Of a stretch of DNA of 45,672 bases, positions 1 to 45,672 are shown one piece after another. Source of the stretch: Archaeoglobi archaeon (GTDB lineage: Archaea; Halobacteriota; Archaeoglobi; Archaeoglobales; Archaeoglobaceae); NCBI GenBank assembly GCA_029259335.1, contig JAPDIY010000034.1, positions 1 through 45,672 on the forward strand, given 5' to 3'. Within the stretch, counting starts at the first letter, position 1, and the number at the start of each line of letters is the position of its first letter. Made by a program: the position numbers and the translations under genes. The notes under the pieces were generated by a model that had not been told where the DNA came from, ran no database searches, and saw only the letters and a program-made list of their open reading frames with translations.

Positions 1-612
1 CTTGAAGGAACGAACTGAGTTCCGTGATCAGTAAGGATCTCATCTGGAATTCCGTATTCAGCAAATCCCTTCTCAAGGACTTTAATCGTGTTTTCAGTCG
101 TAGCCTCATCGAAAACACCAAAACATGTTACCAAACGGCTTGCATCGTCCATGAAAGCTATTATCCACTTCTCTTCGCCATTCAAGTTAACGAGTTTCCA
201 GTCTCCCTGCCACATCTCCATGGAGTGCTTCCTTTCGTAACGAACCCACTTCCTCTGCCTTTTCTTCTTCATGTTTTCTTCCACCAGACCATGTTTGAGT
301 AAAACCTTGTAGATGGTGTTGTGGGGAATGTGGATTCCGTGGATCTCTTCTATTTTCTTTTCTAGATGGACTGGACCAAGATTGAACTGTTCGTAAGCTT
401 CTAAGATTGTTCTTTCTGTTTCATCTTCTATTTCTTTGGGTTTTCTTCCCGGTTTTCGAAGGAAGGGAATTTCTACTGTTTCCCTGAACTTTTTTATTAT
501 CTGGTGAATTCTCTGCCTCGTTACCTGAAAGAATTCCGCTATCTTTGTTATCGGCTTTCCTTTAAGCCTGCTTTACTATTCTCAGTATGTCCTTGTTGGT
601 TAGCTTTCTCAC
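1..612 (-). pseudogene. IS481-like DDE transposase, N-terminal part, frameshifted, runs off window
   Basis: This is a cut-and-paste transposase of the DDE/integrase-core superfamily, minus strand. From a GTG at 610-612 the reading is MRKLTNKDILRIVKQA and then TAA at 562-564. Dropping one base at 564 restores an open frame to the window edge, starting KGKPITKIAEFFQVTRQRI, a helix-turn-helix. It continues through WQGDW (first catalytic Asp region), FMDDASRLVT and ILTDHGTQF (second Asp). The catalytic Glu lies beyond the window. The frame from 563 down to 1 contains no stop. IS481 members normally encode one continuous ORF without programmed frameshifting, so this copy is probably inactive, unless the extra base is a sequencing error. 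Family assignment rests on the order HTH, linker, rve core and on the D-H-G-T-Q-F motif. Confidence 0.75.
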
Positions 613-660
613 GTGGCAATCTTGTTCGGGTGTAAAGTTATTTCGGGATACTACAGTTTT
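1..660 (-). mobile_element. Left-truncated IS481-like insertion sequence
   Basis: The window begins inside an insertion sequence whose transposase reads leftward off the edge. The gene-proximal terminus must lie between the transposase start at 612 and the small gene beginning near 713. I could not fix it, because only one end is present and the inverted repeats cannot be compared. The end coordinate is approximate. Confidence 0.5.
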
Positions 661-712
661 GTCTGAGGAAAATTTATTTAGTTGCTGGTAAATGCTATCT
701 AAGGTGATCGTG

Positions 713-907
713 TTGAGGGAGGTGAAAATAATTCTGCCGGAACTTGAGGATATTTTGCCGGAGGAGTTTGTTGAACATATGCTGAAGGCAACGAAGGAAA
801 TTCTGCTGGCTGCCAGAAGTTTAATCGATGCTGGGCTTGATAAGGTTGAGGCTTTTGAAGAGGTTGCAAAAGCAAAAAAAGACATAAAGAAGATCGAAAT
901 CGAGTAG
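713..907 (+). CDS. Small helical protein of unknown function (64 aa)
   Basis: I do not recognise this family. The likely start is TTG at 713, preceded by GGTGAT at 703-708; GTG at 722 is an alternative, and the upstream ATG at 692 has no good ribosome-binding site. The product is about 64 residues, with an acidic N-terminal part (EVKIILPELEDILPEEF), a long predicted helix with alternating Ala/Leu, and a Lys-rich C-terminus. It has no Cys, membrane segment or recognisable motif. An AT-rich stretch at about 669-680 could be its TATA element. It sits between the insertion sequence and a GNAT gene. The regular helical character and a plausible Shine-Dalgarno site support a real gene. Confidence 0.55.
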   Translation: MREVKIILPELEDILPEEFVEHMLKATKEILLAARSLIDAGLDKVEAFEEVAKAKKDIKKIEIE

Positions 908-916
908 GGATTTATC

Positions 917-925
917 ATTATATAA
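917..925 (+). promoter_or_regulatory. TATA box for the GNAT gene
   Basis: ATTATATAA lies just after the stop of the preceding small gene. Transcription would start about 25 nt downstream, near 950. The ATG at 926 therefore falls in the promoter, and the GNAT start is better placed at 992. Confidence 0.6.
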
Positions 926-991
926 ATGATTAATATTCTTCAGAAAATAATAAATAATGTCTCTGACATAGTTACTTATAGGTGTCTGAAA

Positions 992-1525
992 ATGGTGATA
1001 GCGAGTGAGAAACCGGTGCACTTTGATTTTCCGGCGTTCAAACCAGTTTATGTAACCGACAGAAAGGGTGAAAAAATCCTTATTCGTCAGTATGATCACA
1101 AGGAAGATAGGGAGAAGCTAATCGAAATGTACGAGACCTTCGATCCAGATTATCGCTGCTTGGGTTTGCCGCCCATAAGCAGGAGGGCGATAGAGAACTG
1201 GATTGATTACCTCGCAGAGTATGGGTTTGCTATTGTGGCCGAGAAAGATGGCAGAATCGTTGGACACCTTGTTATAGTCCCCACAGAAGACAATAAGGTT
1301 GATCTCACAATATTCGTCCATCAGGACTACCAGAATCGCGGGATTGGGCAGGAAATGATGAAGTTGATAATTGACTACTGCAAGAAGGTGGGGTTTGAGG
1401 GGATAATGCTGGTTACAGAGAGAACGAATGCAAGAGCCATACACGTCTATAAAAAGCTCGGTTTCAAGATCGTCGCCCCTTACTACGAGTGCGACATGTA
1501 TCTATCGTTAAAGGAGGATCAGTAG
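992..1525 (+). CDS. GNAT-family N-acetyltransferase
   Basis: This is a predicted acetyl-CoA-dependent N-acetyltransferase of the GNAT fold; the substrate is unknown. The acetyl-CoA pyrophosphate-binding motif A appears as YQNRGIGQEM (Q/R-x-x-G-x-G), following the strand VDLTIFVHQDY. It is followed by NARAIHVYKKLGFK, the typical motif B helix and LGF turn. The N-terminal part (VYVTDRKGEKILIRQYDHKED) matches the first strand and helix of the fold. The ATG at 992 is chosen (177 aa) because AGGTG lies 6-7 nt upstream. The longer version starting at 926 would overlap the TATA box. The 3' end overlaps the convergent argF gene by 7 bp. Candidate roles are protein acetylation (Pat-like) or small-molecule acetylation; nothing here decides between them. 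Confidence 0.85.
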   Translation: MVIASEKPVHFDFPAFKPVYVTDRKGEKILIRQYDHKEDREKLIEMYETFDPDYRCLGLPPISRRAIENWIDYLAEYGFAIVAEKDGRIVGHLVIVPTEDNKVDLTIFVHQDYQNRGIGQEMMKLIIDYCKKVGFEGIMLVTERTNARAIHVYKKLGFKIVAPYYECDMYLSLKEDQ

Positions 1526-2442
1526 ATTTCATCTTCCTTTCCCATCAGCTTTAGCAGAACTGCCTTCTGGGCGTGCAACCTGTTCTCGGCTTGGTCGAAG
1601 ACTATTGAGTGCTTGCCTTCGATAACTTCATCCGTGATTTCTTCTCCTCTGTGAGCGGGCAAGCAATGCATAACAACTACGTCATCCTTTGAAAGCTTCA
1701 GCAAATCATCTGAGACTTGATACCCCTTAAAGGCGGCCACTCTCCTGCTTTTCTCACTTTCCTGACCCATTGAAGTCCAGACGTCAGTGTAGATAACATC
1801 AGCCTCCTCCACAGCCTTCTTCGGGTCTCTCACGAACAGAATCTCTCCACCCATCTCCTTCGCCTTCTCAACTATCTTTGCGTTGGGTTCATAATTTTCG
1901 GGAGTTGAAATTATCATTCTCATCCCTGTGAGGGCGGATGCGAGAATCAGGGAGTTGCAGACGTTGTTGCCATCTCCAACCCAGGCTAGTGTAACATCCT
2001 TGAAGTCCCCTCTGTACTCGTAAATCGTCAGGAGGTCAGCGAGAATTTGGCAGGGATGCTCAAGGTTACTCAAACCGTTTATAACTGGAACCATAGAGTA
2101 TTTTGCAAATTCCTCTATTGTGCTGTGCTCTCTAACTCTCATCATCACCGCGTGGACGTATCTGCTGAGCACTCTCGCAGTGTCCTTAATCGGCTCCCCC
2201 CTTCCAAGCTGCAGTTCGTTCCAGCTAAGATAGAGAGCGTGTCCACCGAGATCCGTCATCGCAACTTCGAAAGAAACCCTCGTTCTCGTTGAGGGGAGTT
2301 CAAAGATCATCGCAAGGCTCTTGTTTTTCAGGTAATCCGTAACAATCCCCTTGTACCTCTCCTCCTTCAGCTTCTCAGCAAGCTTGAGAAGTTCAAACAG
2401 CTCGTCCCTGCTAATGTCTGCGATCGAGAGGAGATGCTTCAT
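1519..2442 (-). CDS. argF: Ornithine carbamoyltransferase
   Basis: This enzyme transfers the carbamoyl group from carbamoyl phosphate to ornithine, giving citrulline in arginine biosynthesis; it acts in the cytoplasm. The carbamoyl-phosphate loop STRTR is at residues 51-55, HPCQ is at 129-132, and the ornithine-binding HCLPAHRG is at 259-266. The last motif separates OTCase from aspartate and other transcarbamylases. The length of 307 aa is normal for the family. The start ATG at 2442 has no Shine-Dalgarno site, but a TATA-like element sits about 24 nt upstream, so translation is probably leaderless. It is the last gene of a leftward series. Its stop overlaps the 3' end of the convergent GNAT gene. 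Confidence 0.96.
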   Translation of the reverse strand: MKHLLSIADISRDELFELLKLAEKLKEERYKGIVTDYLKNKSLAMIFELPSTRTRVSFEVAMTDLGGHALYLSWNELQLGRGEPIKDTARVLSRYVHAVMMRVREHSTIEEFAKYSMVPVINGLSNLEHPCQILADLLTIYEYRGDFKDVTLAWVGDGNNVCNSLILASALTGMRMIISTPENYEPNAKIVEKAKEMGGEILFVRDPKKAVEEADVIYTDVWTSMGQESEKSRRVAAFKGYQVSDDLLKLSKDDVVVMHCLPAHRGEEITDEVIEGKHSIVFDQAENRLHAQKAVLLKLMGKEDEIY

Positions 2443-2465
2443 ACTTTGCTAAGAATGATTCGGGA

Positions 2466-2473
2466 ATTAATTA
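2466..2473 (-). promoter_or_regulatory. TATA-like element upstream of argF
   Basis: On the minus strand this reads TTAATTAA, ending about 24 nt before the argF ATG. That spacing fits a leaderless archaeal transcript. The element lies in the 37-nt gap after the response-regulator gene. Confidence 0.45.
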
Positions 2474-2479
2474 AGCTTT

Positions 2480-2836
2480 CTATTTTTTCAGGTAACTTTC
2501 TATCCTTTCGATAAGCTGTTTCCTTGTGAATGGCTTCTCAATTATCTCCTTCGCCCCAGCATCAAGTATCTCCTTTCCCCTGTGTGTGGCAAAAGCGGTT
2601 ACGCAGAGGATGATTGCATCGGGATCTCTTTTCAGTATCTCCTTTGTGGCCTGAACACCATCCATTTCGGGCATTGCAATATCCATGAGAACTATGTCAG
2701 GCTTGAACTTCTCGTAAAGCTTTACAGCTTCTATTCCATTCACAGCTACAATAACTTCGTAATATTCCTCCAGCATAAGTTTTAACGCCTCAAGAACTGC
2801 GAAATCATCTTCGACAACAAGTACTCTTGCTTTCAT
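2480..2836 (-). CDS. Stand-alone CheY-like response regulator receiver
   Basis: This is a single receiver domain that would be phosphorylated on Asp by a histidine kinase. The acidic pair is at D10/D11, the phosphoacceptor is D52 in DIVLMDIAMPEMDG, the switch Thr is T80 (LCVTAFA), and the conserved Lys is K101 (IIEKPF). There is no output domain; 118 aa is a bare receiver. The ATG at 2836 is preferred over the one at 2848 because GGGAG sits at the right spacing before it. No kinase or chemotaxis gene is nearby, so the partner is unknown. The gene follows trm-G10 by 40 nt on the same strand. Confidence 0.92.
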   Translation of the reverse strand: MKARVLVVEDDFAVLEALKLMLEEYYEVIVAVNGIEAVKLYEKFKPDIVLMDIAMPEMDGVQATKEILKRDPDAIILCVTAFATHRGKEILDAGAKEIIEKPFTRKQLIERIESYLKK

Positions 2837-2876
2837 AACACTCCCCATTTCTCTTTACAGTTTAAAAATATAAATT

Positions 2877-4147
<1,271 letters not shown>

Positions 4148-4150
4148 GCT

Positions 4151-4930
4151 TCACCTCATGTTCCTGAATGTTATCTCGACCAAGGGATGGGGAACGTCCT
4201 CTATTATCTCAATGTCTCTTACGGATTTTAATCCCTTCTTTTTCACCAGCTTCTCTATACCCAGCTCAACGCCCTCTGGAACTTCAATAATGTACGCATC
4301 AAGCTCCCTTATCCCAAGTTTTGCCGCAGCAACAACTCTATGATGGCCGTCCACCAGATAGAACCTGGAATCCTTCTTTATCACCACTATCGGCTCCGCT
4401 AGACCCCTCTTGAGTTCGTGAATTCTACCCCTCAGCTCATCTGCATATATCCTCGTCTGGGTCGGTATGAGCCTTGCAGTCTCAACCTTACCCCTTCTAA
4501 CTTTTGTCTTTACTCCATGAACTTTCTCAATCGTCCTTTTCAGCTTTTCCACCTTATCCGGATCTACCTTCTCTATCTGGCTCCTAATAACATCCGCATT
4601 TGAAATTATTCCCACAAGCCTGTTATTTTCATCCACAACGGGCAGCTTGGAATGTCCTGTTCTAAACATAACTCTTGCAGCATCTCTTAAGTCCATAAAA
4701 TCCCTCGCAACGTATAGTTCTTTCGACATAATATCTTTTATCTTGGTTTTAGGGTCTTTGTCGAGCATATCAACAGCGGAAATATACCCCACAACTCGCA
4801 TGTCATCATCAACAACGGGAAAGCTGTCATGACCAGTTTCCTTAACTAGCCTCACGGCATCCTCTACAGTATCATCGGGTTTAAGAGTGCAAACGTTTTT
4901 TGTCATGTAATCTTTAACCTTAATGTTCAT
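4151..4930 (-). CDS. CBS-domain protein with C-terminal ParB/SerK-like domain
   Basis: Two CBS motifs (about residues 8-57 and 66-115) form a Bateman module, which usually binds adenine nucleotides. A linker (120-150) leads to a ParB/Srx-fold domain (about 150-220). That domain contains L-I-P-T-Q, EPIVVIKK (E179) and the signature DGHHRVVAA (194-202). The same D-G-H-H-R core occurs in SerK, the archaeal ADP-dependent free-serine kinase, and in ParB-type CTPases. A small C-terminal region (221-259) follows. The DNA-binding part of a true ParB is missing, so chromosome partitioning is unlikely. A nucleotide-regulated kinase or phosphohydrolase is more plausible, but this is inference. The gene lies between purQ (37 nt) and srp19 (3 nt). 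Confidence 0.8.
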   Translation of the reverse strand: MNIKVKDYMTKNVCTLKPDDTVEDAVRLVKETGHDSFPVVDDDMRVVGYISAVDMLDKDPKTKIKDIMSKELYVARDFMDLRDAARVMFRTGHSKLPVVDENNRLVGIISNADVIRSQIEKVDPDKVEKLKRTIEKVHGVKTKVRRGKVETARLIPTQTRIYADELRGRIHELKRGLAEPIVVIKKDSRFYLVDGHHRVVAAAKLGIRELDAYIIEVPEGVELGIEKLVKKKGLKSVRDIEIIEDVPHPLVEITFRNMR

Positions 4931-4967
4931 TGGAAGAGAAAAATTGCCGAGAGGCTAAAAATTTTTG

Positions 4968-5783
4968 CTAAAGCTTTTCCAGATAATCAACAACACTCCT
5001 GAAAATGCAATATCCATCTCCGTACCCTTCACTCTTACCAACCTGATATCCGAAAAAGGCTCGTTCAGGGTGGGGCATGAGTCCAAAAACCGTGTGTGTT
5101 GCATTGCAGATCCGGGCTATGTTGAAGTAACTTCCGTTGGGGTTCCAAGGATAGCCCGCATAATTGCCCTCGTCGTCAACGTACCTGAAAACTATCTGAT
5201 CGTTAGAGAGCAGCCTTTCAACGTATTCATCTTCTCTCCCTGAGGGAAACGTAACCTTACCCTCCGCGTGGGCTACGGGGAACATGACGATGTCTTCATT
5301 CAATCTGCTCACAAATACGCATTTCCTGCTTTCCTTTTTCAGCAATGTTGGTCGGCACTCGAATTTGTTGGAGTCGTTGATGGCAAGTGCCATTTCAGGT
5401 TTGTCAGATACAGGCCTGTCCTCATCAAATCCGGGCAGGACGCCAAGTTCAACGAGAACTTGAAAACCATTGCATATGCCGAGAATAGGGTATCCCATCT
5501 TTATGAATTCCTCAATATCCTTTCTCAAAACACTCTTCACCCTCGCCGAGAAAATCGCTCCTGCCCTTATGTAATCTCCAGCAGAGAAGCCACCGGGAAA
5601 AACAAGGCAGTGGTAGTCGAAGATACTCCTCTGCTCTTCAAACCTGATCATATCACTGTAAAACTGCTTCACGTGAACTGCTTCAGCCTCAACACCCACA
5701 CTTCTGAAGGCTTTGACAGTTTCATCCTCACAGTTTGTTCCTTCCATCCTAAGAACTGCAACTCTAATCTCGTCTCTGTCCAT
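4968..5783 (-). CDS. purQ: Phosphoribosylformylglycinamidine synthase subunit PurQ (glutaminase)
   Basis: PurQ is the glutamine amidotransferase subunit of FGAM synthase. It makes ammonia from glutamine and channels it to PurL in the fourth step of purine synthesis. The class I amidotransferase motifs are clear: GGFSAGDYIRAGA, the nucleophile C104 in LGICNGFQVL, and H238/E240 in MPHPERAF. At 271 aa it belongs to the longer PurQ type, with extra residues between nucleophile and His-Glu. It shares a divergent intergenic region with the saccharopine-dehydrogenase-like gene. The start lacks a Shine-Dalgarno site but has an AT-rich TATA-like stretch about 20-30 nt upstream. purL and purS are not in the window. 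Confidence 0.95.
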   Translation of the reverse strand: MDRDEIRVAVLRMEGTNCEDETVKAFRSVGVEAEAVHVKQFYSDMIRFEEQRSIFDYHCLVFPGGFSAGDYIRAGAIFSARVKSVLRKDIEEFIKMGYPILGICNGFQVLVELGVLPGFDEDRPVSDKPEMALAINDSNKFECRPTLLKKESRKCVFVSRLNEDIVMFPVAHAEGKVTFPSGREDEYVERLLSNDQIVFRYVDDEGNYAGYPWNPNGSYFNIARICNATHTVFGLMPHPERAFFGYQVGKSEGYGDGYCIFRSVVDYLEKL

Positions 5784-5868
5784 TAGGTAGATTTAGTCAG
5801 AAGTATTTTTTAACTTTACCAGAGTAAAAACTTAATATTAAAAAATTAAGAAAAATAGAAGTAGTCAT
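5784..5868. promoter_or_regulatory. Divergent promoter region between purQ and the saccharopine-dehydrogenase-like gene
   Basis: This 85-bp gap is very AT-rich. A minus-strand TATA-like stretch at about 5802-5815 would serve purQ, and a plus-strand one (CTTAATATTA) at about 5830-5840 would serve the rightward gene. Both are at distances that fit leaderless or nearly leaderless transcripts. I saw no clear operator palindrome. Confidence 0.5.
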
Positions 5869-7004
5869 ATGAGACTCCTCGTGCTTGGTGGTTGTGGGGC
5901 TCAGGGGACTTTTGCAACGAAGGAGCTAGTAACGTTTGATGAATTTTCGGAGGTAATAGTTGGAGATTACAACATTGAAAAGGCGAAAAAGCTGGCTTCT
6001 GAATTAAAAAGTGACAAGGTTGATGTGAGGAAGATTGACGTTAGGGAGGAAAATGAACTGGTCAAACTGATGAAGGAGTTTGATATAGTGGTGAACTGTG
6101 TCGGGCCATTTTACATGTATGGTTTTAAAGTGCTGAAGGCGGCAGTAAAGGCTGGAAGGGATTACGTTGACATATGCGATGATTTTGATGCTACGATAAA
6201 GATGCTGGAACTGGATGAGGAAGCGAAAGATGCAGGAATGACCGCCGTTATTGGGATGGGTGCAAGTCCCGGAATCACGAATGTTTTGTCTGTTTATTAC
6301 GCCAGCATGCTGGACAGGGTTGACGAGATTCGCCATTACTGGGTGGTGGACAGTTCTCATGATCCAGAGGGGCAGGCTGTTATGTACCATGCCGCCCACG
6401 GATTGACCGGAAGAGTTCCGCAGTACATTGATGGTAAGCTCGTTTACGTTCCTGCCGGCTCTGGATTTGAAAAAGTTAGATTACTAAGTGGAGAAGCCGA
6501 GGTAGTCTATTACGGCCATCCTGAGCCAGTAACGCTTCCAAAATACATAGAGGGTGTCGGGACTGTGGTGAACAAAGGCGGTTTTCTGCCCTCATCAGAT
6601 TTCAAGATTTTCAGACTTCTGTCTAGGCTTGGACTATTCAGCACAAAGGGTGTCGGAGGAATATCTCCAAGAAAGCTGACAGTCTACATTCTTACAAGGC
6701 TGACAGCTCACAGTGAGCTTAAAGAAGGAACAAGAACTGCAATGAGAATCGAGGTCAGAGGGACGGAGAAAGGAGAGGAGACATTTATGCTGCTGACCTC
6801 TGGGGGCATATGGGGCCTGCTACTGGACTTCCAGCAGCTCTCGTTGCCTTGATGATTGCCAGAAAAAATATTGAAGCAAAAGGTGTTTTGCCACCTGAAG
6901 CATGTGTTAGTCCCGAAATTTTCTTAGAGTTGGCGAGAGATAGAGTTCCTTCGGATTCTATGTTGATTCAGGAAAAAGTTAAAAGAGGTCCACTTTTTTA
7001 TTAA
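5869..7004 (+). pseudogene. Saccharopine dehydrogenase-like oxidoreductase, single-base frameshift
   Basis: The NAD(P)-binding Rossmann start MRLLVLGGCGAQG and the following domain match the saccharopine dehydrogenase NADP-binding family (PF03435). The real substrate of archaeal members is mostly unknown. The first frame runs to a stop at 6850-6852, but its last residues do not fit the family. The -1 frame from about 6800 carries GHMGPATGLPAALVALMIA, the expected C-terminal motif, and reaches a stop at 7002-7004. The break falls on a run of five G at 6802-6806. Six G would join the frames as TSGGHMGPATG and give about 378 aa. No convincing slippery heptamer is present, so this is a pseudogene mutation or a homopolymer sequencing error rather than programmed frameshifting. 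Confidence 0.82.
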
Positions 7005-7067
7005 ACTTTTTGATGGTCATCAATTGCTTTCAACTTGGATTGAGCGTTGGTGAACCCAAACAAAACC

Positions 7068-7076
7068 CTTATATAC
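7068..7076 (+). promoter_or_regulatory. TATA box for the spoVG-like gene
   Basis: CTTATATAC stands about 42 nt before the chosen TTG start at 7118. It predicts a transcript starting near 7098-7100 with a short leader that contains GGAGG. The TTG at 7085 would lie upstream of that transcript start. Confidence 0.6.
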
Positions 7077-7117
7077 ATGTCTAATTGAGAGTTACGAAAT
7101 TTGAAGGAGGGTTAGAA

Positions 7118-7375
7118 TTGGCCGAAATAACGGAAGTTAGAATATATAAAGCGAAGGGAAATGGAAATGTGAAAGCCTACGCATCTGTAAGCTTTGACAA
7201 CGAGTTTGTTGTCAAGGGCTTGAAGGTAGTAGAAGGTGAGAGAGGACTCTGGGTTAGTATGCCCAGTAGAAAGATGAGGGATGGAAGTTTTCAGGACATT
7301 TTCCATCCTGTAAGTAGAGAGGCGAGAGACAAAATCGTGGATGCTGTTCTAAAAGCATATCAGGAGCAGGAGTAA
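7118..7375 (+). CDS. spoVG: SpoVG family protein
   Basis: SpoVG proteins are small nucleic-acid-binding regulators known mainly from Firmicutes and spirochaetes. The sequence shows the family landmarks in order: EITEVRIYKAKGNGNVKAYA, the strand FDNEFVVKGLKVVEG, LWVSMPSRKMRDGSFQDI and F-H-P-V with a C-terminal helix. The length of 85 aa matches the family. The start is TTG at 7118, because GGAGG at 7106-7110 is 7 nt upstream and bacterial SpoVG starts at the same point of the fold. It has its own TATA box and a T-rich terminator, so it is a single-gene unit. SpoVG is uncommon in archaea, and transfer from bacteria is a reasonable inference. Its archaeal role is not known to me. Confidence 0.9.
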   Translation: MAEITEVRIYKAKGNGNVKAYASVSFDNEFVVKGLKVVEGERGLWVSMPSRKMRDGSFQDIFHPVSREARDKIVDAVLKAYQEQE

Positions 7376-7378
7376 AAA

Positions 7379-7417
7379 TTCAGACTGTTTTTGTTTTTAT
7401 TTCTTAAAAAATCTGAA
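7379..7417 (+). terminator. T-rich terminator after spoVG, framed by a 6-bp inverted repeat
   Basis: TTCAGA (7379-7384) and TCTGAA (7412-7417) are complementary and enclose a T-rich tract at about 7387-7403. T-runs are the main archaeal termination signal, and this one follows the spoVG stop directly. The stretch just after it (about 7420-7428, CTTTTTAAT) could be the TATA element of the next gene. Confidence 0.5.
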
Positions 7418-7449
7418 AACTTTTTAATCTTTTAGGGATTGGAATCATC

Positions 7450-8478
7450 ATGGTAAAAGTTGTTTGTTTCTCCCCGATAGCAGAACCGCTTTTGAAAGCT
7501 CTGATATCTTCAGTGTACAGTGGAGAGGTTGAGGTGGAAGTTGTAAATGAATATGACAAGGAGAGGATCCTTGAGGCTGTTAGAGATGCCGATATCGTGA
7601 TCGGAGACTACACCTTCAAGATACCGATAACGGAGGAGATGATGAGGACTATGGAGAAAGTGAGGCTGATTCAGCAGCCCTCAACGGGCTACAACCACAT
7701 CGACGTTGAGGTTGCAAAGAAGCTCGGCATTCCGGTTGCAAACGTTGGAGGGGTTAATGCTTTGAGCGTTGCAGAGCATACGATAATGTTCGCTCTTGCC
7801 CTACTCAAGAGGATGATTTACGCACACAACAGTGTAATGGCCGGAAAATGGGAGCAGGACGAGATGGCGAATCTGGGTGTTTACGAGCTTTACGGCAAAA
7901 CGTGGGGAATACTCGGCATGGGAGCGCAGGGAAGAGAGGTCACGAAGAGGTTGCAGGGATGGGACGTGAAGGTGATTTACTATGACATAAGGAGAGCAGA
8001 GGATGTTGAAGAGAGATATGGAGCGGAGTACAGAGATTTCGAGACGCTTCTGAGAGAGGCCGACATTCTGAGTATACACCTACCTTTAACTGATGAAACG
8101 AGAGGCATGATTGGTGAAAAAGAGTTAAAGGCCATGAAAAACTCGGCAGTGCTGATAAACGTGGCGAGAGGAGAAATTGTTGATGAGGAAGCTCTCGTTA
8201 GGGCAATAAAGGAGAGGTGGATTGCCGGCGCAGCACTCGATGTCTTCGCCAGAGAGCCACCTGAGGGAAGCGAACTTCTGAAGCTGAAAGATGCTAACGT
8301 CATATTCACGCCCCACATTGCTGGCGCAACCAACGAGGCGAGGTTGAGGATAATAAGAGAGGCGATGGAGAACATAGGCAGGGCTTTGAGAGGAGATGAG
8401 ATAAAGTACATCGTGAGCAGGTGGTATTATGGATGCAGCCCACTCCATTGCCGAATGTATGAAGAATTTCGGAGTTAG
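7450..8478 (+). CDS. D-isomer-specific 2-hydroxyacid dehydrogenase
   Basis: This is an NAD(P)-dependent oxidoreductase of the D-2-hydroxyacid dehydrogenase family (phosphoglycerate, glycerate and hydroxyisocaproate dehydrogenases and relatives). The dinucleotide motif is G156-M-G-A-Q-G161. The catalytic set is visible as NVARGEIVDEEAL (Arg), the following Glu region around FAREPPEGS, and the His in FTPHIAGAT. It lacks the ACT domain of full-length SerA. The next gene starts 50 nt before this stop and is probably co-transcribed; the pairing with a ThDP enzyme suggests a joint 2-oxoacid/2-hydroxyacid route. The last 18 or so residues (after YIVSRW) look like an added tail. The substrate cannot be told from sequence. 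Confidence 0.9.
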   Translation: MVKVVCFSPIAEPLLKALISSVYSGEVEVEVVNEYDKERILEAVRDADIVIGDYTFKIPITEEMMRTMEKVRLIQQPSTGYNHIDVEVAKKLGIPVANVGGVNALSVAEHTIMFALALLKRMIYAHNSVMAGKWEQDEMANLGVYELYGKTWGILGMGAQGREVTKRLQGWDVKVIYYDIRRAEDVEERYGAEYRDFETLLREADILSIHLPLTDETRGMIGEKELKAMKNSAVLINVARGEIVDEEALVRAIKERWIAGAALDVFAREPPEGSELLKLKDANVIFTPHIAGATNEARLRIIREAMENIGRALRGDEIKYIVSRWYYGCSPLHCRMYEEFRS

Positions 8479-10066
8479 GAGGGTTTACGGGATAATCGGG
8501 ACCTCTGTTGTTGATTTCGTCGATGCCCTTTACGATTACAGGGATGATATCTGCTACATTTCCTGCAGGCACGAGCAGGTTGCAGCATCGATGGCTGATG
8601 CTGAGGGCAGGTTGACTGGATTTCCCGGAGTCTGCCTTGTCCATGCTGCACCGGGAACGCTGAATGCTGCTATTAGCGTTGCCAACGCATACAAGGATGG
8701 CTCTCCGATGGTTGTGATTGCCGGTGGGGCTAAGAGAGAGCTTTACGGAAAGAACACGATGCTCGAAGTTGACCAGCAGGCTGTGATGAGGCCTATAACC
8801 ATGGCAACCTTCAGGGTTGATGATGCGATGAAGGTGAGCGCAGTAATTGCTGAAGCTTTCTCCATTGCCATGAGAGAATGCGGACCGGTGTATGTTGAGG
8901 TCGCAGAGGACATCTGGCTTGAGGAGAGTTCTGAGGAGAGAGTGGAGCTAAAAGCGGACAAACCGAAGGCGGGAGATGATGAGGTTGAGAGAGTTGCTGA
9001 GATGCTGAAGAGGGCAGCAAAACCACTCATTATCGCCGGGTTCGGGGTTAACAGTGAGGAGGGCAGCAAACTTCTCACCGAGCTTGCAGAGAAAACGGGG
9101 ATTCCGGTGGCAACGACGGGAAACGGGAGGGGGGCAATGGATGAGTTGCACGAACTGTGCCTTGGAAGAGTTGGATTTGGTGGGGGGAGTATTCATGCCG
9201 ACAACGCTTTGCTTAACTCAGACTTCGTTTTGTGCCTTGGATGCCAGCTTACCGACGTGACAACCTACGGATACAACTGGATGCCGAAGGGAGACGTTGC
9301 AGCAGTAACCCTTGACAGAGAAGCTGGCGAGAAGCTGGACTATGCATTGATAAGCTACAGCGATGCGGTCGATTTCCTCAGAAGGCTGGTTGAGAAGGTT
9401 GAAGGATACAAAGCTCCGGAAGAGTGGCTGAAGGAGATTGAAGGATGGAGGAAGACATGGAGCGCTATGGTTGAAAATGCTGCGAATACCAAATACGAGG
9501 GCTTCGCAAATCCGGCTTTATTCTTCAAAAAGCTGAATGAGAGGTTGGAGGATGATGTGGTTGTTGCTGCAGGGCAGGGAATGCACGTCCTCTACGCCCA
9601 GACCTACCTCAAAGCAAGAAGGCCGAGGAGTTATCTCGCAGCGACAAATCATGGGGCTATGGGCTTCGGCTTTCCGGCAGCCATGGCTGCTGCACTGCTG
9701 GGGAAGACGGGGATAGCTGTAGTCGGTGACGGTGAGTTCATGATGACCCTGCAGGATCTGGAGACCGCTGTGAGAGAAAAGATACCCGTGAAAATTGTTG
9801 TTGTGAACGACAGCAGCTACAGAGTGCTCTATTTTAGACAGAGAATCCAGAAGGGAGGGAGAGTCTACGGGACGCTGCATACAAATCCAGATTTTGCGAA
9901 GCTTGCAGAGGTGTTCGGAGCTGAAGGCATGGTTGTTTCTGCGGATTCAGAGATCGACGATGCTATAAAAGCTATGATGGAGTCAGAAAATCCTTTCATC
10001 CTAGATCTGCGCATCTCTCCGGATTCGTTTGCTCCCTTCAATCCTGAGCCGAGCGTTAGGATGTAG
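8429..10066 (+). CDS. Thiamine-diphosphate-dependent enzyme, acetolactate synthase-like
   Basis: The protein has the three-domain layout of the POX/acetolactate synthase family: N-terminal PYR domain (about 1-170), central domain (about 185-315) and C-terminal PP domain (about 365-540). The catalytic Glu that activates thiamine is E49 in CRHEQVAAS. The Mg-ThDP motif runs from G433-D-G435 to N460 in VVVNDSSYR. Acetolactate synthase, benzoylformate decarboxylase and related 2-oxoacid decarboxylases share this plan. No small regulatory subunit gene is adjacent, which argues against the biosynthetic IlvB. The ATG at 8429 is preceded by AGGTGG, inside the upstream dehydrogenase gene. Given that partner, it may act on the same 2-oxoacid; this is inference. 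Confidence 0.88.
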   Translation: MDAAHSIAECMKNFGVRRVYGIIGTSVVDFVDALYDYRDDICYISCRHEQVAASMADAEGRLTGFPGVCLVHAAPGTLNAAISVANAYKDGSPMVVIAGGAKRELYGKNTMLEVDQQAVMRPITMATFRVDDAMKVSAVIAEAFSIAMRECGPVYVEVAEDIWLEESSEERVELKADKPKAGDDEVERVAEMLKRAAKPLIIAGFGVNSEEGSKLLTELAEKTGIPVATTGNGRGAMDELHELCLGRVGFGGGSIHADNALLNSDFVLCLGCQLTDVTTYGYNWMPKGDVAAVTLDREAGEKLDYALISYSDAVDFLRRLVEKVEGYKAPEEWLKEIEGWRKTWSAMVENAANTKYEGFANPALFFKKLNERLEDDVVVAAGQGMHVLYAQTYLKARRPRSYLAATNHGAMGFGFPAAMAAALLGKTGIAVVGDGEFMMTLQDLETAVREKIPVKIVVVNDSSYRVLYFRQRIQKGGRVYGTLHTNPDFAKLAEVFGAEGMVVSADSEIDDAIKAMMESENPFILDLRISPDSFAPFNPEPSVRM

Positions 10067-10100
10067 CAAAGGTTAAATCCACTGTGGAAGACTTAATTAC

Positions 10101-11375
10101 ATGAGAGCTTACGTGCTTTCGGCACTCATAATTCTTTTTTTAACAATATCTGCTGTTCAGGCTTCAGAGCTTAAGATTGCGAGAGTTGAGGTGAGGGGGG
10201 AGATTAATGAGGGTACGTACATAACACTCCAGCATGCCTACGATTTTGCTCTGAGAAAGAACTGCGATGCCTTGCTGGTAGTTCTCGACACCCCCGGCGG
10301 TGTTCTGAGCTCAACACAGAAGATCGTGCTGTTGTTTATGAACAGCGAGATACCGGTAGTTATTTATGTTCCGAAAGGGGCGATGTGTGCCTCTGCAGGC
10401 TCTATAATACTCCTTTCAGCTCATGTGGCCGTCATGGCGAATGGAACGGCTGTAGGAGCTGCTACACCCGTCACAATAGGCTTTGGATCTGGAAAAGTCG
10501 AGAACAAGACGGTGAATTACCTCGCAGGTTACGTGAGTGACATTGCCAGATCGAGGGGGAGGAATGCAGAGGTAGCTAAGAAGTTCGTCACACAGGCACT
10601 GACTCTCACAGCAGAAGAAGCTTTAAATCGGAACGTTATTGATTTCATAGCCGACAGCGAGCATGAAATGATAGAAAAGCTGAATGGTATCAGCGTTAAC
10701 GTAAACGGAAGAAAAGTAAAATTCAGCTTTGACTCCTACAGAATTCTGGAAGTTAATAAGCCTCTGCAGGCCAGCATTTACGAGATAATTTCAAGCCCGC
10801 AGCTTGCTGCAATACTGCTCCTTCTCGGCATCTACCTGCTAATTTTCGGCCTGACATCTCCCGGGATCATTCCTGAGACTGTTGGTGCGATCTGTCTAAT
10901 TCTTGCCCTTGCTGGACTCGGCGTCATAGGCATAAACTACATCGGGGCACTTCTGATCATGCTTGGGATTGTGTTTTTGATAGCTGAACTTGCCACTCCT
11001 ACATACGGTGTTCTCGGAGCAGCATCCGTTATCTCTATTGTTCTGGGGTTGCTCATTCTCTTCAATGAGCCTTTAATGCCAGAATCCTTCTATAACGCCT
11101 TTCCAAAGTTCATAGTGGGTGTTGGGCTTGGACTTGGTGGGATATTGACATTTGCGGTCATAAAAGTTGCACAGATAAGAAAGAAGAAAAGCCCTGTTGG
11201 TGAGGTTGTTGGAGAGAAGGGAGAAGTGATAGAGTTTGCGGATGGTAAGGGATTTGTAAGGGTTAGAGGAGAGATATGGAGCATTGAAAGTGAGGAAAAG
11301 CTAGAGAAGGGAGACATAGTCGAGGTTCTGGAGAGGGATGGACTGAGGCTAAAGGTGAGGAAGGTTGAACGTTGA
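10101..11375 (+). CDS. NfeD-like membrane-bound ClpP-class serine protease
   Basis: A signal peptide (about 1-22) is followed by a ClpP/crotonase-fold protease domain, a block of four or so hydrophobic segments (about 230-345), and a C-terminal NfeD OB-fold domain (about 360-424). The catalytic Ser is S98 in MCASAGS, and K136 in ENKTVNYLAGYV is placed like the dyad Lys of the Pyrococcus 1510-N protease. That family cleaves hydrophobic regions of stomatin-like membrane proteins. LDTPGGVLSS is the substrate-binding strand. A stomatin gene is the usual neighbour, but none is present here. A TATA-like GGTTAAATCC about 25 nt upstream suggests a leaderless mRNA. The gene overlaps the DUF357 gene. 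Confidence 0.92.
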   Translation: MRAYVLSALIILFLTISAVQASELKIARVEVRGEINEGTYITLQHAYDFALRKNCDALLVVLDTPGGVLSSTQKIVLLFMNSEIPVVIYVPKGAMCASAGSIILLSAHVAVMANGTAVGAATPVTIGFGSGKVENKTVNYLAGYVSDIARSRGRNAEVAKKFVTQALTLTAEEALNRNVIDFIADSEHEMIEKLNGISVNVNGRKVKFSFDSYRILEVNKPLQASIYEIISSPQLAAILLLLGIYLLIFGLTSPGIIPETVGAICLILALAGLGVIGINYIGALLIMLGIVFLIAELATPTYGVLGAASVISIVLGLLILFNEPLMPESFYNAFPKFIVGVGLGLGGILTFAVIKVAQIRKKKSPVGEVVGEKGEVIEFADGKGFVRVRGEIWSIESEEKLEKGDIVEVLERDGLRLKVRKVER

Positions 11376-11604
11376 GGAGGAGTTGAGGAACGAAACGGTG
11401 AAGTGGCTTGAAAAGATAGAGAGCAGGATTGAGAGTGTTGGAGGGGATAGAAAGTTTCTGGAGAATATCAGGGCGTACATCAGCGACTCCAAGTACTTCA
11501 TGGAAAAAGGCGATCTTGTGAGGGCTTTTGAGTGCATTGTCTGGGCATGGGCATGGCTTGAGATAGGGCTTGAAGTTGGGAAGCTGAGAAATGAGGATGC
11601 GTAA
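11365..11604 (+). CDS. DUF357 family protein
   Basis: This 79-residue all-helical protein matches archaeal DUF357 proteins: an N-terminal [18 protein letters not shown] helix, then [20 protein letters not shown] and a C-terminal tetratricopeptide-like helix [19 protein letters not shown]. The function is unknown. Its likely TTG start at 11365 lies inside the nfeD gene (11-nt overlap), with AGGTGAGG just upstream. It then overlaps the next gene, ksgA, by 14 nt. Such tight packing with an rRNA methyltransferase may hint at a role in RNA or translation, which is inference from position only. Confidence 0.82.
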
Positions 11605-12334
11605 AAGCTTGGGACAGCACATGCTCGTGAACAGGAGGGTTATCGAGAGGATAGTCAGCTATGCGGAGCTTGGAGATGATGATGTGGTTCTTGAGGTTGG
11701 ATGCGGGACTGGAAACCTGACTGCCGAGTTGCTGAGGAAATGCAGGGTTGTGGGCATAGAAAAAGATGTCAGAATGATTGAGAAGCTAAAGGAAAAGTTC
11801 AACAGTGAAATCAGGCTTGGAAGACTTGAACTGGTCCACGGCGATGCTCTGAAAGTTGATTTTCCCTTTTTCACCAAATTCGTCTCGAACATTCCCTACA
11901 AGATTTCCTCGCCCATCACATTCAGACTTTTCAAACACAAATTCAAGATGGCTGTCGTGACTTATCAGAGAGAGTTTGCTGAGAGGTTATGCAGAGAGGA
12001 CAACAGGCTCGGAGTTATTGCCAGATCCTACTGCTCTCCAGAGATTCTGGAAATTGTTAAACCATCATCTTTCAGACCAAAACCGAAAGTTGAGTCTGCA
12101 GTTGTGAGGATAAAACCAGAACCACTGATTTCTGTGGAAAACAAAGAGCTTTTCGAGAAGTTTGTCAGCTTTGCCTTCACCATGCGGAGAAAGAGGATGG
12201 GGAAAATCGTTCAGGAGTTTAACAGCAAATTTGGGTTCAGCATAGAGATTGATAGCGAAACATCTAAAAGGCGTCCTGAAGAGCTTGGAGCTAAGAAATT
12301 TGCCGAGATCGTGGATGATATACGAACCTGCTGA
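11591..12334 (+). CDS. ksgA: 16S rRNA adenine N6-dimethyltransferase KsgA/Dim1
   Basis: KsgA/Dim1 dimethylates the two adjacent adenines in the loop of helix 45 near the 3' end of 16S rRNA and acts as a checkpoint in small-subunit assembly. The start [18 protein letters not shown] is the family signature (S-L-G-Q-x-F/M-L). The SAM motif [17 protein letters not shown] (acidic ribose-binding residue), HGDALK and the catalytic motif [11 protein letters not shown] follow in order. A C-terminal helical domain starts near residue 190 and includes RRKRMGK. The length of 247 aa is on the short side but normal for archaea. It overlaps the next methyltransferase gene by 20 nt. Confidence 0.94.
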
Positions 12335-12848
12335 GGATAGCGAATTGCTTCTGGAAGCTGCTCTGAAGGAAGTCAGAGGGGGGGATGAGGTAATCGAGAT
12401 AGGGGCTGGGAGCGGGTTTGTTGCTGAAAAATTGAAGGACAAATGCAGGTTTTTGCTCACAACAGATATCTCTCCATACGCGGCCAAGGAGTTGAGAAGA
12501 AAGGGACTCGATGTAATCAGAACGGATATTGCCAAAGGAATAAGGAAGAAGTTCAGCCTCGTCCTATTCAATCCTCCGTATTTGGAGCTTGAAGATAATC
12601 TGAAGAAAGGAGACTGGCTTGATGTTGCAATAGACGGTGGAAAAGGTGGAGTTGAGGTCATAGAGCGGTTTCTGGATTCACTGCGTGATATAATGGATGC
12701 AAAGGGCAGAGCAATCCTTATCGCATCATCCTACAACGAGCCGCGAATTTACACTCTGCTGGAGGAGAAAGGATTCAGATATGAAATAATAGCGGAAAGG
12801 AAGCTATTCTTTGAAAAACTCTATGCGATCAGAATCTGGATAGAATGA
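12315..12848 (+). CDS. HemK/Mtq2-like protein-glutamine methyltransferase
   Basis: This is a 177-residue class I methyltransferase with the N-terminal signature [15 protein letters not shown] typical of the archaeal/eukaryal Mtq2 (N6AMT1) branch. The SAM motif is [13 protein letters not shown] and the catalytic motif is N86-P-P-Y89 (LFNPPYLE). Mtq2 methylates the Gln of the GGQ motif in release factor aRF1/eRF1, together with a Trm112-type zinc protein. That function is expected here by family. The ATG at 12315 is chosen because the upstream ORF extension lies inside ksgA in another frame and adds no conserved residues. Co-transcription with ksgA couples ribosome assembly and termination factors. 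The 3' end overlaps the convergent DtxR gene by 20 bp. Confidence 0.86.
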
Positions 12849-13404
12849 CGAACTTTTTCAGTCTCTCATCAATTTTGAAAACACCCTTCTCAGTTTCAAC
12901 GTTCTCATCAACCACCCTTATCTTTGTACCGGGAGTGATACCTACGTTGGCGAGGCTTGCAGGCGATATCACAACTACATACTCTCCATCAGCGACCTCG
13001 CTCAGCTTTAAGAACTCGTGCACGCAGGTGTCGCAAACCTCACACTCCCCGGCGATAACCTGACAGATACGAATAAACGTTTCTTCATTTATGTGATGCT
13101 CAAGCTCGCAGCTAAGCTTTGAAGCCATCTCTTCATCAATTTCAAGAAAATTGCGGAAAAAGGCCAGCAATGCAAGGTAATATTTCTTGATCTTCTTTGC
13201 TACCTCCTCACCCTTCCTCGTGAGCTTTGCACCTTTGTATGGCTGGTAATCAACATATCCCAGATCTCTGAGCTTTATGAGCATTTCAGTAACACTTGAC
13301 GGCTTCACATTCAAAATATTCGCAAGATCTCCTGTTTTTGCAATCCTCCTCTCATTTTCCTGAATGTCGTATATCGCCTCAAGATATTCCTCAATTCTTT
13401 CCAT
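12829..13404 (-). CDS. DtxR/MntR-family metal-dependent transcriptional regulator
   Basis: This is a predicted metal-sensing repressor of iron or manganese genes. It has an N-terminal winged helix (about 1-60: [31 protein letters not shown]). The dimerisation/metal-binding helices (65-125) contain [11 protein letters not shown], with the conserved Cys, Glu and His ligands. A C-terminal FeoA/SH3-like domain (about 135-191) includes [24 protein letters not shown] lies between the two parts and could add a further metal or redox site. TTTAAATA at about 13423-13430 on the minus strand, 20-25 nt before the ATG, suggests a leaderless mRNA. No metal transporter is adjacent, so the targets are elsewhere or include its own promoter. 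Confidence 0.9.
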
Positions 13405-13571
13405 CGCAGAAAATTTTACGTAGGTATTTAAAAACCATTTCCCCGATAACGCTGGAAGTGGGAAAGCAATATTTAATAAAGAAAGAAGAATACCAATATA
13501 AATTATTTTTCAATGGTTGAACTTGGCAAAATTTAAATAATCAAAAAGCAGCGTTCTGCTGGTGGTCGAAA
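13405..13571. promoter_or_regulatory. Divergent promoter region, dtxR-like gene and acyl-CoA dehydrogenase
   Basis: This 167-bp AT-rich region has a minus-strand TATA (TTTAAATA, about 13423-13430) for the regulator. A plus-strand TATA-like ATTTAAAT (about 13533-13540) serves the acyl-CoA dehydrogenase, whose ATG at 13572 follows GGTGG. I found no clear DtxR-type palindrome by eye. Confidence 0.5.
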
Positions 13572-14765
13572 ATGCTCGCAGATTTTATCCTTACAGATGA
13601 CCAGAAAGCAATTAAAGAAGCAGCGAGAGAGTTTGCAGAAAAAGAGTTCCCCAACTATGCTGAGGAGTGCGACAAGGAAGAAAAATTCCCCTTCGAGCTC
13701 TGGAAGAAAGCAGCCCAGCTTGGCTTCATTGGAATGGCCATACCAGAACAGTATGGTGGACAAGGATTGGGCGTTCTGGATTCATGCCTCGTCGTTGAAG
13801 AATTCTGGAGGGTTGACGGCGGACTTGGAATGATCCTCGCCACAACATTCGGCTCAGAACAAATCTTAGCATTTGGCAATGAAGAGCAGAAGAAGAAGTA
13901 CCTCCCACCCCTTGCCAAAGGAGAGAAAATCTGCGCAGCCTGCTATACAGAACCGCAGGCAGGAAGTGATGTTGCAGGCATCAAAACAAGAGCGGACAAA
14001 GACGGAGATGAATACGTAATAAACGGCACCAAAATGTTCATCACCAACGGAACAATTGCGGACTACTACATAGTCCTCGCCAGAACCGATCCAAACCCAC
14101 CAAAGAGACACCACGGCATGTCAGTCTTCCTTGTCGAAAAGGATATGCCGGGTGTGCAGGCAAACAAACTCACAAACAAGCTCGGTATTAGAGCAAGCGA
14201 TACAGCAGAGGTAGTCTTCAAAAACGTAAGAGTCCCCAAGGAAAACCTCATCGGCCAGGAGGGACAGGGATTCTACCAGACAATGATGTTCTTCAACGTC
14301 ACCCGTATCCCAGTTGCCTTCCAGGCAGTCGGATTAGCCCAGGGAGCTTTTGAGCTCGCATACCACTACGCCAGAAACAGAGAGGTATTCGAAAGAAAAC
14401 TCTCCAGCTTCCAGGTTACCCAGGAAAAACTTGCTAAGATGAGAACAGAACTTGAAGCTGCAAGATTGCTGGCTTACCAAGCAGCCTTCTTCCAGGACAA
14501 GATGGGAATGCCAGATCCCGGTTTGACTGCGATGGCCAAATACTACACGGCCAAAGTAGCCCAGTTCATAGTTCACGAGGCTCTGCAGATACACGGCGGT
14601 TACGGATTCATGGGAGAACAGGCCATCAGCAGAATGTACAGAGATGCAAGAATACTTGAGATCTACGAGGGCACAAGGGAGATCGAGCTTGAAGTTATCG
14701 GCAGATCGCTGCTTGGAAAGATTCCTTCGAGGCTCGGCACTGTGAGGAAGCATCCTTTGATGTAA
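13572..14765 (+). CDS. Acyl-CoA dehydrogenase
   Basis: This FAD flavoprotein introduces the C2-C3 double bond in acyl-CoA, the first step of beta-oxidation, passing electrons to an ETF-like carrier. The three-domain layout is present: N-terminal helical (1-120), beta domain with CYTEPQAGSD and the FAD contact MFITNGTIADYY (about 120-230), and C-terminal helical (235-397). The catalytic base is E366 in IYEGTREIE, the position used by short- and medium-chain enzymes. QIHGGYGFMGE is the FAD-pyrophosphate loop. The length of 397 aa is slightly longer than the 380-aa standard because of a short C-terminal tail. A thiolase follows 71 nt downstream and likely takes part in the same pathway. Confidence 0.95.
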   Translation: MLADFILTDDQKAIKEAAREFAEKEFPNYAEECDKEEKFPFELWKKAAQLGFIGMAIPEQYGGQGLGVLDSCLVVEEFWRVDGGLGMILATTFGSEQILAFGNEEQKKKYLPPLAKGEKICAACYTEPQAGSDVAGIKTRADKDGDEYVINGTKMFITNGTIADYYIVLARTDPNPPKRHHGMSVFLVEKDMPGVQANKLTNKLGIRASDTAEVVFKNVRVPKENLIGQEGQGFYQTMMFFNVTRIPVAFQAVGLAQGAFELAYHYARNREVFERKLSSFQVTQEKLAKMRTELEAARLLAYQAAFFQDKMGMPDPGLTAMAKYYTAKVAQFIVHEALQIHGGYGFMGEQAISRMYRDARILEIYEGTREIELEVIGRSLLGKIPSRLGTVRKHPLM

Positions 14766-14836
14766 AAAATTTTCCTCCAATTTTTTATGGAAAATGTTTA
14801 AAGTTTTGAGCATCGGAAGGTTGGGTGGTGATAGCA

Positions 14837-16084
14837 ATGGTGGAGGAAGTATACATCGTGGATTTTATGAGGTCTGCATTCTCAAGGAGCAGACCGAAGC
14901 AGCCTGAAAGAGACGTCTTCAACAAAATAGACATGCCTGCTGTGGCTGCAATGCTCGTAAAGGAGATGATAAGCAGAACAGGGATAGATCCAAAGGAGAT
15001 CGGAGATATTATTACGGGCTGCACAATGCAGATGAAGGAGAACTGGCTTTACGGTGGAAGGGTCGTCCCGCTGCTTGCTGAACTTCCGGTTGAGGTTCCA
15101 TCTCAGGGCAGTGAGAGAGTATGTATCTCAGGAATGTCAGCCATGCACCAGTGTGCAATGGAGATCGCTCTTGGATATTCTGATATCACCATAGCATGCG
15201 GTATAGAGCACATGACACATCTGCCAATGCAGATGGATCTCAATCCCCATATCGGCGTTTCTCCAACCCTCATGTCGAGAGGTGATCTCATACAGAAGTA
15301 TGATCTAATGACGGCCATGAGCATGGGACTGACTGCTGAAAAGCTCTTTGCCAAGTACAAGGATGAACTCGGATGGACGAAGAGGGATCTTGACGAGTGG
15401 GGTGTCAGGAGCCACCAGAGGGCTGCACAGGCTCTAAAAGAGGGGTGGTTCAGAAATGGAGAGGGATATCCAACGAAGAGAGAGGGAGAGATTTTACCCA
15501 TTGAGGTGGAGCTTGCAGATGGTAGCAAGAAGGTAATTGATGTCGATCAGTCAATAAGACCCGATACAACGCTGGAAGCAGTGGAAAAGCTGCCTCCAGC
15601 CTTCAGACCTGATGGAGTCATTACTGCAGGTAATGCTTCACCTCTCAATGCTGGTGCAACTGCGATCATGCTAATGAACAAGAAGAAGATGCAGGAATAC
15701 GGCCTTGAGCCGATGGCTAAAATCGTTTCTCTTGGGTGGGCTGGAGTTGATCCGAGTGTTATGGGAGAAGGCCCAGTTCCTGCAAGCAGAAAGGCTTTGA
15801 AGCATGCTGGGCTTGAGGTTAAGGACATCGACTACTGGGAGGTTAACGAGGCCTTTGCCGTGGTCACACTGTTCGCAATCAAGAAGCTTGGTCTGGATCC
15901 CGATAGAGTTAACATAAAGGGAGGAGCGATAGCCATAGGACATCCGCTTGCTGCGAGTGGAATCAGAATAACAGGCACCTTAGCAAGAATTCTGAATGTC
16001 GAAGGTGCGAAGTACGGCTGTGCCACTCTCTGCGGTGGTGGAGGGCAAGGAGGAGCAACAATTATTGAGAATGTCAATGTTTAG
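14837..16084 (+). CDS. Acetyl-CoA C-acyltransferase (3-ketoacyl-CoA thiolase)
   Basis: This is the thiolytic enzyme that ends each beta-oxidation round, or the reverse condensation. All three thiolase signatures are intact: nucleophile C96 in SERVCISGMSAMHQ, the GGAIAIGHPLAASG His motif, and the second Cys in CATLCGGGGQGG. The length of 415 aa is somewhat longer than FadA. The ATG at 14837 is preferred, with GGTGGTG 6 nt upstream; the ORF can be opened to a GTG at 14825 within that site. A TATA-like GTTTAAAGTTT at about 14794-14804 gives it its own promoter, though read-through from the acyl-CoA dehydrogenase is possible. Unlike the two thiolase-fold proteins at 42-44 kb, this one is canonical. 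Confidence 0.95.
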   Translation: MVEEVYIVDFMRSAFSRSRPKQPERDVFNKIDMPAVAAMLVKEMISRTGIDPKEIGDIITGCTMQMKENWLYGGRVVPLLAELPVEVPSQGSERVCISGMSAMHQCAMEIALGYSDITIACGIEHMTHLPMQMDLNPHIGVSPTLMSRGDLIQKYDLMTAMSMGLTAEKLFAKYKDELGWTKRDLDEWGVRSHQRAAQALKEGWFRNGEGYPTKREGEILPIEVELADGSKKVIDVDQSIRPDTTLEAVEKLPPAFRPDGVITAGNASPLNAGATAIMLMNKKKMQEYGLEPMAKIVSLGWAGVDPSVMGEGPVPASRKALKHAGLEVKDIDYWEVNEAFAVVTLFAIKKLGLDPDRVNIKGGAIAIGHPLAASGIRITGTLARILNVEGAKYGCATLCGGGGQGGATIIENVNV

Positions 16085-16145
16085 TTCTATTTTTATATTT
16101 ATTCCGAAAGCTTAACCTTTTATCTCTTCAGTTCAACTCTGCTTC

Positions 16146-17480
16146 ATGATAGTTCACCCCATTGATTATCGCTATGGCACTCCAGAGATGAAGAGGATAT
16201 GGAGTGAAGATAGCAAGATAAAGAGGATGATTAGAGTTGAAATGGCTCTTCTCCGTGCTCTGGCAAAGAAGGGTTATCTGAGCGAGGAAGAGGCGAAGGA
16301 AGCGAAGAAGAAGGCTTTGAAGATAACTCCTGAGAGGGTGAAGGAGATTGAAGCTGAAATCAAGCACGACATCATGGCTCTTGTTAAGGCGATAACCGAA
16401 GCCACTAATTGTAAGTGGATCCATTTTGGTGCCACATCAAACGATATTATTGATACAGCAACAGCCCTGCAGTTGAGAGATAGCGTTAAGATTCTTGAGA
16501 TGAAGCTGAGAAGGCTGGCAAATCTTCTGGCTGAGAAGGCTCTGGAGTATAGAGAGATCGTCTGCCTCGGAAGAACGCATGGTCAGGCTGCTCTGCCAAC
16601 AACCTACGGGTTCAGATTTGCGATCTGGGCGTCGGAGGTGGCAAGGCACTACATAAGGCTTCAGCAGATAAAGGAAAGGCTGCTTGTGGGTAAAATGAGT
16701 GGGGCTGTCGGAACTCAGGCAGCTTTCGGAAAGGATGGTTTCGAGATCGAAGAGGAGGTTATGAGGTTACTCAACCTCAAACCGGCTATAATATCCAGTC
16801 AGATAATTCCGAGGGATGTTTACTGCGAATACATTGAGTTTCTTGGCAATCTATCTGTGACGCTCGAAAAAATCGCTTTGAATTTCAGACTGCTGCAGAG
16901 GGCTGAAGTGGGGGAAGTGATGGAGAGGTTCGAGGCGAAGCAGGTTGGAAGCTCTACAATGCCCCACAAGAGAAATCCGATAGACTGCGAGAACATCTGC
17001 GGGATTGCGAGGGTTGTAAGAGGCTTCGTTGAGCCTCAGCATCAGTCTGCAATACTTTGGGAGGAGAGAGATTTGACGAACTCTTCAGCGGAGAGGATAA
17101 CTCTTGTTGAAGCCACGGTTTTGGCAGACCACATTCTGACCAAGATGATCAGGGTTGTTTCTGGCATGGCTCTCAACATGGAGAACATAAGGAGAAATCT
17201 GGAGATGCAGAGGGGTCTGAATCTAAGTGAGGCGGTGATGATCGAGATGACGAAAAGGGGAGTGGGGAGACAGGAAGCCCACGAGATATTGAGGCAGGCT
17301 GCAATGAGAGCTTACGAGAATGGCACAACACTGCTCGATGAGCTTTTGAAGGATGAGACCATTATGAGGTTCTTCAGCGAGGAGGAGTTGAGAGAAATTT
17401 TGAGACCTGAAAAGTACGTTGGAACCGCTGTTGAGAGGGTTGAGAGGGTTGTTGAGTGGGTCAGGGAGGTGGTGGGATGA
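16146..17480 (+). CDS. purB: Adenylosuccinate lyase
   Basis: PurB catalyses fumarate elimination from SAICAR and from adenylosuccinate in purine synthesis. The fumarase/aspartase superfamily signature GSSTMPHKRNPIDCENICG carries the mobile catalytic loop. The conserved N-terminal YGTPEMKRIWSEDSK and H-F-G-A-T-S-N-D-I-I-D match the PurB subgroup rather than argininosuccinate lyase. GRTHGQAALPTTYG contains the catalytic His. The length of 444 aa is normal. The upstream AT-rich stretch (about 16087-16100) may be a promoter. The stop overlaps the ATG of the cyclophilin-like gene (ATGA). Confidence 0.96.
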   Translation: MIVHPIDYRYGTPEMKRIWSEDSKIKRMIRVEMALLRALAKKGYLSEEEAKEAKKKALKITPERVKEIEAEIKHDIMALVKAITEATNCKWIHFGATSNDIIDTATALQLRDSVKILEMKLRRLANLLAEKALEYREIVCLGRTHGQAALPTTYGFRFAIWASEVARHYIRLQQIKERLLVGKMSGAVGTQAAFGKDGFEIEEEVMRLLNLKPAIISSQIIPRDVYCEYIEFLGNLSVTLEKIALNFRLLQRAEVGEVMERFEAKQVGSSTMPHKRNPIDCENICGIARVVRGFVEPQHQSAILWEERDLTNSSAERITLVEATVLADHILTKMIRVVSGMALNMENIRRNLEMQRGLNLSEAVMIEMTKRGVGRQEAHEILRQAAMRAYENGTTLLDELLKDETIMRFFSEEELREILRPEKYVGTAVERVERVVEWVREVVG

Positions 17481-17854
17481 GACTGAGGATGAAACTTGGA
17501 GATATCGGATGCGAGGTGGAGCTATACAGAGAGTGGGCTCCTGAAACAGTTGATGCGATCATCAAAGCACTGCCGATAAAAAGCACGGCGAACAGATGGG
17601 GTGACGAGGTTTACTTCACAACCGAAGTTGTTGTCGGTAAAGAGGAGAATTCAAAGGATGTGGTGGAGCTCGGTGATGTTGCGTACTGGATACCGGGTAA
17701 GGCGATATGTCTCTTCTTCGGAAAAACGCCAATAAGCGATGATAAGATAAGGCCTGCGAGCGCAGTGAATGTTGTTGGTAGGATATTAAGCGATCTGGAG
17801 GTTCTGAAGAGGGTCAGGGATGGGGATGAGGTTTTTGTTGAACTCGCCGGTTAG
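17477..17854 (+). CDS. Cyclophilin-like fold protein (DUF369/PF04126 type)
   Basis: This 125-residue protein resembles the small archaeal and Thermotoga cyclophilin-like proteins, with cyclophilin topology but without the prolyl-isomerase active-site set. Recognisable parts are EVELYREWAPETVDAIIKALP at the N-terminus, RWGDEVYFTTEV, ELGDVAYWIPGKAICLFFGKTP and a C-terminal ASAVNVVGRI. The function is unproven. The ATG at 17477 overlaps the purB stop (ATGA) and has GGAGGTGG upstream; a longer in-frame start at 17456 would lie inside purB. It is probably the last gene of the purB transcript. Confidence 0.8.
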   Translation: MRLRMKLGDIGCEVELYREWAPETVDAIIKALPIKSTANRWGDEVYFTTEVVVGKEENSKDVVELGDVAYWIPGKAICLFFGKTPISDDKIRPASAVNVVGRILSDLEVLKRVRDGDEVFVELAG

Positions 17855-17879
17855 CTCCTTCGTTGAAGTGAGAACGTAA

Positions 17880-18040
17880 AAGTGTGTCGCATCTAGGCCC
17901 GGAGCTTCGGAGACTTTTAAAACTCCTCAGGTTTCCCCTCGGAGCTTTCCAACGGATTTACACCAGAACCTGAGGTTTTACCCTCGAAATCCCAAGTTCA
18001 ACCCATCAGCATCTCCTCAGCCCGGTTTACCCTGCGACTA
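17880..18040 (-). ncRNA. Candidate structured non-coding RNA, about 160 nt, family not identified
   Basis: The 255-bp space between 17854 and 18110 has no coding potential but shows an RNA-gene layout on the minus strand. A TATA element at 18059-18066 predicts a start near 18040. Exactly there begins TAGTCGCAGG, whose GTCGCA pairs with TGCGAC about 145 nt later (near 17886-17891), forming a terminal stem. The 3' strand is followed directly by ACA and then a T-rich stretch. Inside, CCTCAGGTT and AACCTGAGG can pair over 9 bp, and GAGGGTAAAACCTC can form a local hairpin. The sequence is visibly richer in GC than its flanks, as expected for RNA genes in a hyperthermophile. The ACA after a closing stem recalls H/ACA guide RNAs. 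The conserved cores of RNase P and SRP RNA are not seen. Confidence 0.6.
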
Positions 18041-18058
18041 AGATAGTTGGTGGGAGAG

Positions 18059-18066
18059 CATATAAG
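18059..18066 (-). promoter_or_regulatory. TATA box of the candidate ncRNA
   Basis: On the minus strand this reads CTTATATG, preceded by an A-rich BRE-like stretch. It lies 19-26 nt before the predicted RNA 5' end and points away from any protein gene, which supports a dedicated RNA transcript. Confidence 0.6.
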
Positions 18067-18109
18067 TTTTTCTATTATCAATTGTGAAAAACCCGAAAAA
18101 CCTGCAGTA

Positions 18110-18301
18110 TCATTTTTCCGAAAATATTCTTGCAATCGTTATTAGAGCTGAAAACAGGACTGAGAGCAGAATTGACAGGAGTAAATCTACCTTAGAGTAA
18201 TGCAGGACGACCATTGCAACCAAAAAACTCATAACAGCAGTACCTGCGATAGACATAAGCTTTAGACTGCTGAACAGGTCATCTCTCATACTCTCATCCA
18301 T
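18110..18301 (-). CDS. Small two-helix membrane protein (63 aa)
   Basis: I do not recognise a family. The product has a charged N-terminus (MDESMRDDLFSSLK), two predicted membrane helices (about 14-35 and 37-57) separated by HYSKVDLL, and a short charged tail. Such hairpins are found in many archaeal small integral membrane proteins. ATG at 18289 is an alternative start. GGTG near 18320 is too far for either start, so the ribosome-binding site is weak. The amphipathic-hydrophobic alternation and open frame make it plausible. It stands alone between the ncRNA promoter and tRNA-Thr. Confidence 0.55.
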   Translation of the reverse strand: MDESMRDDLFSSLKLMSIAGTAVMSFLVAMVVLHYSKVDLLLSILLSVLFSALITIARIFSEK

Positions 18302-18409
18302 GGCCAGAGTTCTCTTTCACCTATTTTTGTCTTTCCATTGGGCAAATTTTGTGAACTGATGGGAGGACACTTGGATCTATAAGGGAGGCTTTGAGTTTTG
18401 AAAAAACCA

Positions 18410-18482
18410 AGCCGCCGGCGGGATTTGAACCCGCGACCTGGTGATTACAAGTCACCCGCTCTGCCAGCTAAGCCACGGCGGC
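18410..18482 (-). tRNA. tRNA-Thr (anticodon TGT)
   Basis: A complete 73-nt cloverleaf is present on the minus strand. The acceptor stem is GCCGCCG/CGGCGGC with discriminator T. The D arm is followed by the anticodon arm GGTGA-CTTGTAA-TCACC with anticodon TGT. The variable loop is AGGTC, and the T arm is GCGGG-TTCAAAT-CCCGC. There is no intron and no encoded CCA. The discriminator U is usual for archaeal tRNA-Thr. An AT-rich stretch AATTAATTAA at about 18510-18520 is a possible TATA element. Confidence 0.97.
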
Positions 18483-18527
18483 GCTCTGCTTTCGTTTTGA
18501 TTCAAATGAGTTAATTAATTTTTTGCT

Positions 18528-19283
18528 TCACTCTATGGTGCTCCTTTCGAAAGCGAACATTGCAATTCCAAGGAAAGCCAAAGCGAGAAATCCAAGCACC
18601 GCCAAGTCTGTAGAAAGTGGAAAGATACCTTCAACGCCTGTAAGCATATTCCTTGCCCCATCCACCGCGTAGGTTAGGGGATTTATATATGCCAGCAACC
18701 TCATCCACCATGGCATTGTACTTACCGGATATATCGCACCGCTGAGGAATATAATGGGAAGCATGAGAACAGCCATAATCATCTGAAATCCTTCCATGCT
18801 CTGTATCTTTGTTGCTAAACTCACACCGAAGCTCGAAAATGCCACAGCAAGTAGCAATCCAACGCCAAGTGCGGGTAGAATGCCAGCAACTCGAAGTTCT
18901 GTAAGAAGAAGCGTTAGAAGAAGAATTACCAATCCCTGAACCGTTGCAACTACTGAATCACCAATAATTCTCCCTGCGATGGTCTCCTTTCTTGATGCTG
19001 GGGCAACAAGAACTTCCTTCAAGAATCCGAACTCCCTGTCCCATATTACACTCACACCACTTATAAAGCTCTGATTAAAGACGGTCATAGCAAAGATTCC
19101 GGGTGCGAGATAGGTCAGATAATCTATCCCACCAAAAATTTTTGCATCCTTGAAAACTCCGCTCCAGCCAACTCCAAAGAATATCATCCAGATCAGCGGA
19201 TTTATTATCATCCCTGCCACCCTCGATCTGGCACGGCTGAATCTCTTAAGCTGTCGGTAAACCATTACCGCAAAAGCTCTCAT
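18528..19283 (-). CDS. ABC-2 type transporter permease
   Basis: This is the membrane subunit of an ABC-2 (DrrB/NodJ-like) exporter. It has 251 aa with about six hydrophobic helices: the first around PLIWMIFFGVGW, then YLAPGIFAMTVFNQSF, TVQGLVILLLTLLL, LGVGLLLAVAFSSFGVS, MIMAVLMLPIIFLSGAIYPV and a C-terminal LAVLGFLALAFLGIAMF. The charged loop WDREFGFLKEVLVAPASR, which contacts the ATPase, and the ABC-2 signature around FLSGAIYPVSTMPWWMRLLAYINPLTY are present. It overlaps the ATPase gene by 4 nt. The substrate is unknown; drug, lipid or polysaccharide export are all possible. Confidence 0.93.
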   Translation of the reverse strand: MRAFAVMVYRQLKRFSRARSRVAGMIINPLIWMIFFGVGWSGVFKDAKIFGGIDYLTYLAPGIFAMTVFNQSFISGVSVIWDREFGFLKEVLVAPASRKETIAGRIIGDSVVATVQGLVILLLTLLLTELRVAGILPALGVGLLLAVAFSSFGVSLATKIQSMEGFQMIMAVLMLPIIFLSGAIYPVSTMPWWMRLLAYINPLTYAVDGARNMLTGVEGIFPLSTDLAVLGFLALAFLGIAMFAFERSTIE

Positions 19284-20263
19284 CTTCTCATCCTCGCTCT
19301 TGCAATTGCTTTTCTGAAAAATTCTCCTCCTTCATCCCTTATCTCCCTGCCAGTCAGGTGCAGAAAAACGTCATTGAGGGTGGGCTGGTGATAGGTCGCC
19401 TCAATTATTTTCACACCATTCTCCTTTGCAAGCTCGAAGATTTTCGGTAAAGCTTCGGCGGTGTTTTCAACGGCGATTCTGATCCTTCCATCTTGAAGAA
19501 CCTTGCAAGATCTTATAAATTCCCCCTTGAAACACTCAGCACAATTCTCAACCTTGATGTATATAACATCATTTCCGACCATCCTTTTGAGCTTCTCACA
19601 GCTTCCTTCAGCTATTATCTTCCCGTGATCTATGATCGCTATTTTGTCTGCCAGCTTCTCTGCCTCTTCCATGTAATGAGTGGTGAGAAATATCGTCATG
19701 TCGTGCTCCTCTCTCATTGTTTCTATGTAGCTCCAAACATGATCCCTTGTCTGCGGATCCAAGCCGAGTGTCGGCTCGTCGAGGAACAGAACCTCCGGCT
19801 CATGAAGTAAAGAGCGAGCAATCTCCAATCTTCGTTGCATGCCTCCGCTGAAGTGCTTTACAAGTTTATCCTTAAAATCCCAAAGCTCAACAAATTTCAG
19901 CAACCCCTCTATCTTCTCCCTCAACTTTGCCCCACTCAAACCGTAAACTCCTCCGTGTATCAGCATGTTCTCATATGCTGTGAGATCCCTGTCTATACTC
20001 GGATCCTGAAACACAATCCCAATCTTCTTTCTAACTTCTTTGGCCTCCCTAACCACATCAAGTCCGGCAACCTCAGCTTTCCCCTCAGTTGGTTTAAGCA
20101 ACGTTGTCAGAATGTGGACAGTTGTGGTCTTACCCGCCCCATTGGGGCCAAGGAAGGCAAAAATCTCCCCTTTCTTAACCTTGAAAGAGATACCATTAAC
20201 AGCTCTGAAGTTTCCAAATTTCTTGACAAGATTTTCAACCTTTATTGCATACAAGTTCCTCAC
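19280..20263 (-). CDS. ABC transporter ATP-binding protein, DrrA type
   Basis: This ATPase subunit energises the adjacent ABC-2 permease. Walker A is GPNGAGKTT, the signature is HFSGGMQRRLEIARSL, Walker B is EVLFLDEPTLGLD, and the switch His lies in IFLTTHYMEEAEKLAD. The Q-loop reads IGIVFQDPS. The C-terminal extension (about 235-327), with NDVFLHLTGREIRDE, is the DrrA-type domain that contacts the permease. The gene overlaps the permease and the PadR gene by 4 nt each, so the three form one translationally coupled unit. PadR-controlled DrrAB-like exporters are often induced by lipophilic compounds, which suggests a similar role here. Confidence 0.95.
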   Translation of the reverse strand: MRNLYAIKVENLVKKFGNFRAVNGISFKVKKGEIFAFLGPNGAGKTTTVHILTTLLKPTEGKAEVAGLDVVREAKEVRKKIGIVFQDPSIDRDLTAYENMLIHGGVYGLSGAKLREKIEGLLKFVELWDFKDKLVKHFSGGMQRRLEIARSLLHEPEVLFLDEPTLGLDPQTRDHVWSYIETMREEHDMTIFLTTHYMEEAEKLADKIAIIDHGKIIAEGSCEKLKRMVGNDVIYIKVENCAECFKGEFIRSCKVLQDGRIRIAVENTAEALPKIFELAKENGVKIIEATYHQPTLNDVFLHLTGREIRDEGGEFFRKAIARARMRR

Positions 20264-20703
20264 CCCAGAAGTATTAGCTTTACCTTCTTCGTAAAATCCT
20301 TTATAATCTTCTCAAGCTCTAATTTCTGTTCCTCATTGAGTTCAGTGATATTTTGCACAATTTCACGAATTACCTCTCCCAATTCTCTTCCTCCAATCTG
20401 CGAAAACTCCCTCAACTTTTTCAGATAATTCAATGCTTCCTTTCTTTCCTCATCGTGCTGCTCAAGATACTTTCTTCCCTTTTCAGTCAAGCAATAAACC
20501 TTCTTTTCCCTCTCTTCTCTGCTGTCCAGTTCAATCAACCCAGCTCTTTTCAAATTTGCAAGGATCGGATAAATGGCTCCGGGACTTGGTGGCGGAAGTC
20601 CGAACCCTTCTTCAATTGCTTTGATTATTCCATAACCGTGCATGGGCTTGCTTTCTAAGAGATGAAGAACGAAAAGCTTGAGATATCCTCTCATCTTTTC
20701 CAT
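20260..20703 (-). CDS. PadR-family transcriptional regulator
   Basis: This is a winged-helix repressor expected to control the downstream ABC exporter. The PadR N-terminal domain runs MEKMRGYLKLFVLHLLESKP, HGYGIIKAIEE, then PSPGAIYPILANLKRAGLIE (recognition helix and turn) and the wing around EKKVYCLTEKGRKYL. The C-terminal helices (about 85-147) are coiled-coil-like and serve dimerisation. The ATG at 20703 is preferred over 20718: it lies 22 nt from a strong TATA (minus TTTATATC), as in leaderless mRNAs, and matches where family members begin. It overlaps the ATPase gene by 4 nt. Confidence 0.9.
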   Translation of the reverse strand: MEKMRGYLKLFVLHLLESKPMHGYGIIKAIEEGFGLPPPSPGAIYPILANLKRAGLIELDSREEREKKVYCLTEKGRKYLEQHDEERKEALNYLKKLREFSQIGGRELGEVIREIVQNITELNEEQKLELEKIIKDFTKKVKLILLG

Positions 20704-20716
20704 ACTATCAACCGAC

Positions 20717-20733
20717 ATATCTTTAGATATAAA
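20717..20733 (-). promoter_or_regulatory. PadR promoter: TATA box overlapped by a perfect palindrome
   Basis: ATATCT-TT-AGATAT (20717-20730) is a perfect 6-bp inverted repeat. It overlaps the minus-strand TATA element TTTATATC (20726-20733) and covers the space just before the transcript start. A dimeric repressor bound here would block TBP or polymerase, so this is a likely PadR autoregulatory operator for the exporter operon. Confidence 0.55.
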
Positions 20734-20816
20734 ATTTTTGAGTCCTGAAAAATCCCTAGTAAAATTTTTAAGGAGAATACTCGGTGATTGTCACTTACTT
20801 GCGAGCCACGAAAAAG

Positions 20817-20824
20817 ATTTAAAT
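20817..20824 (+). promoter_or_regulatory. TATA box of tRNA-Lys and probably of the RNA polymerase operon
   Basis: ATTTAAAT ends 22 nt before the tRNA-Lys 5' end, the canonical archaeal distance. No other TATA element is visible between here and rpoH. Confidence 0.65.
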
Positions 20825-20846
20825 CCTTACTGTCGCTTTAAAATGA

Positions 20847-20920
20847 GGGCTCGTAGCTCAGCCAGGCAGAGCGACGGGCTTTTAACCCGTCGGTCGCGGG
20901 TTCAAATCCCGTCGAGCCCG
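20847..20920 (+). tRNA. tRNA-Lys (anticodon TTT)
   Basis: A complete 74-nt cloverleaf is present. The acceptor is GGGCTCG/CGAGCCC with discriminator G, followed by a D arm and the anticodon arm ACGGG-CTTTTAA-CCCGT with anticodon TTT. The variable loop is CGGTC and the T arm is GCGGG-TTCAAAT-CCCGT. There is no intron and no encoded CCA. It lies 23 nt before rpoH on the same strand, so it probably forms the 5' end of the polymerase operon transcript. Confidence 0.97.
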
Positions 20921-20943
20921 TATTCAAATCCAGGAGGATAGTT

Positions 20944-21174
20944 ATGAAGTTCAAGCTGCAGGAACACATGCTAGTTCCAAAACATGAAATTTTGAGTAAA
21001 GAGGAGGCAGAAGAACTGCTCAAGATACTTGGAGTCCGCAAAGAACAGCTCCCGAAGATAAAGGCAGATGATCCTATCGCTAAAGAGATTGGTGCAAAGC
21101 CGGGAGATATCGTTAAGATAACACGGAAAAGTTTAACTGCAGGAGAGAGTGTTTTTTACAGATTGGTTGTATGA
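20944..21174 (+). CDS. rpoH: DNA-directed RNA polymerase subunit H (Rpb5 C-terminal homologue)
   Basis: Subunit H is the archaeal counterpart of the C-terminal domain of eukaryotic Rpb5 and sits at the jaw of the polymerase. The 76-aa protein begins [17 protein letters not shown], with the conserved L-V-P-K-H. It contains [12 protein letters not shown] and ends with [21 protein letters not shown] and a Y-R-L-V-V terminus, all family hallmarks. AGGAGG lies 7-8 nt before the ATG. It is the first protein gene after tRNA-Lys. Confidence 0.96.
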
Positions 21175-21209
21175 TGAAATGTAGAAAATTTAATGAAAGG
21201 TGAGAATAC

Positions 21210-24564
<3,355 letters not shown>

Positions 24565-24574
24565 GGTGAAGATA

Positions 24575-28580
<4,006 letters not shown>

Positions 28581-28598
28581 ACCCTGTGAGGGTTGAGC

Positions 28599-29018
28599 AT
28601 GGGAGTGAAGCTGTCAGCGGAGAGTATAAGATATCTGACACTTTTTGAGAACCTCACAGGGGCGAGCGTCAAGGATTGTCTTGTTTATGACGACAAAGTG
28701 GTTTTTGTAGTCAGAAGGGGCGACATGGGTGTGGCAATAGGCAAAGGAGGAATTAATGTTGAGAGAGCTAAGGAGTTAATAGGGAAGAGGATTGAGATAA
28801 TAGAGCACTCTGACGATCCTGCTGAGTTCATAGCCAACATTTTTAAACCGATTAAGGTTAGTGTCAGGCTAATGGATAAAGGTGGAGTGAAGATAGCTCA
28901 GGTTAGTGTCAGTCCAGATTTAAAAGGAATAGTGATTGGAAAAGGGGGTAAAAACATTAATAAAGCCAAAGAACTGGCTAAGAGGCATCATGATATTGAA
29001 GACGTAATCGTAAGGTGA
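28599..29018 (+). CDS. nusA: Archaeal NusA-like transcription factor (KH domains)
   Basis: Archaeal NusA consists mainly of two KH domains and lacks the S1 and N-terminal polymerase-binding domains of bacterial NusA. Both KH GxxG loops are visible: [16 protein letters not shown] and [16 protein letters not shown]. The C-terminal part ends [10 protein letters not shown]. The ATG at 28599, preceded by GTGAGGGT, gives 139 aa; TTG at 28593 is an alternative. Its neighbours L30e and S12 are the usual archaeal partners. A role in transcription or translation coupling is likely but not proven. Confidence 0.92.
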
Positions 29019-29023
29019 TGAAG

Positions 29024-29452
29024 ATGGGTAGAGGATTATTTGCTGCAAGAAAGCTCATCGAGACGAAGAAGAAGTTCAGATGGAGTGATAGGAGGTTCGT
29101 AAGGAGAACTCTCGGATTAGCTGCAAAAGCTGACCCGCTCGAAGGAGCACCGATGGCGAGAGGGATAGTGCTCGAAAAGATTGGAATAGAGGCGAGGCAG
29201 CCAAATTCTGCTATCAGAAAGGCTGTTAGAGTTCAGCTTATAAAGAATGGAAGGCAGATCACGGCTTTCTGTCCCGGAGATGGAGCCATTAACTTCATTG
29301 ACGAGCACGATGAAGTGATTGTCGAGAAAATTGGAGGCAGAATGGGTAGAAGTATGGGCGATATTCCGGGAGTCAGATACAAGGTCGTGAAGGTAAATAA
29401 CACAAGCCTCAAGGAGCTTGTGAGGGGAAGGAAGGAGAAGAGGCTGAGGTGA
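29024..29452 (+). CDS. rps12: 30S ribosomal protein S12 (uS12)
   Basis: uS12 lies at the decoding centre. The 142-aa protein starts [22 protein letters not shown], typical of archaea and eukaryotes. It contains the conserved decoding loop [18 protein letters not shown] (P-N-S-A-I-R-K) and [18 protein letters not shown]. The ATG at 29024 is chosen over in-frame starts at 29015 and 29018, because GGTGAT lies 5 nt upstream and the M-G start is conserved. The S7 gene follows after 4 nt. Confidence 0.96.
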
Positions 29453-29456
29453 AGCA

Positions 29457-30041
29457 ATGAAATACGGATTTACGAAGGAAGAGCTGCTCGTTTTCGGCAA
29501 ATACGATCCAAGCGAGGTGCAAATCGGTGATCCAGCATTGGAGGGCTACATATGCCTTGAGCCTAAGTATGTTCCCCACACCCACGGAAGGCATGCAAAC
29601 ATTCCCTTTGCCAAGCAGAAGGTCTTCATCGTTGAGAGACTGATCAACAAGGTTATGAGGAAGGGGCACAACACTGGCAAGAAGATTCTTGCGTACAACA
29701 TTGTCAGGGAGGCCTTTGAGATAATTGAGAAGAGGACAAAGAAGAATCCGATTCAGGTTCTCGTTGATGCTATAATCAACGCGGGTCCAAGAGAGGAGGT
29801 TGTTAGGCTGAAATACGGTGGTATTGCCGTTCCAAGGGCTGTTGACACCTCAAGCTCAAGAAGAGTTGATATAGCTTTGAGAAACATTGCTGAAGGGGCA
29901 AGGAGAGCAGCTTTCAAGTCGAAGAAGAGCATTGCCGATTGTCTCGCTGATGAAATTATTGCTGCTGCCAACAACGAGAGCAGGAGCTTTGCCGTGTCCA
30001 AGAAAGAAGAGGTTGAGAGGGTTGCGAAATCCGCGAGGTGA
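29457..30041 (+). CDS. rps7: 30S ribosomal protein S7 (uS7)
   Basis: uS7 binds the 3' major domain of 16S rRNA and initiates head assembly. The signature [32 protein letters not shown] and the later [32 protein letters not shown] fit the archaeal form. The length of 194 aa is normal for archaea, with an N-terminal extension of about 40 residues relative to bacteria. GAGGTGAAGC precedes the ATG. The stop is 5 nt before the chosen EF-2 start. Confidence 0.96.
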
Positions 30042-30046
30042 TTGTG

Positions 30047-32233
30047 TTGGCGAGAGCGAAGAAAATTGACAAAATCAAGGAACTGATGTGGAAGCCTGAG
30101 CGGATCAGGAACATGGGTATTGTCGCCCATATTGACCACGGAAAAACCACTTTGAGTGACAATCTGCTTGCAGGAGCTGGAATGATCAGTGAGGAGCTTG
30201 CAGGACAGCAGCTTTACCTTGACTTCGATGAACAGGAGCAGGAGAGAGGCATCACGATCAATGCAGCTAACGTTTCTATGGTTCACGAATATGAGGGTGA
30301 GGAATATCTCATCAACCTGATTGACACACCGGGACATGTGGACTTTGGCGGTGATGTTACGAGAGCGATGAGGGCTGTTGATGGTGTCATCGTTGTCGTT
30401 GATGCCGTTGAAGGTGTGATGCCGCAAACGGAAACTGTTTTGAGGCAGGCACTGAAGGAGAACGTCAAACCAACCCTGTTCGTCAACAAAGTTGACAGAC
30501 TGATCAGAGAACTTGAGCTCACACCACAGCAGATGCAGGAAAGGCTTGTGAAGGTCATAACAGAGGTTAACAAGCTCATCAAGGCAATGAGACCAGACAA
30601 GTATTCGGAGTGGAAGATAGATGTTGCAGATGGCAGTGTTGCCTTTGGATCAGCTTTGTATAACTGGGCCGTAAGTGTTCCCGCCCAGAAGATTACAGGT
30701 ATCGGTTTTAAGGAGGTTTACGAGCATCTAAAGGAAGGCAAGGTTAAGGAGCTTGCAAAGAAATCTCCACTCTATCGTGTCGTCCTCGATATGGTTATAA
30801 GGCACCTTCCTTCGCCAGTTGAGGCTCAGAAGGAGAGGATCGGGGTAATCTGGAAGGGAGATATAAACAGTGAAGTTGGACAGGCAATGATAAAGTGTGA
30901 CCCAAAGGGTCCGATTGCTCTGATGATCACCAAAATCGTTGTTGAGCCTCAGGCTGGAGAAATTGCCGTGGGGAGGCTTTTCAGCGGTACATTGAAGCCG
31001 GGTCAGGAACTCTTCATAGTTGACAGAAAATCAAAGAACAGGATACAGACCGTGGGACTCTACATGGGGCCGAGAAGGGTTGAGGTCGATGAAGTGCCTG
31101 CGGGCAACATCGTTGCTGTTATTGGATTGAGGGATGCAGTTGCAGGTTCAACCTGCTCCAACATTGAGGATTTTACACCCTTCGAGAGCATAAAGCACTA
31201 CAGCGAGCCGGTTGTTACGATGGCGATTGAGGCAAAGAATCCAAGAGATCTGCCAAAGCTCATAGAGGTACTGAGGAAAATTGCCAAGGAAGATCCAACT
31301 CTGCATGTCACACTTAATGAGGAGACGGGAGAGCATCTTATCAGTGGGATGGGAGAGCTCCACCTTGAGGTTAAGGTCGAGAGGATAAGGAGGGATTACA
31401 ATCTTGAGGTCATAACCTCACCGCCAATTGTGGTGTTCAGAGAGACCGTAACCGCAACTTCGCCTGTTGTTGAGGGCAAATCTCCGAACAAGCACAACAG
31501 GTTCTACATCGTTGTTGAGCCTCTGCCGGAAAAGGTCATCCAGCTTTTCAAGGAAGGCGAGGTTGACATGAAGATGGACAAGAAGGAGAGGAGAAGAAAG
31601 CTTCAGGAGGCTGGGCTGACAGGTGAGGAGGCTGCGGGAGCTGAAGAGTACTTTGAGGGTAACCTCTTCTGTGATGTTACGAAGGGTATCCAGTATCTGA
31701 ACGAAACAATGGAACTAATTCTTGAAGGTTTCAGAGAGGCTATGAGAGCCGGGCCGCTTGCAAGGGAGCCGTGCATGGGGATAAAGGTTAAACTCGTTGA
31801 TTGTAAACTTCACGAGGATGCAGTTCACAGAGGGCCAGCTCAGGTTATACCTGCTGTTAGATCAGCAATCTTTGCTGCAATGCTGCAGGCTCAGCCGACG
31901 CTGCTTGAACCCTACCAGAAGGTGTTCATAACAGTGCCGCAGGAGATGATGGGCGCTGTGACGAGGGAGATACAGGGAAGGAGAGGACAGGTTCTGGAGA
32001 TGAAGACTGAAGGGGACATGGTGACCATAATTGCAAAAGCACCGGTAAAGGAGATGTTCGGATTTGCGGGAGCAATCAGAGGTGCAACGTCAGGTAAGGC
32101 TATCTGGAGCACCGAGCATGCAGGATTCGAGATAGTGCCGCAGAATCTCCTGAACGACTTCGTGATGGAAGTGAGGAAGAGGAAAGGGTTGAAGCTCGAA
32201 ATACCGAAGCCTGAGGATTTTGTCGGGCTTTAA
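30047..32233 (+). CDS. fusA: Elongation factor 2 (aEF-2)
   Basis: EF-2 is the GTPase that translocates tRNA and mRNA after peptide bond formation. The G1 P-loop is A27-H-I-D-H-G-K-T34, RGITI is the switch I motif, DTPGHVD is G3 and NKVD is G4. The diphthamide-modified His is H594 in [11 protein letters not shown]. The length of about 728 aa is typical. The start is probably TTG at 30047 (M-A-R-A-K-K), since GAGGTGAT lies 5 nt upstream; GTG codons at 30038 and 30044 are alternatives. It ends the operon, followed by a T-rich terminator. Confidence 0.97.
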
Positions 32234-32234
32234 C

Positions 32235-32250
32235 TTCTTTTTATACTTTT
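32235..32250 (+). terminator. T-rich terminator after EF-2
   Basis: A pyrimidine/T-rich run (TTCTTTTTATACTTTT) directly follows the EF-2 stop and matches archaeal T-tract termination. It should end the long RNA polymerase/translation transcript. Confidence 0.5.
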
Positions 32251-32319
32251 AATATCGATTTCTGATGTTTCCTTTTCGCAGGTTTCATGTTATTCACGAG
32301 AAAGATCACCATAAATCAA

Positions 32320-32327
32320 TTTATAAA
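32320..32327 (+). promoter_or_regulatory. TATA box for the YkgJ-family gene
   Basis: TTTATAAA ends 22 nt before the ATG at 32350. This predicts a leaderless mRNA that begins at that codon and rules out the upstream ATG at 32287. Confidence 0.65.
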
Positions 32328-32349
32328 CCTCAAACCCGTAACACCACAC

Positions 32350-32985
32350 ATGCAAGAAGAACTCGAACCAATCGAGAGATTCAAGTTCGCTTGTTATCTG
32401 GGTATAAACTGCTTCAACGAGTGCTGCCAGAATCTGAACCTTGCACTCACACCATACGATGTTCTCAGGATGTCGAGAGCACTTGAACTGATAACTACCG
32501 AGTTTCTTGAGCGCTATACATCTCATCACATCGGAATTGCTACCGGCTTACCTGTGGTTGTTCTCAAAATGCTCCCAGATGGGAGGTGTCCCTTCGTCAC
32601 CGAGAATGGATGCAGCATTTACGCAGACCGTCCAACACCCTGCAGGCTCTATCCGCTTGCGAGGGTTAGGGCAGGAGATGAGGTGCAGTACTATTTGCTG
32701 AGGGAAGACTTCTGCATGGGCCATATGGAGGGCAAGGAGTGGAGTGTGGTAGAATGGGTGGAAGATCAGGAGGCTGAGGATTACAATGAGATGAACGACC
32801 TCTTCTTTGAGCTGATTTCAGCAAAAAACAGATCTGGAAGAAACCTGACGGATGGAGAACTGGAAAGGATTTACAGAGCCTGCTTTGACGTGGACTGGTT
32901 TAAGAAGGAAACCGGGATTGATGGTGATCTGGAGGCTTTGAAAGAAGGAATAAGGTTCTCTATTGATTTGATTTCGCATGTCTGA
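32350..32985 (+). CDS. YkgJ-family cysteine cluster protein
   Basis: YkgJ (CxxCxxCC) proteins are predicted zinc/iron-chelating proteins of unknown biochemical role. The first cluster is C15, C21, C25, C26 in KFACYLGINCFNECC, followed by the hallmark T-P-Y-D-V-L-R-M. A second set, RCPFVTENGCSIYADRPTPCRLYPL, carries three more Cys and the R-P-x-x-C-R-x-Y/F motif. A C-terminal helical region (about 130-211) has another C-F-D-V-D-W. The start at 32350 rests on the TATA spacing. The upstream extension from 32287 is basic and lies in the promoter. The 3' end overlaps the convergent wHTH gene by 26 bp. A link to metal or Fe-S handling is inference. Confidence 0.87.
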   Translation: MQEELEPIERFKFACYLGINCFNECCQNLNLALTPYDVLRMSRALELITTEFLERYTSHHIGIATGLPVVVLKMLPDGRCPFVTENGCSIYADRPTPCRLYPLARVRAGDEVQYYLLREDFCMGHMEGKEWSVVEWVEDQEAEDYNEMNDLFFELISAKNRSGRNLTDGELERIYRACFDVDWFKKETGIDGDLEALKEGIRFSIDLISHV

Positions 32986-33664
32986 GGAAAATTATATTGC
33001 CCCTACCCTTTTTGACCTTCTCTACCAACCCCCTCCTTTCTAAATCCGCAATAATCAGACTCATCTTCGCCTCGCTGTAGCCAAGCTTTTTCCTCAGTTC
33101 TTTCTGCGTAATCCTTCCACCAACGCGTCTTATGATTTCAAGAACCTCCACGAGATCCTCAGGAAGATCATCAGGAATTGGTTCAACAGCTTGCAGGCTC
33201 TCGTCCATTACCCTCCCTCTTTCCCTCTCCTTCTCTCTCCGCTTTAGGATGTAAAGCACAGCAACCACAACTCCCGCAATGGCAGCGACTGGCAGATAAT
33301 ATAGCTGTCCTTGCTCTGCCTGCTCATCTGTGATTTCCGGGAAATCCGGTAAATCCTCGATACTTTCCAGATTTGGAAACAGGATTAGGTCAAATCTCGT
33401 TGTGTTCCTTATAGTCAAATTCTCGACGGCAATATAATCTCCCTTTTTTGCAATGATAGTATAGTTTCCGGGCGAGAGGTTAAAACTGTAACTACCATCA
33501 TCCGAAACTAGTCTCTGAACACTTCCATCCTTTACCTCAACGATAACGTCCTTTACCAGATCCAGAGTGTCCCATCTGTAAATCTTTCCATAAATCTCCA
33601 CTCCCCCAACACTGACAGTTGCAATCAGAAAAATGAAGAGTGGGATCAGCAATCTGAACTTCAT
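32960..33664 (-). CDS. Membrane-anchored winged-helix protein with extracellular Ig-like domain
   Basis: Residues 1-21 form a signal peptide. Residues 22-100 resemble a carboxypeptidase-regulatory/DUF-type beta-sandwich (YGKIYRWDTLDLVKDVIVEV, DDGSYSFNLSPGNYTIIAKKGDYIA). A membrane helix spans about 122-140, followed by KRREKERERGR on the cytoplasmic side. The C-terminal 170-229 segment is a winged helix (RITQKELRKKLGYSEAKMS, DLERRGLVEKVKKGRGN). This layout fits a one-component membrane sensor that could bind DNA next to the membrane; similar proteins are seen in euryarchaea but have no assigned signal. The gene has no obvious partner and overlaps the convergent YkgJ gene. The upstream 182-bp gap to 33846 holds only short AT-rich promoter-like stretches. 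Confidence 0.82.
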   Translation of the reverse strand: MKFRLLIPLFIFLIATVSVGGVEIYGKIYRWDTLDLVKDVIVEVKDGSVQRLVSDDGSYSFNLSPGNYTIIAKKGDYIAVENLTIRNTTRFDLILFPNLESIEDLPDFPEITDEQAEQGQLYYLPVAAIAGVVVAVLYILKRREKERERGRVMDESLQAVEPIPDDLPEDLVEVLEIIRRVGGRITQKELRKKLGYSEAKMSLIIADLERRGLVEKVKKGRGNIIFLRHAKSNQ

Positions 33665-33846
33665 AGCGAATCTCCCACTTTCTCAACCGCTTCTTTTATA
33701 CTTAAATGACGCCAGCTGTGTTTTCACTTCCGAGCCTGACGAACTGACAGAATCTATGATGATCCTTTCAGCAACCTCATCCCAATGCATGCTCTCTGCT
33801 TTTTTCGGAGAAAAATAAATTTTTTCAACTCACGTTAATCAGAATT

Positions 33847-34482
33847 ATGGACATGCTGAGAATCGAGTACGACATACAGCACCATCTGATACTCTCCAAA
33901 AAGAAGAGATCGGATCATGCACTTATCAGAATGATAGTTTCAACTCTCTCCACTCCATCAGAGCTTTTTAATCTTAAAAAGAGGGATTTCAGAGCATTTA
34001 AAGGCAAAAATTTTGATTACTACACTGTAAGACTATCCGAGAGTGGGAGGAGTAGAATCTCTCCCGTTGATAGAAAAACGTTTGAGATCATCCAATCCAT
34101 GCCCTCCAGACCATTCAACTACAGTGAGGAAGAAATGGACGCAATTGTGGCCAAATACTCCCCACCAGACAGGAAATACGATTGCAGGAGGTTAAGATCG
34201 GCAGTCGAGTCAATTTTGATCGATTCCTCATTCTTCGGTGAATTGGAGACTTTCAAGAGTATTGAAGAAAGATATGCCTTTATGCTTGACTTCAACCCAC
34301 TCTACAGCGGTTTCTGGGATCTTGAGGATGATGAGGGGATAGAGGATTTCGTTCTGAGCTACTCCGAAGTGAGTGGTGTGAAGGATAGCCGGAAAATAGC
34401 CGATGATACTGGGATTGACGAAGAAATTGTGAGAAAAATTCTTAAAAGTAGAAGGAGAAGCCTTCTTTTCTACGAAAGATAA
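33847..34482 (+). CDS. Degenerate tyrosine-recombinase-like protein heading the herA-mre11-rad50-nurA operon
   Basis: The family is not certain. Residues 24-45 (HALIRMIVSTLSTPSELFNLKKRD) look like the core of XerC/D-type recombinases, where A-L-x-L-x-x-x-T-G-L-R-x-S-E-L-x-x-L-x-W-x-D is normal. The catalytic first Arg is replaced (T36). A later block RRLRSAVESIL (114-124) resembles H-x-L-R-H, keeping R117 but losing both His. Between them, RSRISPVDRKTFEIIQ is like the strand-helix after catalytic Lys. The C-terminal third (130-211) is helical, with a DNA-binding-like VKDSRKIADDTGIDEEIVRKIL. It is probably inactive as a recombinase. It is co-directional with herA after a 32-nt gap and has an AT-rich promoter near 33811-33822, so the start at 33847 is leaderless. 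Confidence 0.65.
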   Translation: MDMLRIEYDIQHHLILSKKKRSDHALIRMIVSTLSTPSELFNLKKRDFRAFKGKNFDYYTVRLSESGRSRISPVDRKTFEIIQSMPSRPFNYSEEEMDAIVAKYSPPDRKYDCRRLRSAVESILIDSSFFGELETFKSIEERYAFMLDFNPLYSGFWDLEDDEGIEDFVLSYSEVSGVKDSRKIADDTGIDEEIVRKILKSRRRSLLFYER

Positions 34483-34514
34483 AAGATTTATTTTTCGAAG
34501 ACAAAGGATATACT

Positions 34515-36110
34515 GTGTTGGAAATGAGAGAGGCTGTTGGACTTGTAATGGGCAAATCCTCAATATCTGAATTCAGCTTTGCCGTAAACCCTTCCTGCAT
34601 TCCCAGATTCGGAGAATACGTGATGGCCGAGAACAGGGATGGTGAAGGGGTTATCGGGATTGTTAGAGAGATATCCAACTTCAACAGGATGATTCTGGAC
34701 GAGGGGTTCAGCTTTGAGTATCTCGTCAAGAATATGGACTTCTCCCGAAAACTCCTTGAGAAGAATGACGTTGTTGTGGCAAATGCCAGCGTTATCGGAG
34801 TCATTCGTGACAGGGAGGTTTACCCCAACCGTGTTCCGATAAAACCCAATTCTGAAGTGAGGCTTGCTGACGATTCGGTCCTTTCATCCCTCTTCAAATG
34901 CGAAAAAGGTGTTGAAATCGGTAAGATGATTGCAAGACCTGACATAACCGTTTCTCTCGATATCACGCAGCTTGTTTTAAGGCATTTCGCAATCTTATCT
35001 GTCACAGGAGGGGGGAAGTCTAACACCGTTGCTGTTCTGGTCAACGATATTGTGAGGAGGCTTAACGGAACAGTTGTGCTGATAGATCCACACGGGGAAT
35101 ATGTGGGCTACACGTTCGAGGATGGGAGTGAGAGAGGAAAGAATGTAGTACCTGCAGGTATAAGGCCTGAGAGACTTGAACCGTGGGAGTTTGCGAGCCT
35201 TGTGGGAATAGACAGGGAAAAAGCTGCTGTCCAGAGAATGCACATGGAAAGAATATTCACGACAGTGAAAAAGGAGGGAAAAGTTGGGAGAGAGTTTGTT
35301 GAAAGGGTTCTGGACATTGCTGAGGATTGGATAAATGTGGCATCGACAAAGGGTGAGGCCGAGTATTTTGACTTTTCTGGGGTTAAAAGAGTTGTAACGC
35401 TCGATCGACAGGATTTAAACGCTCTTGCAAGGATTAAAGAATACGTATCCTCATTCATGCGCAGATATGAGGACTTACTGAGCCAGAACGACATGCTGGC
35501 GAACATCAAACCCGGGTACCTTAATGTTGTCAATCTGAGCGGGTTTGATGAGGGGCAGATGAGGGTTGTTGTTGCATACCTGCTCAGAAACCTTCTCATC
35601 GGCAGAATTAACTACTTAAGAGGTAAAAAGGGATGGGAGAAGGTCTGTCCTGCGGTCAGGAAGCCTTTACTCGTGATATTTGAAGAAGGGCATATCTTCG
35701 CACCGAAAGGTATGAACAACGATGTTGTGATGTGGATGGGCAGGATAGCGAGAGAGGGCAGAAAGTTCGGCGTTGGGCTGGGGATAGTCAGTCAGAGGCC
35801 CAAAAGGCTGAACGATGATGTTTTAAGCCAGTGCAATACGAAGATCATTTTGAGGATCACAGAACCCAACGATCAGAGATACGTGCAGCATGCCAGTGAG
35901 CAGATAAGTGAAGATCTGCTGAGCGATATAGCTTCTCTCGGTGTTGGAGAAGCTGTTATTGTTGGTCCCGCAGTGAAGCTTCCGGTTGCCGTGAAGGTCA
36001 GGAAGTTTGCAGGCAACTACGGTGGGAGAGACATAGATGTCGTGAGCGAGTGGCTCGACAGTGATGAGGAGAGTAGAAGGCAGATAACCTTAGAGGATCT
36101 TGCCATATGA
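34515..36110 (+). CDS. herA: HerA-type DNA translocase/helicase
   Basis: HerA is a hexameric FtsK-like ATPase that works with NurA and with Mre11-Rad50 in resection of DNA double-strand breaks. The N-terminal HAS barrel (about 1-120) precedes the ATPase core. Walker A is SVTGGGKSNT (K168, S169) and Walker B is LLVIFEEGHIF. The arginine-finger region RIAREGRKFGVGLGIVSQRPKRLNDDVLSQCNTKI is well conserved. The length of 531 aa is normal. The likely start is GTG at 34515 with AAAGGA 7 nt before; ATG at 34524 is close behind. It overlaps mre11 by 4 nt. Confidence 0.95.
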   Translation: MLEMREAVGLVMGKSSISEFSFAVNPSCIPRFGEYVMAENRDGEGVIGIVREISNFNRMILDEGFSFEYLVKNMDFSRKLLEKNDVVVANASVIGVIRDREVYPNRVPIKPNSEVRLADDSVLSSLFKCEKGVEIGKMIARPDITVSLDITQLVLRHFAILSVTGGGKSNTVAVLVNDIVRRLNGTVVLIDPHGEYVGYTFEDGSERGKNVVPAGIRPERLEPWEFASLVGIDREKAAVQRMHMERIFTTVKKEGKVGREFVERVLDIAEDWINVASTKGEAEYFDFSGVKRVVTLDRQDLNALARIKEYVSSFMRRYEDLLSQNDMLANIKPGYLNVVNLSGFDEGQMRVVVAYLLRNLLIGRINYLRGKKGWEKVCPAVRKPLLVIFEEGHIFAPKGMNNDVVMWMGRIAREGRKFGVGLGIVSQRPKRLNDDVLSQCNTKIILRITEPNDQRYVQHASEQISEDLLSDIASLGVGEAVIVGPAVKLPVAVKVRKFAGNYGGRDIDVVSEWLDSDEESRRQITLEDLAI

Positions 36111-37402
36111 AGTTCGCTCACATCGCAGATGTGCATCTCGGATACGAGCAGTACAATCAGCCCTGGAGGGCTGGGGACTTTGCAAACTCCTTCAGGGCGA
36201 TTGCAGAGAAAGCTGTTGAGAAGGGTGTTGACTTCGTTATAATTGCTGGCGATCTGTTCCACAGAAGCGTGCCAAGTCCAAGAACGATAAAGGAGGCAAT
36301 AGAGACCCTCTGGATTTTCAGAAAGGAGAACATACCCGTTTTCGCAGTTGAGGGGAATCACGATAAGACATCGCGAGACATCTCCGCCTACCACCTTCTT
36401 GAATCCATAGGAATGCTGAACGTGCTCGGGTTGAGAAAAAAGAGGGTTGAAGGGGAAAACATCCGCCCTGAAAAAGTGCAGAATGTATATTTAGTGAAGG
36501 GGTTTGTTGAGGACGTTGAGATTGTCGGAGACAGGCACAGGAGCAGATGGCAGCTTGAGAAAGTAATCCCTCTGCTGAAGCCTGAAGGTGATAAAAGCAT
36601 ACTCGTACTGCATCAGGCGGTTAAGGAAGTTGTTGATATCGATCTTGATATGGCGTATGAGCTTACAATCAACGATCTGCCGGATGCTAGCTACTACGCC
36701 TTCGGCCACATCCATCTGCCCAAAATATACGAGTTCAACGGCAAATTCATAGTCTATCCAGGCTCGGTTGACAGATACGATTTGAAGGAGGCTTCGCATA
36801 TAATTCGCTACAAGTCCGATTTTACGGTTAGAGAGGGGATTAAGAAGGGGTTTGTTGTTGTCAGAAACTTTAGGCCTGATTTTGTTGAGATAAAAACGAG
36901 AGATGTGTACGACGTGGAGATTGAGGCCGAAAATCTGGAAGAGCTGGAGAGAAAATTTGTTGATGTTCTTGGGAGAGTTAGCAGAGACGGAATGCTCGTT
37001 GCAAAGCTGAGATGTCCTGATGCTGCGAATGTCAGAAAGCTGAACGATATGGCATTGAAGAATCTGAGGTATGCAGAAGTGAGATTTGACAGAATTGTAG
37101 AGGAAGTTGAGGAGATTGCCATACAGGCGGAGAGTGAGTTCTTCAGCGACTTTGAACTCAAGCTGCTCGACCTTCTTAAGGGAGAGATTGATGAGAGGGA
37201 GGTTTACGACTTCGTGATTGAGCACTACCTAAAACCTGAAGAGGGTAGGGTTGAGGTTGGCGGAGAGGTTTTGGTAGCAGAGCAGGAAAAAGTAGGGGGA
37301 GGAGATGTGGGAGCAAAGGTTGAGAAAGCAGAAAAAGTTCAGGAAGATGATGTGAAAGTTAAAAGGCCAAAGACACTCCTCGACTTCTTCGGAGGTGAAT
37401 GA
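36107..37402 (+). CDS. mre11: DNA double-strand break repair nuclease Mre11
   Basis: Mre11 is a Mn-dependent nuclease and the partner of Rad50. The phosphoesterase motifs are D8-x-H10 (ADVHLG), D49 (AGDLFHR), N84-H85-D86 (GNHDK) and FGHIHLP, with another His in VLHQAVKE. A capping domain and a linker follow (about 230-350). The C-terminal part (about 350-431) contains the Rad50-binding region and ends TLLDFFGGE, a short motif like PCNA- or partner-binding tails. The middle linker (EVGGEVLVAEQEKVGGG) is low in complexity. The gene overlaps herA by 4 nt and rad50 follows immediately. Confidence 0.95.
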   Translation: MKFAHIADVHLGYEQYNQPWRAGDFANSFRAIAEKAVEKGVDFVIIAGDLFHRSVPSPRTIKEAIETLWIFRKENIPVFAVEGNHDKTSRDISAYHLLESIGMLNVLGLRKKRVEGENIRPEKVQNVYLVKGFVEDVEIVGDRHRSRWQLEKVIPLLKPEGDKSILVLHQAVKEVVDIDLDMAYELTINDLPDASYYAFGHIHLPKIYEFNGKFIVYPGSVDRYDLKEASHIIRYKSDFTVREGIKKGFVVVRNFRPDFVEIKTRDVYDVEIEAENLEELERKFVDVLGRVSRDGMLVAKLRCPDAANVRKLNDMALKNLRYAEVRFDRIVEEVEEIAIQAESEFFSDFELKLLDLLKGEIDEREVYDFVIEHYLKPEEGRVEVGGEVLVAEQEKVGGGDVGAKVEKAEKVQEDDVKVKRPKTLLDFFGGE

Positions 37403-40066
37403 ATGGGTCTCCTTCTGAAGGAGATTCACATCAAAAACTTCAGATCCCATTCGGACTCTAAGGTTGAGTTCGATACCGGAATAAATTTGATTGCTGGCAG
37501 AAATGGCGCTGGAAAAAGTTCCATCCTTGAGGCAATTCTCGTCGCTCTCTACGGCCCAAGACCTGCAGGACTGAAGAAGAACGAACTTGTAAGGATGAAC
37601 TCCTCTGGATACACGATAAACCTAAAGTTTGAAGTAAACGGAGACAGCATAACAATCTTAAGGAACAGCAATGGAGAGGCGAGACTCAGCGGGCGGGAAA
37701 TTATCGAGGGGGACAGTAGCATAAGCCAGTGGGTTGAAAGGCACATATGCCCAAGCCACATCTTTACCGGAGCAATATACGTCAGGCAGGGAGAGATCGA
37801 CAGCATAATCAGGGATGAAGAGGGGAGAGAGAAGATAATAAGGAAGATTACGAGAATTGAGGATTATGAAAATGCTTGGAAGAACTTAGGGACGATTATC
37901 AGAATGCTTGAAAGGGAGAAGGATAACTATCTGTCGTTTCTGAGTCAGGAAGAGGAGCTTAGGAGGCAGAAGGAGGAGAAGAGGGCTGAAATAGAGTCCA
38001 CAAGGAATTTAGTATGTGAAATCAGGTCGAAGATAGATGAGCTTGGAAAAGATGTTGAAAACCTAAAAAAGAGAAATGAGGAGCTTGAAAAATTAAGAAA
38101 AGAGTTGGAGAGGTTGAACAGCGACCTTGTTAGAGTTGCAGGCGAGTTAAAGGCCTATGAGGAGAAAATAAGGATGCTGGAGAACCAGAAAAAGGATGTC
38201 GAGGTTGGGATTAGGGAACTTGAAAAAAATGTTGAGGAGCTGAAAGAGGTTAAGCCAAAGGCTGAAGCTTACATCGAGCTTGAGAGGTTGCATTCGGAGG
38301 TTATAAAGAGAGTTAAGGAGGTTGAGGAGAAGGAAAAGGGGGTTGAGGAGGAAACTTTGAGGATCAAGACTGAACTTGAGAGGGTTAAGAGGGATTATGA
38401 AAGTCTTGAGGTTGTGAAAAAAAGGATAAAGGAGATTGAATTAGATCTTGAAAAGATTGAGGGCGATTTCAAACTGTGGGAGGAGATCAGAGGGAAGTTT
38501 GAAAGGTACAGGAGTTTAAAAGCTCAGATTGAGGAAAAAGGCTACACAGCCGAAAAGATAGCCAGAATGTACGAGGCAATCCAGAAGGCGCGAGATGAGG
38601 AAAAAAAGATTCGTGATGCCTTTGAGAAGCTTGCAGCGAAGCGATCATCTCTGATTACGAAGGCAAAGCAGTATCAGAAGGCAGTTGATGAGCTGAAGAA
38701 GGCTGTTGGATCTTGTCCAACATGCGGCAGAGAGCTTGATGAGGAGCATAGAAGGGAAATTCTTGAGAGATATCGCAGTGAAATTAAACGGATCAAGGAG
38801 GAGCTTGGGAAGCTTGAAGAGGTTGAAAAGAGGTTAGGGGAGAAAAAGGAGATCACAGAGAAGGCTTTAAGCAGGCAGGAGTCCGTTCTGAGATACAAGC
38901 AGCTTGTTGAGGAGATGAAAAGGCTTGAAGAGGAGCTTGGATCAGTGGACATTGAAAAGTTAAGAAGGGTGAGCGAGGAATACGAGAGGCTCAGAGAGGA
39001 GCTTGGGAAGCTGGTAGGACAGGAGAAAATTCTGAAAAGCTCTGTTAGCAGGCTTAATGAGCTGAATGAAAAACTGAAGGAGGCTAAAAGCAGAAAGGAT
39101 AGGCTGAGAGAGGTAAGAGAAAAAGTACTGGAAGCTGTAAAGGAGAGAGGGTTTGAGAGCATTGAAGAATTTGAGGAGGAGCTTGAGAAACTCAGAAAGG
39201 ACTACAACAGATGGCTTGAGCTTAAGGATTCGGAAAGGAGACTTGAAGAGGAAAAAGAGAAGCTGGGAAGGATTGAGGTAGAGTTAAGGAATGTAAAAGA
39301 GGAGCTGAAAAGAAAAGCTGAGGAGGGCAGCAGGATCGAAAGTGAGCTTGAAGGCTTGAGAAAAATTTACAGTGAGGAAGAACACAAAAGGGTTTCAGAA
39401 GAGTTTTTAAGAAAATCAAAGGAGCTTTACGGTTTGAAGAACAGGGTTGAAGTTCTTGAGAACAACATAACCACTCTTGAGAGGGATCTGCGCTACATAG
39501 AGAACCAGATCACCCTTCTTGAGGACTACAGAAGGAAGGTTGAGGTAATTGAAAAAAAGGTTATCCCTGAGCTTACGAGGATCAGAGAGAAGTTCAGAAA
39601 GTACAGAAACATTGTCGCAGAGGCGGCGATGAAAGAAGTTGAGAGATATGCAAGCGAGATATTCGAGGAGCTTACCGAGGGGAAATATTCGGGAGTAAGA
39701 TTGAAGAAGGTGACGGAGAGGGGGAAGGAGAGGCTGAGGGTTTTTGTTGTGTATCAGGGTGAGGAGAGGGATATCGGATTCCTTAGCGGGGGGGAGATGA
39801 TTGCTCTCGGCCTTGCTTTCAGGTTAGCCCTTTCAATGTTCATGATAAGGGGTAGAATTCCCCTTCTCATTCTTGACGAGCCCACACCCTACCTTGACGA
39901 GGAGAGGAGGAGGAAGCTTGTGGATATAACCACCAACTATTTGCGAAAAATCCCGCAGGTTATAATTGTATCACACGACGATGAGCTTAAGGATGCCGCT
40001 GACAGGGTGATTTTTGTGGACTATCAGGGTGGAACGTCGAGGGTGAGGTATGTGGAGGCTCAGTGA
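37403..40066 (+). CDS. rad50: DNA double-strand break repair ATPase Rad50
   Basis: Rad50 is an SMC-like ATPase that tethers DNA ends. Walker A is AGRNGAGKSSILEA near residues 31-44. Two long coiled coils (about 170-720, rich in E/K/R/L heptads) surround the zinc hook C438-P-T-C441 (SCPTCGREL). The signature motif is FLSGGEMIALGLAFRLALS and Walker B is LLILDEPTPYLDEERR. The D-loop and H-loop (IVSHDDELK) complete the head. The length of 887 aa is normal for archaea. The ATG directly follows the mre11 stop with no spacer. The nurA gene starts 17 nt before its stop. Confidence 0.96.
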   Translation: MGLLLKEIHIKNFRSHSDSKVEFDTGINLIAGRNGAGKSSILEAILVALYGPRPAGLKKNELVRMNSSGYTINLKFEVNGDSITILRNSNGEARLSGREIIEGDSSISQWVERHICPSHIFTGAIYVRQGEIDSIIRDEEGREKIIRKITRIEDYENAWKNLGTIIRMLEREKDNYLSFLSQEEELRRQKEEKRAEIESTRNLVCEIRSKIDELGKDVENLKKRNEELEKLRKELERLNSDLVRVAGELKAYEEKIRMLENQKKDVEVGIRELEKNVEELKEVKPKAEAYIELERLHSEVIKRVKEVEEKEKGVEEETLRIKTELERVKRDYESLEVVKKRIKEIELDLEKIEGDFKLWEEIRGKFERYRSLKAQIEEKGYTAEKIARMYEAIQKARDEEKKIRDAFEKLAAKRSSLITKAKQYQKAVDELKKAVGSCPTCGRELDEEHRREILERYRSEIKRIKEELGKLEEVEKRLGEKKEITEKALSRQESVLRYKQLVEEMKRLEEELGSVDIEKLRRVSEEYERLREELGKLVGQEKILKSSVSRLNELNEKLKEAKSRKDRLREVREKVLEAVKERGFESIEEFEEELEKLRKDYNRWLELKDSERRLEEEKEKLGRIEVELRNVKEELKRKAEEGSRIESELEGLRKIYSEEEHKRVSEEFLRKSKELYGLKNRVEVLENNITTLERDLRYIENQITLLEDYRRKVEVIEKKVIPELTRIREKFRKYRNIVAEAAMKEVERYASEIFEELTEGKYSGVRLKKVTERGKERLRVFVVYQGEERDIGFLSGGEMIALGLAFRLALSMFMIRGRIPLLILDEPTPYLDEERRRKLVDITTNYLRKIPQVIIVSHDDELKDAADRVIFVDYQGGTSRVRYVEAQ

Positions 40067-41165
40067 TGAACTGCTGAGGGAATTTGAGAGAACACTTGAG
40101 GAGAGCTACAGTAGTGTTGTAAGTGTGGCCAAATCATTAAAACACAGGTGGAGGGAGTTGCCTGAGCCCGAAATTTGTTCCATCTGCGGCGTGGATGGTA
40201 GCAGAGGTATCGAGAGACTGAGTGGGCTTGTTTTCTACATAATCTCTGCTGCATCTGTTGGTGAAGACATACGGGAAATGCATGAGGTGACAACTCTCAG
40301 ACCGCACATGCACATCGAGGAGAGGATAAGGCTGCACATGCACACGAGCGAGTACAGGCTTGGGAGCTTGGCTGAGGAGGAAATCGTGCTGATGGATGGT
40401 ACGCTGAGGGGAGCGATAATCCGCCCACCCGCCTATCTGGACAGAGATGTTTACACAACCCTCTCTAACCTCTACGACCTTGAGGGAATAATCGATGACT
40501 TCATAATGGTTCTCGATCGCTGGTACGAGGAGATTGCAGAAGATGTCGTTAAGGGTGTTGCGAGGAAGAATTACTTGCTGACGAGGAGTGAGTACTTTGA
40601 CGGAATAGAAATCGGATGCAGGAAAGGTGGTGAGGGAGACAGAGATAACCTTATGATCCTTCTGGAGTACATCGAATACCTACATGCCTTGGACAAGCTT
40701 CTTGAGAGAAACGCAGTCTTTGTCGCGAAGAGCTTCTATACGAACGAGTTTACCGCCAATTCCTCGATCACGGACTCTGCAGTACTCGATTATCTCGCAA
40801 GGGAGCAGTTTGGGGAGGAGAAAGCTGGTTATATACAGTTCAAGCCAGAGTTGAAAAAGTCTCTGCCATGGTATGCGAAGAAGTTCAGAAATCTTACAAA
40901 AGCTGAGGTTTTCGGTGCATTCGTCAGGTTTGCAGACGGAGGGAACATCTACATGCTCGAATCGTCAAAACCGGTTGAAGAGGAAACTATTGCTAAGCTC
41001 TGCAGCTTTGAAGCTGATGGCTACCTTATCCCGCTAATCCACGCACACAGGCACGCTGAGATAAGGAGGAGGGAGCTGAAGAATATAATGAACGCAATGC
41101 TAAGTGCAGTGGATCCAAAATACGCCTTTCTGTTGAAGAAAGGTAGAGAACCTCTTGAGAGATAA
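40050..41165 (+). CDS. nurA: NurA 5'-to-3' nuclease
   Basis: NurA is the 5'-3' exonuclease and endonuclease that forms a complex with HerA. It has an RNase-H-like fold. The metal ligands are visible as D49 in GVDGSRG and D116 in LMDGTLRG, and the C-terminal segment LIPLIHAHRHAEIRRRELKNI holds the conserved histidines of the family. The length of 371 aa is typical. The ATG at 40050 lies inside rad50 (17-nt overlap) with GGTGAGG upstream. The stop at 41165 directly abuts the convergent crotonase gene. Operon order tyrosine-recombinase-like, herA, mre11, rad50, nurA. Confidence 0.94.
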   Translation: MWRLSDELLREFERTLEESYSSVVSVAKSLKHRWRELPEPEICSICGVDGSRGIERLSGLVFYIISAASVGEDIREMHEVTTLRPHMHIEERIRLHMHTSEYRLGSLAEEEIVLMDGTLRGAIIRPPAYLDRDVYTTLSNLYDLEGIIDDFIMVLDRWYEEIAEDVVKGVARKNYLLTRSEYFDGIEIGCRKGGEGDRDNLMILLEYIEYLHALDKLLERNAVFVAKSFYTNEFTANSSITDSAVLDYLAREQFGEEKAGYIQFKPELKKSLPWYAKKFRNLTKAEVFGAFVRFADGGNIYMLESSKPVEEETIAKLCSFEADGYLIPLIHAHRHAEIRRRELKNIMNAMLSAVDPKYAFLLKKGREPLER

Positions 41166-41927
41166 TCACCACTTGGGCTCTCTTTTCTCGAAAAAGGCAG
41201 ATATACCTTCTTTTGCATCATCTGTTGAGCTGTAGAGAGAAATAGCCTCTGTGGCATACGCCAAAGCCTGAAAGTCCTCCATGAAAATCTGTTTATAGAA
41301 GAACTTCTTTCCAGACTCCAAAACGTTAAGGCTGTATTTTGCTATCTTTTCAGCCAGCTTCATCGTCTCTGACTCAAGCTCTTCATCCTCAACAACTTTA
41401 TTGACCAACCCAAACCGCAAAGCTTCATCAGCAGTTATGAATTCTCCCGTAAAACCCATCTCAAACGCCTTTTTCCTCCCTACAGCTCTGCTCACAAAGA
41501 CGGTTGGTGTGTAGCAGAAAAGCCCTATTTTAACCCCCGGAGTTGCAAACAATGCTGACTTTGCTGCCACTGCCATATCACATGCCGCAACAAGCTGGCA
41601 GCCTGCTGCTGTCGCTACGCCATGAACCTGAGCAATGTAAGGTTGAGGAGCATTTCTTATAGCCCACATTACCTTGTAGCACTGCTCGAAAAGTTTCTCC
41701 ACATTCACCGGATGCTGATTCAGTATCTCTTTTAGATCATGGCCAGAAGAGAACACTTTTCCCGCTCCTTTTATCACGACAACTCTAACTCTCTTTTCTG
41801 CCGAAATTTTACTGACAAGATCTTCAAGCTCCATCAGAAGCTCCATTGACAGTGCATTTCTCGTTTCGGGGCGGTTCAGAGTTATTACACCAACTCTTCC
41901 ATTTTCCTCGAAAATTAGATTCTTCAT
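41166..41927 (-). CDS. Enoyl-CoA hydratase/isomerase-family protein, ECHDC3-like, without catalytic glutamates
   Basis: This is a crotonase-fold CoA-thioester protein. The oxyanion-hole pair is present (S-G-H-D-L near 61-65 and the HGVATAAG segment). The two glutamates of classical hydratase (rat E144 and E164) are replaced: Q111 in AAGCQLVAACD and G131 in FATPGVKIGLF. The same substitutions and the motif FATPGVxIGLFCYTP are typical of the ECHDC3 group. It is therefore unlikely to hydrate crotonyl-CoA; isomerase, hydrolase or binding roles are possible. The length of 253 aa is normal. An AT-rich TATA-like stretch (minus CTATATTTTT, about 41949-41956) suggests a leaderless mRNA. Confidence 0.88.
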   Translation of the reverse strand: MKNLIFEENGRVGVITLNRPETRNALSMELLMELEDLVSKISAEKRVRVVVIKGAGKVFSSGHDLKEILNQHPVNVEKLFEQCYKVMWAIRNAPQPYIAQVHGVATAAGCQLVAACDMAVAAKSALFATPGVKIGLFCYTPTVFVSRAVGRKKAFEMGFTGEFITADEALRFGLVNKVVEDEELESETMKLAEKIAKYSLNVLESGKKFFYKQIFMEDFQALAYATEAISLYSSTDDAKEGISAFFEKREPKW

Positions 41928-41962
41928 ACCAGAAATTTAACTTGAAAAATATAGAACTTTCG

Positions 41963-41976
41963 ATACACAAATGTAT
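41963..41976. promoter_or_regulatory. Candidate operator (inverted repeat) in the divergent promoter region
   Basis: ATACA-CAAA-TGTAT is a perfect 5-bp inverted repeat with a 4-nt spacer. It lies just upstream of the TATA-like stretch of the minus-strand crotonase gene, in the 167-bp AT-rich gap 41928-42094 that also drives the thiolase cluster rightward. It could be the site of a fatty-acid-responsive regulator. It is short enough to occur by chance. Confidence 0.3.
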
Positions 41977-42094
41977 GTAACAATTAGCTATTATTACCAA
42001 TTTTAAAACAACTGTATTTTTTTGTTTATTTTTAAATCAACACATTAAGTAAAGTTTAAGTATTCACAAAATGGTTAATATAATTGGTGATTGA

Positions 42095-43237
42095 ATGGTA
42101 GCTGTTGTGGGAGTTGGGTATTCCGGTTTCGACGCAAACACGCCCGACCTGAGCTGGAAGGAAATCATGTACGAGGCTGCTTTGAGGGCTTACACAGATG
42201 CTGGTATAAATCCGAGGAGAGACGTGGATAGCTTTGTAACCTGTGCGGAAGACATCTACGAGGGATTTGCAATCTTCGACGAGTTCGTGCCGGATCAGCT
42301 TGGTGCAGTAGTTAAGCCTACCTGTACGGTGTGTGCAGACTTCCTTTACGGGATTGCCACAGCCTACATGCAGATAAGGAGTGGTCTGGCAGACATTGTA
42401 GCTGTTGAGGCACACAGCAAGGCGAGTGACATCCAGACCTTTGGAAATGTTGTAAAATTTGCAATGGATCCGATATGGCTTAGAAATGTGGGGAATGCGC
42501 ACCCGTACTACTTAGCAGCACTTGAGATGTTCCAGTATATGGGCGAGAGATGCCTGAGTGAAGAGGATGTGGCTAGGGTTGTGGTTAAAAACAAGAACAA
42601 CGCCCTGCTCAACGCCTCAGCACCCTATGCGGCAAATGTGACCTTGGATGACGTGATGGCGAGCCCGAAGCTCTTTGATCCGATGAAGAAAATGGAGATC
42701 GCTCCGTTAGCTGATGGTTGTGTCGTTTTCGTTTTGGCTAGTGAGGAGGTTGCAAAGGAGTTGACGGATACTCCAGTCTGGGTTAAGGGTGTTGGATGGT
42801 GGAGCGAAACATACGGCTATGACACTGCAAGCTTCTCGGCGATGTACGCTTACAAAGCTGCGAAAATGGCCTACAAAATGGCAGGTATAACGAATCCTGT
42901 CAAGGAGGTTGACTTTGCCGAAGTTGATGACAGGTTCGCTTTTAAGGAGATGCAGCACATCGAGGCTTTACAGCTTGCAGGAAAGTTTGAAGTTGCGAGG
43001 CTGATGGCTGAAGGTTACTTCGACAGGGATGGTGCTCTGCCTGTGAATGTCTCTGGTGGCAATCTCGGAGTTGGAAACCTGCTTGAAGCTACTGGAGGGC
43101 AGAAAGCTCTTGAAGTGGTTCTGCAGCTTCGCGGTGAGGCAGGGAAGAGACAGTTAAGCGATGTTAAGGTGGGTGTGGCTCAGGCTTGGAGGTATCTGCC
43201 AGCAAACAGCGGGGCTGTAGCTGTTTTCGGGGTGTGA
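42095..43237 (+). CDS. Thiolase-superfamily protein with nucleophilic Cys but Asn for the GHP histidine
   Basis: The protein has the SCP2/acetyl-CoA acetyltransferase-like thiolase fold of 380 aa. The nucleophile is C80 in PTCTVCADFLYG, 17 residues before the R-S-G of the helix, as in SCP2 thiolases. The usual G-H-P active-site loop reads SGGNLGVGNLLEATG, so the His becomes N328. The loop otherwise fits, and the C-terminal strand is VGVAQAWRYLPANSGAVAVF. GGTGATT precedes the ATG. It starts a co-directional cluster with a second thiolase-fold protein, two DUF35 proteins and an acyl-CoA dehydrogenase, similar to the BbsA/BbsB type of thiolase with a Zn-finger partner. The substrate is unknown. 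Confidence 0.86.
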   Translation: MVAVVGVGYSGFDANTPDLSWKEIMYEAALRAYTDAGINPRRDVDSFVTCAEDIYEGFAIFDEFVPDQLGAVVKPTCTVCADFLYGIATAYMQIRSGLADIVAVEAHSKASDIQTFGNVVKFAMDPIWLRNVGNAHPYYLAALEMFQYMGERCLSEEDVARVVVKNKNNALLNASAPYAANVTLDDVMASPKLFDPMKKMEIAPLADGCVVFVLASEEVAKELTDTPVWVKGVGWWSETYGYDTASFSAMYAYKAAKMAYKMAGITNPVKEVDFAEVDDRFAFKEMQHIEALQLAGKFEVARLMAEGYFDRDGALPVNVSGGNLGVGNLLEATGGQKALEVVLQLRGEAGKRQLSDVKVGVAQAWRYLPANSGAVAVFGV

Positions 43238-43242
43238 TGGTT

Positions 43243-44445
43243 ATGGAGGTTGAGAAGATAAGCGGTTTGAAGTTCCACAAGAAGCAGGATGTCGCTATTG
43301 TAGGAGCGGGGATGACGACCTTCAAGAGGAGACTGAATGAGACTGGTAGAGAGCTGAGCTACATGGCAGTTAAGCAGGCTCTGGAAGAGGCAGGAATGAC
43401 GCTCGATGATATAGAGATGGTCGTGATGGGCTCCGCTCCGGACACCTTCGACGGACTGCACATGAAGGGAGAATATCTGCTTGACGGATCTGGAGGAAGC
43501 GATAGACCGTACATGAGAGTATTTGTTGGGGGAGGCACAGGAGTTTTCGCTCCAATAGCCGGTTACTGGCATGTTGCAAGTGGTCTGGCTGATATCTGTC
43601 TTGTTGTCTGCGAGGAGAAGATGTCATCGAGCTATCCTCACCCTCAGTCGGCTTTCAAGTACATCTGGGATCCGATTCTTGATCGTCCCCTGAATCCGAA
43701 CCTGATTTGGATCTTCGCCCTTGAGATGCGTCGATACATGCATGTTCACGATATCAAGCACGAGGATATCGCTCTGGTCAGCGTTAAGAACAAGGCAAAT
43801 GCCCTCGACCATCCGTGTGCTCAGGTTGCGGGGAAGATAACGGTTGAGGATGTTCTGAACAGCGAGCCGATGGCGTTGCCGGTGAGAAGGCTCGACGTCT
43901 CACCGCCGAGTGATGGTGCTGCAGCACTTATCATGGTTGCTCCACACATTGCGAGGCAGGTGACAGACAATCCGGTATGGGTTACAGGTGTGGGCTGGGC
44001 TCTCGACACGACATGGTGGACGAACAGGGATCTTTACTTCCCGCGCTACGTTGCTGAAGCTGCCAAAATGGCTTACAGGATGGCCCACATAACCGATCCG
44101 AGAAAGGAAATTGACGTTGCCGAGCCCTACGATCCCTTCGATTACAAGGAACTTCACCACATGGAGGGACTGGGTTTGGCGAAGAAGGGTGAAGCCCCGA
44201 TTCTGACGAGAGAGGGTGTTACTGCAAGAGATGGAGACTTGCCAACATGCCCGTCAGGAGGTCTGCTTGGCGTTGGGAATCCAATTGCTGCAACGATGGG
44301 TGTTAAGGCATGCGAACTATACTGGCAGCTTGCCTACAGGGCAGGAAAGAGACAGGTGGCCAAGGAAGTAACTACCGGAGTATGTCAGGCCTGGGGTGAC
44401 CTGATGCAGGTCGGAACGGTCATGGTTATGTCTAACAAGAGGTGA
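43243..44445 (+). CDS. Thiolase-fold partner protein lacking the nucleophilic Cys
   Basis: This 400-residue thiolase-fold protein is related to the preceding gene. Aligning the helix ending Y-W-H-V-A-S-G with SCP2 thiolases puts G97 (VGGGTGVFAPIAG) at the nucleophilic Cys position. The His loop reads SGGLLGVGNPIAATMG, giving N346 for His. It should not form an acyl-enzyme by itself. The N-terminus (KKQDVAIVGAGMTTFKRR) and C-terminus (TTGVCQAWGDLMQVGTVMVMSN) are otherwise complete. The start is probably ATG at 43243; ATG at 43237 is 2 codons upstream and overlaps the previous stop. The two neighbours could form an alpha/beta-type hetero-oligomer. DUF35 genes follow at 4 nt. Confidence 0.85.
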   Translation: MEVEKISGLKFHKKQDVAIVGAGMTTFKRRLNETGRELSYMAVKQALEEAGMTLDDIEMVVMGSAPDTFDGLHMKGEYLLDGSGGSDRPYMRVFVGGGTGVFAPIAGYWHVASGLADICLVVCEEKMSSSYPHPQSAFKYIWDPILDRPLNPNLIWIFALEMRRYMHVHDIKHEDIALVSVKNKANALDHPCAQVAGKITVEDVLNSEPMALPVRRLDVSPPSDGAAALIMVAPHIARQVTDNPVWVTGVGWALDTTWWTNRDLYFPRYVAEAAKMAYRMAHITDPRKEIDVAEPYDPFDYKELHHMEGLGLAKKGEAPILTREGVTARDGDLPTCPSGGLLGVGNPIAATMGVKACELYWQLAYRAGKRQVAKEVTTGVCQAWGDLMQVGTVMVMSNKR

Positions 44446-44449
44446 TAGA

Positions 44450-44980
44450 ATGGCTGTTGGTAAGAAGGATATTGAATGCCCCCCCTATGCCGAGGGTACT
44501 CCTCTGAGTGATGAGGACATCAAATCTGGAAAGGTGACATACGTTGAGGATCATCCAGATATCCGCTATTCATGGACTGCCGGTCAGGCGATAAGCAGGT
44601 TTCTGAATGGATTGAAGGAGGGCAAAATTCTGGGTGTTAAGTGCAACAAGTGTGGTAGAATAATGGTTCCACCCAGAATGTTCTGTGAGCTGTGTTTCAA
44701 ACCAATAGACGACTGGGTGGAGCTGAAAGATACCGGAACTGTCCAGACCTTCTCGATATCCTATATAGACCCGGATGCAAGACCGCTTCCAGAGCCAATC
44801 ATAGTTGCGGTGATAGCGATTGATGGCGCATCGCCAAACATGGGAATAATGCACATTCTCGATGAGGTGAAGCCTGAGGACGTATACATCGGAATGAAAG
44901 TTAAGGCAGTCTGGAAGAGTGAAGAGGAGAGAGAAGGGGCGATTACAGATATCAAGTACTGGAAGCCTCTGGAGGGATGA
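44450..44980 (+). CDS. DUF35 rubredoxin-like Zn ribbon/OB-fold protein, full zinc site
   Basis: DUF35 proteins are partners of thiolases, in which the OB-fold is thought to help CoA binding and channelling. This 176-aa protein has an N-terminal helix region (about 1-60), a zinc ribbon with C65-x2-C68 and C79-x2-C82 (KCNKCGRIMVPPRMFCELCF), and an OB-fold (about 87-170: GTVQTFSISYIDP through YIGMKVKAVW). The N-terminal part is longer than in minimal DUF35 proteins. AGGTGAT lies 5 nt before the ATG. It follows the second thiolase-fold gene by 4 nt. Confidence 0.9.
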   Translation: MAVGKKDIECPPYAEGTPLSDEDIKSGKVTYVEDHPDIRYSWTAGQAISRFLNGLKEGKILGVKCNKCGRIMVPPRMFCELCFKPIDDWVELKDTGTVQTFSISYIDPDARPLPEPIIVAVIAIDGASPNMGIMHILDEVKPEDVYIGMKVKAVWKSEEEREGAITDIKYWKPLEG

Positions 44981-44982
44981 AG

Positions 44983-45447
44983 ATGATCGAGAAGATTGTT
45001 AACCCGAAGGAATTGAGGCACTGGGATGGTAAAATTGAGCTTTACTGGATTTACACCAGTGGAAAGGCGGGAGATGAGTTTTTCAAGAAGCTCAAGGATG
45101 AGGAGAAGTTTATCGCAGCTAAATGTAAAAAGTGTGGCAAGGTTTACTTCCCACCCCGCATCTACTGCGAGAAGGATTTCGGCGAGACGGAGTTTGTGGA
45201 AATCAGCGGAGAGGGGTGTGTGAGAGCTTTCACGGTTGCAAGGCTTGACGCTTACGAAAAACCACTCGAAAAGCCTGAAATATACGCTGTCATTGACATG
45301 GACGGAACGGATGGTTGCCTGATCCATTTGCTTGGAGAGGTGGAACCTGAGAACGTCGAAGTGGGGATGAAAGTAAAGCCCGTTCTCAAGCCAAAGGAGC
45401 AGAGAGAGGGTAAGATTACAGACATCCTCTACTTCAAACCCGTCTAA
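44983..45447 (+). CDS. DUF35 Zn ribbon/OB-fold protein, zinc ribbon with C-to-D change
   Basis: This is a second DUF35 paralogue (154 aa) with the same layout: N-terminal helical part (1-45), ribbon (46-66), OB-fold (70-150, with GEGCVRAFTVARLDA and VGMKVKPVL). The ribbon reads C48-x2-C51 and C62-x2-D65 (KCKKCGKVYFPPRIYCEKD): the fourth ligand is Asp rather than Cys. Asp can still bind zinc, but more weakly. The start ATG at 44983 is preferred over 44977, because GGAGGG then has 6 nt spacing. The duplication mirrors the duplicated thiolase genes, so each DUF35 may pair with one thiolase subunit. Confidence 0.86.
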   Translation: MIEKIVNPKELRHWDGKIELYWIYTSGKAGDEFFKKLKDEEKFIAAKCKKCGKVYFPPRIYCEKDFGETEFVEISGEGCVRAFTVARLDAYEKPLEKPEIYAVIDMDGTDGCLIHLLGEVEPENVEVGMKVKPVLKPKEQREGKITDILYFKPV

Positions 45448-45471
45448 TTTTTTATTTTAGCTGGTGATATT

Positions 45472-45672
45472 ATGAACTTTGAGCTTAACGAAGAGCAGAG
45501 AATGATCGCAAACGCTGCCAGAGACATAGCCAAGGACTTCCCACCTGAGTACTGGAGGGAGAAGGAGGAAAAGGGAGAGTTTGCCGAGGAGTTCTTCAAA
45601 GCCATAAGCGATGCTGGATTTATGGGCATAGTGATTCCTGAGGAGTATGGCGGTGGCGGATATGGCATGACA
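45472..45672 (+). CDS. Acyl-CoA dehydrogenase, N-terminal part, runs off window
   Basis: Only the first 67 codons are present. MNFELNEEQRMIANAARDIAKDF and MGIVIPEEYGGGGYG match the N-terminal helical domain of acyl-CoA dehydrogenases; compare the P-E-Q-Y-G-G-Q-G motif of the enzyme at 13572. The active site lies beyond the window. The ATG at 45472 is preceded by GGTGAT. It follows the DUF35 pair and likely belongs to the same operon, suggesting that a substrate-specific beta-oxidation module continues to the right. Confidence 0.9.
   Translation, partial: MNFELNEEQRMIANAARDIAKDFPPEYWREKEEKGEFAEEFFKAISDAGFMGIVIPEEYGGGGYGMT

Follow-up and report, generated by a model that had tools for sequence, protein, structure and literature searches.

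The genome analysed here (G000, contig C8), that of a heat-loving member of the Archaeoglobaceae, carries, on the minus strand at positions 18039-17886 of the window (the whole stretch of 45,672 nucleotides of DNA that was studied), what is almost certainly a real gene for a structured non-coding RNA. By its sequence, this RNA has a canonical bulge-helix-bulge (BHB) whose outer half is the terminal helix, and the letters of this motif are nearly identical to those of the pre-16S processing site. The RNA is very probably a substrate of the archaeal splicing endonuclease EndA, and the excised RNA is probably circular; we regard as likely the reading in which a stand-alone gene yields an EndA-excised core that would be joined into a circle and act in trans. 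The features of the gene are listed here, with the evidence for each.

18059..18073, minus strand: promoter, BRE-like AGAAAAA and TATA box CTTATATG; from the sequence, kept in all five homologs
17886..18039, minus strand: structured non-coding RNA (precursor core, 154 nt including a leading A); fold z-score, five covariance-model homologs, covariation
18033..18038, minus strand: P1 5' strand GUCGCA, outer BHB helix; paired in all five species, one compensatory change
18029..18032, minus strand: P2 5' strand GGGU, 4-bp central BHB helix; pair 4 is U-G, C-G or U-A by species
18026..18028, minus strand: first 3-nt bulge AAA, predicted EndA cut site; same letters in all five RNAs and in the pre-16S BHBs of their genomes
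18022..18025, minus strand: P3 5' strand CCGG, inner BHB helix; same letters in the pre-16S BHB
18012..18016, minus strand: P4 5' strand GGAGA, following a 3x3 purine-rich internal loop; compensatory G-C to A-U change in A. fulgidus
17949..18009, minus strand: arm A, a long hairpin ending in an invariant GG-GUAAAA-CC loop (17981-17976); loop identical in all five, stem covaries
17919..17948, minus strand: arm B, hairpin AAAGCUCC/GGAGUUUU, which follows arm A without a gap; double-sided changes at six pairs
17909..17913, minus strand: P4 3' strand UCUCC, following an A-rich junction strand; from the alignment
17899..17902, minus strand: P3 3' strand CCGG; one C-A mismatch, in G002 only
17895..17898, minus strand: P2 3' strand GCCU; from the BHB scan and strand cofolding
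17892..17894, minus strand: second 3-nt bulge AGA (ACA in G002 and A. fulgidus), predicted EndA cut site; 3 nt in all five
17886..17891, minus strand: P1 3' strand UGCGAC; from the alignment

Gene locus and promoter

G000 belongs to the family Archaeoglobaceae and to the same genus as A. fulgidus. The genomes compared with it include Archaeoglobus sp. UBA230 (G003), Archaeoglobi S5B8_HD70 (G005), a further member of the genus (G002) and G001, a single contig of 2,178,400 bases which we take to be A. fulgidus DSM 4304. An initial annotation, made from the letters alone, had described a structured RNA closed by a terminal helix and preceded by a TATA box of its own, and the promoter, helix and fold all proved to be conserved in five genomes. 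The TATA element CTTATATG, which that annotation had put 19-26 nt before GTCGCA, is present at 18066-18059 of the minus strand with an A-rich BRE-like stretch 5' of it, at a measured distance of 21-28 nt from GTCGCA (18038-18033), so that the start site is predicted to lie within a few nucleotides of 18039. The pairing of GTCGCA with TGCGAC (17891-17886), followed by ACA, was also read correctly. The description of a GC-rich RNA within AT-rich flanks holds on one side only: the RNA has a GC content of 53%, versus about 38-40% in the 200-nt windows upstream and 46-50% in those downstream. The annotation had seen no ORF, and the query has no ATG ORF longer than four codons on the strand of the RNA; the indels among the homologs have lengths that are not multiples of three. 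It had also left the family unassigned, in keeping with our Rfam search, in which no family reached its gathering threshold and only sub-threshold noise appeared at E values up to 10. RNase P and SRP cores, which it could not recognise, are indeed absent, as there is no RF00373 or RF01857 match at the locus and the relatives carry both as separate genes.

In all five copies the A-rich BRE-like stretch and TTTATATGC (TTATATGC in the query) stand at equal distance from the RNA, the relatives reading (A)CAAAAA[CT]TTTATATGC, and a conserved CCAAC..AT.AT stretch is found 3' of the TATA element. The pattern was not found before RNase P, SRP or 16S genes. The neighbours of the RNA (named from their translations where Pfam gave no match) are purB and cyclophilin-like genes in G000 and UBA230, DUF362 and carB-side genes in G005, toxin-antitoxin-like genes and an oxidoreductase in G002, and glnP and an HtpX-like protease in A. 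fulgidus. These differing neighbours mark the RNA as an independent gene and not a UTR. It may already have been detected in the 2002 A. fulgidus RNA library.

Several other elements were observed near these loci. At 18110-18301 on the minus strand lies a gene for a 63-aa, two-segment hydrophobic protein with no Pfam match, which is found in seven of the eight genomes of the genus, at differing loci. In UBA230 (G003:C48, L077) a diversity-generating retroelement in a provirus-like region (3826-7222) adjoins the RNA; it contains a reverse transcriptase (PF00078), a 536-aa tail-fibre-like ORF and a 113-nt template/variable repeat pair (5047-5159 and 5619-5731) with 15 differences, all of them at template A. 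A link between this reverse transcriptase and the RNA was rejected, the enzyme being part of the retroelement of the provirus region and absent at the other RNA loci. In G002, a Pab91-like H/ACA RNA (L004, 1733-1791, minus strand; 42.8 bits against an Rfam cut-off of 71, E 1.7e-5) lies on the opposite strand, some 85 nt downstream of the RNA.

Homologs, fold and covariation

Homologs in the genus were detected with blastn in UBA230 (94% identity), G005 (92%) and G002 (74%), and these three, together with the query, fold alike. A first covariance model built from the four sequences found a fifth homolog that blastn had missed, in A. fulgidus (209729-209900, minus strand, E = 2e-21), bringing the RNA to five of the eight genomes of the genus. 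The five-sequence model was then run on 59 genomes of the class, on nine selected genomes and on 393 genomes sampled from the phylum, and no homolog appeared beyond the same five genomes. The RNA was not found in G004 and G006, which are near-complete; G007, another member of the genus with no accepted match, is only 54% complete. A 16S tree did not resolve where the RNA gene was gained or lost. Weak model matches in G022 (inside a CDS), in G007 (at the start of adenylosuccinate synthetase) and in G019 (a 38-nt hairpin by tRNAs) were rejected. The last, at L075 1501-1538 on the minus strand (12.7 bits), shares the GGGTAAAACC loop of the RNA, directly precedes a tRNA-like gene and is probably a chance likeness. 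Viral contigs gave no match to a two-part pattern.

The fold is far more stable than its composition would predict, as the 163-nt stretch folds at -72.2 kcal/mol versus -48.7 +/- 3.7 kcal/mol for 200 dinucleotide shuffles (z = -6.35, with none of the 200 as stable), and the RNA was the best of 54 fold windows in a 4-kb scan of the minus strand. Standard pairs fill 95.1% of the pair cells of the five-sequence alignment, versus 26-52% (at most 51.8%) in slid controls, and 14 pairs show double-sided compensatory changes, where shuffles had a mean of 5.5 and 0/500 reached as many; the alignment was fitted to the model, and both figures thus lean towards structure. In arm B, P1 and P4 the compensatory changes between A. 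fulgidus and the others are visible by eye, that in P1 being C-G to U-A. Folding, covariation in related genomes and conservation of the terminal helix were among the checks and refuting conditions that the initial annotation had named, and each came out in favour of a structured RNA. A six-base terminal helix is expected by chance alone, and P1 gains its significance from being paired in all five genomes with a compensatory change.

Arm B ends in a GAAA tetraloop in three species. The internal loop of arm A is not conserved in sequence. Three unpaired elements are invariant (GUAAAA in arm A, the bulge AAA and the A-rich strand of the junction), and these resemble sites of protein binding or tertiary contact.

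A bulge-helix-bulge at the RNA ends

What escaped the initial annotation is that the terminal helix forms half of a BHB, so that it reads as a processing site and not as a stabilising end. The archaeal EndA site consists of two 3-nt bulges separated by a 4-bp helix (PMC6379350, PMC7714728), and the A. fulgidus EndA is a homodimer of narrow specificity (PMC6379350). The five-sequence alignment has exactly this geometry in every species: a 6-bp P1, a 4-bp P2 (GGGY/RCCC), a 5' bulge AAA, a 3' bulge AGA or ACA on the opposite strand, and P3 starting from CCGG/CCGG, each bulge lying 3' of the central helix on its own strand, as in archaeal splicing-endonuclease sites. P2 is paired in 100% of its cells, including two G-U pairs in the query. 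P3 reads CCGG/CCGG in four species; in G002 a C-G pair next to the bulge is followed by a C-A mismatch and then by G-C pairs. Both the outer and the inner helix thus have the at least two Watson-Crick pairs by which such helices are defined (PMC7714728).

The structure was not assumed beforehand, since the unconstrained minimum-energy fold of the query already contains the 3-nt bulge, 4-bp helix and 3-nt bulge. The isolated BHB strands cofold at -14 to -19 kcal/mol; those of G002 do not cofold into the full inner helix. EndA (PF01974) is encoded in all five RNA-bearing genomes (G000, G001, G002, G003 and G005). Geometry by itself was rejected as proof, as a loose BHB scan gives about 12 chance matches per shuffled 45-kb strand, so that what carries the case is conservation together with the resemblance to the 16S site.

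Relationship to the pre-16S processing stem

The rRNA operons were searched for the BHB geometry of the RNA as a positive control. The pre-16S stem of G001, G002 and G003 contains a BHB reading ..CAGCA GAGC AAA CCGGC .. GCCGG GCTC ATA TGCTG.. (GAGT in G003), and the pre-23S stem of G001 and G002 one reading ..CCCAA ATGC AAT CTGGG .. CTCAG GCAT AGA TTGGG... The site of the RNA, GCA GGGY AAA CCGG .. CCGG GCCC A[GC]A TGC, has 25 of its 28 letters in common with the 16S site. The second bulge is AUA in the pre-16S BHB, AGA in the pre-23S BHB and AGA or ACA in the RNA.

The 14-mer GCAGNGYAAACCGG, the core of the pre-16S BHB, occurs at 16 places in 55 genomes of the family, namely nine pre-16S leaders (at loci L110, L100, L101, L102, L105, L106, L113, L114 and L107), the five RNAs and two others, while its reversed control matches once. 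Each of the five RNA-bearing genomes has exactly two copies, one before 16S and one in the RNA, and each of the three members of the genus without the RNA has one copy, before 16S. The core precedes 16S in all eight genomes of the genus and in only one of the 47 other genomes of the family, so the 16S processing-site sequence seems to be nearly genus-specific.

The outer helix of the RNA (GTC-GCA/TGC-GAC) is one pair short of the 16S stem (GTCAGCA/TGCTGAC), and this, together with the matching letters around both bulges, makes it plausible, on sequence grounds, that the site of the RNA descended from a copy of the 16S processing stem. Alternatively, the two could have converged on what the Archaeoglobus EndA prefers. 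The two sites share their geometry, the bulges AAA and A-N-A and the flanks GCA, CCGG and TGC. They differ in setting: the pre-16S BHB encloses the 1.5-kb 16S rRNA within an operon, between outer and inner helices of 12-16 bp, whereas the RNA has helices of 6 and 4 bp, a cargo of 130 nt and its own promoter.

Alternative explanations

The gene could instead encode a linear structured small RNA, acting by base pairing in trans or by binding a protein, whose terminal helix has no role but to protect the ends and whose likeness to a BHB is incidental or unused. Archaeal intergenic sRNAs with promoters of their own are common and have been reviewed (PMC5867862), and the many chance matches in the loose BHB scan fit this reading too. 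It is nevertheless unlikely, given the near identity to a bona fide EndA-type site of the same organism, the invariant bulge sizes in five species and the 14-mer common to 16S and the RNA in every carrier genome. The same likeness could be turned to another use, that of a regulator of the processing machinery which mimics the pre-16S site and titrates EndA, or pairs with the pre-16S leader or trailer, and so couples the RNA to ribosome production; the resemblance of the outer helix to the 16S stem (GTC(A)GCA / TGC(T)GAC) and the half-sites, in principle complementary to the opposite pre-16S half-sites, would agree with it. We consider this quite improbable: the intramolecular BHB is stable from its strands alone, so that pairing in trans would have to compete with it, a mere decoy would have no need of the strongly covarying interior, and the promoter differs from that of the rRNA operon.

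A cis-acting element, whether a 3' UTR or antisense partner of the convergent cyclophilin-like gene, whose stop lies about 32 nt from the end of the RNA in the window, or a partner of the gene for the 63-aa membrane protein, whose ORF lies about 71 nt upstream and adjoins the RNA in G003 and G005 as well, is very improbable in view of the other neighbours in G005, G002 and A. fulgidus and the location of the 63-aa gene elsewhere in G001, G002, G004 and G006; coupling to that ORF was rejected as the two are unlinked elsewhere in the genus. We give hardly any credence to an H/ACA guide RNA, which the initial annotation had offered as one option. A. fulgidus does have archaeal H/ACA RNAs (PMC4652768), and the query shows both hairpins and the ACA, but the ACA is missing in the other four species (the five read ACA, TCC, TAC, GGC and CTT). 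The P3-P4 internal loop, UGA/GAA, UGA/AGG or AAA/GAU, forms no conserved kink-turn or K-loop, with tandem G-A pairs in only three close relatives and within a symmetric internal loop; the internal-loop sequences are not conserved as those of guides would be, and no Rfam H/ACA family matches the RNA. Other classes were rejected as well: a C/D box sRNA (a C-like UGAUG in three species only, and a best Rfam match to sR32 of 14-20 bits against a cut-off of 40), RNase P RNA and SRP RNA, and an antisense to methylmalonyl-CoA mutase, identified by reading its peptide, where weak 88% matches over about 30 nt to the non-coding strand of one conserved gene in several relatives were put down to chance, since G002 and A. 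fulgidus do not conserve that segment of the RNA.

Proposed maturation into a circular RNA

Under the preferred reading, that of an excised and circularised RNA, transcription would start from the TATA promoter, either at the terminal helix or a few bases ahead of it, and both ends of the transcript would then pair into the canonical BHB (P1, P2 and P3, with bulges AAA and A[GC]A). EndA would cut both bulges and the two short ends would be discarded, releasing a Y-shaped core of 127-134 nt if the cut is assumed to fall after the second base of each bulge. We infer that ligation of the two ends of the core would close it into a circle resistant to exonucleases, whose three arms would be P3-P4, arm A (with the invariant GUAAAA loop) and arm B. 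When the cores were folded as circles, the three-armed shape was kept in four of five, G002 being predicted to rearrange. All that the cuts would leave of the precursor is a piece of about a dozen nucleotides at one end and a short, T-rich tail at the other, and the product must therefore be the part that is excised. A possible role for the circle in trans, and at present a guess, would be that of a protein-bound regulatory or scaffold RNA.

RtcB ligase is to be expected in archaea. For tRNA introns and pre-rRNAs it is established that excision at a BHB goes together with circularisation (PMC7714728), and archaeal BHB-excised products are joined end to end (PMC7714728, PMC4731332, PMC12918454). 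The main text of a circRNA survey (PMC12558985) does not mention Archaeoglobus. The closest parallel is the permuted circular SRP RNA of Thermoproteus tenax (PMC4731332), likewise a stand-alone ncRNA gene with a TATA box and a short leader, whose BHB joins the ends to give a circular RNA; its cargo is, however, a recognisable SRP RNA and its EndA is of broad specificity, whereas here the cargo matches no known family and the BHB is canonical. The BHB introns of tRNA genes, of the cbf5 mRNA and of the HVO_1309 5' UTR (PMC7714728) are also excised by EndA and can be circularised, but they interrupt a host gene with exons that matter, while the 'exons' of this RNA amount to about 12 nt and a short tail. 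Archaeal H/ACA sRNAs (A. fulgidus Afu46, Pab91) are likewise small structured archaeal RNAs, and the RNA differs from them in having no conserved ACA box or kink-turn and apparently no conserved guide pocket.

Implications

The archaeal EndA substrates in the literature cited here are tRNA introns, pre-rRNAs, a permuted SRP RNA and two mRNAs. If our reading is true, a stand-alone RNA gene with a canonical 16S-type site would be a new class of natural EndA substrate. The EndA of this genus is a structural model enzyme. The candidate circular RNA would be directly testable, and the RNA constitutes a new family with a five-sequence covariance model ready for use. With the balance for and against about even, this may be a dedicated circular-RNA gene family, with a promoter, a leader and tail reduced to vestiges, and an EndA site of the 16S type that encloses a conserved three-armed RNA, and possibly derived from a copy of the pre-16S stem, in which the enzymes of rRNA processing would make a stable circular regulatory or scaffold RNA.
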